From an uncultured Bacteroidaceae bacterium (GTDB lineage: Bacteria; Bacteroidota; Bacteroidia; Bacteroidales; Bacteroidaceae), in the NCBI GenBank assembly GCA_905235575.1, contig CAJOLZ010000003.1, forward strand, positions 1 to 64,000: a stretch of DNA of 64,000 bases, in the 5' to 3' direction. The translations under genes and the position numbers were made by a program. Position 1 is the stretch's first letter, and the number at the start of each line of letters is the position of its first letter. Of this stretch, positions 1 through 64,000 are shown piece by piece. Under the pieces are notes generated by a model that was given only the letters and a program-made list of their open reading frames with translations, had not been told where the DNA came from and did not search any database.

Positions 1-2757
1 AGCCGCGAGAGTCATGGCACCGACTTTCTTGCCGAGTTCGGGCGTAGTGTAGCGGGCGGTCATGCCGTACTCGTATTCGTAGGCATTGAGGACGGAGAAG
101 TCGCGCATCTGCCCATTGGAGTGTCGCCAGCGTATCTCGCCCAGAGCACGGAGGTTCAGCCCTTTGTGGTCATACTGGATATGGGCGGCGGTTTTCAGGA
201 AGAGCGTATTGACGGTGTTCACGTGGCTGGTGGTCTCACCTGCTACCATGGCATGGTCCTTGGCGTGGTTCCAGTCGATACCGTTGTTCACGTGCCAGGT
301 CCAGTAGCCCTGCTGCCCGATTTTGCGGTCGGTGCTGAAGTTAGCATTGGCGGTATAAGTGCCGCTGATGTTCGTGGGCTGATAGGTATAGACGCCCGTA
401 GCGGGATTGTAAGTGACTGACTGCGAAACGGCGCGATGGAGATAGTAGAACTTGGCATCCAGGTAGTACATGCCCTGGCGAGGGGCCGTTAGGTCGGAGT
501 ATTCGGCACTGAGCGATGTATTTGCCGTTCCCTTCAGGCTGTGGTTGCCCAGTTTGACGATGAGGGGTCGACTGTCGTCGCGCCAGTCGATGCGGTCGAG
601 CAGTTCGGCGGGGGCATTCTTATAACCGGCGCTGAGACGGAAGTCGCGCTTGCTGTCCTTCCAGACGTGGCGGAACGAGGCGCTGGGGTCCAGGATGACG
701 GTCGTCTGCCGGGCTATGGTGTCAATAGACCCACGCTGATAACTGAGCCGTTCATGGACGACGGGCACGCCAATGCCGATGCTCCATCGCTGATAGCCCA
801 CCGTCATGTGGATTTGGGGGTGCATGTAGGTGCCGTGCTTCGACAGGCTCACGCCGGGCTTGTGTTCCCAGCGGCGGCGATGCAGGTCGTAGGAGTTCGA
901 CGGGTCGGTAATAGCCGTGAGAACGTCGAGTTGCGAGGGCAACAGAAGTGTGTCGGGATGATAGAGCCAGTCGTGGTTGTCGGTCACGGTGACATTTGTC
1001 CCGTCGCCTGCCGACAGTTGCAGGTCGTGGCCAAGTTCCTTGTGATAGGTGAACGATGCCCCGCCTCCCGACCAGCGGTTTCGGATGGAGCGTGCGTTAA
1101 GACTTTCTCCAGTGCCGGGGAGGGAACTGGTCTGGTACAGCGTACTTTCCTCCGTCTCCTCGTTTTCGTGGTTTACCCAGCCATAATAGAAAATGTGCTG
1201 CTTCTTTTCATTGAAGCGGACGGTGCCCTGCGCATCGGCGGCGAGGCCCCACGTTGTCCCTTCGTTCATGCCCACGATGCGCTGCAGGATGGTGAGCGAG
1301 TCGGCCCACTCCTCGAAGGCCGAACGCATGGAGCCGTCGCGATGGGCATAGCGGAAGTCGGCGGTGATGTACGTCCAGGGTTTCTTCAGCGTGAAGTCGT
1401 TGTGCAGGTTCAGGCGGTTGTTGCCCTGACGGTTGAAGGTTTCGGTCCGCGAGGTCGGCATCAGTCCGTCGAGATATTGCTCGCGACGCTGGCGAATGGT
1501 CTGCTCGTCGCTTGTGGAGGTGAATTCGGCACGGAAGTTTTCCTTCACCTTGTCCTCCTTGGCGTAGTAGGACAATTCCCCTGCCACACTGCGCGTCGTC
1601 AGTTCGGAACGCGGCATGGAGGCTGGTCGCCAACGGTCCTGCTGCCCGATGTGGCGCGTCTCGTTCACGTTGTTGATGTTGCCCAACAGCGTTGTGCGCA
1701 CCCGGTCGGTGAAGCCTAAGAGGAAACCACGGCCCAAGTAACGCTTCTCCGTACCGCCGGCAGCCTCCACGTTGGCAATGTAGCCCCGGCTGTATTCGTC
1801 CTTCAGGTTCACGTCCATCACATATTTCTTCGGCTCCACGTCATAGCCCAGAGCCTCGTTCTTGTCGGTCTGTTTCTCATAGACCTTCACCGTCTTCACG
1901 GTGTAGTAAGGCAGGTTCTCCATCAGGACACGCTTGTTGCCGCCGAAGAACGAGCGCGAGCCCAGCAGCAGTTCATCAACCTTGCGACCGTTGACGAATA
2001 TCTCGCCCTGCTCGTTCAGCGTCACGCCCGGCATCTGACGGATGAGGTCGCCCAGCATGGAACCCTGCGGCATCTGGAACGCCGTGGCATCATAGACGAG
2101 CGTGTCGCCACGCCAGAAGAACTTCACCTTGGTGGCCGCCACCACCACCTCCTTCATCGTCTGGCCCTGCATCTTACGCATACTCAGTTTGGGCACCTCC
2201 ACCTCCTGCTCTCCGGCAGGAACTGCCACGCGCTGCCACTGGTCGTCGTAGCCGTCGAGTTGAGCACGAACGAGGTACTCCTTCGGCAAACCGCTGACCT
2301 CAGCCGCATAGTGCGCCCCCACGAGGCGCATGTTGCGACCATAAAAGCGTGTCATCTGTGCCGAGTCCACGACTACGGTGCTATCCGTCCCCAAGACGGA
2401 GATACGAGCTTCGGGCAGGGGCATCTTCAGGAAGCCGTCCTCCACATATCCCCCGAGGACTATGGTTTGCAATCGTTGCTTTCGCTTGGCCTGCACGGTG
2501 ATGTGCCGTCCGTCCGCGTTCACCCTTACCGGCAGTCCCTTGCAGAGCCGCCGCACGTCGTCGGGCACGCTCTGGCCCTTCGGTCGGGCAGTAGTGCGGA
2601 GTTCCGTCAGTCCTTCGGTCATGATGTCGATGGTGTAGTCGGGGTGTTCGCGGGCTATCGCTTGCAGGGCCTCGATGAGGGATTCGACCTCTTGCTGCGC
2701 CGAAAGCGAGCTGGCCACTACCATTACATATATAATAAAGTGTGGGAGTCGTTTCAT
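1..2757 (-). CDS. TonB-dependent receptor-like outer membrane protein (partial, 3' end off window)
   Basis: The reading frame is open from an ATG at 2757 to the left window edge (919 codons, no stop seen), which is why the ORF track omits it. It begins with a signal peptide (MKRLPHFIIYVMVVASSLSAQ), followed by a short STN-like segment (about residues 22-85), a carboxypeptidase-regulatory-like beta region, and a plug-like segment containing MLGDLIRQMPGVTLNEQG. The rest looks like a long beta-barrel of the Bacteroidetes outer-membrane receptor type. Such proteins sit in the outer membrane and import or sense ligands with TonB. It lies 9 nt downstream of a FecR-like gene and an ECF sigma gene on the same strand, the classic trans-envelope signalling arrangement, so its expression is probably sigma-dependent. 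The substrate cannot be told from sequence. No SusD partner is visible in the window. Confidence 0.85.
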   Translation of the reverse strand, partial: MKRLPHFIIYVMVVASSLSAQQEVESLIEALQAIAREHPDYTIDIMTEGLTELRTTARPKGQSVPDDVRRLCKGLPVRVNADGRHITVQAKRKQRLQTIVLGGYVEDGFLKMPLPEARISVLGTDSTVVVDSAQMTRFYGRNMRLVGAHYAAEVSGLPKEYLVRAQLDGYDDQWQRVAVPAGEQEVEVPKLSMRKMQGQTMKEVVVAATKVKFFWRGDTLVYDATAFQMPQGSMLGDLIRQMPGVTLNEQGEIFVNGRKVDELLLGSRSFFGGNKRVLMENLPYYTVKTVKVYEKQTDKNEALGYDVEPKKYVMDVNLKDEYSRGYIANVEAAGGTEKRYLGRGFLLGFTDRVRTTLLGNINNVNETRHIGQQDRWRPASMPRSELTTRSVAGELSYYAKEDKVKENFRAEFTSTSDEQTIRQRREQYLDGLMPTSRTETFNRQGNNRLNLHNDFTLKKPWTYITADFRYAHRDGSMRSAFEEWADSLTILQRIVGMNEGTTWGLAADAQGTVRFNEKKQHIFYYGWVNHENEETEESTLYQTSSLPGTGESLNARSIRNRWSGGGASFTYHKELGHDLQLSAGDGTNVTVTDNHDWLYHPDTLLLPSQLDVLTAITDPSNSYDLHRRRWEHKPGVSLSKHGTYMHPQIHMTVGYQRWSIGIGVPVVHERLSYQRGSIDTIARQTTVILDPSASFRHVWKDSKRDFRLSAGYKNAPAELLDRIDWRDDSRPLIVKLGNHSLKGTANTSLSAEYSDLTAPRQGMYYLDAKFYYLHRAVSQSVTYNPATGVYTYQPTNISGTYTANANFSTDRKIGQQGYWTWHVNNGIDWNHAKDHAMVAGETTSHVNTVNTLFLKTAAHIQYDHKGLNLRALGEIRWRHSNGQMRDFSVLNAYEYEYGMTARYTTPELGKKVGAMTLAA

Positions 2758-2766
2758 CGTTCCTGA

Positions 2767-3366
2767 CTATTCATGGGTAACTGATTCCACAACCAACGTA
2801 TCTTCTCGCAACGTCAGCGTCAACCCCTCGAATCGATTCAGGCGACTGACAAAGTCCGTCAGCGAGTCGGCAGGGTTCCACGTCATGATAAGTCGCACCG
2901 CACGCGCTTCGTCGTTGCGGAACTGGACAGTCTTTCCGTAGTGAGCCGAGACGAAGGTGAGGATGCTGTCGAGGCACACGTCGTCGAAGCGGACGGAAGC
3001 CTGCCCGGCAGCCCTCGCAGGGGCTTCATCCGTTGCTATGGCTCCCATTGATGAATCCTCTGGCGCAGAAGCTGGAGATAGAAGGCGGATGGTAGCGTAC
3101 ACCAGCCCGCTGAGGAATACGACACCGAGGAAGACAGCGGCTATGCGGTATATCAACCCTCGCCTTTGAGCAGCCCGCCCGTGACGGATGGGAAGTGTGG
3201 GGGTATGCCGCTTTTCCCTTTGATATACTTTCTTGCAGTCAGCCATCAAATTGTAGGCTGTACGCACTTCATCGTCCGAGAGCAGTTCCTGCAACTGTGC
3301 CTCGGTCATTGCCTCCGGCTCGTCCATCAGCCGCAGCAGCGTCATTAGTTTGTCGTTCGTCTCCAT
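2767..3366 (-). CDS. FecR-like anti-sigma factor (DUF4974-type C-terminus)
   Basis: This 199-residue protein has a cytoplasmic N-terminal part (about residues 1-85), one membrane span (IYRIAAVFLGVVFLSGLVYA, about 90-112) and a periplasmic C-terminal domain starting at ASVRFDDVCLDSIL. That domain has the shape of the FecR C-terminal/DUF4974 fold ('...VQFRNDEA..LTLTLREDTLVVE'). It is shorter than the usual 300-350 residue FecR proteins because the FecR core is largely missing, so it is a compact version. In this family the N-terminus binds the ECF sigma factor and the periplasmic part contacts the STN domain of the receptor. It lies 5 nt after the sigma gene and 9 nt before the receptor gene, which indicates one transcript. 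Confidence 0.8.
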   Translation of the reverse strand: METNDKLMTLLRLMDEPEAMTEAQLQELLSDDEVRTAYNLMADCKKVYQREKRHTPTLPIRHGRAAQRRGLIYRIAAVFLGVVFLSGLVYATIRLLSPASAPEDSSMGAIATDEAPARAAGQASVRFDDVCLDSILTFVSAHYGKTVQFRNDEARAVRLIMTWNPADSLTDFVSRLNRFEGLTLTLREDTLVVESVTHE

Positions 3367-3371
3367 GATCG

Positions 3372-3851
3372 TCAGGGATTGAAATGGTTTTTAATTCGCG
3401 TAATCGCAGCCACAAGATGCTTGTACACCGCCACTTCGCTGATGTCCAGCTCGGCAGCTATCTCACGATACTTCCGCTCCTCGCCGAAGCGCAGCTGGAA
3501 CACACGGCGCTGAGCCTCGGTCAGTCCCGTCAGAATGAAAGTCTGTAGGCGGTCGAGTCGCTCCGTCTCCTCGTCCTCTGTTGCCGTCGGCTGGTCAAGG
3601 GCATAGAGATGCGTCACCCGCTCCGTCAGCGTCTTACGGGCGAGAACGTTGCGGCAGCGGTTGCGCACGCTCTCACAGAGGTAGGCCAGTTCGCGGCCAG
3701 CCTCTACCTCGGGCAGGCGTCGCAGCAACTCGGCAAAGAGTTCGCTCACCACGTCCTGCGCCTCGGCATCGTCATAGAGCATGGCGCGAGCCTCGGCCAG
3801 CAGGCGGGCATGGTGTTGTCGGAACAGCTTTTCCAGTGTACTCTGATTCAT
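3372..3851 (-). CDS. ECF-type RNA polymerase sigma factor
   Basis: The 159-residue protein has a sigma-70 region 2 at the N-terminus (LFRQHHARLLAEARAMLYDDAEAQDVVSELFAELL) and a region 4 helix-turn-helix at the C-terminus (LTEAQRRVFQLRFGEERKYREIAAELDISEVAVYKHL). The length fits small Bacteroidetes FecI-like ECF factors. It directs RNA polymerase to a small regulon, probably including its own operon. It heads the sigma/anti-sigma/receptor operon. I could not identify a convincing standard housekeeping promoter upstream, which would fit autoregulation, but this is inference. Confidence 0.9.
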   Translation of the reverse strand: MNQSTLEKLFRQHHARLLAEARAMLYDDAEAQDVVSELFAELLRRLPEVEAGRELAYLCESVRNRCRNVLARKTLTERVTHLYALDQPTATEDEETERLDRLQTFILTGLTEAQRRVFQLRFGEERKYREIAAELDISEVAVYKHLVAAITRIKNHFNP

Positions 3852-3939
3852 CTTTCGTTGCTTACGTTTTATCTTAGAGACAAACGAATGCTTCGTTTTC
3901 CTAACCTCTATAACGCAAAAAGGCGTTTATTTGGTATAT

Positions 3940-4047
3940 TCAGTCCTTTTTCTTAGCATCCAGATGATAGGTGAAACTGATGCCGATGTAGTGGTGGCGG
4001 AAGTCGTGCCACGAGGTGGTCTGCTTGCTCACGATGAGGCATAGTAA
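3940..4047 (-). pseudogene. 3'-terminal remnant of an outer-membrane beta-barrel gene
   Basis: Read on the minus strand, this short stretch encodes ...SWHDFRHHYIGISFTYHLDAKKKD followed by TGA. It is amphipathic beta-strand sequence closely resembling the C-terminal strand of Bacteroidetes outer-membrane receptors. No start codon or upstream barrel is present: the reading frame degenerates before about 4047 into a small palindrome (ATGCGGA/TCCGCAT). It lies just upstream of the sigma operon and is probably what is left of a deleted or duplicated receptor gene. The intact receptor's C-terminus is outside the window, so I cannot test whether it is a duplicate of that gene. Confidence 0.55.
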
Positions 4048-4082
4048 GAGTAGGATGCGGAGCCATCCGCATCGAAAGAGAT

Positions 4083-4114
4083 AAACCCGAATCGGTCATT
4101 AGAGATTTGGGTTA
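4083..4114. repeat. Dispersed AACCCGAAT...ATTAG motif, copy A
   Basis: AAACCCGAATCGGTCATTAG followed by AGATTTGGGTT forms an imperfect inverted repeat (AACCC-AAT / ATT-GGGTT). Related sequences occur at about 10495 and 18163, and a weaker one at about 61092, always between genes. Confidence 0.5.
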
Positions 4115-4122
4115 AAAGATAT

Positions 4123-4157
4123 TTTTCCACCCATTTTCCATCTTATGGGGTGGAAAA
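4123..4157. other. 10-bp perfect inverted repeat (TTTTCCACCC/GGGTGGAAAA)
   Basis: The arms are separated by 15 nt and carry T/A runs at both ends, so it could act as a bidirectional terminator or a regulator-binding dyad. It lies in the divergent gap between the sigma operon remnant and the lipoprotein operon. The 3852-4474 gap as a whole holds the barrel remnant, this dyad, repeat array R1 and a promoter. Confidence 0.4.
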
Positions 4158-4192
4158 GTACATTGTAAAATAGCCAAACAACTTCATTTATT

Positions 4193-4272
4193 CGCACCGT
4201 GGTGCGACGGGCGTCGCAGCGTGCTGCGCAGGCTGTCGCAACGTGGTGCGACATGCGTAGGACTGCGGTGCG
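4193..4272. repeat. 22-bp dyad repeat array R1 (4 units)
   Basis: Four units start at 4193, 4215, 4237 and 4259, exactly 22 bp apart. The cores are CGCACCGTGGTGCG, CGCAGCGTGCTGCG, CGCAACGTGGTGCG and the degenerate AGGACTGCGGTGCG. The 8-nt spacers are ACGGGCGT, CAGGCTGT and ACATGCGT. The array lies in a divergent intergenic region, so it cannot be the terminator of either neighbour. Confidence 0.9.
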
Positions 4273-4435
4273 TTTTCGGATGATGCTTTTCTGAGAAAAT
4301 GTAACCAGCTTGCAGAGAGGAAGGTGTTTCTTTCCGGAGACGACGCTCACAACGCGCTTGCTGCTTTCGAGAAACAATTTCGCCCCGATTTACGTTAATT
4401 CTCAAAAATCGCTCGTTTGTTACAACCTTTTTGTG

Positions 4436-4443
4436 TAACTTTG
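4436..4443 (+). promoter_or_regulatory. Bacteroidetes-type -7 element (TAACTTTG)
   Basis: TAACTTTG matches the TAnnTTTG consensus 31 nt upstream of the ATG at 4475. The closest TTTG upstream (4416-4419) leaves only 16 bp, so the -33 element is uncertain. Confidence 0.6.
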
Positions 4444-4474
4444 TGCCCAAAATGCAAAACAACATTTATATCGT

Positions 4475-6166
4475 ATGAAGAAATTTCAGATTTTCCTGAT
4501 GGCAGCCGCATCTGCAGCCGTGCTGACATCGTGCGGCAAGCTCGGTAACCTGAGCGCCGACAATTTCAAAGTGACACCCACACCGCTGGAAGCAGTGGGC
4601 AATCAGGTGCCCGCAACCATCAACGGCACTTTCCCCCAGAAGTATATGAAGAAGAAGGCCGTGGTGACCGTGACACCCGTGCTGAAGTATGAAGGCGGCG
4701 AGGCCGTGGGCCAAAGCGCTACGTTCCAGGGCGAGAAGGTGGAAGGCAACGCCACCACCGTGCAGTATAAGGTGGGCGGAACGTACACGATGAAGAGCAC
4801 CTTCGCCTACGCAGACCCCATGATTCAGAGCGAACTCTATGCCCGCTTCGACGCCAAGAAGGGCAAGAAGAAGGTGTCTATCCCCGAGGTGAAGATTGGC
4901 TACGGCGTGATAGCCACCAGCCAGCTGCTGAACCGCTGCAACATCACAGCCGCAACGGCTCCCGACGCCTATCAGCGCATCATCGAACAGAAGCAGGAGG
5001 CCAACATCAAGTTCCTCATCAACCAGGCCACACTCCGCAGCAGCGAACTGGGCTCGACGAGCGTGAAGGACCTGAGCAAGATACTGAAGGAAATTAATGA
5101 CAACCAGGAGGAGCGCGCGCTGAACAGCATCGAAGTGAGCGCATACGCCAGCCCCGACGGTCGATACAGCCTGAACGAGAAACTGGCCGAGAAGCGACAG
5201 AACGTCAGCGCCGACTACATGAAGAAGGAACTGAAGAAACTGAAGATGAACGCCGACGTGGACACCAAGTTCACCGCCGAGGACTGGGAAGGCTTCCAGG
5301 AACTCATCTCGAAGAGCAACCTGCAGGACAAGGATGTCATTCTGCGCGTACTCTCCATGTATCAGGACCCCGAGGAGCGCGAGCAGCAAATCAGCAACAT
5401 GAGCGCCGTATACACCGATATCAAGGAGGGCATCCTGCCCGAACTGCGCCGTGCACGCCTCATTGTGAAGTACGATGTCATCGGTCGCAGCGACGAGCAG
5501 ATACTCGCTCAGTATAAACAAGACCCCTCGAAACTCAGCGTAGAAGAACTGCTCTACGGAGCCAACAAACTGGTGAGCACCGAGGAGGAGAAGACACAGT
5601 GGAACAACACAATTGCCAAGCAGTATCCCAGCGACTACCGTGCACTGAACAACCTGGCACAGCAGGCACTCACAAAGGGCGACCAGCAGACTGCAAAGAC
5701 CCTGCTGGAGCAGGCTAAGAAGGTGAGCAGCAGTGCCAGCGAGGTGAACACCAACCTGGGACTCATCGCACTGAAGAACGGCGACATCGCAGCAGCCGAG
5801 ACCTATCTGGCACAAGGCAGCGGCGCCGACACCTTCAAGGAAGTGATGGGCAACCTGAACATCGCCAAGGGTAACTACACACAGGCTGCTGCCGACCTGG
5901 CCAACACTAACACCAACAGCGCCGCCCTGGCTCAGATTCTGGCCAAGGACTATGCTCGCGCCAAGAACACACTGGCAAACATCAAGAACACCGACGCCAC
6001 CACCGACTACCTGAAGGCCGTGCTGGCAGCACGCACCGGCGACGCCACGACACTGGCCAACAGCCTGAAGAGCGCCATCGCAAAGGACAGCTCGCTGGCT
6101 GACCGCGCTGCGAAGGACTTGGAGTTTGCAAGCTACGCAAACACCGTTAAGTCCCTCGTCAAGTAA
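4475..6166 (+). CDS. Lipoprotein with OmpA-like and TPR-like regions
   Basis: The 563-residue protein has a lipoprotein signal peptide with lipobox LTSC (Cys20). The middle part contains RALNSIEVSAYASPDGRYSLNEKLAEKRQNVSADYMKKEL, which resembles the peptidoglycan-binding core of OmpA C-terminal domains (the 'AYASPDG...N..LAEKR' pattern). The last about 220 residues are alpha-helical TPR-like repeats, rich in Ala/Asn/Thr ('NNLAQQALTKGDQQTAKTLLEQAKK'). It is probably an outer-membrane-anchored, periplasmic, cell-wall-linked scaffold protein. I do not recognise a specific named family. It is the first gene of an operon, and the next gene begins with GTG directly after its stop codon. Confidence 0.75.
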   Translation: MKKFQIFLMAAASAAVLTSCGKLGNLSADNFKVTPTPLEAVGNQVPATINGTFPQKYMKKKAVVTVTPVLKYEGGEAVGQSATFQGEKVEGNATTVQYKVGGTYTMKSTFAYADPMIQSELYARFDAKKGKKKVSIPEVKIGYGVIATSQLLNRCNITAATAPDAYQRIIEQKQEANIKFLINQATLRSSELGSTSVKDLSKILKEINDNQEERALNSIEVSAYASPDGRYSLNEKLAEKRQNVSADYMKKELKKLKMNADVDTKFTAEDWEGFQELISKSNLQDKDVILRVLSMYQDPEEREQQISNMSAVYTDIKEGILPELRRARLIVKYDVIGRSDEQILAQYKQDPSKLSVEELLYGANKLVSTEEEKTQWNNTIAKQYPSDYRALNNLAQQALTKGDQQTAKTLLEQAKKVSSSASEVNTNLGLIALKNGDIAAAETYLAQGSGADTFKEVMGNLNIAKGNYTQAAADLANTNTNSAALAQILAKDYARAKNTLANIKNTDATTDYLKAVLAARTGDATTLANSLKSAIAKDSSLADRAAKDLEFASYANTVKSLVK

Positions 6167-7192
6167 GTGAGACGTCTCGCCTGTTATATAGCCCTACTGC
6201 TCGCCCTGCTCAGTTGCAGCAATCACCCCGGACAAGTACGTCTGAAGGGGAACTTTGCCCATCTTGAGCAGGGCGAGTTCTATATCTACAGCACCGACTA
6301 CGGGCTGGACCGTGTCGACACGCTGAGCATCCAGAACGGAAGCTTCGTCTATACACTGCCACTCAACGGCGAGGCCACGCTTCACCTGCTCTACCCCAAC
6401 TACTCGCACCTCGCCATCTTTGCCGAGTCGGGTAAAGACATCAAGATAGAAGGCGACGCGCGCAACCTGAGCGAAGTGAAAGTGAGCGGCACACCCGACA
6501 ACGAGCTATACACACAGTTCCGCCGCGCCACACGCGAGATGAACCTTGCAGACACACGCAACGAGGCACGCCGGATGATAATGGAGCACGCAGACCGCGC
6601 CGTCAGCAAATACCTCTTCAAGGAATACTTCCTGCGCACAGACAGCGTACGCAACGAAGAGGTGCGCGCACTCTACGACACCCTCTGCCATGCACGTCCC
6701 GAAGACCTCGACCTGCATATGCTCTCGTCCGAGATACGCTCTCACGCTCTGCTCGCACCGGGTCAACCGCTGCCCAACTTCGAATGGGAAATGCAGCTGC
6801 TGAAGAAAGGCGAGCCCGTCGACACAATCGTCCGCAGCAAAGACTACGAGGGGAAATATCTGCTCATTGCCTTCTGGGCCGGATGGAAGAGCGGCTCACA
6901 GTCGGCCCACTACCGCTCACGACGGCTGCGTCGCGAGATGCGAGACTCGCTCCACATCCTCACCTATTCGCTCGACTACAACAAGAAACATATGCTGTTT
7001 ACCGAGGAGCGCGACACCGTCAACTATCCGAACTATTGCGACTTTCTGTGCTGGGGCAGCCCCTATGTGCAGCAATGGGGCATACGCACACTGCCCTACT
7101 TCATCTTTGTAGGCCCAGACCAACGCATAATCGCCAGCGGAAACGAGTGGGTCACCGATATTGCTCCCAAAACGATTCCACTATGCTTGTAA
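6167..7192 (+). CDS. DUF4369/thioredoxin-fold lipoprotein lacking redox cysteines
   Basis: It starts with GTG immediately after the TAA of the previous gene (TAAGTG), which suggests translational coupling. The signal peptide carries lipobox LLSC. The N-terminal about 110 residues have the beta-sandwich look of DUF4369 ('GQVRLKGNFAHLEQGEFYIYS...'). The C-terminal part (from about residue 195, LLAPGQPLPNFEWEM) is a TlpA/AhpC-like thioredoxin fold. The usual WCxxC active site is replaced by FWAGWKSGS, so it cannot do classical disulfide exchange. A cis-Pro-like segment (RTLPYFIF) remains. It is probably a non-redox, membrane-anchored binding protein in the periplasm. It overlaps the start of the next gene by 10 nt. 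Confidence 0.7.
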   Translation: MRRLACYIALLLALLSCSNHPGQVRLKGNFAHLEQGEFYIYSTDYGLDRVDTLSIQNGSFVYTLPLNGEATLHLLYPNYSHLAIFAESGKDIKIEGDARNLSEVKVSGTPDNELYTQFRRATREMNLADTRNEARRMIMEHADRAVSKYLFKEYFLRTDSVRNEEVRALYDTLCHARPEDLDLHMLSSEIRSHALLAPGQPLPNFEWEMQLLKKGEPVDTIVRSKDYEGKYLLIAFWAGWKSGSQSAHYRSRRLRREMRDSLHILTYSLDYNKKHMLFTEERDTVNYPNYCDFLCWGSPYVQQWGIRTLPYFIFVGPDQRIIASGNEWVTDIAPKTIPLCL

Positions 7193-8730
7193 AAGTCCTG
7201 AGCGCATGCCTGCAAGGTCTGCAGGCCACCCCTGTAACCATCGAGGTGAACTCCACCCGAGGCATACGTTTCGTTCTCGTAGGCCTGCCCGACAGTGCCG
7301 TCAAGGAGAGCCACGAGCGCATCATGGCTGCCATCGAGAACAGTGGATACCCCTTCCCCACACGTGCCATCACCATCAACCTTGCACCTGCCGACATACG
7401 CAAGGAGGGCTCGGGCTTCGACCTCCCACTTGCCATCGGCATACTGGCCACCGAAAACCATATCAACACGCAACTCCTCTCGCGCTACATGATGGTGGGC
7501 GAACTCAGCCTGGACGGCTCCGTCATGCCCATCAAGGGCGCACTGCCCATTGCCATCAAGGCACGCGAAATGGGATTCGAAGGACTCTTCGTACCTGAAC
7601 AGAACGTGCGCGAAGCAGCTGTGGTGAATAATCTCAACGTCTACGGTGTGCGTCATTTCAATCAGGTGGTAGGACACCTCAACGGCATGGAGATTCTGGA
7701 GCCGACACACGTCGACACACGCGCCGAATTCTATGCACAGCAGGCCACTTTCGACTTCGATTTCTCGGACGTGAAGGGACAGGAACAGGTGAAACGCGCG
7801 CTCGAGATAGCTGCCGCCGGAGGACACAATCTGATTATGATCGGTCCGCCGGGAAGCGGAAAGAGCATGTTGGCCAAACGTCTGCCCGGCATCATGCCGC
7901 CGCTCACGCTGCAGGAGAGTCTCGAGACCACACAGATACACTCCGTGGCAGGCAATCTGCCGGCCGGATGCTCGCTCATCGCCCATCGCCCCTTCCGTGC
8001 GCCGCACCACACCATCTCTCCCGTGGCCCTCGTGGGCGGCGGTCAGAACGCACAACCCGGCGAGATAAGTCTGGCACACAACGGCGTGCTTTTTCTGGAC
8101 GAGCTGCCCGAATTTCCCCGACAGGTGCTCGAAGTGATGCGCCAACCGCTCGAAGACCGGCAAATCAACATTTCGCGCGCAAAATACAGCATCAACTACC
8201 CCGCCTCGTTCATGTTCGTGGCTTCCATGAATCCCTGCCCCTGCGGCTATTTCGGAGACCCCACCCACCACTGCGTATGCACGCCGGGACAGGTGAGCCG
8301 ATACCTTTCGAAAATCAGCGGTCCCCTGCTCGACCGCATCGACATCCACTGCGAGATACAGGCCGTGCCCTTCGCACAGCTCTCCCAGATGCAGCCCGGC
8401 GAACCATCGACAGCCATCCGCGAACGCGTCATACGGGCACGCAAGATACAAGAGGAGCGGTTCCGCAAGCATAAAGGCATCCACTGCAACGCGCAGATGA
8501 CCGAGAAGATGCTTCACCAGTTTGCCGAGCCCGACGCGAAGAGCCTCGAAATGCTCCGCTCGGCCATGGAGCGCCTCTCACTCTCGGCCCGCGCATACAG
8601 CCGCATTCTGAAGGTGGCACGCACCATCGCCGACCTTGCCGGCAGCGAGCAGGTGGAAAGCACACACATCGCCGAAGCCATCGGATACCGCAGCCTCGAC
8701 CGCGGAGATTGGGCTGAGCGAGGGGGATAA
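7183..8730 (+). CDS. comM: YifB/ComM-family Mg-chelatase-like AAA+ ATPase
   Basis: The true start is the ATG at 7183 (MLVKVLSACLQGLQATPVTIEV), giving 515 residues. The track ORF start at 6784 lies inside the previous gene. The N-terminal Lon-substrate-like domain (about 1-170, with GLPDSAVKESHERI) is followed by an AAA+ module. This module has Walker A GPPGSGKS (about 221-228), Walker B LFLDELPEF (about 303) and the diagnostic NPCPCGY motif. In naturally competent bacteria ComM is a branch-migration helicase helping to integrate transformed DNA; YifB homologues are also common in species not known to be competent. It overlaps the preceding gene by 10 nt, and a strong terminator follows. Confidence 0.93.
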   Translation: MLVKVLSACLQGLQATPVTIEVNSTRGIRFVLVGLPDSAVKESHERIMAAIENSGYPFPTRAITINLAPADIRKEGSGFDLPLAIGILATENHINTQLLSRYMMVGELSLDGSVMPIKGALPIAIKAREMGFEGLFVPEQNVREAAVVNNLNVYGVRHFNQVVGHLNGMEILEPTHVDTRAEFYAQQATFDFDFSDVKGQEQVKRALEIAAAGGHNLIMIGPPGSGKSMLAKRLPGIMPPLTLQESLETTQIHSVAGNLPAGCSLIAHRPFRAPHHTISPVALVGGGQNAQPGEISLAHNGVLFLDELPEFPRQVLEVMRQPLEDRQINISRAKYSINYPASFMFVASMNPCPCGYFGDPTHHCVCTPGQVSRYLSKISGPLLDRIDIHCEIQAVPFAQLSQMQPGEPSTAIRERVIRARKIQEERFRKHKGIHCNAQMTEKMLHQFAEPDAKSLEMLRSAMERLSLSARAYSRILKVARTIADLAGSEQVESTHIAEAIGYRSLDRGDWAERGG

Positions 8731-8786
8731 AGTCCTCCGTATCCAGAGAGCAAACCCTGCTTCTGGACTGACAATGGGTTTAACAT

Positions 8787-8816
8787 AAAGCACGCCGCAA
8801 AACGCAGCGTGCTTTT
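8787..8816 (+). terminator. Intrinsic terminator after comM
   Basis: AAGCACGC and GCGTGCTT arms with an 11-nt loop are followed by TTTTTT. The hairpin also carries A residues on its left side, so it may work for cysS on the opposite strand. Confidence 0.85.
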
Positions 8817-8824
8817 TTGATAAA

Positions 8825-8882
8825 CGCACCGTGGTGCGACGGGCGTCGCAGCACGGTGCGTTGCCTGTCGCACCACGGTGCG
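8825..8882. repeat. 22-bp dyad repeat array R2 (3 units)
   Basis: The units start at 8825, 8847 and 8869 with cores CGCACCGTGGTGCG, CGCAGCACGGTGCG and CGCACCACGGTGCG, and spacers ACGGGCGT and TTGCCTGT. The array sits in the convergent gap between comM and cysS, right after a separate conventional terminator and 11 nt from the cysS stop. Confidence 0.9.
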
Positions 8883-8893
8883 TCAGAGAGCGT

Positions 8894-10393
8894 TTACTTG
8901 TTCAGCGTCCAAGCGAACCCTTCCTTGGTGTCTTTCACCTCAAAACCGAGGGCTGCCAGTTGGTCGCGTATCTTGTCAGAGAGTGCCCAGTTTTTCTCGG
9001 CCTTGGCCTGCTGGCGCTGCTCGAGGAGCATATCCACTACGGCACCGAAGGCCTCCTCGCGTGCCTTGTTGCTTGTACCGCTCTCTTCGGCCAGGCCCAG
9101 TATGTCGAAGGCAAAGGTGTGGAAGACGTCGATAAACGCCTGCGCCACCTCGGCGGTGATGCTGGCCTTTTTGTCGGTGAGGGTGTTGATGAGACGGCAT
9201 GCGTCGAAGAGGTTGCTGATGACGATGGGCGAATTGAGGTCGTCGTTCATGGCCTCGTAGCATTTCTCGCGGAGCTGGTCCACCTCGCGCATCTCCACCT
9301 GAGGCTGCCCCTTCACTTTCTGTCCTTCGGAGAGGCGTTTCAGACTCTTCCATCCCTCCAGAAGTCGCTGCAGACCTTTCTCGGCGGCCTGCAGTGCATC
9401 GTTGCCGAAATCGACGGTGGAGCGGTAGTGGGCCTGCAGGATGAAGAAGCGGATGGTCATGGGCGAGTAGGGCTGGGTGAGTTTCTCGTGGTCGCCGCTG
9501 AAGAACTGGGGCAGGGTGATGAAGTTGTTGTACGACTTGCCCATCTTCTTACCCTCGATGGTTATCATGTTGTTGTGCATCCAGTAGCGCACCATCTGCT
9601 TGCCCTGCGCAGCCACGGCCTGTGCAATCTCACACTCGTGGTGAGGGAAGATGAGGTCCATGCCGCCGCCGTGGATGTCGAACTGGGAGCCGAGGTATTT
9701 GCGTCCCATGGCCGTACACTCGCAGTGCCATCCGGGGAAGCCTTCGCTCCACGGGCTGGGCCAGCGCATGATGTGCTCGGGCTGTGCTTTCTTCCACAGA
9801 GCGAAGTCGGCCTGACGACGTTTCTCACCCACTCCGTCCAGTTCGCGCGAGGCATCTTTCACCTCCTCCAGGTTGCGCCCCGAGAGGATGCCGTAGTGGT
9901 GGTCCTTGTCGTATGTCTCCACATCGAAATAGACCGAACCGTTGCTCACGTAGGCGTAGCCGCTGTCGAGTATCTCCTGTACGAGCTGCTGCTGTTCGAT
10001 GATATGTCCGGTGGCATGTGGCTCGATGCTGGGCGGCAGACAGTTGAGGGCCGACATGGCTTCGTGGAAGCGGTTGGTGTAGTATTGGGCCACTTCCATG
10101 GGCTCCAGCTGCTCCAGACGCGCTTTCTTGGCTATCTTGTCCTCACCCTCGTCGGCATCGTGTTCCAGATGGCCCACGTCGGTGATGTTTCGCACGTAGC
10201 GCACCTTGTAGCCGATGTGCTGCAGGTAGCGGAAGAGGAGGTCGAACGTGATGGCGGGACGGGCATGACCCAGATGAGCGTCACCATAGACGGTGGGACC
10301 GCATACATACATGCCCACTCTGCCCTCGTGCAAGGGACGGAAGAGTTCCTTGCGGCGTGTGAGCGTGTTATAGATAAAAAGCACTTGTTCCAT
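8894..10393 (-). CDS. cysS: Cysteine--tRNA ligase
   Basis: This 499-residue class I aminoacyl-tRNA synthetase attaches cysteine to tRNA-Cys in the cytoplasm. The N-terminus shows the zinc/HIGH region [24 protein letters not shown] (HLGH form of HIGH). GWHCECTAM supplies further zinc ligands and [12 protein letters not shown] is the KMSKS-type loop (KMGKS). The C-terminal helical anticodon-binding region is complete ([17 protein letters not shown]). Length is normal. It is a single gene, convergent with comM, with a -7 element (TAATTTTG) about 23 nt upstream of the ATG. Confidence 0.97.
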
Positions 10394-10415
10394 AATACTT
10401 AAAGATTTACGACCG

Positions 10416-10423
10416 CAAAATTA
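10416..10423 (-). promoter_or_regulatory. -7 element (TAATTTTG) of cysS
   Basis: The minus strand reads TAATTTTG, matching TAnnTTTG, 23 nt from the cysS ATG. No good -33 TTTG is seen at the usual spacing. Confidence 0.5.
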
Positions 10424-10494
10424 CATAAAATATCACAAACAGCCGCGCACTTGCAGCCACATTTGCACCGAATGTAACATAAATTGGGTATGTG

Positions 10495-10520
10495 AACCCG
10501 AATCGAAATGAACGATTAGG
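10495..10520. repeat. Dispersed AACCCGAAT...ATTAG motif, copy B
   Basis: GAACCCGAATCGAAATGAAC is followed by GATTAGGGG. It is preceded by ATTGGGT, so the ACCCGAAT part again sits in an inverted repeat. The rest of this gap (10424-10531) shows no gene. Confidence 0.4.
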
Positions 10521-10531
10521 GGAAAACGAAA

Positions 10532-10565
10532 GAAGCCCGTCGGCACACGATGCCGGCGGGCTTCT
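10532..10565 (-). terminator. Terminator of the giant surface protein gene
   Basis: AGAAGCCCGTCGGCA and TGCCGGCGGGCTTCT form a long hairpin with loop CACGA. On the minus strand it is followed by TTTCGTTTTCC. It lies about 40 nt after the stop at 10604. Confidence 0.85.
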
Positions 10566-10603
10566 GCATATTCATCTCCCCTGTAGGGGAAAAGGGGATT
10601 TAC

Positions 10604-13600
10604 TTACTTAACAAGCACTTTCTTGCCGTTGATGATGTTCACACCCTTCTGGGCCTTCTCAACACGTACACCACCGATGGTGTAGATGGTGTTGTCGCCA
10701 TCAACCTCAACATTCTTGATGCCCACTTCCTTGTTCTGACCAACGATGAAGTTGGCAGCGCTGTTGGAAGGAGTAACGGTGATGTTGTCGGTCTCGGAGA
10801 GCAGGCCAGGCACTACGTAACGTCTCAGAGCGCTGGCGTTATTTCCGGTCGACCTGGATGTGGTCCAGATGTTGTTAGCATAGTCGAATGCAAGACCGGT
10901 GATCTGGCTCTCGGGAGTGCTGAAGTTTGCACGACCCTGCAGCGTGATCAGACCGAAGTCGTTGGGCGTATAGTCAACCTTGTAGATGGTCACGGTGTTG
11001 TTGCCAGTGGGTATTGCAATCCAAGAGCCGTCAGCCGAGATGGCCATACCTGCAGCAGGCTGTGCACGGTTCGTGTTGCTGTAGTCCACGACGCCCTCGC
11101 TGTTGAAGTGCTTCAGAGCGGGCTCATCTTCGTTCGGGTTGCTGCGATACTGGATGTACCAGAGACCACCCTGACGGTCGGTAACCACGTTCACGGGACC
11201 AGGAGCAACAGTCCAATGAGTGGAGTCGAGAGGCTCGTAAACGCTGCTGGGAACAGTGTTCCATGCGGTCTTGGTGCCCAGATTGAAGGTGTGAGCGTAG
11301 TAGTGCTCAACATCCTCGCCTGCGAAGCCAACAGCATCGGTCGAGAGGGTATAGAGCTTCAGGTTGTCACCTGCGCCCTCTACGTCGAAGGAAACTACCA
11401 TACCAATCTGCATGTCGTCGCCAATATAGGTAACGCCGTCCTCCTCGTTGAGTGTACCGCCGGTGAAGACGGGAGTCCAAGGAGCATTCAGGTCTTCGAG
11501 GTTAGCCTCAACAATCGGACTGTTGGTGTTGCCACCCATGCGGCCGATGAAGAGACGTCCGTCCTCGCTGATGCGGATGGCCTTAGGCTCGAGGCCAGCC
11601 CATTCCTCGGTGCTGAGCGGGCTTGCAGAATTGAAGGTCAAGCCACCGGTGAAGCCGGCAATGCCGTCGGAAGCGGTGATAATCTCGTTCTGCGGAGTGA
11701 AGGCATAAACACCCTCGTTGCCCTCGCGCTCGTCGGAGACGAAGCCGTAATTATCGGGATGAGCAGCAGACTCAGATACGAATGCCGTACCGAAGGTGCT
11801 CGACTCGGGCAGGTTGTTGATGGCGATGCCGTAAGGAGCATAGAAGCTCTGAGCTTCGCCCACCGTAGCGTTCTGGAGTACGCCAATCGACTCGACAGAT
11901 ACCTTGAAGGTAATCTCGGTGCCTGCCTCGCCCAGCTTGCTGTTCTCCACATTCACGCTGTGGTCACCCTGTACCAGCTGGTCGCCTGCCAGTTCCTCGG
12001 TGTAGACGAGTGTCTCGCCTGCATAGAAGTCAATCTTGGCAGCCTTGGCCGGAGAGTTCAGCGTGTAGAGAATAGTTGCCTGGTTCTCGTCGGAAGCGCT
12101 CTTCACGTCGTATGCGTACGAGTTGAGCTCGATGACGGGAACGTCGTTGGAGTATTCACCACCATAGTAATATACGGTGCCACCGTTGAAGAGGCGAGGC
12201 AGTGAGTCGGTACCCAGCGTCTGGAACCATACGGGGTTCTCGCTGCTGTTGCCGTTCAGGGCATAGGTCATCTGACCGGTCAGAGCGATGTCGTCGGTGA
12301 TTTGAGTACCCTGCTTACCATTCTTCGTGTAGTTGCCGGAAGTGGTGGTGTCATCGTTACGATAGAAGTAGTGGTCTTCGTTGTCGATACCGGTAACCTC
12401 TGCTGTTGCCCAGGTGTTCTTGATGGTAGCCTTCGAGCCGCCGGTCCATCCGGAGATGGCAGCACTCTCACGTCCACCGATTATGACACCAGAAACATAG
12501 CAGTTCGAGATGTTATACGTTGAGTTGTTGCTCTTGTTACATCCGATGATACCAGCTGCGTTCTGCTCGCTACCCCTGATGGTTGCCTCAACACCTACTT
12601 GTTCGATGTTCACGGTAACCTCGGAGTCTGTACCGCCGACAAGTCCTACGAAGGCCGCACCGGAGATGGTACATGTCTTGTCGAGGATGAAGTTCTTGAT
12701 GGTACAGTTACCAACCTGTCCGAACAGGCCGGTAAAGTCACCACCCTCAATAGAGAGGTTGCTGATGGTATGTCCCTGTCCGTCGAATGTACCTGCATAA
12801 CGATGACTGGGATCACCGATGCTGTTGAATGCGATGTCGGACATGTCAATGTCGTTGAGAAGATTAGCGCTTGCCGAAACATCCGTAGTTCTTACATACG
12901 TACCGAAGAATACCATGTGGTATCTATCCTTGATCTGGAATACACCGTTCTCGTCCTGCTCGGGGAAGAACTCCATGTAGGGAGCCAGAGCTTCTGCGTT
13001 CAGAGCCTCCTCGGTGCTGTAATTACCATCGGTGTAGGCATCCCATACATCGTAGTAAGCCGATTCCACGCCATCAATCTGGTCTGCGTCCAGAAGGTCA
13101 CGAACCTGGTCAACCAATGCATAGAGTGTCTCGGCCTTGTCAAGCATGCTGATGTATGCATGTTTGTTGTCGTAAACCTCTTCGAAGAGCTGAGATATCT
13201 TACCGATGATCTCCAGTTTCTCTGCGTTGTCGGTAGCCTGTTCTGCCTGCTGAGAGAGGTCAGCCAGCTGAGCACGGAGTTCGTTGCTGAAGTTAGGATA
13301 GGTCTTGTAGGATGTATCGAAGGTAGGCTCATACTCGAGCAGTGTATTGATACGATCCACCTGACCGTTCAGCACGAGGTCAAGTCCGTCAGCCACAGGT
13401 TCGTCGTCAATCTCGCCCAGATAGAAGAGTTTGGCGTTGGCAAAGCCCGTCCAGTCGTTGCTGGAGTAGCTGTAGCGGTTCTTGACACCTACGGTAAGTG
13501 TACCGTCGGTCACCTCCACAGCGACGTAGTTCTTTGCACGGTCGGCTGCTGCTGCGATGGCGATGGAGAGAATACCCTGAGGAATGAAGGCAATGGTGTC

Positions 13601-16600
13601 AACATCAAATTCGTCTTTCACGGGGATATCGGAGACCTCGCCCTTGATGTTTGCGTTCACACCATCGATGGCATCTTCCTTGGCGATGCGAGCCTCATAG
13701 CCCGTCATGATGTAGTTGATGTTATCGTTCAGATAGATGGATGCGCTGTAGTTGGAAGAACGCGGGTCGCCTGTACCATTGCTGGGACGTGCAGCTGCGT
13801 TCATCTGCAGCAGATAGATACCATCCTTCAGGCCCGTGACGGTCTGGTGCATGTCGAAGGGACTTGTAGCCCAACTTTCTGCACCCGAAACTCTACCGGC
13901 TGCTACGTTGTAGGTATTGCGGCCAGAGCCCAGTTTGCCTTCCCATCCTGTCTCGAAGCTTTGTTCGAAGTTCGGGTTGACAAGCAGTGTGGTGATATCG
14001 CTACCTGGGATGTATCCATACTTAAGGGCCTGAGCACGGAGTTCCTCCATGAAGGCGAGCTCAGCAGTAATTTCCTCTGCCGAGAGTGTACGTTCGTCGA
14101 TGACATAATAGTACATACCGTTGGGGAACTGATCGCTGGGACCGTCGTAATCCGAGAAGTACTCCTCGAGAATATCGCGGAAGTCGCCTTCGAAGTCGTC
14201 GCGCTCTTCCAGTTCGGTCATGATTTCCTCACCGCGTTTCACGTACTTGTCGTATGCTGCAGCACAATCCTCGAGCGGTTTCTTCTGCTTGAAGAGTTCA
14301 TCCACTGCGAGAGCCAGCTCGTGAGTTTCCTCAATGTCTGCGAGGACTTCGATGGCTTCACGATACTGGTCGATGAGCTCCTGCTGAACATAGATGTCGT
14401 CACGGTCGAGGTATGCAGCTTCGCCGAGCATGTAGTTCTGACGTGCCTGCTCCAGCGACGACTGGTCGTAGATGGAGCCAACCTCACCGTTGTACTTATA
14501 AACGACACCGTGGGTGGGGAATGTCTCGGGATGTTCGTCAAGCGAGATGGTCTGATACCAAACGGGTTCAATCCACTGTTCGCTGTTCAGCTTCCATGCC
14601 AGTTCGCCGTTCAGAAGCTCATCGGTGGTGCGTCTGCGAATCTGGGTACTCGAATTTGCAGCGAACACATCTGTATCGTCTTCGCTATCCTTGCCTGACA
14701 TCTTGTGGCCCTGATCTCCGTAGAGAGCATAGTTGTTGACGTCGTGTGTTTCGTTCAAGGTAGGACGGAAGAGGTACATCGAAGTGTTTTCGATACCAGT
14801 CACTTCGCTTGTCGACCAGCAGTTGCTCACCGTTGCGTTGCCGCCAACCCATCCAGAGAGGGCACCGTTTTCCTTCGGGCCGTCAACATTTCCAGTTACG
14901 TAGCAATTGGACATCAGGATCGTTGCCGTGTTGTTCATACAGCATCCGATGATACCGCCGGCGTTAGCGCCGTTCATACTCTTCACGTATCCCTCGTTAC
15001 CCAGGTTGCGCAGTGTCACTGTGCCGCCGGCAGGTGTCGAGAAGCCAATGAGACCTACATATCCGTCGCCGATGATGGAGCAGGTGTTGTCCAGTTTCAG
15101 GTTCTCAACGATGGCAGGTCCGGCGATGGAGCCAACGAGACCCACGCCCTTGAGTGCATTCTCAATCTTGAGGTTCGAGATGGTGTGGAACTGTCCGTTG
15201 AGGTGTCCGGTGAACGGAGCCTTCTCTTCACGTGCGATGGAGGTGAAGTACTGGTTGTATTCCTCCATGTCGATGTCGGCTGTCAGCGCTGCTTTTGCAG
15301 CGGTCTCCAGTCTGTCGGTTACGATGTGACCGAAGGCGGCCAGTTCACGTCCGTTGGAGATCTGGTAAACGCTGTCAGCATCCATCGTCAACTGATAGTC
15401 CATGTCGAATGTCGAGCAGACGTCGCAGAAGCCATCGTGGAACTGGTGATCGGGAATCACCACCGTCTGCGGGGTGTTGGTGTAGTTCACGTCGCCCAGA
15501 GGCAGGCCGTCGCAGCGATAGCCACCCGTGGGTTGAGCATATACCTGACTACGTGTGGGGAACGGCAGGGGGAACTCGTCCTCGCCAATGTTCTGTGTCC
15601 ACAGTACACTGCTCGAGTTCTTGTTCAGCATGAAAGCCAGCGCACCGGAACGAATGTCGTCCTCGGTAATCTGGACTGCACCGCCGGGCACTTTGCCGAA
15701 GGGATTCAGATAGTATGAGTTCTCGTGGCGGAACGATGTATTGTTACGCGAGAACGTATCGCTGTTGTCGTCTTCTACCACAGCCATCACACCTATCTGG
15801 GCACAGTTGGTGGCATGCACCACACCGTTGGCCCATCCTACGAGACCGCCGCAGTTGGTGGTGTTCTCGCTGACGATGCTACCGGTGAAGATACAGTTCT
15901 CCATCCAGCACTCGCTGTCGCTCACGCCGATGATACCGCCGTGGGTACCGTCGCCGGAGTGGGTTGAGTTGATGTCGATGGTGCTCACCACGTTCGTGAG
16001 GTGGGCGTTACGTCCGCCCTCGGAACGGGTGTGGCTGGTGATGGCACCGGCAAACTGTCCTGCGGTGCTAATGTTACCAGCGATGATGATGTTGGAGACA
16101 TTACCGGCGCAGTGGGGGATGATGGAGGTTGCGGGGCTTTCCGGTGTGAGGTTGATGGTCAGTGTGTGATACTGTCCGTCGAGATCGCCACGGAACTTGT
16201 AGGTGCTGTTGTCCTCGCATATCAGCCAGTGGTCGTAGCCGGTGAAGTCGATGTCGTTGTCGAGTTTCACAGCTATCATACAGTTTCCGAGCGCAAAGAG
16301 TTCGGCCAGATACATCATGTCGTCGCCGCTCTTCACGTGATACCAACCTTCAGCGTCGCGGGGCAGGTAGTTGGGAACCAGATATCCGGGCTTGAGGGTG
16401 ATGTTCACGTTGCCGCTGTAGATGGACTCGCAAGCGGTACAGCTACCTGCCTCCAGCGTGTGCTTGGTGGGCGTACCGCCGGCAGGTGCGTTGCTGTATG
16501 CAGCGTCCTCGGCTTCGGTGGTACCGTCGCAATCGGTGTCAACCGAGCAATAAACCTGGCTGCGTGTCTTGAAGGGGACGGGATAGTCGTCCTCGCCAAT

Positions 16601-17440
16601 GTTCTGCGTCCACTGGATGTCGCTCTGGTCGTTGTTCAGGATGAAGCAGATTTTACCGCTCTTCAGTTCGTCCTCCGTCACAGCGATGCCGCGGTCGGTC
16701 TTACCGAAGGTCTGGTCAACACAGTAGAAGTTGTTGTAGGCCTTGCGGATGTTGCCCGGGTTACGGGCGATGGTACCGCAGTCGTTGAGGTCCTTCAGGT
16801 TGAAATCGGCAATAACCAAGCAGTTCTCCACCACGGAACGGTCCGAAGTCCAACCGATGACGCCGCCGCAGTTGTTAGAGCCGGGGCCATTGATGGTGAA
16901 CTTGATGAGGTTGTTGGCAATCACCGATCCGTTCATCGAGCGTCCGCAGATACCGCCGTGGGTGGCATCGCCGGAGATGTTGCTGTTGACCGTGAGGTCC
17001 ACGAAGCAGTTGGTGATGGTACCGTAGTTGTCACCGGCAATACCGGCAGCAAACTTGTACTCGGTGGTGATGGTACCCTTTACGCAAAGGTTCTTCACCT
17101 GTCCGAGGCGACCTACAAACTTGAAAAGGGACTGATAGTCGCCCTTACCCAGCATGTTGATCGTGATGGTGTGTCCCTGACCGTCGAAGCAACCCATGTA
17201 GTCGTGCCCGTCCGTACCGATCATGGTGCTTTCCGTACCATAGTCGATGTCGGCCGTCAGGACCGCATTGGCATACATCGCGTCGGTTTCACTGCTGTTC
17301 ACCAGTTCGGCAAAGGCCTTGAGGTCTTCTGCCGAACCAATCTGCACAGGTACGCCGTTGTTGTAACCGACGGCCATTGCAACTGTGCTCACCAGCAACA
17401 TAATTGCCGTGAGACACGAGTTCAGTAGATACTTTCTCAT
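10604..17440 (-). CDS. Giant secreted GLUG-repeat surface protein
   Basis: This 2278-residue protein has a Sec signal peptide (cleavage likely after AMA, residue 23). Residues 25-1000 hold repeated modules ending in 'GGIIGC....ATILMSNCYVTG'-type GLUG motifs, each preceded by 'FDGQGHTI..L' strands. Two HxxxxGxCxxC segments (GSCTACE, GFCDVCS) may bind metal. Two helical, FIVAR-like stretches flank a carbohydrate-binding-like beta domain (GWEGKLGSGRNTYNVAAGR...). A further GLUG block (about 1500-1680) and a beta-propeller-like region (about 1750-2200) follow. The end IYTIGGVRVEKAQKGVNIINGKKVLVK resembles Prevotella secretion tails. It is probably exported to the surface, perhaps by type IX secretion, for adhesion or glycan binding. 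It is a single gene with its own promoter and terminator. Confidence 0.8.
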   Translation of the reverse strand: MRKYLLNSCLTAIMLLVSTVAMAVGYNNGVPVQIGSAEDLKAFAELVNSSETDAMYANAVLTADIDYGTESTMIGTDGHDYMGCFDGQGHTITINMLGKGDYQSLFKFVGRLGQVKNLCVKGTITTEYKFAAGIAGDNYGTITNCFVDLTVNSNISGDATHGGICGRSMNGSVIANNLIKFTINGPGSNNCGGVIGWTSDRSVVENCLVIADFNLKDLNDCGTIARNPGNIRKAYNNFYCVDQTFGKTDRGIAVTEDELKSGKICFILNNDQSDIQWTQNIGEDDYPVPFKTRSQVYCSVDTDCDGTTEAEDAAYSNAPAGGTPTKHTLEAGSCTACESIYSGNVNITLKPGYLVPNYLPRDAEGWYHVKSGDDMMYLAELFALGNCMIAVKLDNDIDFTGYDHWLICEDNSTYKFRGDLDGQYHTLTINLTPESPATSIIPHCAGNVSNIIIAGNISTAGQFAGAITSHTRSEGGRNAHLTNVVSTIDINSTHSGDGTHGGIIGVSDSECWMENCIFTGSIVSENTTNCGGLVGWANGVVHATNCAQIGVMAVVEDDNSDTFSRNNTSFRHENSYYLNPFGKVPGGAVQITEDDIRSGALAFMLNKNSSSVLWTQNIGEDEFPLPFPTRSQVYAQPTGGYRCDGLPLGDVNYTNTPQTVVIPDHQFHDGFCDVCSTFDMDYQLTMDADSVYQISNGRELAAFGHIVTDRLETAAKAALTADIDMEEYNQYFTSIAREEKAPFTGHLNGQFHTISNLKIENALKGVGLVGSIAGPAIVENLKLDNTCSIIGDGYVGLIGFSTPAGGTVTLRNLGNEGYVKSMNGANAGGIIGCCMNNTATILMSNCYVTGNVDGPKENGALSGWVGGNATVSNCWSTSEVTGIENTSMYLFRPTLNETHDVNNYALYGDQGHKMSGKDSEDDTDVFAANSSTQIRRRTTDELLNGELAWKLNSEQWIEPVWYQTISLDEHPETFPTHGVVYKYNGEVGSIYDQSSLEQARQNYMLGEAAYLDRDDIYVQQELIDQYREAIEVLADIEETHELALAVDELFKQKKPLEDCAAAYDKYVKRGEEIMTELEERDDFEGDFRDILEEYFSDYDGPSDQFPNGMYYYVIDERTLSAEEITAELAFMEELRAQALKYGYIPGSDITTLLVNPNFEQSFETGWEGKLGSGRNTYNVAAGRVSGAESWATSPFDMHQTVTGLKDGIYLLQMNAAARPSNGTGDPRSSNYSASIYLNDNINYIMTGYEARIAKEDAIDGVNANIKGEVSDIPVKDEFDVDTIAFIPQGILSIAIAAAADRAKNYVAVEVTDGTLTVGVKNRYSYSSNDWTGFANAKLFYLGEIDDEPVADGLDLVLNGQVDRINTLLEYEPTFDTSYKTYPNFSNELRAQLADLSQQAEQATDNAEKLEIIGKISQLFEEVYDNKHAYISMLDKAETLYALVDQVRDLLDADQIDGVESAYYDVWDAYTDGNYSTEEALNAEALAPYMEFFPEQDENGVFQIKDRYHMVFFGTYVRTTDVSASANLLNDIDMSDIAFNSIGDPSHRYAGTFDGQGHTISNLSIEGGDFTGLFGQVGNCTIKNFILDKTCTISGAAFVGLVGGTDSEVTVNIEQVGVEATIRGSEQNAAGIIGCNKSNNSTYNISNCYVSGVIIGGRESAAISGWTGGSKATIKNTWATAEVTGIDNEDHYFYRNDDTTTSGNYTKNGKQGTQITDDIALTGQMTYALNGNSSENPVWFQTLGTDSLPRLFNGGTVYYYGGEYSNDVPVIELNSYAYDVKSASDENQATILYTLNSPAKAAKIDFYAGETLVYTEELAGDQLVQGDHSVNVENSKLGEAGTEITFKVSVESIGVLQNATVGEAQSFYAPYGIAINNLPESSTFGTAFVSESAAHPDNYGFVSDEREGNEGVYAFTPQNEIITASDGIAGFTGGLTFNSASPLSTEEWAGLEPKAIRISEDGRLFIGRMGGNTNSPIVEANLEDLNAPWTPVFTGGTLNEEDGVTYIGDDMQIGMVVSFDVEGAGDNLKLYTLSTDAVGFAGEDVEHYYAHTFNLGTKTAWNTVPSSVYEPLDSTHWTVAPGPVNVVTDRQGGLWYIQYRSNPNEDEPALKHFNSEGVVDYSNTNRAQPAAGMAISADGSWIAIPTGNNTVTIYKVDYTPNDFGLITLQGRANFSTPESQITGLAFDYANNIWTTSRSTGNNASALRRYVVPGLLSETDNITVTPSNSAANFIVGQNKEVGIKNVEVDGDNTIYTIGGVRVEKAQKGVNIINGKKVLVK

Positions 17441-17543
17441 ACGATTGTTTAAGAATAAAGATGTTAGTAAATAGGGTTATTTTGTTTTCTTGTCTGGTTC
17501 AGTTTTTGCAACCTGTTTCCGCTGAAACGGCCTGCTTATTACG

Positions 17544-17574
17544 CAAAGGTAGGGCTTTTGAGCGAAGCCGCAAA
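17544..17574 (-). promoter_or_regulatory. Promoter of the giant surface protein gene
   Basis: On the minus strand TTTG (17574-17571), 19 bp, then TACCTTTG (17551-17544) is a perfect Bacteroidetes promoter. It leaves a leader of about 100 nt that contains a small GTTTC/GAAAC hairpin. Confidence 0.8.
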
Positions 17575-17853
17575 ATAATTTATCAACTTTTTTAATGAAG
17601 ATTAAACTTTTCGAATCAATAAAAAGAAAAAAGTCCTCAAAAGAGGCGCTATATATATAATTATAATAAGGTATAGGGCGATTTTTTGCATCAAGTCGAA
17701 AAAAGTGTTTCATTAAAGGAGTCCAAATGGCTGTAGAGAACCGCAAACGAGACATCTCGCGGGCAGCAGGCGAAGGAAAGGATGGGGAAATGGCAGTAGG
17801 ATATGTTTACACTTTTCGGCGCGCCGTTTTCAGCAGGACTTCTCCGCAGCCGT

Positions 17854-17933
17854 CACAGCACGTTGCACAGGAAAACGCAACACGGTGCGACAGCCGTCGC
17901 AGCACGGTGCGTTTCTGTCTGAAGCACGTTCCT
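17854..17933. repeat. 22-bp dyad repeat array R3 (3 units plus decayed fourth)
   Basis: The units start at 17854 (CACAGCACGTTGCA, degenerate), 17876 (CGCAACACGGTGCG) and 17898 (CGCAGCACGGTGCG), with a decayed TGAAGCACGTTCCT at 17920. The spacers are CAGGAAAA, ACAGCCGT and TTTCTGTC. The array lies in the 850-bp divergent gap between the giant gene and cysE. That gap also holds two promoters, an AT-rich stretch (17575-17700) and motif copy C; I see no gene in it. Confidence 0.85.
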
Positions 17934-18162
17934 TGCGAAATTTCGGGGCAGCAGCAAGGAAAACGAAGAAAAATCGATTGTTGAAAATCAAGCGGTTACA
18001 ATCCCATCATTTCGCACACCTCACCACGTCGCAGCCAAGCACATCCATTCTCACACTTGCTCACACACCTTTTCGGCGCCCCCTGCCGTACCACGAGTGG
18101 CCGCGCATGACTATTCCATGACACTCACATCGTCAAGAGCGCGATGCATATCTGGATGAATT

Positions 18163-18185
18163 AAACCCGAATGGGGCATTAGGGA
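18163..18185. repeat. Dispersed AACCCGAAT...ATTAG motif, copy C
   Basis: AAACCCGAATGGGGCATTAG matches copy A over most positions. It lies upstream of the cysE promoter. Confidence 0.45.
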
Positions 18186-18228
18186 TAAAGATTTTGCAAG
18201 CATGATCTGTGCTTTCGCTGCCCGAAAA

Positions 18229-18260
18229 TTTGTGTTTTTTCTCACTTATTCGTAACTTTG
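18229..18260 (+). promoter_or_regulatory. Promoter of the cysE operon
   Basis: TTTG (18229-18232), 20 bp, then TAACTTTG (18253-18260), located 28 nt before the ATG. Confidence 0.8.
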
Positions 18261-18288
18261 CAGGCGATATTGACACGCTTACACACGA

Positions 18289-19209
18289 ATGAGCACTACG
18301 AATCCCCAGCTTCTGCTGCGACAATCCATCGAAGCATTGTCGACAACAGACTCGCTCTATGGCCTTTGCCACGAATGCGATGACGGTTCTCCCCTACCCT
18401 CCGGCCCTGCACTGGCCGAGATTGTCGACCTGTGCCGTGCCCTCCTCTTCCCGGGTTTTTATGGAAACTCCACACTGAGCAGCCATACGCTGCCCTACCA
18501 CATCGGCATCGGTGTGGAACGCCTCCACAACCTGCTGACGGGACAGATTAAAGCAGCTCAAGGTACCGTCACCTCGGAACAGGACGACGCAAGCGAGCTG
18601 GCTGCCACGTTCATCTCCAAACTGCCGTCGCTGCGCGCCATACTGGCCACCGACGTAGAGGCAGCCTACAACGGCGACCCTGCGGCACTCTCGTACGGCG
18701 AGATCATCAGCTGCTATCCCGTCATCAAAGCTGTCACCAACTATCGCATCGCCCACGAGCTGCTGCTGCTGGGCGTGCCCCTCATACCACGCATCATCAC
18801 CGAGATGGCCCACAGCGAAACGGGCATCGACATACACCCGGCAGCCGTCATAGGCTCGCACTTCACCATAGACCACGGTACGGGCGTCGTGATTGGTGCC
18901 ACATGCATCATCGGCAACAACGTGAAACTCTATCAGGGCGTGACGCTGGGCGCCAAGAGCTTCCCCCTCGACGAAGAGGGACACCCTATCAAAGGCATAC
19001 CGCGCCACCCGATACTGGAAGACAACGTCATCGTGTATAGCAACGCCACCGTGCTGGGACGCATCACCATCGGGAAAGATACCGTCATCGGCGGCAACGT
19101 GTGGGTGACCGAAAGTACCCAACCGGGCGAACAAATCCTGCAAGGAAAGAAAATAAAAAGCATGGCCAAGGAATCCATCGTAAAACCAGAAGACTATGGC
19201 GGACTTTGA
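18289..19209 (+). CDS. cysE: Serine O-acetyltransferase
   Basis: The 306-residue protein makes O-acetylserine from serine and acetyl-CoA, the first step of cysteine synthesis. It has an N-terminal helical domain (1-170) and a left-handed beta-helix of hexapeptide repeats (GIDIHPAAVIGSHFTIDHGTGVVIGATCIIGNNVKLYQGVTLG). The His of DHGTGVVIG is the expected catalytic base. The loop GAKSFPLDEEGHPIKGIPRHP is the family-typical insertion. It is longer than E. coli CysE (273), as usual for Bacteroidetes. It overlaps the next gene by 14 nt. A well-formed promoter precedes it. Confidence 0.93.
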   Translation: MSTTNPQLLLRQSIEALSTTDSLYGLCHECDDGSPLPSGPALAEIVDLCRALLFPGFYGNSTLSSHTLPYHIGIGVERLHNLLTGQIKAAQGTVTSEQDDASELAATFISKLPSLRAILATDVEAAYNGDPAALSYGEIISCYPVIKAVTNYRIAHELLLLGVPLIPRIITEMAHSETGIDIHPAAVIGSHFTIDHGTGVVIGATCIIGNNVKLYQGVTLGAKSFPLDEEGHPIKGIPRHPILEDNVIVYSNATVLGRITIGKDTVIGGNVWVTESTQPGEQILQGKKIKSMAKESIVKPEDYGGL

Positions 19210-20662
19210 GATGATAGCCAAGACCTTCCAAGGACTGGAAGAGGTGTTGGCACAAGAACTGAGAGAACTGGGAGCCGACAACGTGAAGACGGGCCACCGC
19301 ATGGTGTCGTTCACCGGCAACCAGGAGATGCTCTACCGCGCCAACTTCAGTCTGCGCACAGCCATACGCATACTGAAACCCATCAAACACTTCCGCGCCA
19401 CTACGGCCGACGAAGTGTACGACGCCGTGAAGCAGATAGACTGGGAACCCTATCTGACGCTCGATACCACCTTCGCCGTGGACAGCGTGGTGTATAGCAC
19501 CGAGTTCCGCCACAGCAAATTCGTGGCATACAAGGTGAAGGACGCCATCGTGGACCAATTCCGCGAGCGCACGGGACAGCGCCCCAACATACGCATTACC
19601 AACCCCGACATGCAACTGAACATCCACGTGGCGGAGTATGACTGCACCCTCAGTCTGGACAGCAGCGGCGAGAGCCTGCACCGACGCGGCTACCGTCAGG
19701 AAAGCGTAGAGGCTCCGCTGAACGAAGTGCTGGCCGCAGGCATCATCCTGCAGACGGGATGGCACGGCGAATGCGACTTCATCGACCCGATGTGCGGCAG
19801 CGGAACACTGCCCATCGAGGCAGCCCTGATAGCCCGCGGCATATCGCCCGGCGTCTATCGCAAGGAGTATGCCTTCGAGAAGTGGCCCGACTTCGACCGC
19901 GAACTCTTCAACAAGATATATGACGACGACTCGAAAGAACGCCCCTTCGAGCACCACATCTACGGATACGACATCAACCGCGTGGCAGTGGCAATAGCCC
20001 AGCGCAACGTGAAGGCGGCCGGACTGAGTCAGGAGATAACCATCGAACAGCGCGACATAGCCGACTTCACACAACCGGCCGAGAAGAGCATCATGGTGAC
20101 CAACCCGCCCTACGGCGAACGCATCACGTCGCCCGACCTGCTGGGACTCTACCGGACCATCGGTGAAAGACTGAAACATCAATTCCAAGGCAACGAGGCA
20201 TGGGTGCTGAGCTATCGGGAGGAGTGCTTCGACAAGATTGGACTGAAATCCTCGCTGCGCACCCCACTCTACAATGGCTCACTCGAATGCGAACTGAGAA
20301 AGTATCAACTCTTCAGCGGCAAATTCAATGAGATGCGCGCCGAAGGAGGCGACATAAAAACCGACCACGAACGCCGACTGATGGCCGACCACAAGCGCTT
20401 CAAGCAGCACCGCGAGTTCCGCCAACGCCTGGACGACGACCCCGAAGAGAGAACACGCGACCGACGCGACGAACGCAAAAACAAGTATGGCCGACGTGGT
20501 GACGAGCGCGACGAGCGCAACGACCGACGCCCATCGGGCCGCAATCCCTTTGCGCCCAAGAGAGACGAGCGGCACGAAGGCGGACACAAGGACAAAAACC
20601 GATACACGAACGACAAACGTGGAACGAAGAAAAAGTGGAGAGACAGCGATGAGGAAGATTAA
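19196..20662 (+). CDS. THUMP-domain RNA methyltransferase (RlmL/YpsC-like)
   Basis: This 488-residue class I SAM-dependent methyltransferase has an N-terminal ferredoxin-like/THUMP part (1-160). The Rossmann methyltransferase domain carries motif I DPMCGSGTLPIEAALIA and catalytic motif IV NPPYGER. Family members make N2-methylguanine in 23S rRNA. The last about 100 residues form an unusual tail, extremely rich in Arg, Asp and Glu ('RDRRDERKNKYGRRGDERDERNDRR'), probably a disordered RNA-binding extension. It overlaps cysE (14 nt) and the downstream peptidase gene (14 nt), so it lies in a tightly packed operon. Confidence 0.88.
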   Translation: MADFEMIAKTFQGLEEVLAQELRELGADNVKTGHRMVSFTGNQEMLYRANFSLRTAIRILKPIKHFRATTADEVYDAVKQIDWEPYLTLDTTFAVDSVVYSTEFRHSKFVAYKVKDAIVDQFRERTGQRPNIRITNPDMQLNIHVAEYDCTLSLDSSGESLHRRGYRQESVEAPLNEVLAAGIILQTGWHGECDFIDPMCGSGTLPIEAALIARGISPGVYRKEYAFEKWPDFDRELFNKIYDDDSKERPFEHHIYGYDINRVAVAIAQRNVKAAGLSQEITIEQRDIADFTQPAEKSIMVTNPPYGERITSPDLLGLYRTIGERLKHQFQGNEAWVLSYREECFDKIGLKSSLRTPLYNGSLECELRKYQLFSGKFNEMRAEGGDIKTDHERRLMADHKRFKQHREFRQRLDDDPEERTRDRRDERKNKYGRRGDERDERNDRRPSGRNPFAPKRDERHEGGHKDKNRYTNDKRGTKKKWRDSDEED

Positions 20663-22847
20663 ACTGATAGCCACCATGCTCATGGCATCCACCACACTAT
20701 CGGCACAGAAGAGCTTCACGCTGAACGACTTGCTCGGCGGTGGAGACTCGTACTGGCAGCTGCAACCCGAGAACCGCTACACACAATGGTGGGGCAACAC
20801 GGCACTCGAGACCACACCGGACGAAGTGAAAGAACTGCTCACAGGCAAGACGCTCTGCACCACAGAACAGCTGAACGAATGGATTGGCGAGAAAGTTGTG
20901 CGCAATGCCCACAACCTGTCGTTTCCCTATGCGCAGGAGCCACTCGCACTTTTTCTCACTCGAGATAAACGGATGCTTATCGACATCAAGAATCACCGTA
21001 TGGCATGGAGCCAACCCATTCCTTCGGGAGGACGTAACCAAGACTGGAGCCCACAAAGCCGACATCTGGCATACACCGTAAAAGGCAACCTCTTTGTGAT
21101 GACCTCCGACGGAGAAACACTGCAGGTAAGCACAGACGGCAGCACGGACGACAGCGAGGACATCGTGTACGGACAAAGTGTTCACCGCGATGAGTTCGGC
21201 ATCAGCAAAGGTACATTCTGGAGCCCTGACGGAAAGATGCTCGCATTCTATCGCATGGACCAGAGCATGGTGCCCAGCTACCCACAAGTGGACCTGACAC
21301 AACGCATCGCCACGACCTACACCGACCACTACCCCATGGCTGGCGAGACAAGCCATCAGGTAAAAGTGGGCATCTTCCACGTGGACACCAGACAGACCGT
21401 GTGGCTCGACCTGGCTGGCGAAGCTGAAGACTATCATACGAATCTCTCGTGGGCTCCCGATGGAAAGACACTCTACATATTCGAACTGAACCGCGCACAG
21501 AAGCACATGCGTCTCTTCGCATACGACACATCCACCGGAAAACGAAGCGACAAGCCCATCATCGAGGAGAAACATCCCAAGTACGTGGAGCCGATGCACG
21601 GTCTGCGCTTCCTGCCATGGGACGCAACGAAAGCCATCATGCAATCGCGACGCGACAACTGGAATCATCTCTATCTCGTGGACTTCTCGAAAAACATGTA
21701 CCCCGAGCTTCGCGAGGCAGAGGGAGGTGGTCAGGTGGCCGATGGAGTGAAGGTGGCATGCCTGACGCCAGGCCGCTTCGAAGTGCAGGAGCTTATCGGT
21801 TTCAACGAGAAGACACGCAGCATCATATACCGCAGCAACGAGAGCGACCCGCGCCGCAGTTGCCTGTACAGCGTGAACATCAAGTCGGGAAAGAAAAGCC
21901 TCATCGGCGATGAAGACGGTGTGCACCAGGCCACGTTGAGCAGTGACGGCACACAACTCATCGACCGATACAGCAGCCCCACCGTACCGCGCAGCATCAA
22001 CCTCTGCAACACGTCCACAGGGAAAGGACAAAACATACTGACGGCCAACGACCCCTGGCAGGAGAAAGGCTTCAACATTCCTGAAATAACCAGCGGCAGC
22101 ATCAAGGCCGCCGACGGTACAACGGACCTCTACTATCGCATGGTGAAGCCCATCGGCTTCGATGCGCAGAAGCGGTATCCTGCAGTGGTGTATGTCTATG
22201 GCGGGCCTCATGCCCACAACGTTGATGCCCGATGGCACTGGGCACTGCGCGGCTGGGAAGCCTATATGGCACAGCTGGGATATGTAGTCTTTGTACTGGA
22301 CAACCGAGGCAGCGAGTGGCGCGGACTTACGTTCGAGCAGACAACCTACAAGCATCTGGGTGTCGTGGAGATGCAAGACCAGCTGGAGGGCGTCAAGTTC
22401 CTGAAAAGTCTGCCCTACATCGACAGCGAACGTCTCGGCGTGCATGGCTGGAGCTTTGGCGGCTTCATGACCACCAGCCTAATGTGCACTTATCCCGACG
22501 TCTTCAAGGTGGGTGTGGCAGGCGGACCCGTCATCGACTGGAAGTATTACGAGGTGATGTACGGCGAGCGCTACATGAGTACACCACAAGAGAATCCCGA
22601 TGGATACACATCCACCAGTCTGCTGGGCAAGGCTGCCAACCTGAAGGGACATCTTCAGGTAATATACGGATACAACGACCCCACCTGCGTGCCGCAGCAC
22701 ACGCTCTCTTTCATGCGAGCCTGCATCGATGCCGGCACACAACCCGACCTCTTTACATACCCCGGCGACGGCCACAACATGGGCGGACGCGACCAGATTC
22801 ATCTGCATGAACGAATTACACAATATTTTGAAAACTTCTTAAAATAA
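20649..22847 (+). CDS. S9-family dipeptidyl peptidase IV-like serine peptidase
   Basis: The start is the ATG at 20649 ([20 protein letters not shown], a signal peptide). The track start at 20487 is inside the previous gene. The mature part of this 732-residue protein has an N-terminal eight-bladed propeller (about 30-480, DPPIV_N) and a C-terminal alpha/beta hydrolase. The nucleophile is in GWSFGGFMT, the Asp in YGYNDPTCV and the His in GDGHNMGG. It is probably periplasmic or surface-exposed and removes X-Pro or similar dipeptides from peptides, a typical activity of proteolytic Bacteroidales. It overlaps the methyltransferase gene by 14 nt and is 5 nt from the next ORF. Confidence 0.92.
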
Positions 22848-22852
22848 CGATT

Positions 22853-23257
22853 ATGGGTTCCTGGGACGACAATTGGATGATTATGTATACGATGGTGATG
22901 CAATTCATGGAAACAAAGAAACAACGTCCATCGAAGCATCGTCAGGAAGACAGTCAGATGTTCAACTGGCTGAAGAACAACAAAAAGCTGTATAAGAAAG
23001 GAATGCTCAGAGAAGACAGAGTAGAACTCTTCGAGCAGTTGCTGGCTATGACAGAACGCGTGCAACGCGTGAATCAATTTCTTTACGTTGACGATGAGAA
23101 AGTGAAGGAGGTCGATCAGCTCAAGCCCACCGCTGCATATGAAATTCCTCCCAAGGCGGCTCCCATCAAGAAGACGTACAAGAAGAAAAGAACTCTCCCG
23201 AAGAAGAAGAAAGTTCCACAATATGTATCCGTATTCAGAAGAAAAGATAAGGTAAGA
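22853..23257 (+). CDS. Small helicase-associated (HA)-like domain ORF, in frame with purD
   Basis: The 135 codons before purD are open and look coding. [25 protein letters not shown]...[29 protein letters not shown] follows the helicase-associated domain pattern (W..., F...g..Ps, ..W....k...kG.l...r..lf.qLl), with a Lys-rich tail ([18 protein letters not shown]). The HA domain binds nucleic acid in other proteins. No stop separates it from purD. A one-base shift near 23240 would give ...SEEKIR then TAA two bases before the purD ATG, so it may be an independent gene whose stop was lost. It begins 5 nt after the peptidase stop. Confidence 0.55.
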
Positions 23258-24538
23258 ATGGAAAAAGTACTGCTGTTAGGTAGTGGCGGACGCGAACATG
23301 CTCTCGCCTGGAAGATTAAGCAAAGCCCCAGAGTCAAAGAGCTGTTCATCGCGCCCGGAAATGCGGGCACGAGCAAGTTGGGCACAAATATACCCATCAA
23401 GGCCGACGATTTCGAAGGTATCCGCAGATTGGTACTCGAGAAAGACATTCAGATGGTAGTCGTGGGACCCGAGGACCCGCTGGTGAAGGGTATATACGAT
23501 TACTTCCAGGCCGACCCCGACCTGCACGACATTCCCGTCATCGGCCCCAGCAAGGAGGGCGCACAACTGGAGGGCAGCAAGGATTTTGCCAAAGGTTTCA
23601 TGCAGCGTCACGGCATTCCCACAGCGGCCTACAAGACATTTACACGCGAGACTCTCGAAGAGGGAAAAGCCTTCCTGCGCACACTCAAGGCACCTTATGT
23701 GCTGAAGGCCGACGGACTCTGCGCAGGCAAGGGCGTGCTGATACTTCCCACGCTTGAAGAAGCCGAGCGCGAACTCGGGAATATGCTCGGAGGAATGTTT
23801 GGCGAGGCCAGCAGCAGCGTCCTCATCGAGGAATTCCTGAGCGGCATCGAGTGCTCCGTATTTGTGCTCACCGACGGTCGCGACTACGTCATTCTGCCCG
23901 AGGCAAAAGACTACAAGCGCATCGGCGAGGGCGACACAGGTCCCAACACGGGCGGCATGGGCAGCATCAGCCCCGTGCCATTTGCCACCGAAGAATGGAT
24001 GAGCAAGGTGGAACAGCGCATCATACGCCCCACCGTGGACGGCCTGGTCACCGAAGGCATCGACTACAAGGGTTTCATCTTCTTCGGGCTCATCAACGTC
24101 GACGGAGAACCGAAGGTCATCGAGTATAACGTACGTATGGGCGACCCCGAGACGGAGAGCGTGATGCTGCGCATCAAGAGCGACCTGATGGATCTGTTCG
24201 AGGGTGTTGCCACAAAGACGCTGAAACGGCGCAAAATCGAAATCGACCCGCGCAGTGCCGTCAGCATCATGCTGGTGAGCGGCGGATATCCGGGCCACTA
24301 CGAGAAGGGCTATACCGTCTATGGACTTGAACATGTGAGGGGAAGCATTGTCTTCCATGCCGGAACGATACTGTCCGAAGACCGGGTGCTCACCAACGGC
24401 GGCCGTGTACTGGCCATCAGCAGTTACGGAGCCGACAATACCATCGCCCTCAGAAAGAGTTTCCGCGAGGCGCAGAAAATCATCTTCGAGGGAAGATATT
24501 TCCGACGCGACATCGGGCTCGATTTGTCACAGGAATAA
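23258..24538 (+). CDS. purD: Phosphoribosylamine--glycine ligase
   Basis: This 426-residue ATP-grasp enzyme of de novo purine synthesis joins glycine to phosphoribosylamine. The start [19 protein letters not shown] at 23258 matches the family N-terminus and is preceded by an AAGG-type ribosome site (AAGATAAGG). The ATP-grasp core shows [16 protein letters not shown], and the metal/active-site end has [10 protein letters not shown]. The track ORF begins 135 codons earlier because the upstream HA-like frame has no stop. Length is normal for PurD without that extension. Confidence 0.95.
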
Positions 24539-24600
24539 GGGGGTTCAGGTCAAGAGCCTGGGCACTGAGTACAAACCATAAAGTCTAAAACCGCAGCCTA

Positions 24601-25554
24601 TTGTCCGCCACTCAGCGTTCCCGTTTCCAGTATCGCGTGACCACCGGCCGTCTCACGCTGCCAGTATGTATCGCGTTGTCTGCGCTGCTGTGGTGGCTCC
24701 ACGAGGGACCGCAGCCGCTTGCAGTTGCAGGGTGGGGCGTATGTCTGCTCACCACATTCTTGCTGGCCGAGACGGACAACACCCAGCAACTCATACGTGT
24801 GCGTTCCCAGATGGTGTGCTCCACCTGGCTCTTCACGGCTGCGTGTGCGTCTGCCCTCCATCCGGCCATTGAGGTGCAGCTGCCGGCTGCCGCGCTGGCA
24901 GCGAGCCACCTGTTGCTGCTGCAGTGCTATCAGCGCACGGAGCCTGTGGCGCAGGTCTTTCACAGTTTCCTTCTGCTCAGCGTGGGCAGTCTGTTCTTCA
25001 CACCGATGCTCCTGCTTACGTTCCCCATGCTGTGCTATCTGTGGCGGCTGATGTTGGTGCGTTCGTGGCGTACGTTCTGGGCCGCAATGGTCGGTCTGGC
25101 GCTGCCCTACATAGGTGTAGGCGGCTGGTGTCTGGTTACGAAAGATTTCAGCTGGATTCTGACACAGATTGAACCCTTGAGCCGTTTGCCGCAACTCGAA
25201 CTCACGGCCTACGAGGGTTTGCCCGCCCATGCGCTCATTCCCTATGTTCTCCTCGTGCTGCTCACGTTCATGGGCATGCTGCACCACCTCACCAACTCGT
25301 TTGCCGACAAGATACGTGTGCGCCTCATGCTGAGGGTCTTCATCTTCCAGTCGTTCTTCCTGTTGCTGATGCCCGTCGCCTGGCCCCAGAGCCTGCCCAC
25401 ACTCACCGCCATGCTGCTGGTGAGCGGCGCACCGCTGATAGCCCATTTCTTCAGCCTCACCAATTCGCGCGCCACCAACGTGCTCTTCATCATCACCATA
25501 GCGATTCTCCTGCTCGTGACGTGCCTGCCGTTCGTTCCGCTGCTGTGGGAATGA
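24601..25554 (+). CDS. Polytopic membrane protein of unknown function
   Basis: This 317-residue hydrophobic protein has about eight to ten predicted membrane spans (for example LTLPVCIALSALLWWL, LLTTFLLAE, FLLLSVGSLFFTPMLLLTFPMLCYLW and the C-terminal VLFIITIAILLLVTCLPFVPLLW). Upstream there is a stop (24586), and the first usable start is TTG at 24601 (MSATQRSRF); GTG at 24637 is the alternative. I do not recognise a domain. It follows purD by 62 nt and precedes the DUF2723 gene, and may belong to a cell-envelope function, but that is only context. Confidence 0.65.
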   Translation: MSATQRSRFQYRVTTGRLTLPVCIALSALLWWLHEGPQPLAVAGWGVCLLTTFLLAETDNTQQLIRVRSQMVCSTWLFTAACASALHPAIEVQLPAAALAASHLLLLQCYQRTEPVAQVFHSFLLLSVGSLFFTPMLLLTFPMLCYLWRLMLVRSWRTFWAAMVGLALPYIGVGGWCLVTKDFSWILTQIEPLSRLPQLELTAYEGLPAHALIPYVLLVLLTFMGMLHHLTNSFADKIRVRLMLRVFIFQSFFLLLMPVAWPQSLPTLTAMLLVSGAPLIAHFFSLTNSRATNVLFIITIAILLLVTCLPFVPLLWE

Positions 25555-25593
25555 CGAAGGCTGTTTCATGTGCTGCCGAAAAGAGGTTTTCAA

Positions 25594-25673
25594 CGCACCG
25601 TGGTGCGACAGGCAACGCAACGTGCTGCGACAGCCTTCGCAACGTGGTGCGACAGACGACGCAACGCAGTGCT
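25594..25673. repeat. 22-bp dyad repeat array R4 (4 units)
   Basis: The units start at 25594, 25616, 25638 and 25660 with cores CGCACCGTGGTGCG, CGCAACGTGCTGCG, CGCAACGTGGTGCG and CGCAACGCAGTGCT. The spacers ACAGGCAA, ACAGCCTT and ACAGACGA share one orientation. The array lies between two co-directional genes. Confidence 0.9.
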
Positions 25674-25792
25674 GTTTCGGAGGCACTCTGAGGCACCCCT
25701 TCCGACGGCGGACACGAACGGTCTGCATGCGCCTATTTTCAACGTTCAGAGAAATTCTTGAATAAACATTAGTTTATTCCATCGATTTTGAG

Positions 25793-25800
25793 TATTTTTG
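25793..25800 (+). promoter_or_regulatory. -7 element (TATTTTTG) of the DUF2723 gene
   Basis: It fits TAnnTTTG and lies 46 nt before the ATG. No exact TTTG is found 19-21 bp upstream. Confidence 0.55.
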
Positions 25801-25846
25801 CACCGCATTTTGCGCGTAAATAAAACCAATAAGCTAAAATAAGACA

Positions 25847-28800
25847 ATGAAACAATTCAGACTGGTTGACAACGTGATGGGCTGGCTTACGTTTGCCATC
25901 GCGGCGGTCGTGTATTGCTGCACGATAGAGCCCACGGCAAGCTTCTGGGACTGCCCCGAGTTCATAACCACGGCCTACAAGCTGGAGGTGGGGCATCCGC
26001 CTGGGGCACCGTTCTTCATGCTGACGGGCAATCTGTTCACGCAATTTGTGAGCGACCCCGCGCTGGTGGCCAAGATGGTGAACATGATGAGCGCACTGTT
26101 CAGTGCGGCGTGCATCATGTTCCTCTTCTGGAGCATCAGCCATCTGACCCGCAAACTGGTGGGTGAGAAAGGCCAGGTGACAAAACTCTCACAGGTCGTA
26201 ATCATCGAGGCCAGTGCCCTGGTGGGCGCGCTGATATATACATTCAGCGATACATTCTGGTTTTCGGCCGTCGAAGGCGAAGTCTATGCCTACAGTAGCC
26301 TGTTCACAGCCGTTGTCTTCTGGCTGATGCTCAAATGGGAGGACCATGCCGACGAGCCCTACTCCGACCGCTGGCTCATCCTGATAGCCTATCTGACGGG
26401 CCTCAGCATCGGTGTCCACCTGCTCAACCTGCTGTGTCTGCCGGCACTGGTGCTCATCTACTACTTCCGCAAATATCCCAACGCCAATACACGCGGCGCC
26501 CTTCTGGCCTTGTGTGGTTCGGCCGTGCTGGTGGCAGCCGTGCTCTATGGCATCGTCCCCGGCATCGTGAAGGTGGGCGGATGGTTCGAGCTCTTCTTCG
26601 TCAACAAGTTGAACTGCCCCTTCAACACGGGTGTCATCATCTACTTGGTGATGCTCATCGGCATCGTGCTGTGGAGCATCTGGGAGACCACCACACAGCG
26701 CAACCGCTTGCGCATGAACATTTCGTTCCTGGCCAGTGTAGCCATGCTGGGCATACCGTTCTACAGCTACGGCATCACCAGCCTCGTAGTGGGAATCGTC
26801 GTGCTGGCAGCCCTCTACATACTGCTGCGTATGAAAGCCAACGGCACCTACCGCATCACGGCACGCGTGATGAACACCAGCCTGCTCTGCATGCTGATGA
26901 TAATGGTGGGATACTCGTCATATGCCGTCATCGTAATCCGTTCCACTGCCAACACACCGATGGACCAGAACTCGCCCGAAGACATCTTCACGCTGGGTCG
27001 TTACCTGAGCCGCGAGCAGTATGGCGACCGTCCGCTCTTCTACGGCAAGACCTACAACAGCCAGGTGGCACTCAGGGAGGAAGGACAATACTGCGTGGCT
27101 GACAGTAAAAAGGGCGCACCCGTGTACCAACGCAAGGAGAAGGCCAGCGAGAATGAGCCCGACCGATACGAGATTCAGCGTTACGAACTCAGCTACATAT
27201 ACGCACAGAACATGTTCTTCCCGCGTATGTTCAGCGACGACCCGGAACACGTAAAGGCCTATGAAAGCTGGATGGGCGGCGTGAAAGGACACACCGTATC
27301 CTTCAACCGCTGCGGCGAAATCGTGAACGTAAAGGTGCCCACAATGCTCGAGAACCTGCGTTTCTTCTTCAGTTACCAGGTGAACTTCATGTACTGGCGC
27401 TACTTCATGTGGAACTTCGCCGGCCGACAGAACGACATACAGAGTCACGGCGAATGGGAGCACGGCAACTGGATTACGGGCATCCCCTTCCTGGACAACA
27501 TGCGTCTGGGCGACCAAGAGAAGCTTCCCACCGAACTTCGCGAGAACAAGGGGCATAACGTCTTCTACTGTCTGCCGCTCATCATCGGTCTGATCGGCTT
27601 CTTCTGGCAGCTCTACCGCAACTCGGAAGAGAACAACAACGAGGGTCAGAAACAGTTCTGGGTGGTGTTCTTCCTCTTCTTCATGACTGGTCTGGCCATC
27701 GTGCTCTACCTGAACCAGACGCCGCTCCAGCCACGCGAACGAGACTATGCCTATGCCGGTTCGTTCTATGCCTTCGCCATCTGGTGTGGACTGGGCGTTG
27801 CCGGTGTTGCCGAAGGCCTGAAGAAGCTCTTGCACAGCGAGACCACAGGCGTGTCGCTGAGCTGCCTCTGCCTGCTCATCCCCATACAGATGGCCGGTCA
27901 GACATGGGACGACCACGACCGCTCGGGACGATACACCTGCCGCGACTTCGGACAGAACTACCTGCAGTCGCTCGACCAGACACGCTACCCCATCATCTTC
28001 ACCAATGGCGACAACGACACCTTCCCCCTCTGGTACTGTGTTGAGACGGAAGGTATTCGAACCGATGCACGTGTATGCAACCTGAGCTACCTGCAGACTG
28101 ACTGGTACATCGACCAAATGAAGCGTCCGGCATACGAAAGCCCTGCAGTGCCCATCCACTGGAACCGATTGGAATACGTGGCAGGCGCAAGAGAGGGTAT
28201 ACAGGTACACCCCGGAACACTCGAACGTCTGATTGAAAGTTTCAAGGACGAACCAGAGAAAATGAAAGAACTGTTGGGCGACAATCCATACGAGCTGAAG
28301 AACATCATCGACCGATGGATTCTCAATCCGAACCCCGACCTGCAAATCTTCCCCACCGACAGCATCGTGCTCGAAGTTGACAAGGAGGCTGTGCGCCGCA
28401 GTGGCATGATGATTGCCGGCGACAGCATCCCTGACGTGATGCACATCAGCCTGAAAGGCAAGCGTGCCGTATACAAGAGCGAGATGATGATGTACGAGAT
28501 GCTCGCACAGTGCAACTGGGAACGTCCGCTCTACGTGGCCGTCACCGTAGGCAAATCCAACTACGGCAGTCTGGGCAACAACTTCGTTCAGGAGGGTCTG
28601 GCCTACCGCATCACGCCCTTCAACACGAAAGACACGGGCAAGACGCTCGACACCGAGAAGATGTACGACAACATGATGAACCGCTTCCGCTTCGGAGGTC
28701 TTGACAAGGACGACATCTATCTGGACGAGACCATCACCCGCATGTGCTACACACACCGCCGCATGTTCTCGCTGCTGGCCACCAAGCTGATGGACGAAGG

Positions 28801-29239
28801 CAAAGCCGACAAAGCACTCAATGTGGTGAAGAAGGTCGAAGAGGCAATTCCTGCCAAGAACGTGCCCCACAACTATTCGAGCGGCTCGCTCGACCTGGCC
28901 CGCGTCTGTGAACGCCTCGGAGAGAAAGAACGGGCCGAGACTCTCGCACTCGCCGTGGCACAGAACGCAGCCGAATATTCCGAATGGTATCTGAGCATGC
29001 CCGACAGGATGTACCTGCAGAACCACGAGGAATGTCTCTACAACATGTATATTCTCGAGATGGCGACCGACCTGCTGCAACGCATCGGCAGCGAGAAAGC
29101 ATTCGACATGATGACGAAGCTCAACAGTTACAATTCCACTCTGCGCACCCGTCTCGGTGTGGGCAACGCACCGAAAGAGCAGCCCGAACTCGACGTGACG
29201 CTGGATACGGAAGAAATGATTGACGAGACCGAAGAATAG
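25847..29239 (+). CDS. DUF2723 integral membrane protein (GT-C-like)
   Basis: The 1130-residue protein has an N-terminal polytopic half typical of DUF2723 ([45 protein letters not shown]), with acidic and His residues in the first loops as in GT-C glycosyltransferases/protein O-mannosyltransferases. A second membrane cluster (about 570-690, [49 protein letters not shown]) is followed by a large soluble C-terminal part. That part carries [36 protein letters not shown] and helical TPR-like sequence. It is likely a sugar-lipid-dependent glycosyltransferase for cell-surface glycans or O-glycosylation, acting on the periplasmic side. It ends just before a strong terminator. Confidence 0.85.
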   Translation: [1130 protein letters not shown]

Positions 29240-29250
29240 ACTTCACTACA

Positions 29251-29297
29251 AAGGGCCCCATCCCCCGCTACAGACGCGAGGCGGTGAGGCCCTTTTT
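29251..29297 (+). terminator. Intrinsic terminator after the DUF2723 gene
   Basis: AAGGGCC and GGCCCTT arms with an inner stem (CGCGAG region) are followed by TTTTT. The hairpin ends 9 nt before the ATG of the next gene. Confidence 0.75.
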
Positions 29298-29305
29298 CTA
29301 TACAC

Positions 29306-29920
29306 ATGTTCATCGAGCAACCCACCAAGTTCCTGCGCTGGATCTATCCACACGCCCTCTGGCGCATAAAGCCGCGCGAGCAGGCCGTCTATCTGACTTT
29401 CGACGACGGCCCCATCCCCGAGGCCACGCCTTTCATACTCGATGTCCTGGACCGTTTCGGCGCCAAAGCAACATTCTTCATGGTGGGAGACAACGCACGG
29501 AAATATCCGCACCTGCTCGACGAGGTGCGCCGACGCGGCCACCGCATTGGCAACCACACCTACAACCACATCGGCGGATTCCGCTGGAAAACATGGATTT
29601 ATCTGGCCAACATCCGAAAGGCCGAGGAGGTGCTCAAGACCGACCTCTTCCGTCCGCCCCACGGATGGATGACGCGTATGCAGTACAAGGTGCTGCGCCA
29701 CTGCGGCCTGAAAATTGTCATGTGGGACGTGGTGACGCGCGACTACAGTACGCTGCTCACCTCCGACGAGGTGCTCCACAACGTGAAGCGATATACCCGT
29801 CCGGGCAGCATCATCACCTTCCACGACTCGCTCAAGAGCATCGACAAGCTGAAGCACGCACTGCCCGAGGCACTGCAGTGGCTTCAGGAAAACGGATACG
29901 AGTTTCGCGTCATCGAATAA
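29306..29920 (+). CDS. NodB-type polysaccharide deacetylase
   Basis: This 204-residue carbohydrate esterase 4 family protein removes N-acetyl groups from GlcNAc-containing polymers such as peptidoglycan or surface glycans. It has motif 1 TFDDGP (catalytic Asp and metal Asp), motif 2 GHRIGNHTYNH (the H..NH zinc ligands), motif 3 RPPHGW (usually RPPYG, here with His), and the later MWDVVTRDY and ITFHDS motifs. There is no signal peptide; an N-terminal hydrophobic segment (FLRWIYPHALWRI) could associate with the membrane. It is 66 nt downstream of the DUF2723 gene but separated from it by a terminator. Confidence 0.9.
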   Translation: MFIEQPTKFLRWIYPHALWRIKPREQAVYLTFDDGPIPEATPFILDVLDRFGAKATFFMVGDNARKYPHLLDEVRRRGHRIGNHTYNHIGGFRWKTWIYLANIRKAEEVLKTDLFRPPHGWMTRMQYKVLRHCGLKIVMWDVVTRDYSTLLTSDEVLHNVKRYTRPGSIITFHDSLKSIDKLKHALPEALQWLQENGYEFRVIE

Positions 29921-29989
29921 GCCCGATGGAGGGTGATAAGCCCTCGGCTTTTCAGATTTTATCTTGTCGGAAAAACCACTTACGCACAT

Positions 29990-30077
29990 CACCGTGTGGT
30001 GCGTGACTTGACGCACCGTGTTGCGACAGCCATCGCAACGTGGTGCGCAGCCCGTCGCAGCATGGTGCGACAGACGA
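29990..30077. repeat. 22-bp dyad repeat array R5 (4 units)
   Basis: The units start at 29990 (CACCGTGTGGTGCG, degenerate), 30012 (CGCACCGTGTTGCG), 30034 (CGCAACGTGGTGCG) and 30056 (CGCAGCATGGTGCG). The spacers are TGACTTGA, ACAGCCAT, CAGCCCGT and a trailing ACAGACGA. The array lies in a convergent gap between the deacetylase and MBOAT genes. Confidence 0.88.
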
Positions 30078-30123
30078 CGCTCTCAGCACCTCGGAGCGAG
30101 TGCCTCAGAAAACCGCCCTGAAC

Positions 30124-32049
30124 TCAGAACTGGAAATAGATGAAAGGCTGCATCTCGGCCGTCACGAACTGATAGACGATAAAGACGGTAGCCACGACGG
30201 CCAGATAGATGAGCGGCAGGGGCATGCTGGCAAATGTCAGGCGATAGCGGCGCTTCAGGCGCGTAGGCAACCAGTGGATTATCATTCCCAACAGGAAAAG
30301 CAGGAAGACGCGGTGATAGGCCATACAGATGGGCCATACGGCAGTGTTCCAGCGAGTTCCGATGGCCTCCACCATTTCTGTCGCAATACGCCAGGCCGTC
30401 TGATTGGCCACCGCGGGGTCGAGGTTCGAACCGGAGCGGAAGAACAGACGCGTGAAGGTGATGAACGTGAAAGTGACAGCTATGCTCCATGCGCGGCCCA
30501 GATGGGGTGTCAGTCGCGGCAGGAGCGAGGAACATGTGGGGTCGAGCGCATAGTGACGTGCCAGCGTGGCATCGTATGCCCAGCGAATCCATGCACTCAG
30601 GCAGATGAAGGCTGCGAAAACGAAGAGCACGTTCCACAATGCGGCTGGCGCGAAATGCACCAGCACAGCCAGCACCAACGTGACCACCGACACGGCAAGG
30701 GCACGCCTCAACAGCGAAATGTCGCGCCAGAACTTATAGACAATCATACCGGCACCGTTCAGTCCGCCCCACACCATGAAATTGCAGGATGCCCCGTGCC
30801 ACAGACCGCCCAGGACCATCGTTATCATCGAATTGAGGTTGGCATAGATGTGACGTCGCTTCTCGGGATGGCGATAGGCCGTCCAGATGACGGAAAGGAG
30901 CATGAGCGCAGCCGCAGCGGCAATCCATACGCTACCGCTCAGAATGAGCGTGGCCAGCGTGATGACGGCTATCCAGAAATAGGTGGCAGGCGTGACATTG
31001 CGGTTACCGCCCAGAGGGATGTAGAGGTAGGTCTGCAGCCATCGCGAGAGGGAGATGTGCCACCGTTTCCAGAAATTGGCACAGTTTTGGGCCTTGTAGG
31101 GCGAGTTGAAGTTGGCCGGCAGGTGGAATCCCATCAAGAGTGAGAGACCGATGGCGATATCGGTGTAACCGGAGAAGTCGGCATAGACCTGCAAGGAATA
31201 GGTGAAAAGTGCCATCAGATTCTCGAATCCCGTGAAGAAATGCGGGTTGGCAAAGACTCGGTCGATAAAATTCACCGCCAGATAGTCCGAGAGCACAATC
31301 TTCTTCACCAGTCCGTTCAAGATCCAGAACACAGCAATACCGAACTGCCTTCGGCTCAGGAAGTAGCGTCGATAGAGCTGCGGAACGAAATCGGAGGCTT
31401 TCACGATGGGTCCAGCCACCAGCTGCGGGAAGAAGGTGACGTAGAAGCCGAAGTCAAGAATGTTGCGCACCGGGCGTATCAGACCTTTATAGACATCGGC
31501 CGTATAGCTGATTACCTGGAACGTGTAGAACGATATACCCACGGGCAGGATGATGCGGTCGACACTCCAGAACTGGCTTCTCGTGAGGCGGTTGGCAGCC
31601 TCGGCCGCAATGTTCCGCACCTCGAAACTAGTGCCGAAGAGCTGGTTTGCCATGTCGGCAAAGAAGTAGCTGTACTTGAAATAGCAGAGCAACGAGAGGT
31701 CAATGAACACACTCACGGAAAGCAATGCACGTCTGCGCCAACGGGCTTTCTCGCGCTGGCTGTAGATGAGCTGTGCCAACAGATAGTCGGTACACGTCAC
31801 CAGAATGAGCAGTCCCACGAAGAATCCACTCGTCTTGAAGTAGAAAAAGAGACTGACCAGAAAGAGGTAGGCATTGCGGAGCAGCGGCTGACGACGGTAA
31901 CTGCGCGAGGTGATGAGCGCAAAACCGGCAAAGACAAAAGCAAAGAAAACCCAAAACTGAAGCTGCGTGAAGAGCAGGGGCGAGTCGGGGTCGAAGGCCA
32001 ACACACTGCGCAGATAGGCCATCACATCACTTGTCACTATGTTCGTCAT
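30124..32049 (-). CDS. MBOAT-family O-acyltransferase (AlgI/DltB-like)
   Basis: This 641-residue polytopic protein contains the MBOAT signature region: NCANFWKRWHISLSRWLQTYLYIPLGGNR and the catalytic-His segment GGLWHGASCNFMVWGGLNG. MBOAT proteins of this type move acyl (usually acetyl) groups across the inner membrane for O-acylation of exported polysaccharides. It is the last gene of a three-gene operon and overlaps the SGNH gene by 4 nt (ATGA), so the two are translationally coupled. This pairing matches AlgI-AlgJ/X or PatA-PatB systems, in which a periplasmic SGNH protein receives the acyl group. The target glycan is unknown. Confidence 0.9.
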   Translation of the reverse strand: MTNIVTSDVMAYLRSVLAFDPDSPLLFTQLQFWVFFAFVFAGFALITSRSYRRQPLLRNAYLFLVSLFFYFKTSGFFVGLLILVTCTDYLLAQLIYSQREKARWRRRALLSVSVFIDLSLLCYFKYSYFFADMANQLFGTSFEVRNIAAEAANRLTRSQFWSVDRIILPVGISFYTFQVISYTADVYKGLIRPVRNILDFGFYVTFFPQLVAGPIVKASDFVPQLYRRYFLSRRQFGIAVFWILNGLVKKIVLSDYLAVNFIDRVFANPHFFTGFENLMALFTYSLQVYADFSGYTDIAIGLSLLMGFHLPANFNSPYKAQNCANFWKRWHISLSRWLQTYLYIPLGGNRNVTPATYFWIAVITLATLILSGSVWIAAAAALMLLSVIWTAYRHPEKRRHIYANLNSMITMVLGGLWHGASCNFMVWGGLNGAGMIVYKFWRDISLLRRALAVSVVTLVLAVLVHFAPAALWNVLFVFAAFICLSAWIRWAYDATLARHYALDPTCSSLLPRLTPHLGRAWSIAVTFTFITFTRLFFRSGSNLDPAVANQTAWRIATEMVEAIGTRWNTAVWPICMAYHRVFLLFLLGMIIHWLPTRLKRRYRLTFASMPLPLIYLAVVATVFIVYQFVTAEMQPFIYFQF

Positions 32050-33308
32050 GGTTCTTCGGGTGTCTGTGTCGCAAGCAGAAAATCGTTCACGACTGCGTTA
32101 TACAAGAGGTCGCCCCACAATTCGTAGCCCTGACGTGTGAAGTGAATATGGTCGGCGCGCTGCAGTCCTGCTTTCACCCAGGCATTCGACGAGCGCAGAC
32201 CTCCCATCAAGGCAAAGGCATCGAAGACCGCTCCGTCGTACTCCCGAGCCAGTTCGGTCATGGCTTGCTGCACACGTGGCGTGTTCGTATTGAACTGACG
32301 TCGACGGCCGCGGACATTGAACCAGCAATCGTTGTTCGTAATGAATATGAAGCAGCAGGCAGGGTTCACCATGCGGATGCGCTCTATCAGTCGACGGTAA
32401 TTGCTCTTGAACTGCTCGGGGTTGAAACGCTGCGGCAGCACATTGGCATCGTTGATGCCGATGCCGAAGACTACAAGATCGGGCTTCACAAGCGAGAGCT
32501 CGTCTGTAAATAACTCGCATTTGAGCCACGACGGAACACTGGCGCCGTTGATTCCTGAAGCGGTGTACGTAATGCCCGAAAGGCGTCCCTCAGGCATGAT
32601 ACCGCGCAGACGGAAACTGACATTCTCGTCGTGCAGGCCTGGGAAAAAGAGTGCGCACGTGTCGGTTTCGGGGAGAAGGGCAAAACGGAAGCCTGCATAA
32701 CCGTCGGAGGGGAGCGGAGAGAGCGTGTCGGAACCGCAGAGCAACATAGGAACCACCGTGTCTTGTGAGCCTTCGCCCAAGATGCGCAAGGTGTCGGTGC
32801 GCCATTCGGAAAGCGAGTTCATACTGAGAAAGATGCGAGCCAGCGTGTCGGAAGTCTCGACACACGCGCCGCTCAGACCGAGCGGAAGTGCTGCGTCAGG
32901 CTTCACACAGCGGGCCCCCGACCACGCGCCCTCGTGCCACATGGCATAGTTTTGCGGTGCGTTGGTCTTCAGTGCAGTGAAAGGGAAGAGCATACCGCGG
33001 TTGCCGGGGTGTGAAGTAAAGGTTGCGAAGTGTGTGCGCATGCGGTGAGAGAAGTCGCCAGACTGCACGTGACTGCCGCCGATGTGCAGTATGTTGACAT
33101 TTCCACGCCCTTCAACGAGGAGTGTGTCGAGCCTGCGGTAGAGGCTGTCGAAGCGCTCGTGGCTACCGGGGAAACGCAACGAATCCTGCCCACGGTCGGT
33201 GTGAAGGCAGGGATAGGAGGGAATCTCCACCGGTTGTGGCCGACGCTGCGACCACAGACATATGCTACAGAGCAGCAGAAACAGGGTCAGTCTTTCTCGT
33301 CGTGTCAT
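32046..33308 (-). CDS. Secreted SGNH-fold hydrolase/acyltransferase
   Basis: The 420-residue protein has a signal peptide (MTRRERLTLFLLLCSICLWSQ). It carries SGNH-type blocks: HIGGSHVQSGDFS (nucleophile Ser), the GIGINDAN segment (Asn) and DHIHFTRQG (Asp-x-x-His). A beta-rich insertion sits in the middle. It is likely periplasmic and works with the downstream MBOAT protein in O-acylation or deacylation of an exported glycan. It overlaps the upstream SGNH gene by 44 nt and the MBOAT gene by 4 nt. Confidence 0.82.
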   Translation of the reverse strand: MTRRERLTLFLLLCSICLWSQRRPQPVEIPSYPCLHTDRGQDSLRFPGSHERFDSLYRRLDTLLVEGRGNVNILHIGGSHVQSGDFSHRMRTHFATFTSHPGNRGMLFPFTALKTNAPQNYAMWHEGAWSGARCVKPDAALPLGLSGACVETSDTLARIFLSMNSLSEWRTDTLRILGEGSQDTVVPMLLCGSDTLSPLPSDGYAGFRFALLPETDTCALFFPGLHDENVSFRLRGIMPEGRLSGITYTASGINGASVPSWLKCELFTDELSLVKPDLVVFGIGINDANVLPQRFNPEQFKSNYRRLIERIRMVNPACCFIFITNNDCWFNVRGRRRQFNTNTPRVQQAMTELAREYDGAVFDAFALMGGLRSSNAWVKAGLQRADHIHFTRQGYELWGDLLYNAVVNDFLLATQTPEEP

Positions 33309-34749
33309 TTGTCAACGTGTCTTCTGTAAGTTCCTCCTGGTCGAGGGCATTGCGGAAGCGATAGTAACGATAGTAGAAATCGAACGTCTGGCAGAGCAGT
33401 TCGCTCATCTTTCGAGAGCCGCTGAGCGAGAAGTGGATGTAATCTTCGCCAGCCAGACCTACCTCCACCCAGCGTGCCATTGAACCTCGTCCGCCCATCA
33501 CACGGAACATGTCCCAGAAGGCAGCACCGCTCTCGAGGGCAGCTGCGCGCAGTGAGTCCACCGTTTGTGGCAGTTGCGGATAGGTTTGCATCTCGTCTCC
33601 CTCGGCAGTTGCCATGTCGGTGGGACCGATGAAGAGAATGGTCGACTGCGGCGAAAGGCGGCGAAGATAGGAAATCTGCGACTTGATCTGACGCTTATAG
33701 CCCGAGATGCGTTCGGCGTCGCGCAGGTATGGAATTGAGTTGCCGCCATACTGTAGGATGATGAGGGCCACGTCCTGCGATTGGAAGAAAGGTGCAAAGG
33801 TGGCGCGGTCGAGCGATGAGAAGTGGGAACCCGAGGCACCGCGCATGGCGATATTGTCCACCGAGACACCGCCGGAGCCGTCTGCCATCAGTCCATAGAC
33901 CTCCATATTACCGCGAGCGCGCACCGAGACGCGGCTCATGGCCGAGGGCAGAGAGGCACTGCAGATGCGGAATCCCTGATAGGTGGAATCGTGGGGAGAG
34001 GTCATTTCTATCTCATTATCTTCCAGTTGAATGCTGAGACGTCCCTCGCCCGATACAAGGGCACTCACACGGCGGAACGAGCGGCAGTGGGGATACGTAG
34101 AGCCTCCGTGGGCTGCAACGGTAAAGAGGGCGCTGTCGGTGACCACAGCCATTTGGGAAAGAGGACCGTAACGATTGTGGTCGGCACGCAGTTCGGGCGA
34201 GCCGAAGCCCATATAGTAAGGTAATTCGGGTTGGGTGGTGACGGTGACGGTTGCGCTTCCGAGCGTCTGCATGGCAGGCACCAGCCCCGGTCCACGGCCC
34301 GAGAAAGTGTCCTGGAACCATTCGCGCAGCACGCCGGTCATGCGGTCGCCCTCGAGCTGCGAATCACCGAAATGCATGATGCGCACGGGGTGACGCTCGG
34401 CCTGTTCGAGTTTCGAGAAGAGGGTGTCGAAGTACGAGACATCGTCGTCGGGCAAATAGAAACGGGCACGATTGCCTGAGATGGCAGCCACGAACTCAGA
34501 GTCGCGCGAGGCGTGCAGGGCAGCCATGCGCTGTTCCATGAGTTCCTCAGGCGTCAGTTCGGGCTCCGGTTCCTCGTCGTCGACGGGTTCCGGCTCGGGT
34601 TCGGCACCACATTTCAGCACCTGACTCATCGACGGGAACTCCATCCGTACCTTATTTATATATATGCCCTCGCTGGGAAAGAAGCAGGCCAACGCGACCA
34701 GCCCCACGGCCAGAGAGAGTATGAAAAGGAATGTCTTGTATGACTTCAT
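33265..34749 (-). CDS. Membrane-anchored SGNH-fold hydrolase/acyltransferase
   Basis: The start is taken at the ATG 34749 (MKSYKTFLFILSLAVGLVALACFFP, membrane anchor), giving 494 residues. The track's GTG at 34806 lies inside a terminator hairpin and is unlikely. A Glu/Pro-rich linker (EPEPEPVDDEEPEPELTPEE) follows. Then comes an SGNH domain with MHFGDSQLEGDRMTG (nucleophile), QYGGNSIPY and EDYIHFSLSG (Asp/His). It is a paralogue in architecture of the next gene and first in the SGNH-SGNH-MBOAT operon. It probably faces the periplasm. Confidence 0.82.
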   Translation of the reverse strand: MKSYKTFLFILSLAVGLVALACFFPSEGIYINKVRMEFPSMSQVLKCGAEPEPEPVDDEEPEPELTPEELMEQRMAALHASRDSEFVAAISGNRARFYLPDDDVSYFDTLFSKLEQAERHPVRIMHFGDSQLEGDRMTGVLREWFQDTFSGRGPGLVPAMQTLGSATVTVTTQPELPYYMGFGSPELRADHNRYGPLSQMAVVTDSALFTVAAHGGSTYPHCRSFRRVSALVSGEGRLSIQLEDNEIEMTSPHDSTYQGFRICSASLPSAMSRVSVRARGNMEVYGLMADGSGGVSVDNIAMRGASGSHFSSLDRATFAPFFQSQDVALIILQYGGNSIPYLRDAERISGYKRQIKSQISYLRRLSPQSTILFIGPTDMATAEGDEMQTYPQLPQTVDSLRAAALESGAAFWDMFRVMGGRGSMARWVEVGLAGEDYIHFSLSGSRKMSELLCQTFDFYYRYYRFRNALDQEELTEDTLTNDTTRKTDPVSAAL

Positions 34750-34783
34750 GCGAGACGATTGGCGATGCGGCGTGGCGGCCGCA

Positions 34784-34815
34784 GAAAAAAGATGAGTCCA
34801 GTTCACACCGGACTC
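34784..34815 (-). terminator. Second terminator-like hairpin between hup and the SGNH operon
   Basis: GAGTCC and GGACTC arms (34794-34815) are followed on the minus strand by ATCTTTTTT. It lies upstream of the chosen ATG at 34749 and argues against the GTG start at 34806. Confidence 0.65.
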
Positions 34816-34851
34816 ACCCCCTTAACATACTTTTATGAAAACGAATTACCT

Positions 34852-34876
34852 CAAAAAGGTACCGCGTCACGCGGTA
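34852..34876 (-). terminator. Terminator of hup
   Basis: TACCGCG-TCA-CGCGGTA is a perfect 7-bp hairpin. On the minus strand it is followed by CCTTTTTGA. It lies 14 nt after the hup stop. Confidence 0.8.
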
Positions 34877-34889
34877 GTACTCCTGTTTC

Positions 34890-35153
34890 TTAGATTGCAA
34901 GACCAGCACCAGCCTTGAACTTCACCACTTTCTTTGCGGGAATCTTGATGGCTTTCTTGGTGCGGGGGTTAATGCCTGTGCGTGCGTCGCGCTTCGAAAC
35001 AGCGAAAGTTCCGAAACCAATCAGAGCAACCTTGTCGCCCTTCTTCACTGCCTCGCTGATGGCTGCCAGTGTAGCGTCCAATGCCTTCTTTGCGTCTACC
35101 TTGCTCAAGCCTGCGCTCTCGGCGATCTTGGCTGTCAATTCAGTCTTATTCAT
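34890..35153 (-). CDS. hup: HU-family nucleoid DNA-binding protein
   Basis: This 87-residue HU/IHF-type protein begins MNKTELTAKIAESAGLSKVDAKKALDATL and carries the DNA-binding arm motif GFGTFAVSKRDARTGINPRTKKAIKIPAKKVVKFKAG. It binds and bends DNA as a dimer in the nucleoid. It is a single gene with a strong AT-rich promoter and its own terminator. It lies next to repeat array R6. HU or similar proteins are candidates for binding the 22-bp dyads, but nothing in the sequence proves this. Confidence 0.97.
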   Translation of the reverse strand: MNKTELTAKIAESAGLSKVDAKKALDATLAAISEAVKKGDKVALIGFGTFAVSKRDARTGINPRTKKAIKIPAKKVVKFKAGAGLAI

Positions 35154-35208
35154 ACAAATTCTGGTTTAATTAGGTTATTTAATACGTTAACTTTATATAT
35201 TCTATCGG

Positions 35209-35239
35209 CAAATATATACAACTTTGTCCTGCGCAGCAA
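35209..35239 (-). promoter_or_regulatory. Promoter of hup
   Basis: On the minus strand TTG (35239-35237), 20 bp, then TATATTTG (35216-35209), in an AT-rich setting. Confidence 0.75.
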
Positions 35240-35437
35240 GTTTTTTTTGAAAAAAAAGCAGAAAAGGGCGAAAAAAATGTCTAAACGGGTCGTTTCGAGG
35301 CTCATGCAGAGGTCGTTTCGGGCAGAAACAGGGCAAAAGAGACCCAGACAGCAGCAAAATGAGCCGAAGAAGTGCAGTCACTGCACAGCAAAGGGCAGGG
35401 AAAGACGGCAGAGAAGGGCAAAAGGCGGGTTGCGGAA

Positions 35438-35517
35438 CACACCGTGCTTTTCGGGATGTCGCACCACGGTGCGAAGGCCGACGCACCACGTTGCGACAGG
35501 CGTCGCAGCACGGTGCG
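35438..35517. repeat. 22-bp dyad repeat array R6 (3 units plus decayed first)
   Basis: The clear units start at 35460 (CGCACCACGGTGCG), 35482 (CGCACCACGTTGCG) and 35504 (CGCAGCACGGTGCG), with spacers AAGGCCGA and ACAGGCGT. A decayed CACACCGTGCTTTT stands at 35438, again 22 bp away. The gap 35154-35728 is divergent (hup left, rhomboid right) and otherwise holds only the two promoters and A/G-rich sequence. Confidence 0.88.
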
Positions 35518-35645
35518 TTTTTCGACGGACCACTTCACCACGTATCGCGACTGGGCGATATTCTCGCGCAACGGCTGCGGATATGACATTTCAGACCGAA
35601 GCAGCACGCAAGGACGGGGAGAGACAGAAAAAACGGTCCACTTCA

Positions 35646-35676
35646 TTTGCCATGTAAGCAGATTTTTGTACTTTTG
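35646..35676 (+). promoter_or_regulatory. Promoter of the rhomboid gene
   Basis: TTTG (35646-35649), 19 bp, then TACTTTTG (35669-35676), 52 nt before the ATG. Confidence 0.75.
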
Positions 35677-35728
35677 CCCCACGAATGACACGAATCACGC
35701 AGAAAACTATAAATCAGTACACACGCGC

Positions 35729-36601
35729 ATGAATAATATGCCTCCCGTAACCAAAAACCTGCTCATCATCAACATTCTGATGTTTGCAGGCAAGTTCGTC
35801 GCCGCCAAGTACGGCATCGACCTCGACCGGATACTGGGCCTCCACTTCTTCATCGACCCGGGCTTCCGATGGTATCAGATTGTCACCTACATGTTCATGC
35901 ATGCCAATCTGGAGCACATCTTCTTCAATATGTTTGCCGTATGGATGTTCGGGCGCATCATCGAGGTGACGATGGGTTCCAAGCGGTTCCTGTTCTACTA
36001 TCTGACGTGCGGCCTGGGCGCAGGTCTCAGCCAGGAGGTGGTACAGCTGGCTGCCTACCTCTACGGCTCAACGATATTCGGCCTCACGGTGGGAGCCTCG
36101 GGAGCCGTCTATGGCATCCTGCTGGCCTTCGGCATGACATTTCCCGACGAGCGCATCTTCATCTTCCCCCTGCCCGTGCCCATCAAGGCCAAATACTTCG
36201 TCTGCGGATATGCTGTCATCGAACTTGTATCGGCTCTGGCCGGCTCTCACGACGGTGTGGCACACGTGGCTCACCTGGGTGGCATGCTCTTCGGCCTGCT
36301 GCTCATACTGCACTGGCGCAACGGCGACAAAGGTCGCAAGGGAGGCGGATACTACGACCGCGGCTATGGCAGTTCCGACAAGGGATGGCGGCAATGGTTC
36401 GCTGGACTGCGCCGACGCGAAAAGCCGCGCATGACCATTCAGCAGGGCGGGAAGTACGCCCAAGACATGGCTTACCGCCAGCGCGAGAAGGAGCGCCAGG
36501 AGGAGATGGACCACATACTGGACAAGGTGAAACGTCTGGGATACAATGCGCTGAGCGAGGACGAGAAGAAACGCCTCTTCGACATCAGCAACAAGAAATG
36601 A
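35729..36601 (+). CDS. Rhomboid-family intramembrane serine protease
   Basis: The start is ATG 35729 (MNNMPPVTKNLLIINILMF), giving 290 residues. The 119 codons before it in the track are array R6 and leader sequence. Six or so membrane spans carry the loop-1/TM2 hallmark HANLEHIFFNMFAVWMFG, the nucleophile motif GASGAVYG (about residue 122) and the catalytic His in HVAHLGGMLFG (about 181). A Gly-rich and charged cytoplasmic tail of about 90 residues follows. It cleaves membrane proteins within the bilayer; the substrate is unknown. It is followed by an EEP-family gene after 7 nt, so the two are co-transcribed. Confidence 0.92.
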   Translation: MNNMPPVTKNLLIINILMFAGKFVAAKYGIDLDRILGLHFFIDPGFRWYQIVTYMFMHANLEHIFFNMFAVWMFGRIIEVTMGSKRFLFYYLTCGLGAGLSQEVVQLAAYLYGSTIFGLTVGASGAVYGILLAFGMTFPDERIFIFPLPVPIKAKYFVCGYAVIELVSALAGSHDGVAHVAHLGGMLFGLLLILHWRNGDKGRKGGGYYDRGYGSSDKGWRQWFAGLRRREKPRMTIQQGGKYAQDMAYRQREKERQEEMDHILDKVKRLGYNALSEDEKKRLFDISNKK

Positions 36602-36608
36602 ACGGGCG

Positions 36609-37655
36609 ATGAACGGAGTGAAACGACTGCTCACAAGCCTCTTTCTGGGAGCCAACCTGTGTTGTCTCCTCTTCCTGTGGGCGAGTTGTCTGAGCACACT
36701 GCTCCCTCCCCAGCGTCTGCCCCTGCTCTCACTGGTCGGTCTGGCCTTTCCCGTGGCAGTACTGCTCAACATCGGCTTCATCATTTTCTGGCTCATCTTC
36801 AAGGCGCGCTACGCACTGCTCTCGCTCGTAGGCACGCTCATCGTTGCGAGCTACTTCATAGACTATTGTCCCCTGAACCACAAGCGCAGCCATCCCGAGG
36901 GCGCACTGACCATTCTCTCCTATAACGTTGCCAGTCTGGCAGGCGAAGGAACCCTGGACGGATTCACGAGATATGTGCGCTACGTCAGCCCTGACATCAT
37001 GTGCCTGCAGGAAATGACACCCGGATGGGGAAAGACCGACAACGCGAAAAGGCTTCTTGACTCGCTGGGAATGAAGTGTATAAGGAACGGCAACAACTAC
37101 ATCTACACACGTTTGCCCATCATCGAAGAATCGGTGCCTACGCCCAAGGTCAGCGAGAACACCATCATGGCCTGCCGCCTCGCATACGGCGACGACAGTC
37201 TGTTTGTCTTCAACTGCCATCTGGAAAGCAACAAACTGAGCAACGAGGATAAAGCCGAGTATCGCAGCATGATAAAGGAGCCACACCGCGAAACAGTCAA
37301 GCGTGGCAGCAGAAACCTGCTCTCAAAGCTGAGCGATGCCGCCGTCTACCGCGCCAACCAAACCGACATACTGTGCGCCATGGCCGACTCGCTGCAAGGG
37401 AAAAGCATCATCTTGTGCGGCGACCTCAACGACACACCCATCTCATACACCTATCAGAAACTCTCGCGACACCTCACTCCAGCCTTCCGCAAGAGCGGCT
37501 TCGGAGTGGGTCGTTCATTCAACCAACGCGGCTTCCCAGTGCGCATCGACCACATCTTTGTGTCGCATAACTGGCAGACGGCCCAGACACACATAGACTC
37601 CCAGACAGACTTCTCAGACCACTATCCGCTGGCCACTTTCCTATGGAAAAAATAG
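36609..37655 (+). CDS. Membrane-anchored endonuclease/exonuclease/phosphatase (EEP) family protein
   Basis: The 348-residue protein has two or three N-terminal membrane spans (LLTSLFLGANLCCLLFLWASC, LSLVGLAFPVAVLLNIGFIIFWLIF and LLSLVGTLIVASYF). The catalytic domain has ILSYNVAS, CLQEM (metal-binding Glu), CGDLNDTP and the terminal SDHYPLATF (catalytic Asp-His). The family includes nucleases and lipid or inositol phosphatases. The membrane anchoring favours a phospho-ester substrate at the membrane or in the periplasm. It is in an operon with the rhomboid gene. Confidence 0.88.
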   Translation: MNGVKRLLTSLFLGANLCCLLFLWASCLSTLLPPQRLPLLSLVGLAFPVAVLLNIGFIIFWLIFKARYALLSLVGTLIVASYFIDYCPLNHKRSHPEGALTILSYNVASLAGEGTLDGFTRYVRYVSPDIMCLQEMTPGWGKTDNAKRLLDSLGMKCIRNGNNYIYTRLPIIEESVPTPKVSENTIMACRLAYGDDSLFVFNCHLESNKLSNEDKAEYRSMIKEPHRETVKRGSRNLLSKLSDAAVYRANQTDILCAMADSLQGKSIILCGDLNDTPISYTYQKLSRHLTPAFRKSGFGVGRSFNQRGFPVRIDHIFVSHNWQTAQTHIDSQTDFSDHYPLATFLWKK

Positions 37656-37717
37656 AAATATCAGCCCTTAAATCAATTTAATTCGCCACAAATGGTGCGA
37701 ATGTACCGAAAAATGTG

Positions 37718-37725
37718 TATCTTTG
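37718..37725 (+). promoter_or_regulatory. -7 element (TATCTTTG) of secDF
   Basis: It matches TAnnTTTG 57 nt before the ATG. No clear -33 is seen. Confidence 0.6.
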
Positions 37726-37782
37726 CACGCTTTTGGGCACGTTTTTACGAAAAAACAATAACATTAAAAATAATATTTAACA

Positions 37783-40700
37783 ATGCAAAACAAAGGATTT
37801 GTTAAGGTTTTCGCAGTCCTGCTGACGCTGGTCTGCATCTTCTATCTCAGTTTCTCGGTGGTCACCAACCACTACGAGGGTAAAGCCGAGAAGATAGCAG
37901 CTACAGAGGGTCAGGACGCTGCCGACCGCTACATGGACACGCTGCTCAACAAGAAGGTCTACCTCAACGTGTGGACTCTTAAGGAGTGCCGTGAGATGGG
38001 TGTCGGCCTCGGACTGGACCTGAAAGGCGGTATGAACGTCATCCTCGAGGTGAGCGTACCCGACGTAGTGAAGGCTCTGGCCGACCACAAGGAGGATACC
38101 GACGAAAACTTCCGCAAGGCCGTTGAACAAGCGACCAGCGAGGCTGCCAGCAGCCAGAACGACTTCATTACACTCTTCGTCAAAGACTACAAGGCCCTGG
38201 CTCCCAACAAGGCGCTGGCCGAACTCTTTGCCACACAGCAGCTGCGCGACAAGGTGAACACCAAGAGCACCGACTCGGAAGTTGAATCAGTGCTGCGTGC
38301 CGAAGTGAAGAGCGCTATTGACAACTCGTACAACGTGCTCCGTACACGTATCGACCGCTTCGGCGTCGTACAGCCCAACATTCAGGCCCTCGAAGGACAG
38401 GAGGGACGTATCATGGTGGAAATGCCCGGCGTTAAAGAGCCTGAGCGCGTACGTAAACTGCTGCAAGGAAGTGCCAACCTGGAATTCTGGGAGACATACA
38501 ACAGTTCGGAAATCGTTCCCATCCTCGCATCTCTCGACGCAAAGCTTGCTGCTCTTGAAACAACAGAACAGGTTGAGGAAGAGAGCACAGAGACAGCCGA
38601 AGTAGCTGAAACTGCTGCAGCTGACTCTGCCAAGACCAGCGCAGATGACCTGGCCGCAGCCGTTGGCGCACAGGGTGAGAACATCGACAACAGCAACCTC
38701 TCGGCTGCAGACATCGAGAAACTCCATCGCCAGCATCCTCTGCTGAGCCGTCTGCAACTCTTGCAGGGTTCTGCAGGCTGCATCGTAGGTTATGCCTCAA
38801 TACGCGACCTGGACATCATCAGTGAGTTCTTCGAAACACCCGAGGCAAAGGAGACACTTCCCTCTGACCTGAGACTGAAGTGGAGTGCCAAGGGCATGGG
38901 CGAGGGTGCTGCTGCAGACATCTACGAGCTGTATGCCATTAAGGTGACTGAGCGCAATGGTCGTGCTCCTCTGGAAGGCGACGTCGTGACTGACGCAAGC
39001 GATTCGTACGACCAGAACGGCCGTCCCTGCGTAAGCATGAGCATGAACGTAGACGGTGCTCGCCGCTGGGCTGCAATCACCAAGGCTAACAAAGATCGTT
39101 GCGTAGCCATCGTGCTGGACGACAACGTGTACAGTGCACCTGTCGTACAGAACGAGATTACAGGTGGACGCAGCGAAATCACAGGTCACTTCACAGCTGA
39201 AGAGACACGCGACTTGGCCAACGTGCTCAAGTCGGGTAAGATGCCTGCTCCTGCTAAGATTGTGAGCGAGGAAATCGTAGGTCCTTCACTGGGTGCCGAA
39301 TCCATCCGTCAGGGTATCTGGAGTTGCGTCATTGCCTTCATCATCCTGATGTTCTACATGATTGCCATGTATGGTTTCATCCCCGGCATGGTTGCCAACA
39401 GCGCCCTGATTCTGAACCTCTTCTTCACAGTCGGCGTGCTCACAAGCTTCCAGGCTGCACTTACGATGAGCGGTATTGCCGGTATGGTGCTTACGCTGGG
39501 TATGGCTGTCGACGCCAACGTGCTTATCTATGAGCGTACAAAGGAGGAACTGAGAGGCGGCAAGAAGGTGCGTGAAGCTCTGAGCGCTGGTTACAGCAAC
39601 GCATTCAGCGCCATCTTCGACTCTAACTTGACGAGTATCATCACAGCCATCATCCTCTACAACTTTGGTACAGGACCCATCCGCGGCTTCGCTACCACGC
39701 TGCTCATCGGTATTCTGGTCAGCTTCTTCACCGCAGTGTTCCTGACACGTGTCGTATACACCGAAATGATGAACCGCGACAAGTGGCTTGGACTGACCTT
39801 CCAGACTTCATTAGGCAAGAAGATTTCGTTCCAGAACCCGAACTTCAAGATTATGAGCGCCTACAAGAAGAGCTTTACCATCTTCGGTTTGATGGCGATT
39901 ATCAGTCTCGCGTTCATTCTGGGGCGTGGCTTCAGCAAGAGTATCGACTTCACGGGTGGCCGCAACTTTGTGGTTCTCTTCGAGAAAGAAGTGCAGCCCG
40001 AGGATATTCGCACCCTGCTTTCCGATGCATTCCCCGAGAGTAACACAAGTACCATTGCACTGGGTACGGAGGGTAAGACCATTCGTATCAGTACCAACTA
40101 TCGCATTCAGGAGGACGGAATTGAGGTGGACAGCGAGATTGAGAACAAACTGTTCGAAACGCTGAAGGCTGCCAACATGCTGGCCAGCGACCTGACAATA
40201 GAGAACTTCATCAACCGTGACGAGCGTGCCGGTGGTTCAATCATCAGTAGCCAGAAGGTAGGTCCGTCGGTAGCTGAAGACATCACAAGCGGAGCCATCA
40301 AGAGTGTGATTCTGGCCGTGATAGCCATCTTCTTGTACATTCTCATTCGTTTCCGCAACCTGGCCTTCTCTGTAGGTGCCATCACAGCACTTATCAGTGA
40401 CACGCTGCTCATCCTCGGCGTATATGCCATCTGCTGGGGCTGGATGCCTTTCAGTCTCGAGATTGACCAGACGTTCATCGGTGCTGTGCTGACGGCCATC
40501 GGTTACTCCATCAACGACAAGGTGGTGGTGTTTGACCGTATCCGTGAGTTCATCGGTCTCTATCCGAAGCGCAACCGTCAGGAGCTCTTCAATGCGTCGC
40601 TGAACAGCACCCTGAACCGTACCATCAACACCTCAGTCTCCACGTTCATCGTGCTGGCTGTTATCTTCTGCCTGGGCGGTGCCAGCATCCGCAGCTTCGC

Positions 40701-40824
40701 CTTCGCAATGATTCTGGGTGTTATCTTCGGTACATTGTCGTCCATCTTCGTGGCTGCTCCTACAGCCTATCTGACCATGGGCAAGACTATTTCGGAGACC
40801 GTAGCTGTAGAAGAGAAGAAGTAA
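37783..40824 (+). CDS. secDF: Fused protein-export membrane protein SecDF
   Basis: This 1013-residue SecD-SecF fusion of the Bacteroidetes type uses the proton motive force to help pull exported proteins through SecYEG. The SecD half (about 1-650) has the P1 periplasmic domain with GLGLDLKGGMNVILEV. It also carries an Ala/Glu/Thr-rich insertion (about 255-300, ETTEQVEEESTETAEVAETAAADSAKTSADD) and a six-span membrane block with GMAVDANVLIYERTKEEL. The SecF half (about 690-1013) has SKSIDFTGGRNFVVLF and GYSINDKVVVFDRIRE. A strong terminator follows. Confidence 0.97.
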   Translation: MQNKGFVKVFAVLLTLVCIFYLSFSVVTNHYEGKAEKIAATEGQDAADRYMDTLLNKKVYLNVWTLKECREMGVGLGLDLKGGMNVILEVSVPDVVKALADHKEDTDENFRKAVEQATSEAASSQNDFITLFVKDYKALAPNKALAELFATQQLRDKVNTKSTDSEVESVLRAEVKSAIDNSYNVLRTRIDRFGVVQPNIQALEGQEGRIMVEMPGVKEPERVRKLLQGSANLEFWETYNSSEIVPILASLDAKLAALETTEQVEEESTETAEVAETAAADSAKTSADDLAAAVGAQGENIDNSNLSAADIEKLHRQHPLLSRLQLLQGSAGCIVGYASIRDLDIISEFFETPEAKETLPSDLRLKWSAKGMGEGAAADIYELYAIKVTERNGRAPLEGDVVTDASDSYDQNGRPCVSMSMNVDGARRWAAITKANKDRCVAIVLDDNVYSAPVVQNEITGGRSEITGHFTAEETRDLANVLKSGKMPAPAKIVSEEIVGPSLGAESIRQGIWSCVIAFIILMFYMIAMYGFIPGMVANSALILNLFFTVGVLTSFQAALTMSGIAGMVLTLGMAVDANVLIYERTKEELRGGKKVREALSAGYSNAFSAIFDSNLTSIITAIILYNFGTGPIRGFATTLLIGILVSFFTAVFLTRVVYTEMMNRDKWLGLTFQTSLGKKISFQNPNFKIMSAYKKSFTIFGLMAIISLAFILGRGFSKSIDFTGGRNFVVLFEKEVQPEDIRTLLSDAFPESNTSTIALGTEGKTIRISTNYRIQEDGIEVDSEIENKLFETLKAANMLASDLTIENFINRDERAGGSIISSQKVGPSVAEDITSGAIKSVILAVIAIFLYILIRFRNLAFSVGAITALISDTLLILGVYAICWGWMPFSLEIDQTFIGAVLTAIGYSINDKVVVFDRIREFIGLYPKRNRQELFNASLNSTLNRTINTSVSTFIVLAVIFCLGGASIRSFAFAMILGVIFGTLSSIFVAAPTAYLTMGKTISETVAVEEKK

Positions 40825-40867
40825 TCTACCTGCCTCGCAGGAGAGAGACATCAACATCAGAAAATCC

Positions 40868-40908
40868 AGTGGGGCATTCCTCAACGATGGGGAGTGCCCC
40901 ACTTTTTT
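40868..40908 (+). terminator. Terminator of secDF
   Basis: AGTGGGGCA and TGCCCCACT arms with a 17-nt inner region are followed by TTTTTT. It ends 24 nt before the start of the next gene and excludes the track start at 40894. Confidence 0.9.
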
Positions 40909-40932
40909 ATCCTGTTAAAGCAAGTTTCGAGA

Positions 40933-41391
40933 ATGGAAAACAAAAAGGAAATACAGATTCAGTTCCGGCTGGTGGACGTGAATCCGCTGCAGTTCGTCAA
41001 CCTGGCCGATAAATGGCCCGAGGGCGAGCAGCAAATCACAAACCAGCTGCAGTTCAACAGCGACACAGACCACCGACTGGTGCGTTGCACGGCTCACTTT
41101 GAATATAAGAAGAACGACATCACGCAGCTCATCATCGCCGTACAGTGCACATACGAATTCTCGCGCGAGAGCTGGAGCGCCATGTATCGGCTGCAGGGCG
41201 ACGAGTGGGTGTTGCCTGTCGGATTAGTGCAGCACATGGCCGACATCACCATCGGAGCCACACGCGGCATTCTGGCCGTAAAGAGCGAGGAGAACGGACT
41301 TCCGCGCATTGTGCTGCCCATGATTTCCGTAGCACAGTTCGTCCGCAACAACCTGAGCCTGAAACGTACGCCAGCCCCCACGGCGAACTGA
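40933..41391 (+). CDS. SecB-like export chaperone
   Basis: The start is ATG 40933 (MENKKEIQIQFRLVDVNPLQF), giving 152 residues. The track's earlier GTG/TTG-type start lies in the secDF terminator. The pattern fits the SecB fold: four beta-strands (IQIQFRLVDVN, QLQFNSDTDHRLVRCTAHFEY, DITQLIIAVQCTYEFS), then a helix and the conserved-looking GATRGILAVKSEENGLPRIVLPMISVAQFV, which resembles the 'RG.F....L.P.NF..L' end of SecB. Its place directly after secDF supports an export role. Sequence similarity to proteobacterial SecB is weak by eye, so I call it SecB-like only. Confidence 0.6.
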   Translation: MENKKEIQIQFRLVDVNPLQFVNLADKWPEGEQQITNQLQFNSDTDHRLVRCTAHFEYKKNDITQLIIAVQCTYEFSRESWSAMYRLQGDEWVLPVGLVQHMADITIGATRGILAVKSEENGLPRIVLPMISVAQFVRNNLSLKRTPAPTAN

Positions 41392-41463
41392 CAATCGCTT
41401 CGCACTCCCCTGCCCCATGAAACTCAGCACAGTTCAGGCAGACTGATTCGTCGGGCAGAGAAA

Positions 41464-41543
41464 AGCACTGCGGTGCATCGCAAAACGCACCACGGTGCAT
41501 CGGTCTGCGCACCACGGTGCGTTGGCTGTCGCAGCGTGGTGCG
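41464..41543. repeat. 22-bp dyad repeat array R7 (4 units)
   Basis: The units start at 41464 (AGCACTGCGGTGCA), 41486 (CGCACCACGGTGCA), 41508 (CGCACCACGGTGCG) and 41530 (CGCAGCGTGGTGCG). The spacers are TCGCAAAA, TCGGTCTG and TTGGCTGT. Read on the minus strand the spacers match the ACAG-type of other arrays, so this array is inverted. The last unit is followed by T7 and could terminate the SecB-like gene. It lies in a convergent gap. Confidence 0.9.
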
Positions 41544-41570
41544 TTTTTTTGCATTCTGCAGCTGAGTTAT

Positions 41571-42833
41571 TCAGACATCAGCACGCTGCCGCACACGCGA
41601 CCCCACGAGGGCATAGAGCAACATGAGCACCTCGCCGGCCAGCACGAGTAGCCACGACCAGCGCCATCCGCCCATGTCCGCCAGTGCGCCCTGCACCAGC
41701 GGCAGGATGGCACCGCCCACCACGCCTATCATGAAGACGCCGGAGGCCACCGAGGTATACTTGCCCAGATGCGCCACCGAGAGCGTGAAGATGGCACCCC
41801 ACATGATGGAGTGGAACAGTCCCACAGCCACCAGCAGCCACGGCTGGTTCCAGACGATGGCGGCCGTCAGCAAGAGCGAAGCCATGACGGTTGTGAAGGT
41901 CAGTTGCACCCGCGGCGGAATGCGGCTCAAAGCGCTGCCACACAAGCGACCGACGAGCATCAGGCCCCAGTAGAGCGTGGCCATCAGCGTGATGGTGGAT
42001 ACATCGAGTTTCAGTTCGTCACGCGCATAGAGATTGATGTTGGCGCCCACGCACACCTCGCAACCTACGTAGAAGAAGATAGCCACCACGCCGAGTGTGA
42101 GGTGCGAGAAGCTCCAGACGCTCCGTTCCAACTGCTCACCCTCGGCAGCACGTGTGCCTTCGATATCGGGCAGCGACAGGCGCATCACCACCAGCAATAC
42201 GACTACGATGACCAGTGTGAGGACAAGGAAGGGCAGACGCAACTGCTCCACCTGCACGTCCTCCAGTGCCAGTCCGCCGAAGATGATGCCGGAGACGAAG
42301 TAGGGAGCCAGCGTGGTGCCCACCGAGTTGGCCGAACCGCCGATGGCCAGTCGCTGTATGGGCTGCGTGCCCTCCACATGACAGGCCGTCAGGTAGGGAT
42401 TGATGACCACCTGCAGAATGGTGGCCGAACTGCCCAGGACAAACGACCCGGCCAGCAGGACGAAGAAGCCCGTGGGGATGTGATAGTTCCCCACCGCAAG
42501 TGCGGCATCGGGGCGCGCTACGGTATAAGCGGCCGAGAGAAAATAGAGCGACAGCCCGACAACCATCACCACCAGGCCGCGCACCAGCGTGCCCTTGTAT
42601 CCGTGGCGGTTTATCCATCGCGAGCCCACGCCGCCGCAGAGCGGATAGGCCAGGAACCACGAGAAGGTGATGAGCGTAGCGAGCGTATTTTTCAGTCCCT
42701 GGGCCTGAGAGAGGAAGGCCGACTGCAGGGGACCTTGCAACTGCGAGTTGACGGTGGTCAGGAAGCCCACCACCAGGAAGAGGAACACCATGGCCACGAA
42801 AGGACCGAAATAGTTTGTCTGTTTCTGTGTCAT
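41571..42833 (-). CDS. MFS sugar transporter (FucP/GluP/NagP-like)
   Basis: This 420-residue protein with about 12 spans belongs to the fucose/glucose-galactose/N-acetylglucosamine permease branch of the MFS. Typical segments are FFFLFLVVGFLTTVNSQLQGPLQ-like TM1, WINRHGYKGTLVRGL and VVINPYLTACHVEGTQPIQRLAIGGSANSVGTTLAPYF. It imports a hexose or amino sugar with protons across the inner membrane. It lies 152 nt after nagB on the same strand, with repeat array R8 between. The context with nagB, ROK kinase and chitinase-like enzymes points to GlcNAc or glucosamine as substrate; this is inference. Confidence 0.85.
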   Translation of the reverse strand: MTQKQTNYFGPFVAMVFLFLVVGFLTTVNSQLQGPLQSAFLSQAQGLKNTLATLITFSWFLAYPLCGGVGSRWINRHGYKGTLVRGLVVMVVGLSLYFLSAAYTVARPDAALAVGNYHIPTGFFVLLAGSFVLGSSATILQVVINPYLTACHVEGTQPIQRLAIGGSANSVGTTLAPYFVSGIIFGGLALEDVQVEQLRLPFLVLTLVIVVVLLVVMRLSLPDIEGTRAAEGEQLERSVWSFSHLTLGVVAIFFYVGCEVCVGANINLYARDELKLDVSTITLMATLYWGLMLVGRLCGSALSRIPPRVQLTFTTVMASLLLTAAIVWNQPWLLVAVGLFHSIMWGAIFTLSVAHLGKYTSVASGVFMIGVVGGAILPLVQGALADMGGWRWSWLLVLAGEVLMLLYALVGSRVRQRADV

Positions 42834-42920
42834 ATCTTACTGATTTTCTGTGTTTCTATGGTTATGTCAGAGACGTGTGTGTGTATTGCGATGTGCAGTG
42901 GTCTGCCGAGTTCGGAAAAA

Positions 42921-43000
42921 CGCAACGTGGTGCGACAGCTGTCGCAGCGTGGTGCGAAGCCCGTCGCAACGTGGTGCGTCGGGCGTCAAAGCGTGGTGCA
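42921..43000. repeat. 22-bp dyad repeat array R8 (4 units), overlapping the nagB 3' end
   Basis: The units start at 42921 (CGCAACGTGGTGCG), 42943 (CGCAGCGTGGTGCG), 42965 (CGCAACGTGGTGCG) and 42987 (CAAAGCGTGGTGCA). The spacers are ACAGCTGT, AAGCCCGT and TCGGGCGT. The last unit encodes the C-terminal CTTL of nagB and part of its stop codon. On the minus strand the distal unit is followed by TTTTT, so it may terminate transcription from nagB. Confidence 0.9.
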
Positions 43001-43738
43001 TTCCGCAAGGAGCTCCGCAGCATCGGCATCGAGCAGGAACTCGCAACATGGATGGTGCTGCAGGATGGACGCAGGCAGCTGGGGAGTGACAGGACCGCAT
43101 AGCATCTGATGCACGACGGTAGCTTTGTTTCGTCCCTTTGCCACCAGAACAATCCGACGCGCCTCCATGATGTCGGCCAGTCCCAACGTGACACCGCCGA
43201 GCCATTTCTCGGTCGGCGTGCCGGTCTCACGGCGTATCCGCTCTTCCAGCTCAGCGTTCATCTGCGTCACCCATGCGCGGCTCGTGAAAGGTGTTCCGGG
43301 CTGGTTGAATCCCAGATGGCCGTTCTCACCCAGTCCCAGCATGAGCAGGTCGATGCCGCCACGGTGGGCCAGTTCGTCTGTAAAACGCCGGCAGGCTGCG
43401 GAGAAATCGTCGCTCTCGGTGGGCAACATCAGGAAATGGTCGTCGTCCACTCCGAGCGCGTCCGTGATTTCAGTGCGGAGCATCGTGTAGCAGGCGCCGG
43501 CATAGTTGCGATCCACGCCCACCACTTCGTCAAGTCCGAAGAAGGTGGCGCGACGCACGTAGAACGGCTCGCTTCGCCATATCTCGGCCACACGGCGGTG
43601 CATATTGCCCGTGGTGCGTCCCGTGGAGAGCCCCACCACGCTGTCTGGTTTAGCCACAATCTGGTCTACGATGCGGCGGGCTGCAGCTTCGTCGAAACTG
43701 CGTTCGTCGGGCAAAACGGTGATACGGAACTTGCTCAT
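42986..43738 (-). CDS. nagB: Glucosamine-6-phosphate deaminase-like protein
   Basis: The 250-residue NagB-family protein converts glucosamine-6-phosphate to fructose-6-phosphate and ammonia in the cytoplasm. It has the phosphate-binding VVGLSTGRTTG, FFGLDEVVG (equivalent of catalytic Asp72), and LGLGENGHLGFNQPG (active-site His143 region). Compared with the E. coli motif NDGHIAFNEP, the Asp141 position is Asn, as in Bacillus NagB. The Glu148 position is Gln, which is unusual and may change activity. It overlaps the ROK gene by 4 nt (ATGA). Its C-terminal residues come from repeat array R8. Confidence 0.85.
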   Translation of the reverse strand: MSKFRITVLPDERSFDEAAARRIVDQIVAKPDSVVGLSTGRTTGNMHRRVAEIWRSEPFYVRRATFFGLDEVVGVDRNYAGACYTMLRTEITDALGVDDDHFLMLPTESDDFSAACRRFTDELAHRGGIDLLMLGLGENGHLGFNQPGTPFTSRAWVTQMNAELEERIRRETGTPTEKWLGGVTLGLADIMEARRIVLVAKGRNKATVVHQMLCGPVTPQLPASILQHHPCCEFLLDADAAELLAECTTL

Positions 43739-44706
43739 ATCTCTTTATTCATGGCCACCACAGCCGCACCCAGCAGCCCGATATGTTGGGCATCGAGTTT
43801 CGTCAGGGTCACTCCGTGGGTTACGAATCGCAGCGTTTCGGCTTGCAAATGGGGCTGCATGCGCTCCAGCATATATCCGTCGGCCACGATGCTTCCGCCA
43901 AGCACGACAGCCTCGGGGTCGGACATTCGCACCATGTTCATCACCAGTTGCGAGAGCACCTGGGCAGCATTCTCGACCAAGACGCAGCAGAGTGCATCGG
44001 AATGCTCACGCGCCAGGCGGTAGACCTCGTTCACGGAGATGCGACTGCCATCGGCGGGCAGGGTGAGATGTGTCTCGTAGCGGTCGTAGAGCAGGCGGGC
44101 ACACATATCGAAACCCACGCCGGCTGCCAGTGTTTCCACACAATTCCGACGACCGCAGACACATTGGGTGCCTACCGCGAGGTCGACCGTGGTGTGTCCT
44201 ACTTCTCCAGCATTGAAATGGCCGCCGCGCAGGGGATGTCCGTCAACGACAGTGCAGGCTGCGATGCCCGTTCCCACATTGATGTAAACCAGGTTACGCG
44301 TCACGCGTCCCATGCCCCACTCCATCTCGGCGCGGGCTGCACTCTTCACGTCATTGTCTATGTAGCACGGAATGCCGTATCGTTCGGTCAGTTCGTTCGC
44401 CAACGGGATGGGGAAGGTGCGGCTCGGGTCGATTTGCTCCCACACGCCACGCTTCACATCGACTCGACCCACCAGCCCTACGCCCATGGCCACAAGTTCG
44501 TCCTGTGCATTGGTCTCGTGGGAAAGGTAGTCGTCGAGCGAATCGAATATAAGCTGACGTGCCTGCTGCTGGTTGAGGAAGTCCGAGGGATAGCACTTGC
44601 TGTGCAGGATGCGCCCCGTCTCGTCCACCTCGCCAACAAGCAGTTTGGTGCCTCCCAGGTCGATGCCTAAATAGGTCTTTTTCTTCATCTCCAGGTCACT
44701 TTTCAT
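43735..44706 (-). CDS. ROK-family sugar kinase (intact copy)
   Basis: The 323-residue protein has an intact ROK phosphate motif (GIDLGGTKLLVGEV), the catalytic-Asp region CYIDNDVKSAARAE, the sugar-binding HFNAGEVGH and the zinc motif CVCGRRNCVE. ROK kinases phosphorylate hexoses or N-acyl hexosamines. With nagB directly downstream, a GlcNAc, glucosamine or glucose kinase role is likely. The start at 44706 is supported by the ATGA overlap with the ThuA gene. It shares clear similarity with the second ROK gene of the locus at 49727. Confidence 0.9.
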   Translation of the reverse strand: MKSDLEMKKKTYLGIDLGGTKLLVGEVDETGRILHSKCYPSDFLNQQQARQLIFDSLDDYLSHETNAQDELVAMGVGLVGRVDVKRGVWEQIDPSRTFPIPLANELTERYGIPCYIDNDVKSAARAEMEWGMGRVTRNLVYINVGTGIAACTVVDGHPLRGGHFNAGEVGHTTVDLAVGTQCVCGRRNCVETLAAGVGFDMCARLLYDRYETHLTLPADGSRISVNEVYRLAREHSDALCCVLVENAAQVLSQLVMNMVRMSDPEAVVLGGSIVADGYMLERMQPHLQAETLRFVTHGVTLTKLDAQHIGLLGAAVVAMNKEI

Positions 44707-45518
44707 TTATTCTTGAATGGGTCACCCTTCGGATCACGGCTCACCACCCATCGGAAAGCGTTCACGAAAAGCAGGTTCTGGGTAGCATCGATGAACTCTT
44801 CATCGCCATGACCCATGTTCAGGTATATCATGCGGTACTTCTTGTTGGTCCACACGATGGGGAAATCGCCCCACTTCACCACGTCCTTGATACCAAAGGG
44901 ATACATCTTCTGGGAGATGGAGACGAGCACTTCCACGTCGGAGTTATCGCGCGGACTGGGTTGCCACTGATAGAACTCGCTGGCAGGTACCACGAACGAG
45001 GCGGGCAGGCTACGCGTCACGGGGTGTTCGTTGGTGTCGCACTCCACCAGCGCAGGCTGTGGCGGCCAGTTGTTGCAATAGAACGCGCCGCAACCCAGGA
45101 ACTTGTTGAACCAAGGCCAGTTGGTGCGTCGGTCGTTGTATGCCGATGCATGGAAACCTATCCACCCGCCACCGTTCTCGATATACTTCTCGAAGGCCTC
45201 GCGCTGTTCGTTTCCACCCGGAATAGCATTCAGACTGATGATGATGCTGTAGTCTTTCAACTTTTCGTAGGGATAATCGGCCAGCGAGGTGGTCACATCC
45301 ATAATCCATCCCTCGCCATACGTCAGTTTGTGGAAGAAATTGATGGCTTGCTTATCAAACTGCACGTGAGCCTCCTCAGCTCCGGGTTCGTAGTGCAGAA
45401 GGGCACGGAAACGCGGTCCGCCAGCATAGTCGGCAGCATACTCACCATTATTCTGTGCCGATATACTCAGGCACGCCAGGCAAACACCCAGCAACATGAA
45501 AATTCTGAATCCTTTCAT
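44703..45518 (-). CDS. Secreted ThuA-domain protein
   Basis: The 271-residue protein has a signal peptide (MKGFRIFMLLGVCLACLSISAQ) and one ThuA domain: RALLHYEPGAEEAHVQFDKQAINFF, IIISLNAIPGGNEQREAFEKYIENGGGWIGFHAS, and HPVTRSLPASFVVPASEFYQW. ThuA is a class-I-glutamine-amidotransferase-like fold of unclear function found in sugar-utilisation loci. It is probably periplasmic. It lies between the GH9 gene (12 nt) and the ROK gene (4-nt overlap). The same domain is fused to the GH18 enzyme in this operon. Confidence 0.85.
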   Translation of the reverse strand: MKGFRIFMLLGVCLACLSISAQNNGEYAADYAGGPRFRALLHYEPGAEEAHVQFDKQAINFFHKLTYGEGWIMDVTTSLADYPYEKLKDYSIIISLNAIPGGNEQREAFEKYIENGGGWIGFHASAYNDRRTNWPWFNKFLGCGAFYCNNWPPQPALVECDTNEHPVTRSLPASFVVPASEFYQWQPSPRDNSDVEVLVSISQKMYPFGIKDVVKWGDFPIVWTNKKYRMIYLNMGHGDEEFIDATQNLLFVNAFRWVVSRDPKGDPFKNK

Positions 45519-45530
45519 CTTATCTGATTT

Positions 45531-47963
45531 TTATTGTTTATCATTCTCTATTTCGGCCAGTAACGAGAGGAATTTGCCAGCCGGTGTCAGCCACACTTCC
45601 TTGTAGCATGCATTGTTCGTCTTCGGCCAGTAGGGTATATCGTCGTCGCCCTCCGACCGTATTCCTACCGGTATCTCGCCCACAATCTCACCCGACGAGA
45701 AACTGTCCATCGAAGGGTATCGATGTCCCTCTCCATAGATGAGCGATTGACAGAAGGGGTTCTTGCCCACCGTCCAGTAGAGTTGCTCACGCCCCATTTG
45801 CAGCAGTTCATCGTCGTCCAAGAAGCGGCCGCAGACTGCAGCGGCTTTTCCCGTGGAGAGGATGATGGCCTCGTTTCCGTTGAAGATGCCAAACCATACT
45901 GGGAAACGACGCACGAAACGGCCGTCAGCCAAAGCCACACCTCGACGAATCTGACGCTCGAAACGCATCGGCGCATCCTGCGGAGCAAACAGATGAAGCG
46001 CATAGAAGCCAGCCGAATCGAGATATTCCTCCGGCTGATATACGCCTGAGGGAGCCATCCCATAAGGCGCGGTATATGGCAAAAGTTGCTTCAGATAGCC
46101 TCCATAGAGAGCCACAGCCTGACGCCACTCGGCACAGTCGGGATGAGCAGGTTGCGTCTGACACAATGCCACGAGCGACTGCATGAAAAGTTGTTCGCGA
46201 GACTGATGAATGTAGTGAACAATGGAGCGACGTGTGGTATCGCGATAGAAGTATCCGTTCATATCGCTTTCGCGCTCCTGACACTTCAAAGTATAGCGGA
46301 TAAACTCAGCCGCGTCGTGGGCATAACGCACTTCGCCCGTCAGACGGAACATCTGCGAAGCAGCCCAACTCATGGTTGCATGGTACTGGGCTGGCGAAGT
46401 GTTATAGGTGTGCTCCATGACGTGAGGGAAAACGTCGTATCCATCGCGGCGGAACTTGTCGACGGCAAAGGCATAGTCCACCAAAGCAGCCTGCTGCAGA
46501 CTGTCACGGAAGGGACTCTGAGGCATAACCTGAGCAGCATAAGCCTCATAGGCAGCATAAAGGAAATTGTCATAAGCAACATTCTGCTTGCGCACGGTGT
46601 GGATATCATCATCGGTGCCCTCGATACCGTCGGTCCAATGCAACAAACCCATGCTGCTGGCATGATATCCGTCACCCAAACGACAGTTCAGCACAAAGCG
46701 CAAGCCCCATTCTGCCTCCTCCAACAAACGTCCGGCCAGCGTTGGATGTGAGTCTTTCCGACTCTCATAAGCCTCGAGCAGTGCATAAGCCACGTCGGCC
46801 GATTGAAGCGTTTGCTGCGAGAGGTCGCCAGCATCATGCCAACCACCGCCATAAGACACTTTCGTTCCTTCGAAATGACAGAACAGATCCGTGTGACAAG
46901 GGCCATGAATACCCTCCACAGCATAGCCGCATCGCTGGCAGAAAATATAATTCAGCAAACGCCACTGAGCATCGATGAAAACATCATCAGCTATGCTAAA
47001 AGGCTCCGTGCGACTGTCGCCAACACTGAGAACATACCGACCAGCCTTGTGAAACGAGGAGAAATCTATCTCACCGAAATGGCCGATACTGGTTGCGACA
47101 GGCCTTACACGCCCTTCAAAGACAGTCTTTCCAGTCTCTGCCTCCAGTAAGGCAAATTTTCGTTCGGTGTCGTCTACAACAATCGCTGTCTTTGAGCCTT
47201 GCGTCAGATAGCCTGACATGGAATACACAATACGCCCTTGCTCGGGTTCCCATCCCAGTTCACGGTCAGTTCGTTCCACCTTTTCCATGCGAATGTTGCG
47301 CACAAGATAGATAAAGCTGTCACACGTCGCCAAGTTCCGCCCTTTTAGGTCCGTATAAAAACTCAGGCTTCTCACCTCATCGCGCTTCAAGCCGTCTATC
47401 TCAAACACGACCTTGTTCCACCGATTGTTTGAGAGGTTTATGAGATGTGCCCCGAGCGAACCCCACGAAGAGTTCTGTAACTGAAGGTTAAGATTCATAA
47501 TTGCCGTGCCCTCGCACTGGGGAAATACTTCCATCGTCAGACGATTGAAATCCTCCATATTGCGTCCATGCAGATTGAACGAGCATCTGGCCGCACCGTA
47601 TGTGGCATAGTCAGGGTCGTCGGGAGAGCCCTTGGCCCGGCGGCCTGTGGAGACTGGCAGGCTCATTCGCAACGTGCTGTCGGCAACATAAGAGAGCGTG
47701 GCTAATCCACCTCCATTCCAGTCGGTCAACGCAGGCACAATGGGCAATTGTTCGCTGTGCAATACCGGTTTCTGTAATTGGTATGTCTCGAGCGAACGTG
47801 TACCATTGAGCGGCAATGGGCGATGCAGGATATCCGAAGCCTGCAACTGAGCGTTGAGCAACGTGTCGGAGCTCAGATTGACATCCGATGCAACTCTATG
47901 TGCCGTACTGCCACAGGCACAAAACACCTCGGCACAGAGAATTATGAAAAATGGGCGACACAT
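45531..47963 (-). CDS. GH9-family glycoside hydrolase
   Basis: The 810-residue protein has a short signal or lipoprotein-like N-terminus (MCRPFFIILCAEVFCACGS; the lipobox is not ideal). A beta-sandwich carbohydrate-binding region follows (about 90-220). Then comes an Ig-like CelD_N domain (GRIVYSMSGYLTQGSKTAIVVDD) and the GH9 (alpha/alpha)6 barrel. The signature GGWHDAGD supplies the catalytic Asp pair, and FNGNEAIILSTGKAA carries the likely acid Glu. GH9 enzymes are mostly beta-1,4-glucanases, but some cleave glucosamine oligomers. The setting with GH18, nagB and ROK genes favours chitosan or chito-oligosaccharides over cellulose, by inference. Its ATG shares one base with the GH18 stop (TAATG). 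Confidence 0.88.
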   Translation of the reverse strand: MCRPFFIILCAEVFCACGSTAHRVASDVNLSSDTLLNAQLQASDILHRPLPLNGTRSLETYQLQKPVLHSEQLPIVPALTDWNGGGLATLSYVADSTLRMSLPVSTGRRAKGSPDDPDYATYGAARCSFNLHGRNMEDFNRLTMEVFPQCEGTAIMNLNLQLQNSSWGSLGAHLINLSNNRWNKVVFEIDGLKRDEVRSLSFYTDLKGRNLATCDSFIYLVRNIRMEKVERTDRELGWEPEQGRIVYSMSGYLTQGSKTAIVVDDTERKFALLEAETGKTVFEGRVRPVATSIGHFGEIDFSSFHKAGRYVLSVGDSRTEPFSIADDVFIDAQWRLLNYIFCQRCGYAVEGIHGPCHTDLFCHFEGTKVSYGGGWHDAGDLSQQTLQSADVAYALLEAYESRKDSHPTLAGRLLEEAEWGLRFVLNCRLGDGYHASSMGLLHWTDGIEGTDDDIHTVRKQNVAYDNFLYAAYEAYAAQVMPQSPFRDSLQQAALVDYAFAVDKFRRDGYDVFPHVMEHTYNTSPAQYHATMSWAASQMFRLTGEVRYAHDAAEFIRYTLKCQERESDMNGYFYRDTTRRSIVHYIHQSREQLFMQSLVALCQTQPAHPDCAEWRQAVALYGGYLKQLLPYTAPYGMAPSGVYQPEEYLDSAGFYALHLFAPQDAPMRFERQIRRGVALADGRFVRRFPVWFGIFNGNEAIILSTGKAAAVCGRFLDDDELLQMGREQLYWTVGKNPFCQSLIYGEGHRYPSMDSFSSGEIVGEIPVGIRSEGDDDIPYWPKTNNACYKEVWLTPAGKFLSLLAEIENDKQ

Positions 47964-49690
47964 TATTCCCCGTCCTTCAATGTCCAGTGGATTGAATTCT
48001 CAAGCAGCTTCACAAAAGAAGAGTTGTCAAACAGCGATTTGCTGTGCCCAAATTGAAAGTAGACATTACGTGCTGGCTTCTCGGGATTTATCCACACTAC
48101 GGGGTGGTCGCCCATTTTTATGTTAGTCTCTGTCGTATAGCTTGCCTCGTCAACATGCGCCAAAACATGAACGTTTGGACGCGGATTCTCTTCGTATATA
48201 TACCATTCATCGCCACCGATAACGAACGTGCCGGGAACATCCTTCATTACCGGATGCACGCGGTCTTCCACTTGCACCGTACCGTCGCTTGTTTCAGCAA
48301 TATAGTTCTTATAACGAATCTTGCCCATAAAGTCGGAGAACCAGCCCCACATGGAATATCCATCGAAATCGCCGAGCAGCGAAGCATGATGGAAGCCGAT
48401 GTAACCTCCTGTTCCACGGTCGATATAGTTCTGCAAATCTTTCTGAGCAGCCTCACTCCACGCATAGGGCGGATAGTTCAACTGGAGAATAAGATGATAG
48501 GTGGCTATCTCGTCAGACTTAATGTCCTTGGCCGAGTTAAGCACTGTCAGTTCCATATTGAAACGCTCCTTGTTGTCCTCCAACCATTGCAGACCAGCGG
48601 CTGTGAAGCCCTCATGCAGTCCACCACGCTCGGCCAAAACCAAAACGCGACGTGGTGGTATGGTGCCTCTTTTATTCTGAATCAAGCTCTGATAGAGTGT
48701 GCGGCGCTCGTCACCCTGCGCATTGTCACTGGCATAGTCCCAGTACATTCCACCACGCAAATTGTTGTCCAGAATGTATTGACACTTCTCTGCCAACGAA
48801 CGTGCATCTTCATAAGCCCATATAAGTTCGCCATTGGCATTAGTGATGTAGGGGAACTTTCCCTCGTCGTCCCATCGCAAGTCATAACCTTGAGGAAGAC
48901 GCCCCGTGCGATGATACTCTCGCAATCCTTCATCATCACGCTTACCCTTTCCATAGAAAGGCACACCCATCACCAATTTCTCGCGCGGCACACCAGCTTT
49001 CAAGTGAGCCTCCACAGCCTGAGATGACGTGCAATAACCAGCATGGGGAGAGGGGAAAAGTGCTGCATGGTGTTTCGGAGCATTGCCCATGTCGTAAGCC
49101 ATCACATTCACGAGGTCCATATACTGGATACAGGATTTAAAATCGATGTACTTAGCATTGCATACCGTTGCCGCCGTTACCAGTTTCTGTTTGCCTAAGA
49201 CTTTGCGAAGGTCACGCATCAGAAGGGTGAAGTTCTCCGTATCCTGCGGCGATGAGGATATGTTCGCAGAACTCTGTGTAGGATACTCCCAATCGATATC
49301 GATACCATCCAATCCAAACTCATCCACTACTCGCTTGCAGTCCTTGGCAAAGGCCATGCGGTTCACATCGGACGCAGCCATCTCACTGAAACGTCCGCTT
49401 CCCCAACCTCCGACGGAAAGCACCACCTTCAAGGCTGGGTTCTGTTGCTTCAAGCCAACTATCATGCGCAGACGGTTCGGATTGTCGATGTTCACACCGT
49501 TAAATGTTTCGTTCACAGATCCGAAAGCATAGTTGATATGTGTCATCGTCATGGGGTCGGGCACTTCACGCGTCCATGATGTCACATAGGCAACAATAAC
49601 TGTGTTATCCACTGTTTTCTTCTTCCCTACTGCCGTTGCAGACAGCAATACAGCAGCCACGAAGGCCAACACTTTCATGCTTGTTCTCAT
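47963..49690 (-). CDS. GH18 chitinase-like enzyme fused to a C-terminal ThuA domain
   Basis: The 575-residue protein has a signal peptide (MKVLAFVAAVLLSATAVG). The GH18 barrel (about 30-340) carries SVGGWGS and the catalytic DGIDIDWEYP (DxxDxDxE complete), and also MAYDMGN and GGMYWDYASD. The C-terminal about 230 residues (RRVLVLAERGGLHEGFTAAGL...GGYIGFHHASLLGDFDGYSMWGWF) form a ThuA domain like the separate protein in this operon. It probably hydrolyses beta-1,4-GlcNAc links in chitin, host N-glycans or peptidoglycan in the periplasm or at the surface. The fusion suggests that ThuA acts on a product of the hydrolase. It shares one base with the GH9 start. Confidence 0.9.
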   Translation of the reverse strand: MRTSMKVLAFVAAVLLSATAVGKKKTVDNTVIVAYVTSWTREVPDPMTMTHINYAFGSVNETFNGVNIDNPNRLRMIVGLKQQNPALKVVLSVGGWGSGRFSEMAASDVNRMAFAKDCKRVVDEFGLDGIDIDWEYPTQSSANISSSPQDTENFTLLMRDLRKVLGKQKLVTAATVCNAKYIDFKSCIQYMDLVNVMAYDMGNAPKHHAALFPSPHAGYCTSSQAVEAHLKAGVPREKLVMGVPFYGKGKRDDEGLREYHRTGRLPQGYDLRWDDEGKFPYITNANGELIWAYEDARSLAEKCQYILDNNLRGGMYWDYASDNAQGDERRTLYQSLIQNKRGTIPPRRVLVLAERGGLHEGFTAAGLQWLEDNKERFNMELTVLNSAKDIKSDEIATYHLILQLNYPPYAWSEAAQKDLQNYIDRGTGGYIGFHHASLLGDFDGYSMWGWFSDFMGKIRYKNYIAETSDGTVQVEDRVHPVMKDVPGTFVIGGDEWYIYEENPRPNVHVLAHVDEASYTTETNIKMGDHPVVWINPEKPARNVYFQFGHSKSLFDNSSFVKLLENSIHWTLKDGE

Positions 49691-49726
49691 ATCCTGAATC
49701 TTTAATTATTATATTTCACTCCCGTT

Positions 49727-50677
49727 CTAACTTTGTCTTTTCATTCCGTCCATAGCAACTGCACCGGCACCAAGAAGGCTGATGAGATGCGGATCGAGTT
49801 TCGTGAGCACAACGCCACCGGTGACAAAGCGCACAGTGACAGTTTGAAGTTTCTCGCGGATTCGCTCCAGAAGGTAACCGTCGGCCACCATTTCTCCTCC
49901 AAGAATGACAGTGTCTGGGTCAGAGACACGCACAAGATCCATGATGAGGTTTGCCATTGCTTCGGCAGCATTATCTACAAGTTTCTTGCACAGCGGGTCA
50001 TCCTGCTGACAGAGACGGAAGACATCGGGTACATGAATGCGACCGCGCTGAGGTATTTCGAGTTTCGTGTCGTAGTATTTACATAGGAATCGAGCCTGAC
50101 GGTCAAGTCCTACACTCGAAGCGATGGTCTCCACACAATCCATGCGTCCGCAAGGACAGCGCAGTCCCACCTGCACTCCCACTCGCAGGTGTCCAACCTC
50201 GCCAGCGTTGAAATGACTGCCACGTACCTGTCTGCCACCTATCACCAGACTGGCTGCAATGCCCGTGCCTACATAGATATAGATGAAGTCCTGTGTCTGC
50301 TGTCCCAAGCCCCATCTGATGACAGCACGTGTAGCGCTTTTCACATCATTGTCGATAAAGCAGGGGATACCTGTCCACTCACTCAGTTCGGCAGCCAGGT
50401 TGATGGGATGTGTGCGTTGAGGGTCAATCTGGTACCAGATGCCCTCGTCTGCATTCACACGACCTATGAGCCCCAGTCCGATGGCCTCGGGACATTCGTT
50501 GCCCCACTCAGGTCCACCGCGAAAGTCTTCAAGGGTCGATTTAATTATCTCGAAGGCCGACTCCTGATTGAAGAAATCCAGCCGATAGTCTTTTTTCCTG
50601 AGGATGGTACCTTCATCGGTGATTTCGCCTATCATCAGCTGATAACCACTCAGATTGATGCCTAAATATGTTTTCAT
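49727..50677 (-). CDS. ROK-family protein with degenerate phosphate motif
   Basis: This 316-residue protein is clearly homologous to the ROK kinase at 43735 (CFIDNDVKSATRAV, HFNAGEVGHLRVG, CPCGRMDCVE, VILGGEMVADGYLLERI). The N-terminal ATP-phosphate motif GIDLGGTK has become GINLSGYQ, losing the Asp and the GGTK loop. It may have weak or no kinase activity and could act as a sugar sensor or structural partner. There is no N-terminal DNA-binding domain, so it is not a NagC-type repressor. It lies 15 nt after the regulator gene and 36 nt before the GH18 gene, in the same operon. Confidence 0.85.
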   Translation of the reverse strand: MKTYLGINLSGYQLMIGEITDEGTILRKKDYRLDFFNQESAFEIIKSTLEDFRGGPEWGNECPEAIGLGLIGRVNADEGIWYQIDPQRTHPINLAAELSEWTGIPCFIDNDVKSATRAVIRWGLGQQTQDFIYIYVGTGIAASLVIGGRQVRGSHFNAGEVGHLRVGVQVGLRCPCGRMDCVETIASSVGLDRQARFLCKYYDTKLEIPQRGRIHVPDVFRLCQQDDPLCKKLVDNAAEAMANLIMDLVRVSDPDTVILGGEMVADGYLLERIREKLQTVTVRFVTGGVVLTKLDPHLISLLGAGAVAMDGMKRQS

Positions 50678-50692
50678 GTATTCAGATGCTTT

Positions 50693-51673
50693 TTATAGTA
50701 TGTCACTGATTCTGCTAGGGCTGACGCCGAATTCCTTCTTGAAGCAAGTGCTGAAGTATTTGGGGTCGGAGAAACCTACCTTTGCTGATACTTCGGCTAT
50801 GGGATAGGGACGCCGCGAGAGCATTTCCTTGGCGCGAGAGAGACGCAGTATGCGGATGATGTCGTTGGGACCTTTACCTGTGAGTGTCTTTATCTTGTTA
50901 TAGACAGATGAGCGGCTCATGGCCAGTTCGTAGCAAAGGTCGCTGATGGCAAAGTCAGAGTTGGAGAGCTGGCTTTCGATGATTCGGAACACCTTTCCCA
51001 TGAAGTCCTTGTCAAGCTGCGTCTTGTATTCCAATCGTTCGGGCCGTCCGTTCATGGCCACGACCTCTTCTCGCAAGTGCTGACGTCGGCGCAGGATGCT
51101 ATGGATGCGGGTGCGCAGAATATCTGTATCGAAAGGTTTTGTGATATAATCATCGGCTCCAGCCTCGAGTCCATAGATGATATTCTCACGCTCCGATAGA
51201 GCTGACAGAAGTATGAAGGCTATGTGGCTGGTCTCTACCGAGTCGTGCAGTTTGCGACAGAGTTCATCACCAGGTATGACGGACAGGAGAACGTCGGAAA
51301 TCACAATGTCAGGATTCAGACTGACAGCCATCTCCCATGCCTCGCCACCAGTGGAAGCTTCCACCACGTCGAACTCATCGGCAAGTTGCTTGCAGAGATA
51401 GGCGCGCTGGTCGGCATCCTCATCGACAACAAGGATGAGATTGCGGTCGGAGCGCGCAAACGTGGGACGACCGTCGCTGGTCAATACCGAGGGCGAAGGG
51501 CGTACCGAAGTGGAGGGTACGGGCTCATCGGGCTCACTCTTTATGCCCAGCATCTCGTCTATCTCGTGAGCTATCCAGAAGAGTTCCAGACGCACGCTCT
51601 CCGATTCTTTCCGCGCCAACAACTCGGCCAGACGGATTTTGATGAGCGATATTTTCTGTTCCAAATGTTCCAT
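50693..51673 (-). CDS. Orphan response regulator with AraC-type DNA-binding domain
   Basis: The 326-residue protein starts with a short helical N-terminus and a Pro/Ser linker. A receiver domain follows (LILVVDEDADQRAYL, phospho-acceptor Asp in DIVISDVLL, LLSALS and the Lys of DDYITKPFD). The C-terminus is an AraC HTH domain (ISDLCYELAMSRSSVYNKIKTLTGKGPNDIIRILRLSRAKEML...VGFSDPKYFSTCFKKEFGVSP). It looks exactly like the C-terminal third of Bacteroidetes hybrid two-component regulators, but the sensor and kinase parts are absent. It is likely the transcription factor of this operon, activated by an unlinked kinase. Confidence 0.9.
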   Translation of the reverse strand: MEHLEQKISLIKIRLAELLARKESESVRLELFWIAHEIDEMLGIKSEPDEPVPSTSVRPSPSVLTSDGRPTFARSDRNLILVVDEDADQRAYLCKQLADEFDVVEASTGGEAWEMAVSLNPDIVISDVLLSVIPGDELCRKLHDSVETSHIAFILLSALSERENIIYGLEAGADDYITKPFDTDILRTRIHSILRRRQHLREEVVAMNGRPERLEYKTQLDKDFMGKVFRIIESQLSNSDFAISDLCYELAMSRSSVYNKIKTLTGKGPNDIIRILRLSRAKEMLSRRPYPIAEVSAKVGFSDPKYFSTCFKKEFGVSPSRISDIL

Positions 51674-51687
51674 AGTATGGAGAGAAC

Positions 51688-52884
51688 TTAGATCTTAACT
51701 TTCATATTTATACGTAACATGAGCCGCACCACCTGAACAACCAGCAAGGCATAACCCAGCGATAGCAACAGACCGACAATGCCTTGATACCAGCTCCACG
51801 GGAAGTGGAAGCCCAAGATACCGCGCAACGGATACCACACGTAGGGCACCAGATAGCACGTCAGCGTTGCAGTTCCAGCTGGAGCGATGAAAGCAAACCA
51901 GTTCGCTTTTCCACGTACATCCGTCAACCAATGGAGGGCTGCCAGCATGGGGAAGAAGATGGCCAGCGAGAAGAAAGCCCACGTAGGAGTGGCCTGTATC
52001 TTAGAGATTATCCAGAAGCGGTGGCATACAAAACCCAGAGCGAGACTCACAAGACCCACTGCCACAAAGAGCGTAATCAGACGACGATGCCGGCCGTTGG
52101 CTGTATAGTGCTGCAACAACATAGATGCAGCCATGCCTGACAGGCCCAATGCATGCCCCGTCCACCCTCCGGGAACAAAGGGGAGCACGACGATGTGGCT
52201 GAACCATTCATGGGGAATGAGTGACGAGTTGCTCACGACACACAGCAACAGACCCACGGCCCATGCAATCAGGACACCGGGCAACGTGCGCCGAGCCAAC
52301 AGGTAAGCCAAAGCACAAACCAGATAAGTCCAGCCTATCAGACCCAGAATACCCCACCATCCGATGGCGAACGAAGGGCCGTGGACATCGCAATAGACAA
52401 TGAGTCCGACCAACACAAGCGCGCCCAGCCATTGCAAGATGCACACACACTTCCTATTCCAAGCACGCGGATAGTCTAACCATACCAAGAAGATGCCGCC
52501 CACCATCAGGAGCGAATAGGTGAGATATGAGATGCCACCCACGCCACGCTCGCAGTTGAGTGTAAACAGCCCCATGGCCAGCAGGGCAAACGTACGTCGC
52601 AGGATGTGGCCAAGTACTTGAAACTGGGAATCGCCGCGGCGCAGACGACCATCGATGGCCAACGGAACAGACAGACCTACACAAAAGAGAAAAGCTGGGA
52701 ATATCACATCGGAAAATCCCAGCATATCCTCATTGTATGCAGCGTGAAACATCCAGTGGGGCACCTCCTTCAGTCCGGGAATGTCGTTCACAAAGAGCAT
52801 AAGTGTCATTGTGAGGGCGCGCATCACGTCGATGGAGGCCACACGGAGGTTCTGGTTCGCAGTTTTTTCGGTCATCGTTCGCAT
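51688..52884 (-). CDS. HGSNAT-like (DUF5009) multi-span acyltransferase
   Basis: The 398-residue protein with about 11 spans begins RVASIDVMRALTMTLMLFVNDIPGLKEVPHWMFHAAYNEDMLGFSDVIFPAFLFCVGLSVPLAI. This matches the heparan-alpha-glucosaminide N-acetyltransferase/DUF5009 family: SIDVMRAL start, a conserved His in the first loop, and DVIFPAFLF. Members move acetyl groups from cytoplasmic acetyl-CoA to terminal glucosamine on the other side of the membrane. That would suit a locus for glucosamine polymers. It is the first gene of the amino-sugar operon, with a -7 element 21 nt upstream. Confidence 0.8.
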   Translation of the reverse strand: MRTMTEKTANQNLRVASIDVMRALTMTLMLFVNDIPGLKEVPHWMFHAAYNEDMLGFSDVIFPAFLFCVGLSVPLAIDGRLRRGDSQFQVLGHILRRTFALLAMGLFTLNCERGVGGISYLTYSLLMVGGIFLVWLDYPRAWNRKCVCILQWLGALVLVGLIVYCDVHGPSFAIGWWGILGLIGWTYLVCALAYLLARRTLPGVLIAWAVGLLLCVVSNSSLIPHEWFSHIVVLPFVPGGWTGHALGLSGMAASMLLQHYTANGRHRRLITLFVAVGLVSLALGFVCHRFWIISKIQATPTWAFFSLAIFFPMLAALHWLTDVRGKANWFAFIAPAGTATLTCYLVPYVWYPLRGILGFHFPWSWYQGIVGLLLSLGYALLVVQVVRLMLRINMKVKI

Positions 52885-52904
52885 CGTTTTTGCAATTTCC
52901 TCCG

Positions 52905-52912
52905 CAAAGATA
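52905..52912 (-). promoter_or_regulatory. -7 element (TATCTTTG) of the amino-sugar operon
   Basis: The minus strand reads TATCTTTG, 21 nt before the first ATG of the operon. No good -33 element is seen, consistent with activator control by the encoded regulator (inference). Confidence 0.55.
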
Positions 52913-53008
52913 CGACAGCGAACAGATTCTTAGGGTGTAAGATTCGCTTTTTCTTGTTGAATTATTGTCAAAAGGCTTCTTTACGCCCTTTCTACACCCT
53001 GTTTCGGT

Positions 53009-55162
53009 CTACCAGATGTCCTCAGGCGTCTCAGGATTGTCATAGACTTCCTTAGAGGCATACTCGAGGAAATCCATGTAGAGATAGCGCGTCGGGTCGT
53101 CCATCACAGACTTGAAGCGGATGTAGTATGTCTCGTCGGGATCCATCGTCTGGCGGAACAGAATGCGGCGGGTACTGATGGTACTCTTGCGGTTGTCATA
53201 CAGAAGCGGGCCCTTCATGAAACCGTTGTTGCGCAGATGCTTGTCAACCTCGGAATCGTAGTCTTCGTCGCCGGTATCTGCTTCCCAACCATAATCATAT
53301 TCTTTGTCTCCTCCGGAGCCATTGTACATAATTTTGTTGCACACTAAACGCAGGTCGAGGGGGATACCCATAACGGCCAGATGGTCCTTATCGCTGCCCC
53401 AGTAGAACTGGACGATGCCTCGTGTACCACCACCGCTCTGCACCTGATAGCGGAGTTCATAGGTACCACGTTTTGGCACGGGCGGCAGGGTGAACGTAAC
53501 GTCCGAGAATCCACGGATGGTGAACTCGTCGCCCTGATAGTTTTCCCACGTCTTGGTCATGGCGGTCCAATAGAAGAACTGTGTATCCTCGCTTATGTCC
53601 ACCTCGCTGAGGTAGGGGTAAACGATATCGGAAGGAATCCATACATTTGTATGCGCCTCGTCGAGCAGCGGGCACATGCGGATGTCGTTGTTGATAAACT
53701 CGGGCATCATAGCTGCCACGTTCCAACGAATACGACCTTTCTGCAGGTTGCTGCGTGTATCTTCGTCGTAAACCAGGAGTTTGTCGATGGGGTATACGAT
53801 GGCATTGCGGAGGCTGTTTTCGCCTTCCATATTCGGGGCGCCGATGAAGATACCCACCTTGTCGGGGTCGCAACTTAGCTCATGATAGTCTCCGCTGCGT
53901 CCGTTGTTGAGGTTCGGGAAACGGTTCAGGAAGATGCCGTTACTCTCCTTACTTTCATAAATTTTAATCAAGCGGCGCTTACCCATCGTCGTGAAGAATT
54001 CACTCATGGCCACACCCAGCGTCTGGTTCTTTACGTAGCCCTTCTCGTTGCGGTGCATCACCAGACGGTCCGGGGCCAGTCGTTCGGGCAGAAGATGATA
54101 GGTGACGAAATGGTAGAGCAGGTTGTTTTCCTTGGTATAGTTGTCGTCATCCACTGCATCGGGATAGACGTTCAGACCGCGGACATAGCTCAACACGTCC
54201 TCAAGCGAGATTTCGTCGGCTGGTTTTCCAATCCATCCTTCCCACAGGCTGTCGGGCTCGGCAAAGAGTGTATAGCCATAGTAGCGGTGTTCAGGAGTAT
54301 GGAAGACTCTCTCGTCCGAATTACCTACGGACTCAATCTTGACGGGTATCTCTCCTCGCTGGTACTTGTCTTCGTAGGCATAGTCCATGTAGAGTCTCAA
54401 CGAGTCCACAAGCCCAGTAGCCTTCAGCATCTTAGCCATGACAGCAAAGCCTCTGCGGTTCTCACTGATGATGTCGTCGATCCACTGGCCCAGCGTATTG
54501 TTGCCGGGGGCAACCACGCGGGTCATCTGATGTATGATTCCGTTGAGCAGCAGGATGTCGTAGTTACGCGTGTCTATGGGAGCCTCGTTAATCGAGTACT
54601 GCTGCAATTCGGTATTCAGGTGGACCGTGAGACGACGGTCATACATGTTGGGGCGTGGAATATCGGCATCCTGAACGACGGGGAAGTCGTATGTACCGTA
54701 ACTTGCCTCGTCGCCGCTGTCGATGATACTGTTGTAGACAATCACTTTCTCGATGGAGTCACGCACGGTCTCGTTGGGGAATCCGTCCCAGGTAGGTTCG
54801 AGAAGGATGCCCTTGCGCCAGAGGGTATCCAGATAGAACTGAATGGCCTCGTTCGTAGGAGCGAATACGGTGTAGTTTCCGCGCGCAGACATCAGCTGGC
54901 TCACGGTGGAAGTGCTCAGACGGCTTACGGGGATGGCCTGGAGCAACGTACAATATTCGCTGTACTCCTCGTGCCGCTGCAGGTAGTCCCACACGGTGGA
55001 GGTGGTGAACACGTAACGTGCCGATTTGTCAACTTCCTCCTGACAGCCCGTCATAGGCAACAGGAGCAGAACGGAAAGAATGACGCCGAGGATTCCCTTG
55101 GGCGTGCCAAAGAAACGGCCACAAAGAGTCTGTTTCTTGCTGTTTTGGTTTAAGGTATGCAT
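53009..55162 (-). CDS. Fasciclin (FAS1)-domain lipoprotein, copy 1
   Basis: The 717-residue lipoprotein has lipobox LPMTGC at about residue 40, after an unusually long basic N-terminus. A FAS1-type region begins near residue 50 (TVWDYLQRHEEYSEYCTLLQAI...LMSARGNYTVFAPTNEAIQFYL), with a second FAS1-like part (about 270-450). The C-terminal beta-rich region contains YELRYQVQSGGGTRGIVQFYW, resembling a carbohydrate-binding domain. It is exported and probably surface-anchored, likely for adhesion or glycan binding. It is a tandem duplicate of the gene at 55503, with identical length and most residues the same by eye. The promoter lies at the same distance in both copies. Confidence 0.85.
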   Translation of the reverse strand: MHTLNQNSKKQTLCGRFFGTPKGILGVILSVLLLLPMTGCQEEVDKSARYVFTTSTVWDYLQRHEEYSEYCTLLQAIPVSRLSTSTVSQLMSARGNYTVFAPTNEAIQFYLDTLWRKGILLEPTWDGFPNETVRDSIEKVIVYNSIIDSGDEASYGTYDFPVVQDADIPRPNMYDRRLTVHLNTELQQYSINEAPIDTRNYDILLLNGIIHQMTRVVAPGNNTLGQWIDDIISENRRGFAVMAKMLKATGLVDSLRLYMDYAYEDKYQRGEIPVKIESVGNSDERVFHTPEHRYYGYTLFAEPDSLWEGWIGKPADEISLEDVLSYVRGLNVYPDAVDDDNYTKENNLLYHFVTYHLLPERLAPDRLVMHRNEKGYVKNQTLGVAMSEFFTTMGKRRLIKIYESKESNGIFLNRFPNLNNGRSGDYHELSCDPDKVGIFIGAPNMEGENSLRNAIVYPIDKLLVYDEDTRSNLQKGRIRWNVAAMMPEFINNDIRMCPLLDEAHTNVWIPSDIVYPYLSEVDISEDTQFFYWTAMTKTWENYQGDEFTIRGFSDVTFTLPPVPKRGTYELRYQVQSGGGTRGIVQFYWGSDKDHLAVMGIPLDLRLVCNKIMYNGSGGDKEYDYGWEADTGDEDYDSEVDKHLRNNGFMKGPLLYDNRKSTISTRRILFRQTMDPDETYYIRFKSVMDDPTRYLYMDFLEYASKEVYDNPETPEDIW

Positions 55163-55195
55163 AGTTGTGTTGTTATTTTTATATCTTTTTCAATG

Positions 55196-55226
55196 CAAAA
55201 CTATAAAAAAACATATATAGAACAAA
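55196..55226 (-). promoter_or_regulatory. Promoter of fasciclin copy 1
   Basis: On the minus strand TTTG (55226-55223), 19 bp, then TAGTTTTG (55203-55196), 34 nt before the ATG. Confidence 0.7.
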
Positions 55227-55282
55227 AAAAAGAAGGAGGAATTTTTCCTTATATCGTATAATAATGCATTAAAAAAGTAAAA

Positions 55283-55362
55283 AACACCATGCTGCGACAT
55301 GAAACGCACCATGCTGCGACAGCCTACGCAACGTGGTGCGCAGGCTGTCGCAACGTGGTGCG
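55283..55362. repeat. 22-bp dyad repeat array R9 (4 units)
   Basis: The units start at 55283 (AACACCATGCTGCG), 55305 (CGCACCATGCTGCG), 55327 and 55349 (both CGCAACGTGGTGCG). The spacers are ACATGAAA, ACAGCCTA and CAGGCTGT. The last two spacers are near reverse complements, so units 2-4 form a long inverted repeat. Downstream of fasciclin copy 2 the left end runs into T-rich sequence on the minus strand. It is the duplicate partner of R10, offset by 2495 bp. Confidence 0.9.
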
Positions 55363-55413
55363 TCGAACGGACGTCTTTCTGTCTATCTTTTTCTTCGGCA
55401 AGGGAGGGATAAA

Positions 55414-55473
55414 GCGCAACACCTTGTGCGTTTTCACCTTTGCGCTCACAGCTCCCGTATTTCAGAGAACCTC
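55414..55473 (+). other. Decayed copy of the tRNA-Arg promoter and 5' end
   Basis: GCGCAACACCTTGTGC, CACCTTTG (55435-55442) and GCTCCCGTATTTCAG...AGAAC (55451-55470) line up with the hairpin, the TACCTTTG promoter and the GCCCCTGTAGTTCA...AGAAC start of tRNA-Arg about 2.5 kb to the right. The resemblance of the promoter part is clear. The tRNA part is weaker and needs an internal gap. Confidence 0.35.
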
Positions 55474-55502
55474 TCAGCGCCCTTCTTGCGTCTTGTTTCG
55501 GT

Positions 55503-57656
55503 CTACCAGATATCCTCGGGCGTCTCAGGATTGTCATAAACTTCCTTAGAGGCATACTCGAGGAAATCCATGTAGAGATAGCGCGTCGGGTCGTCCATCA
55601 CGGACTTGAAGCGGATGTAGTATGTCTCGTCGGGATCCATCGTCTGGCGGAACAGGATACGGCGGGTACTGATGGTACTCTTGCGGTTGTCATACTGAAG
55701 CGGGCCCTTCATGTACCCATTGTTGCGCAGACGCTTGTCAACTTCGGAATCGTAGTCTTCGTCGCCGGTATCTTCTTCCCAACCATAATCATATTCCTTG
55801 TCTCCGGTGACATCGTAGATAAGTTTGTTGCACACTACGCGCAGGTCGAGAGGAATACCCATAACGGCCAGATGTTCCTTATCACTGCCCCAGTAGAACT
55901 GGACGATGCCTCGTGTACCACCACCGCTCTGCACCTGATAGCGGAGCTCGTAGGTGCCACGCTTGGGCACGGGCGGCAGGGTGAACGTAACGTCCGAGTA
56001 TCCACGGATGGTGAACTCGTCGCCCAGATAATTCTCCCACGTCCTCGTCATGCCTGTCCAGTAGCAGAACTGTGTATCCTCAGATACGTCCACACCGCTG
56101 AGGTAGGGGTAAACGGCATCGGAAGGAATCCATACATTTGTATGCGCCTCGTCGAGCAGCGGGCACATGCGGATGTCGTTGTTTATGAACTCGGGCATCA
56201 TTGCTGTCACGTCCCAGCGGATACGGCTCTTCTGCAGGTTGTTGCGTGTATCTTCGTCGTAAACCAGGAGCTTGTCAATGGGGTATACGACCGCATTGCG
56301 GAGGCTGTTGTCGCCTTCCATATTCGGGGTGCCGATAAGGATACCCACCTTGTCGGGGTCGCAACTTATCTCATGGTAGTCTCCTTTGCGCCCGTTGTTG
56401 AGGTTCGGGAAGCGGTTCAGGTAGATACCATTGCTCTCACTGCTTTCATATATTTTAAGCAAACGGCGCTTACCCATCGTGGCGTAGTATTCGCTCATGG
56501 GCACGCCCAGCTGCACGTTCTTTACGTAGCCCTTCTCGTTGCGGTGCATCACCAGACGGTCCGGGGCCAGTCGTTCGGGCAGAAGATGATAGGTGACGAA
56601 ACGGTAGAGCAGGTTGTTCTCCTTGGTATAGTCGTCGTCATCCACGGCATCGGGATAGACATTCAGACCGCGGACATAGCTTGCCACATCTTCAAGGGTT
56701 ATATCTTCGGCTGGCTTTCCAATCCATCCCTCCCACAGACTGTCGGGCTCGGCAAAGAGCGTGTAGCCATAGTAGCGGTGTTCGGGGGTATGGAAGGTCT
56801 TCAGTGCCGCGTCGGTGCCCTTACCTACAAATTTGATGGGAATCTCGCCACGCTGGTACTTGTCTTCGTAAACGTAATCCATGTAGAGTCTCAACGAATC
56901 CACAAGCCCAGTGGCTTTCAGCATCTTAGCCATGACGGAAAAACCTCTGCGGCGCTCGCTGATGATGGTCTCAATCCACTGGCCCAGCGTATTGTTGCTG
57001 GGGGCAACCACGCGGGTCATCTGATGTATGATTCCGTTGAGCAGCAGGATGTCATAGTTGCGTGAGTCTATGGGAGCCTCGTTTATCGAGAACTCCTGCG
57101 ATTCGGAGTCCAGGTGGACCGTGAGACGGCGGTCATACATGTTGGGGCGTGGGATTTCGGCATCTTGTACGATGGGGAAATCGTAGGTACCGTAACTCAT
57201 CTCGTCGCCGCTGTCGATGATACTGTTGTAGACGATTACTTTCTCGATGGAGTCACGCACGGTCTCGTTGGGGAATCCGTCCCAGCTGGGTTCGAGAATG
57301 ACGCCCTTGCGCCAGAGGGTATCCAGATAGAACTGAATGGCCTCGTTCGTGGGAGCGAAGACGGTGTAGTTTCCGCGCGCAGACATCAGCTGGCTCACGG
57401 TGGAAGTGCTCACAGGGCTTACGGGGATGGTCTGCAGCAACGAGCAATACTTACTATACTCCTCGTGCCGCTGCAGGTAGTCCCACACGGTGGAGGTGGT
57501 GAACACGTAACGTGCCGATTTATCAACTTCCTCCTGACAGCCCGTCATAGGCAACAGAAGCAGAATGGAAAGAATGGCACCGAAGATTCCCTTGGCCATT
57601 CTGAAAAGGCGGCCACGAAAGGCCTGTTTTTTGGTGTTTAGATTTAAGGTATTCAT
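55503..57656 (-). CDS. Fasciclin (FAS1)-domain lipoprotein, copy 2
   Basis: The 717-residue lipoprotein (lipobox LPMTGC) has the same domain order as copy 1: basic N-terminus, FAS1 region with YTVFAPTNEAIQFYL, a second FAS1-like part, and a C-terminal beta-rich domain ending YLYMDFLEYASKEVYDNPETPEDIW, identical to copy 1. Differences cluster in the middle (for example KFVGKGTDAALKTFHTPEH against KIESVGNSDERVFHTPEH). Both copies are intact, so both may be used, perhaps with different ligands. Each copy is followed by similar non-coding sequence and preceded by a repeat array. Confidence 0.85.
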   Translation of the reverse strand: MNTLNLNTKKQAFRGRLFRMAKGIFGAILSILLLLPMTGCQEEVDKSARYVFTTSTVWDYLQRHEEYSKYCSLLQTIPVSPVSTSTVSQLMSARGNYTVFAPTNEAIQFYLDTLWRKGVILEPSWDGFPNETVRDSIEKVIVYNSIIDSGDEMSYGTYDFPIVQDAEIPRPNMYDRRLTVHLDSESQEFSINEAPIDSRNYDILLLNGIIHQMTRVVAPSNNTLGQWIETIISERRRGFSVMAKMLKATGLVDSLRLYMDYVYEDKYQRGEIPIKFVGKGTDAALKTFHTPEHRYYGYTLFAEPDSLWEGWIGKPAEDITLEDVASYVRGLNVYPDAVDDDDYTKENNLLYRFVTYHLLPERLAPDRLVMHRNEKGYVKNVQLGVPMSEYYATMGKRRLLKIYESSESNGIYLNRFPNLNNGRKGDYHEISCDPDKVGILIGTPNMEGDNSLRNAVVYPIDKLLVYDEDTRNNLQKSRIRWDVTAMMPEFINNDIRMCPLLDEAHTNVWIPSDAVYPYLSGVDVSEDTQFCYWTGMTRTWENYLGDEFTIRGYSDVTFTLPPVPKRGTYELRYQVQSGGGTRGIVQFYWGSDKEHLAVMGIPLDLRVVCNKLIYDVTGDKEYDYGWEEDTGDEDYDSEVDKRLRNNGYMKGPLQYDNRKSTISTRRILFRQTMDPDETYYIRFKSVMDDPTRYLYMDFLEYASKEVYDNPETPEDIW

Positions 57657-57689
57657 TGTATTGTTGGCCTATTTATCTCTTTCTCTTCA

Positions 57690-57721
57690 CAAATATATAA
57701 AAAATGTATGGCTGAGGCAAA
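57690..57721 (-). promoter_or_regulatory. Promoter of fasciclin copy 2
   Basis: On the minus strand TTTG (57721-57718), 20 bp, then TATATTTG (57697-57690), 34 nt before the ATG, the same distance as in copy 1. Confidence 0.75.
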
Positions 57722-57777
57722 TTAAGAAGCATAGTTTTCTACCATATCGCAGGATAGTGCATCGTATTCGGCATAGG

Positions 57778-57857
57778 AGCACCGTGCTGCGACAGAAAAC
57801 GCACCGTGCTGCGACAGCCTACGCAACGTGCTGCGACGGTCGTCGCACCGTGGTGCG
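57778..57857. repeat. 22-bp dyad repeat array R10 (4 units)
   Basis: The units start at 57778 (AGCACCGTGCTGCG), 57800 (CGCACCGTGCTGCG), 57822 (CGCAACGTGCTGCG) and 57844 (CGCACCGTGGTGCG). The spacers are ACAGAAAA, ACAGCCTA and ACGGTCGT. It lies in a divergent gap between fasciclin copy 2 and tRNA-Arg. A further hairpin GCGCAA-CACC-TTGCGC with T5/A5 flanks follows at about 57909-57931. Confidence 0.9.
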
Positions 57858-57919
57858 TCAAACGGACATCTTGCCCTCCATCAAGTTTTTTTCGACAAAG
57901 AAGGAAAAAGCGCAACACC

Positions 57920-57952
57920 TTGCGCGTTTTTCGTCAAAAATGAGTACCTTTG
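57920..57952 (+). promoter_or_regulatory. Promoter of tRNA-Arg and probably korAB
   Basis: TTG (57920-57922), 22 bp, then TACCTTTG (57945-57952), 14 nt before the tRNA. The -33 part overlaps the GCGCAA/TTGCGC hairpin. Confidence 0.65.
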
Positions 57953-57965
57953 CACTCAAAATAGG

Positions 57966-58037
57966 GCCCCTGTAGTTCAATGGATAGAACTACGGTTTCC
58001 TAAACCGTCAATCCGGGTTCGATTCCCGGCGGGGGTA
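57966..58037 (+). tRNA. tRNA-Arg (anticodon CCT)
   Basis: A full cloverleaf can be drawn. The acceptor GCCCCTG pairs with CGGGGGT, the D stem is GTTC/GAAC, and the anticodon stem ACGGT/ACCGT encloses loop TTCCTAA (anticodon CCT). The T arm is CCGGG-TTCGATT-CCCGG, with discriminator A. CCA is not encoded. It is 25 nt upstream of korA and may be processed from a common transcript. Confidence 0.95.
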
Positions 58038-58062
58038 CAACTAAAAAGAAAAGAGAAAAATC

Positions 58063-59910
58063 ATGGCAGAAACATTGGAAATTAAGGAACTGGACCAAGT
58101 GGTGGTCCGCTTCTCGGGTGATTCCGGCGACGGCATGCAGCTGGCCGGAAATATCTTTTCTACGGTCTCGGCAACCGTGGGCAACAGCATCAGCACTTTC
58201 CCCGACTATCCGGCCGACATACGCGCCCCGCAAGGCTCGCTGACGGGCGTGAGCGGTTTTCAGGTGCACATCGGTGCCGGTCAGGTGTTCACACCGGGCG
58301 ACCTCTGCGACGTGCTGGTGGCCATGAACGCCGCCGCGCTGAAAACGCAGTACAGGTATGCCAAGCCCAACGCAACCATCATCATCGACACCGACTCGTT
58401 CGGACCTAAGGACCTGGAGAAAGCAGCGTTCAAGACCGACGACCCGCTGAAGGAGATGGGCATCGACCCCGACCGCGTAATTGCGTGCCCGCTGACAACG
58501 ATGGTGAAGGACTGTCTGGCCGACAGCGGCATGGACCAGAAAGGCATTCTGAAGTGCCGCAACATGTTTGCACTGGGTCTGGTGTGCTGGCTCTTCAGCC
58601 GCGACACAGAGATAGCCTTCAACTTCCTGCGCGAGAAATTCGCCAAGAAACCCGGACTGGCCGATGCCAACATAAAGGTGATTCAGGCAGGCTACGACTA
58701 CGGACACAACACCCACAGCTCGGCTGCGAACGTATATCGCATCGAGACGAAAAACAAGGTGCCCGGGCGATATATGGACATCACCGGCAACAAGGCCACA
58801 GCATACGGATTCATTGCTGCAGCCGAGAAAGCCGGACTGAAACTCTACCTGGGCTCCTACCCCATCACACCGGCCACCGACGTGCTGCACGAGCTGTCGA
58901 AACACAAGAGCCTGGGCGTGACCACGGTGCAGTGTGAAGACGAGATAGCAGGCTGCGCCTCGGCTGTGGGAGCCTCCTTTGCCGGCGCACTGGCAGTGAC
59001 GAGTACCTCGGGCCCTGGCATCTGCCTGAAGAGCGAGGCCATGAACCTGGCTGTCATCATGGAACTGCCGCTGGTGGTGCTCGATGTGCAACGCGGCGGA
59101 CCTGCCACAGGCCTGCCCACCAAGAGCGAACAGACCGACCTGCTGCAAGTGCTCTTCGGACGTAACGGCGAAAGCCCCATGCCCGTGATGGCCGCACTGA
59201 GTCCCACCGACTGTTTCGACGCCGCCTACGACGCCAGCAAGATGGCACTGGAGCACATGACGCCCGTGGTGCTGCTGACCGACGCATTCGTGGCCAACGG
59301 CTCGGGGGCATTCAAGCTGCCCAAGCTCGACGAATATCCTGCCATCGAACCGCCCTACGTGCCCGAGGAACTGCGTGGTACATGGACGCCCTACATGCGT
59401 GCCGAGAACGGCACACGATACTGGGCTGTGCCGGGACGTGAGGGTTTCGCACACATTCTGGGCGGACTGGAGAAGGACGACAAGACGGGAGCCATCAGCA
59501 CGAATCCCGAGAACCACGACCTGATGACACGCAAGCGTGCCCAGAAGATTGCAAACATCGAAGTGCCCGACCTGGAGGTGCTGGGCGACCGCGACGATGC
59601 CGAACTGCTCATCGTGGGCTTCGGCGGCACCTATGGCCACCTGCGCGCTGCCATGGAGGAGATGCGCTCGCAGGGAAAGAAAGTGGCACTGGCACACTTC
59701 CGTTACATCAACCCGCTGCCCAAGAACACAGCCGAGGTGCTGAAGAAATATCCGCGCGTGGTGGTGGCCGAGCAGAACATGGGACAGCTGGCAGCCTGGC
59801 TGCGCATGAAGGTGGACGGATTCGTTCCCTATCAGTACAACGAAGTGAAGGGTCAGCCTTTCGTAGTGTCTACCCTGGTAAGCAATTTCGAACAAATCAT
59901 AAACAAGTAA
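58063..59910 (+). CDS. korA: 2-oxoacid:ferredoxin oxidoreductase, fused gamma-alpha subunit
   Basis: The 615-residue protein has an N-terminal gamma domain (VVVRFSGDSGDGMQLAGNIFS...ADIRAPQGSLTGVSGFQVHIG), then the alpha pyrimidine-binding part with the hallmark YPITPATDVLHELSKH, and domain II (LIVGFGGTYGHLRAAMEEM). With KorB it oxidises a 2-oxo acid (probably 2-oxoglutarate) with CoA and reduces ferredoxin, a central step in anaerobic Bacteroidales metabolism. The gamma-alpha fusion is the usual form in this phylum. The gene is 4 nt from korB. Confidence 0.95.
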   Translation: MAETLEIKELDQVVVRFSGDSGDGMQLAGNIFSTVSATVGNSISTFPDYPADIRAPQGSLTGVSGFQVHIGAGQVFTPGDLCDVLVAMNAAALKTQYRYAKPNATIIIDTDSFGPKDLEKAAFKTDDPLKEMGIDPDRVIACPLTTMVKDCLADSGMDQKGILKCRNMFALGLVCWLFSRDTEIAFNFLREKFAKKPGLADANIKVIQAGYDYGHNTHSSAANVYRIETKNKVPGRYMDITGNKATAYGFIAAAEKAGLKLYLGSYPITPATDVLHELSKHKSLGVTTVQCEDEIAGCASAVGASFAGALAVTSTSGPGICLKSEAMNLAVIMELPLVVLDVQRGGPATGLPTKSEQTDLLQVLFGRNGESPMPVMAALSPTDCFDAAYDASKMALEHMTPVVLLTDAFVANGSGAFKLPKLDEYPAIEPPYVPEELRGTWTPYMRAENGTRYWAVPGREGFAHILGGLEKDDKTGAISTNPENHDLMTRKRAQKIANIEVPDLEVLGDRDDAELLIVGFGGTYGHLRAAMEEMRSQGKKVALAHFRYINPLPKNTAEVLKKYPRVVVAEQNMGQLAAWLRMKVDGFVPYQYNEVKGQPFVVSTLVSNFEQIINK

Positions 59911-59914
59911 GAAA

Positions 59915-60922
59915 ATGGCACAGTATACATTCCAAGACTTCAAGAAAGGTCAGCCCCGCTGGTGCCCGGGCTGCGGCGATCACTTCTTCCTGAACAGCCT
60001 GCACAAGGCAATGGCCGAGATTGGCATCGCTCCACACGAGACAGCCGTCATCAGCGGCATCGGGTGTAGCAGCCGACTGCCCCACTACATGGCAACATAC
60101 GGCATGAACACCATCCACGGACGTGCAGCCGCCATTGCCACCGGATGCAAGGTGGCCAACCCACGGCTGACCGTATGGCAGGTGAGCGGCGACGGCGACG
60201 GACTGGCCATCGGCGGCAACCACTTCATACATGCCAACCGCAGGAACATAGACCTGAACATGATTCTGCTGAACAACCGCATATACGGACTGACGAAGGG
60301 CCAGTACAGCCCCACCAGCCCACGCGGCTTTGTCTCGAAGAGCAGCCCCTACGGAACAGTGGAAGACCCCTTCCGCCCCGCTGAACTGTGCTTCGGTGCA
60401 CGCGGACACTTCTTCGCACGTGCCGTGGCAACGGACGCGCAGGGAACCATCGACATTCTGAAGGCTGCACAGCAGCACAAGGGTGCCAGCGTGTGCGAGA
60501 TTCTGCAGAACTGCGTCATCTTCAACAACGGAACACACGACAGCGTTTACTCGAAAGAGGGACGCGCCAAGAACGCCATCTACGTGCGCCACGGACAGCC
60601 CCTGGTCTTCGGCGAGAACAAAGAGTACGGACTGGTGCAGGAGGGTTTCGGCCTGAAGGTAGTGGAAATCGGCAAGGACGGAGTGACGATTGACGACATC
60701 CTGGTGCACGACGCACACTGCGAGGACAACACACTGCAACTGAAACTGGCGCTGATGGGCGACGGCGACGGATTCCCCATCGCACTGGGCGTGATACGCG
60801 ACGTGGAGGCACCCACCTACAACGATGCCGTGGAGGCGCAGATTGAGGAGGTGAAGGCTAAGAAAGCCTACCACACGTTTGCCGAACTGCTCGAGACGAA
60901 CGACATCTGGGAAGTGAAGTAA
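59915..60922 (+). CDS. korB: 2-oxoacid:ferredoxin oxidoreductase, beta subunit
   Basis: The 335-residue TPP-binding subunit has WCPGCGDH and GIGCSSR (Fe-S cluster cysteines) and the TPP/Mg motif GDGDGLAIGGNHFIHANRRNIDLNMILLNN. There is no separate ferredoxin-like subunit, consistent with two-subunit Kor enzymes. The complex acts in the cytoplasm. The stop codon TAA at 60920-60922 lies within the first, degenerate unit of repeat array R11. Confidence 0.96.
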   Translation: MAQYTFQDFKKGQPRWCPGCGDHFFLNSLHKAMAEIGIAPHETAVISGIGCSSRLPHYMATYGMNTIHGRAAAIATGCKVANPRLTVWQVSGDGDGLAIGGNHFIHANRRNIDLNMILLNNRIYGLTKGQYSPTSPRGFVSKSSPYGTVEDPFRPAELCFGARGHFFARAVATDAQGTIDILKAAQQHKGASVCEILQNCVIFNNGTHDSVYSKEGRAKNAIYVRHGQPLVFGENKEYGLVQEGFGLKVVEIGKDGVTIDDILVHDAHCEDNTLQLKLALMGDGDGFPIALGVIRDVEAPTYNDAVEAQIEEVKAKKAYHTFAELLETNDIWEVK

Positions 60923-60998
60923 CCACGGTGCGACATCCAACGCACCACGTTGCGAAGCCCGACGCACCACAGTGCGACACCCGTCGCAGCGTGGTGCG
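60919..60998. repeat. 22-bp dyad repeat array R11 (4 units), overlapping the korB stop
   Basis: The units start at 60919 (GTAACCACGGTGCG), 60941 (CGCACCACGTTGCG), 60963 (CGCACCACAGTGCG) and 60985 (CGCAGCGTGGTGCG). The spacers are ACATCCAA, AAGCCCGA and ACACCCGT. The last unit is followed by TTTTT. The array lies in a convergent gap that also holds a separate conventional terminator. Confidence 0.9.
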
Positions 60999-61040
60999 TT
61001 TTTCCCCCCGACATATTTAAGCCACACTGACAGAAACGAA

Positions 61041-61079
61041 GAGAGCGTGCAACCCTCGACCGAGGATTGCACGCTCTCT
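61041..61079. terminator. Bidirectional terminator between korB and the OMP gene
   Basis: GAGAGCGTGCAA and TTGCACGCTCTC form a perfect 12-bp stem with an inner CCTCG/CGAGG stem. AT-rich sequence follows on the right. Confidence 0.8.
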
Positions 61080-61108
61080 ATATTTCCGGATTTAACCCGG
61101 ATTCGAGG

Positions 61109-62179
61109 TCAGAAGATATTGCGTGAAACGGTGACGCTCAACGAGGGATAGACCTTGAAATGCTTCACCAACTTGGTCATGTCACCCACCTTGCCCGGGA
61201 TATTGTGTACGTCGTGCGTCAAGTCGATGCGCTGCGGCTGAACTGTCTCCCACGACTTGGTCTCGGCATTCCACACGTCCATGTCGTAGTCGTTTTCGCT
61301 ATTTACCTTATATACATTATCTACGTAGACATGCGGCGAGCCACCCCAGAAGAGCAGTCCGGCATCCACCGTGAGTTTCCATCGTCCGTCGGACGAGAGT
61401 TCCTTGTTGTACCCTGCTCCGAGATAGGGACGGAAACTATTGACCTTCATCGACGCACGGGCACCGTAATTCTCGTCGGGAACCATCATCGCACGGTCGC
61501 CGTCGGAGAAATATCCGAGGGGCATACCCGCCATGCGTGCCGCCACAATGCGCTCGTTGAAATCATCGGGAAGACTTATGTCGTGCATCGTCCCACGGCT
61601 ATCCTCATATTCCAGCATCGGTTCACCCTTGCAAGCCTTGCTGTACATGGAATTATACATGGAGACAGCAGCCAGTGTGGGTGTGCCGCTCGCAGCATTC
61701 TTGGCACGGCCGATAGTTGAGGAGCCGACGAAGAAACCGAGCGTGAAACTCCATTGCTTATTGTCGGGGATGGGCATGACGTCGATGAGAATTTTGAAAT
61801 TTCCCCACGAGGGACGCATGTTGGCATCTACATTGTCCCGCACCTCGCGACCTGTGAAATTGGTGATGACATCAATCATACGACGACGCCTGTCCTCGCC
61901 AATGGACGTTACACCATTCATGTCGATGGGGAAGTTGCTGGTCATCTGGAAGCGCGGCATATAGGTGAAGCCGGTGCGCAGACGGAGATACTTCCCCGCA
62001 GGCGAGGCGGCCTCGAGTCCGAGACCGGTAGTGCTGGCCGTCACTCCCACATCGAGATGGGTAAACGCACCATCAAAACTCGATACTGTCTCTTCCCATG
62101 CCGTCTGCCACCACTGCGCCGACATGCTCGACGCAAGGGAGAGGAGAACGGAGAGGGAGGCTATTCGCAGGCGATTCAT
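61109..62179 (-). CDS. Predicted outer-membrane beta-barrel protein of unknown function
   Basis: The 356-residue protein has a signal peptide (MNRLRIASLSVLLSLASSMSAQ). Alternating beta-strands follow (GAFTHLDVGVTASTTGLGLEAA, YLRLRTGFTYMPRF, FRPYLGAGYNKEL, WKLTVDAGLLFWGG), and it ends in VYPSLSVTVSRNIF, with a terminal Phe typical of outer-membrane proteins. I do not recognise the family. It is 9 nt downstream of the repeat-protein gene on the same strand, so the two are probably co-transcribed. Confidence 0.65.
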   Translation of the reverse strand: MNRLRIASLSVLLSLASSMSAQWWQTAWEETVSSFDGAFTHLDVGVTASTTGLGLEAASPAGKYLRLRTGFTYMPRFQMTSNFPIDMNGVTSIGEDRRRRMIDVITNFTGREVRDNVDANMRPSWGNFKILIDVMPIPDNKQWSFTLGFFVGSSTIGRAKNAASGTPTLAAVSMYNSMYSKACKGEPMLEYEDSRGTMHDISLPDDFNERIVAARMAGMPLGYFSDGDRAMMVPDENYGARASMKVNSFRPYLGAGYNKELSSDGRWKLTVDAGLLFWGGSPHVYVDNVYKVNSENDYDMDVWNAETKSWETVQPQRIDLTHDVHNIPGKVGDMTKLVKHFKVYPSLSVTVSRNIF

Positions 62180-62188
62180 AGTGAATTC

Positions 62189-64000
62189 TTACTTTATAAT
62201 TGTTTTCTTTCCGTTGATGATGTATATTCCCTTCGGCAGATGCTCCGTGTAGATACGTTGGCCAGAGAGGTCATAAACCACCCGCTCGGAACGCTCGCGC
62301 ACGTCAACAATGCCTGCTTCCAGAGAATAGGTTCCGACGACAACCACGTCGTGTGCCGGCATCGAAGCGGGCATCTCGCCCCATCCCTGGAAGGTGTATC
62401 CGGTCTGGGCGGGTACACTCTCAGGTGCGGTCACTTCGGCGCCATACGTTACCATGGACGTGAGATAGACTTGATTGTCATAGGCGCCGCCGTTGAGAAT
62501 ATAGATCAGTTGATAGGAACAGATGCTGAACGTGCCCGTAACCGTCACGTCGGTGGCTGGCATGGTAGCAGGAATCTCACTCCAACCACTGAAAAGATGG
62601 CCTTCTTTCACGGGTTCGTCAATGGCGGTCACTGCATCGCCATACAGAATGGTCTGCGTATCGAAGACTTCGCCATCGACAAGATATGTGAGCGTATAGG
62701 TGTTTATGCTGAACGTGCCGTTCACCTGTACGTCGTGGGCAGGCATGGTGGCAGGAATCTCACTCCAACCGCTGAAAGTGTAACCCTCGCGCGAAGGAGG
62801 CGTTACGGGCTTGATACTCGTGCCATAAGGAACAGAAACTGTATTGAAGACCTCGTCATCGACCACATAGGTCAAAGTATAGTTGTTGAGACTGAAAGTT
62901 GCCCTCACCGTAAAATCTCCGGCCGGCATGGTCTCTGGAATCTCGCTCCAGCCACTGAAGGTATAACCCTCTTTCTGTAACGGTTCGAGTGGTATAATCT
63001 GATCGCCGACCTTTATCTTCTGAGTTGTATAGACTTTGCCGTCCACAAGGTAGGTCAGCGTGTATTTCATGTTGCTGAGAATCTCGTTATATTCATCCTC
63101 AGTGACAAGTGTCAGTTCTTCCTCCGTATCCTGCTCGACGGGGAGATAAGCTTGGTTGGCAGGCAGATATTGCGTATCGCTATAGGTAACCAAGTTGGGA
63201 CTGCTGGTGACGAAACCGAGCTTCCCCTCGGATGTCACGCCGAGGACACGCATCGACTGACTGTCGAATGCCGTTATGGCATCTGCCGACTTCGGACGCT
63301 GGTTGTTGCAGAAAAGCACGCCAGACATGAGGTTGTTCTCGAGCGGCTTGTTCGAAGACACCAACAGATTGAGGCGATTGTCGGACGGATTAGACGAGGA
63401 GCACTCGATGAAGACTGGCGTATAAGCAGGTATCAGCCCCGTCACCTCGTTCATGATGGCGTAACCGCGCTCCAGCCTACTTACCGTATAAGCTTTCATC
63501 CCCGATGAATAAAGACTGAACGGGAATGAGACGTAGAAAGGATAATAATACTTTTCGCCCAACTGAACATTGGGTGTTATGCCAAAATAAGAATCGTTGC
63601 TCTCGGGAGATACCATAAATACCTCCCAGTTGCGATAAGGCGATGAGCCACCGGTGCCCACCGTTCCACGGTCCACGGCAGACATTTCTTTATCACACAG
63701 ATATTTTGTAATGTTGTAAGCCGATGCACTCACAGTATAGGTGCCCTTGAATGCACCGGACGTAATAGTGTGCACGTCGACATAACGCTGCACCATAGCA
63801 TAGATTCCTGTCCCCTGCGCAGAGATGTCAAACTGTTGATTGCTCTGCTCCTCCACATACATCACCGTGGATGGATTGGAGATGACTCTCTCCTCGCCTT
63901 TCCACAACTGAATGGCTGCGAAATCGCCCACATCACGGTTCATATCGTAGGTTCCGGTGTTGTCCGTTATATACATATAACGTTCTGTTCCATAGTTTCG
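62189..64000 (-). CDS. Secreted InlB/Listeria-Bacteroides-repeat protein (5' end off window)
   Basis: The frame is open to the right edge (codons before the track ATG read RNYGTERY), so the start lies outside. The visible 600 or so residues contain a beta-rich N-terminal part. Four tandem repeats of about 65-70 residues follow (about 62300-63080), each like 'YTLTYLVDGEVF.TQ...YG......P.KEGY.FSGWSEIPATMPA.DV.V.GTFS', the Flg_new/Listeria-Bacteroides repeat. The end VYDLSGQRIYTEHLPKGIYIINGKKTIIK is the same sort of tail as on the giant GLUG protein at 10604, pointing to a shared export route. It is likely a surface protein. Confidence 0.8.
   Translation of the reverse strand, partial: RNYGTERYMYITDNTGTYDMNRDVGDFAAIQLWKGEERVISNPSTVMYVEEQSNQQFDISAQGTGIYAMVQRYVDVHTITSGAFKGTYTVSASAYNITKYLCDKEMSAVDRGTVGTGGSSPYRNWEVFMVSPESNDSYFGITPNVQLGEKYYYPFYVSFPFSLYSSGMKAYTVSRLERGYAIMNEVTGLIPAYTPVFIECSSSNPSDNRLNLLVSSNKPLENNLMSGVLFCNNQRPKSADAITAFDSQSMRVLGVTSEGKLGFVTSSPNLVTYSDTQYLPANQAYLPVEQDTEEELTLVTEDEYNEILSNMKYTLTYLVDGKVYTTQKIKVGDQIIPLEPLQKEGYTFSGWSEIPETMPAGDFTVRATFSLNNYTLTYVVDDEVFNTVSVPYGTSIKPVTPPSREGYTFSGWSEIPATMPAHDVQVNGTFSINTYTLTYLVDGEVFDTQTILYGDAVTAIDEPVKEGHLFSGWSEIPATMPATDVTVTGTFSICSYQLIYILNGGAYDNQVYLTSMVTYGAEVTAPESVPAQTGYTFQGWGEMPASMPAHDVVVVGTYSLEAGIVDVRERSERVVYDLSGQRIYTEHLPKGIYIINGKKTIIK

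Follow-up and report, generated by a model that had tools for sequence, protein, structure and literature searches.

A tandem lipoprotein gene duplication that includes one of the many 22-bp-phased intergenic dyad arrays of an uncultured Bacteroidaceae bacterium

The described elements closest to the arrays analyzed in this study are BrickBuilt of Porphyromonas gingivalis, a minisatellite inside a MITE with a 23-nt unit and about 19 copies (PMC4596501), the REP/BIME elements and REPINs with RAYT (PMC3733652, PMC3116915, PMC2817692), and the DNA uptake sequences (DUS) of Neisseriaceae (PMC3630211). BrickBuilt is likewise found in Bacteroidales and has a short tandem unit with a leader and a tail, dispersed between genes, and the largest class of composite repeats described below has the same plan. 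In contrast, the unit considered here is a 22-bp dyad plus spacer repeated two to four times, the arrays number about 430 rather than about 19, most of them have no leader or tail, and the dyad family changes between species. As in the REP/BIME systems, the arrays comprise hundreds of short, high-copy extragenic palindromes, located mostly downstream of genes and forming species-specific families. They differ in their rigid 22-bp phase, in the lack of compensatory pairing, and in the absence of a Y1_Tnp/RAYT match from their genome, which is 88% complete; most congeners also have none over the cut-off. The DUS share with our dyads the species dialects and a copy number of about 1,000, but they do not form palindrome arrays. 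A search of the open-licence literature gave no match to these arrays; dyad arrays present by the hundreds, evenly spaced and in rigid phase, with species-level sequence turnover and apparently without RAYT, are undescribed there.

The window, that is, the whole stretch of 64,000 nucleotides that was analyzed, contains two adjacent genes encoding fasciclin-like lipoproteins of 717 aa each, copy 1 at 53009-55162 and copy 2 at 55503-57656, both on the minus strand. A sequence-only reading of this locus had proposed a tandem duplication of the gene together with its repeat array, and this is borne out, the unit of about 2,494 bp comprising the gene, its promoter, and a four-unit 22-bp array. The offset between the two open reading frames, given there as about 2495 bp, is 2,494 bp, and the equal gene lengths and the equal distances of promoter and array from the start codon are confirmed as well. 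A single candidate promoter per copy, at 55196-55226 (TTTG-N19-TAGTTTTG) and 57690-57721 (TTTG-N20-TATATTTG) on the minus strand, ends 33 nt upstream of the ATG in each copy; both are consensus matches only, scored against the -33/-7 type TTTG-N19/20-TAnnTTTG. The arrays lie 120 nt and 121 nt from the ATG in the two copies.

According to the blastn ends and the alignment, copy 1 of the unit (52984-55435, minus strand) consists of about 25 nt of 3' flank, the gene, the promoter, the array R9, and a decayed relic of a tRNA-side promoter, and copy 2 (55478-57950, minus strand) keeps the original tRNA-side flank. Thus, at one end the homology reaches 25 nt beyond the stop codon, and at the other it reaches the -7 box in the promoter of the neighboring tRNA-Arg (CCT) gene (57966-58038, plus strand), which is the original neighbor of copy 2 and the sole match in an Rfam search. 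The region 57892-57950 (plus strand) contains a hairpin, GCGCAACACCTTGCGC, followed by T5 and the -7 box TACCTTTG. The intact tRNA-Arg promoter stays with copy 2, the -7 box being at 57945, and its duplicate at copy 1 (approximately 55397-55435) is broken, having lost 14 nt and a TA so that CACCTTTG remains. The array R9, beside this relic, still has four units in phase.

Copy 1 has the lipobox ..LPMTGC, and both products score above the Pfam gathering cut-off of 22 bits for the fasciclin domain PF02469 (29.7 and 32.2 bits), although only a short stretch is aligned; a search of NCBIfam with the lipoprotein sequences gave no match. The copies are 87% identical at the amino acid level, with dN of 0.064 and dS of 0.29 and with differences of 7, 5, and 17% at codon positions 1, 2, and 3, respectively, which indicates purifying selection on both. 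There is no sign of gene conversion between them (for the longest stretch without synonymous change, p=0.22). Since neither the same genome nor the 60 relatives searched contain another full-length match with more than 61% identity, the duplication is private to the lineage, as far as sampled. The named relatives identified by protein comparison are MAGs of uncultured Bacteroidales from rumen or goat gut. In all these respects, namely adjacent direct copies, their identity, purifying selection, and no sign of conversion, this is an ordinary bacterial tandem gene duplication, and nothing sets it apart except the array inside the duplicated unit.

R9 and R10, the array of copy 2, are members of a genome-wide family. 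The dyad pattern has 1,000 matches in the 2.49-Mb genome compared with 11-12 for the reversed control, which excludes chance, and 146 arrays in 827 kb, these two among them, lead to an estimate of about 430 for the whole genome. Each array consists of two to four quasi-palindromic 14-bp dyads with the center C-AC-G, often with outward T-runs. The oriented core is CGCACCACGNTGCG; as it occurs in both orientations, the center reads AC or GT and is hardly ever palindromic. Of 286 steps between successive dyads, 285 are exactly 22 bp. When weak edge units are included, 93 arrays comprise four units and 44 comprise three, where the former number is an upper bound, because what looks like a fourth unit in the class A arrays introduced below may in fact be where the tail begins.

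Only two of the 146 arrays overlap called genes. Arrays occupy 32 of the 42 convergent gaps that measure 100 bp or more, 65 of 139 co-directional gaps, and 30 of 70 divergent gaps, these counts being approximate, as the genes were called by a simple script. In co-directional gaps, the upstream stop is the closer gene end for 60 of 68 arrays, and all 128 array-to-start distances are 60 nt or more. Further, the arrays are spaced more evenly than by chance: the coefficient of variation of the spacing is 0.54 versus 0.82 ± 0.07 under a class-stratified null model that chooses randomly among gaps of the same class (0/2,000). Other arrays of this family in the window lie in divergent gene pairs (4192-4253 and 35460-35517), in convergent pairs (8825-8882, 30012-30073, and 41461-41545), and at 25591-25666, 42921-42999, and 60922-60998, the last of which separates a 2-oxoacid:ferredoxin oxidoreductase beta-type gene (59915-60922), at its 3' end, from a gene convergent with it.

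We give a probability of about one half to the reading that the arrays are a REP- or MITE-like class of intergenic elements with a fixed 22-bp phase, bound as a duplex by a putative dimeric protein, and that one of them was carried along in the gene duplication. The 2.49-kb segment, from the lipoprotein gene through the intergenic region to the tRNA-Arg promoter, was duplicated in tandem in this lineage with the array as a probable passenger, the latter being one copy of a genome-wide, species-private, and non-coding element whose copies may spread within the genome as small composite repeats. The 22-bp phase would be kept by the dimeric protein contacting the same face of the duplex at intervals of two turns, and this putative binder could be either the mobilizer of the elements or a marker of transcription-unit boundaries. 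A spreading new dyad family could occupy old boundary sites, so that the sites persist while the sequences change, and such persistence with a change of family is seen at a few orthologous sites.

About 18% of the arrays reside inside a dispersed composite repeat of about 330 bp, and with the arrays masked, 55 of 146 (about 38%) have an anchored homologous flank in common with another array; hence the flanks lend no support to a mobile origin of the rest. In the largest class, class A, the composite is built from three units between a leader of about 58 bp and a tail of 213 bp. Its representative in the window has the array at 17854-17911 and the tail, which ends with AATCTTCCGATTTCnnnACA, at 17912-18123 (plus strand). 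Class A tails have 27 good matches in 827 kb, every one adjoining an array; the sampled relatives have no such match. The ends of this composite are defined (..TTACA and ..ACA), and no convincing terminal inverted repeats were observed. The conserved leader and tail are found with the 27 arrays that bear tails; most of the 146 lack them, as do R9 and R10, which are outside this class. For one class A pair located 4.9 kb apart (C1:79377 and C1:84258; L057 and L058), the tail-side flanks are homologous (92%). A second class comprises 20 arrays with a common flanking sequence that resembles a strong promoter (AAATAAGTTTTGCTTTTTCCTCGCTTATTCGTATCTTTGCAG), some 70-120 bp away from the edge of the array; these are located on contigs C1, C2, C5, and others of the same genome.

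A search of the genus in 139 genomes, each from a different species, gave 249 copies of the exact two-unit pattern in its own genome and none in the 138 congeners. In samples of 16 congeners, the repeat signal is concentrated at the 22-bp lag and the other lags are nearly empty; 11 of the 16 have at least one 22-bp array at a stricter threshold, and most have 22-bp arrays of their own with another sequence. For instance, the unit is AACTTAACACGTTAAGTT in two of these species (G012 and G024) and CGCCGCACGCGG in two others (G026 and G075). The symmetry of the dyads is genuine: arm pairing of at least 0.8 is observed in 24% of arrays versus 1% of column-shuffled controls, and the centers of such arrays are mostly AC or GT. 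Among samples from other families of the order, none had arrays at the 22-bp lag and two had them at 23.

The partly syntenic genomes G026 and G075, compared in part, share two sites occupied by the same family, one pair differing by exactly one 22-bp unit. Three other orthologous sites are occupied by different families, for example, by a GTACATGTAC-type array versus a AACTTAACACGTTAA array; these gaps are located in L195, L203, and L204 versus L128-L130. Among 154 conserved gaps of the sampled genomes, a small table in which the pairs are not independent, an array is present in both members in 4 cases versus 0.9 expected (p~0.005), and the same test at other lags gave one match at most. These observations allow for a broader reading, which we put forward tentatively: the arrays may be genus-wide boundary elements set by geometry, that is, 22-bp dyad arrays mostly with the C-AC-G center, whose sequences are replaced wholesale between species, sometimes at orthologous sites, the replacement being driven by a putative fast-evolving DNA-binding protein or mobilizer. 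The arrays would then offer a natural system for studying the joint change of a DNA-binding protein and its many sites, and would also address whether bacteria mark transcription-unit boundaries by geometry instead of sequence.

It seems rather improbable that the arrays are purely selfish minisatellite-bearing MITEs, as BrickBuilt of P. gingivalis, with no host function, even though the composite plan of leader, units, and tail and the species-private families agree with this explanation, as do the G026 and G075 arrays, which match dozens of places with identical ends. The even spacing, the avoidance of gene starts, and the persistence of sites despite a change of family point to something beyond chance survival, although purifying selection against harmful insertions could explain much of all three.

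Similarly doubtful is the view that the arrays function at the RNA level, either terminating transcription in both directions or insulating transcription units at their ends. Termination stays alive as a rival because of the outward T-runs, which occur at 32-62% of array edges versus 10% in the background and are commoner on the sense side in co-directional gaps; the proximity of arrays to 3' ends, their presence in convergent gaps, and the mean fold z of -3.6 point in the same direction. Below korB, an ordinary terminator is found in some relatives and an array in others, with arrays in only 4 of 21 species, an observation that says little by itself. However, the T-runs are equally frequent in divergent gaps, where terminators are not needed, and hairpins need no exact 22-bp phase. 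Further, dyad positions 5 and 10 and the adjacent spacers are less complementary than shuffled sequences, and no compensatory changes keeping the stem pairing are seen. Thus selection on a hairpin or RNA is disfavored, and the pairing data argue for recognition of the duplex, as in the preferred reading with a putative dimeric protein.

The duplicated locus itself provides one comparison of two arrays and is a small part of the case. R9 occupies 55283-55362, with gene-sense units 1-4 at 55349-55362, 55327-55340, 55305-55318, and 55283-55296, and R10 occupies 57778-57857, with dyads at 57844-57857, 57822-57835, 57800-57813, and 57778-57791. Both have retained four units and the 22-bp period, as the sequence-only reading stated; the stable copy number that it saw holds for this pair but not for the orthologous pair that differs by one unit. 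Its claim that cores and spacers had diverged is clearly true of the spacers (6 of 24 positions, 25%) and only slightly so of the dyads (5 of 56, 9%). The flanks differ at 76 of 212 positions (22 of 93 on the tRNA side and 54 of 119 between array and ATG), so the dyads have not diverged at the rate of the flanks (p=4e-5), and to this extent the view of the locus as an internal evolutionary experiment stands. At the same time, a comparison of two arrays carries little weight, and the array is not specific to this gene. The dyads are not significantly slower than the spacers (p=0.08) or the third codon positions (p=0.135); therefore, the pair by itself supports constraint on the array only weakly, and selection on the arrays rests on the genome-wide evidence. 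Two of the dyad differences affect positions 5 and 10, where the sequence is free to vary across the genome, and two more are alike, AC in R10 being AT in R9 at the centers of units 3 and 4. Since AT centers are rare elsewhere, R9 has the appearance of a slightly degraded copy. A flank that R9 and R10 seemed to have in common with C4:82021 turned out to be nothing more than the conserved 3' end of the gene.

The slower dyads, together with the constant array-to-ATG distance, could also be expected if arrays were operators regulating the gene next to them, in this case the lipoprotein gene, and had been copied with the rest of its control region, but we consider this very unlikely. The constant distance follows from the duplication itself. 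Moreover, none of the four lipoprotein paralogs in the same genome has an array upstream, and arrays in general avoid starts, occupy convergent ends, are mostly nearer to the 3' end in co-directional gaps, and occur in hundreds of unrelated contexts. An independent tandem pair of the same lipoprotein family in the genome G032 (L002/L094-L095, G032:C139:19593-24133), whose copies are also 87% identical, has no array between the copies. The implied link of the array to the fasciclin gene is therefore not upheld. The array-less paralogs suggest that the array was a passenger of the duplication, and we count the array-less pair in G032 as support for this.

Least credible of all, the dyads could be self-recognition sequences, for example, DUS with species dialects, which would be in line with about 1,000 copies, with dialects resembling those of Neisseriaceae, and with the even spacing of arrays, but the dyads are nearly absent from coding regions and we know of no counterpart of rigid 22-bp palindrome arrays among DUS.

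Finally, tandem arrays with other periods were encountered. In a genome from a different family of the order (G054, L147), two arrays with the 23-bp period (CTCACAAGTTTGTCAGTTTTCAC) are located at 8231-8298 and 9647-9736. In one congener (G031, L098), the region 8716-13119 contains longer tandem arrays with a period of 38-42 bp, one of them with a CGCAGCGTGCTGCG dyad.
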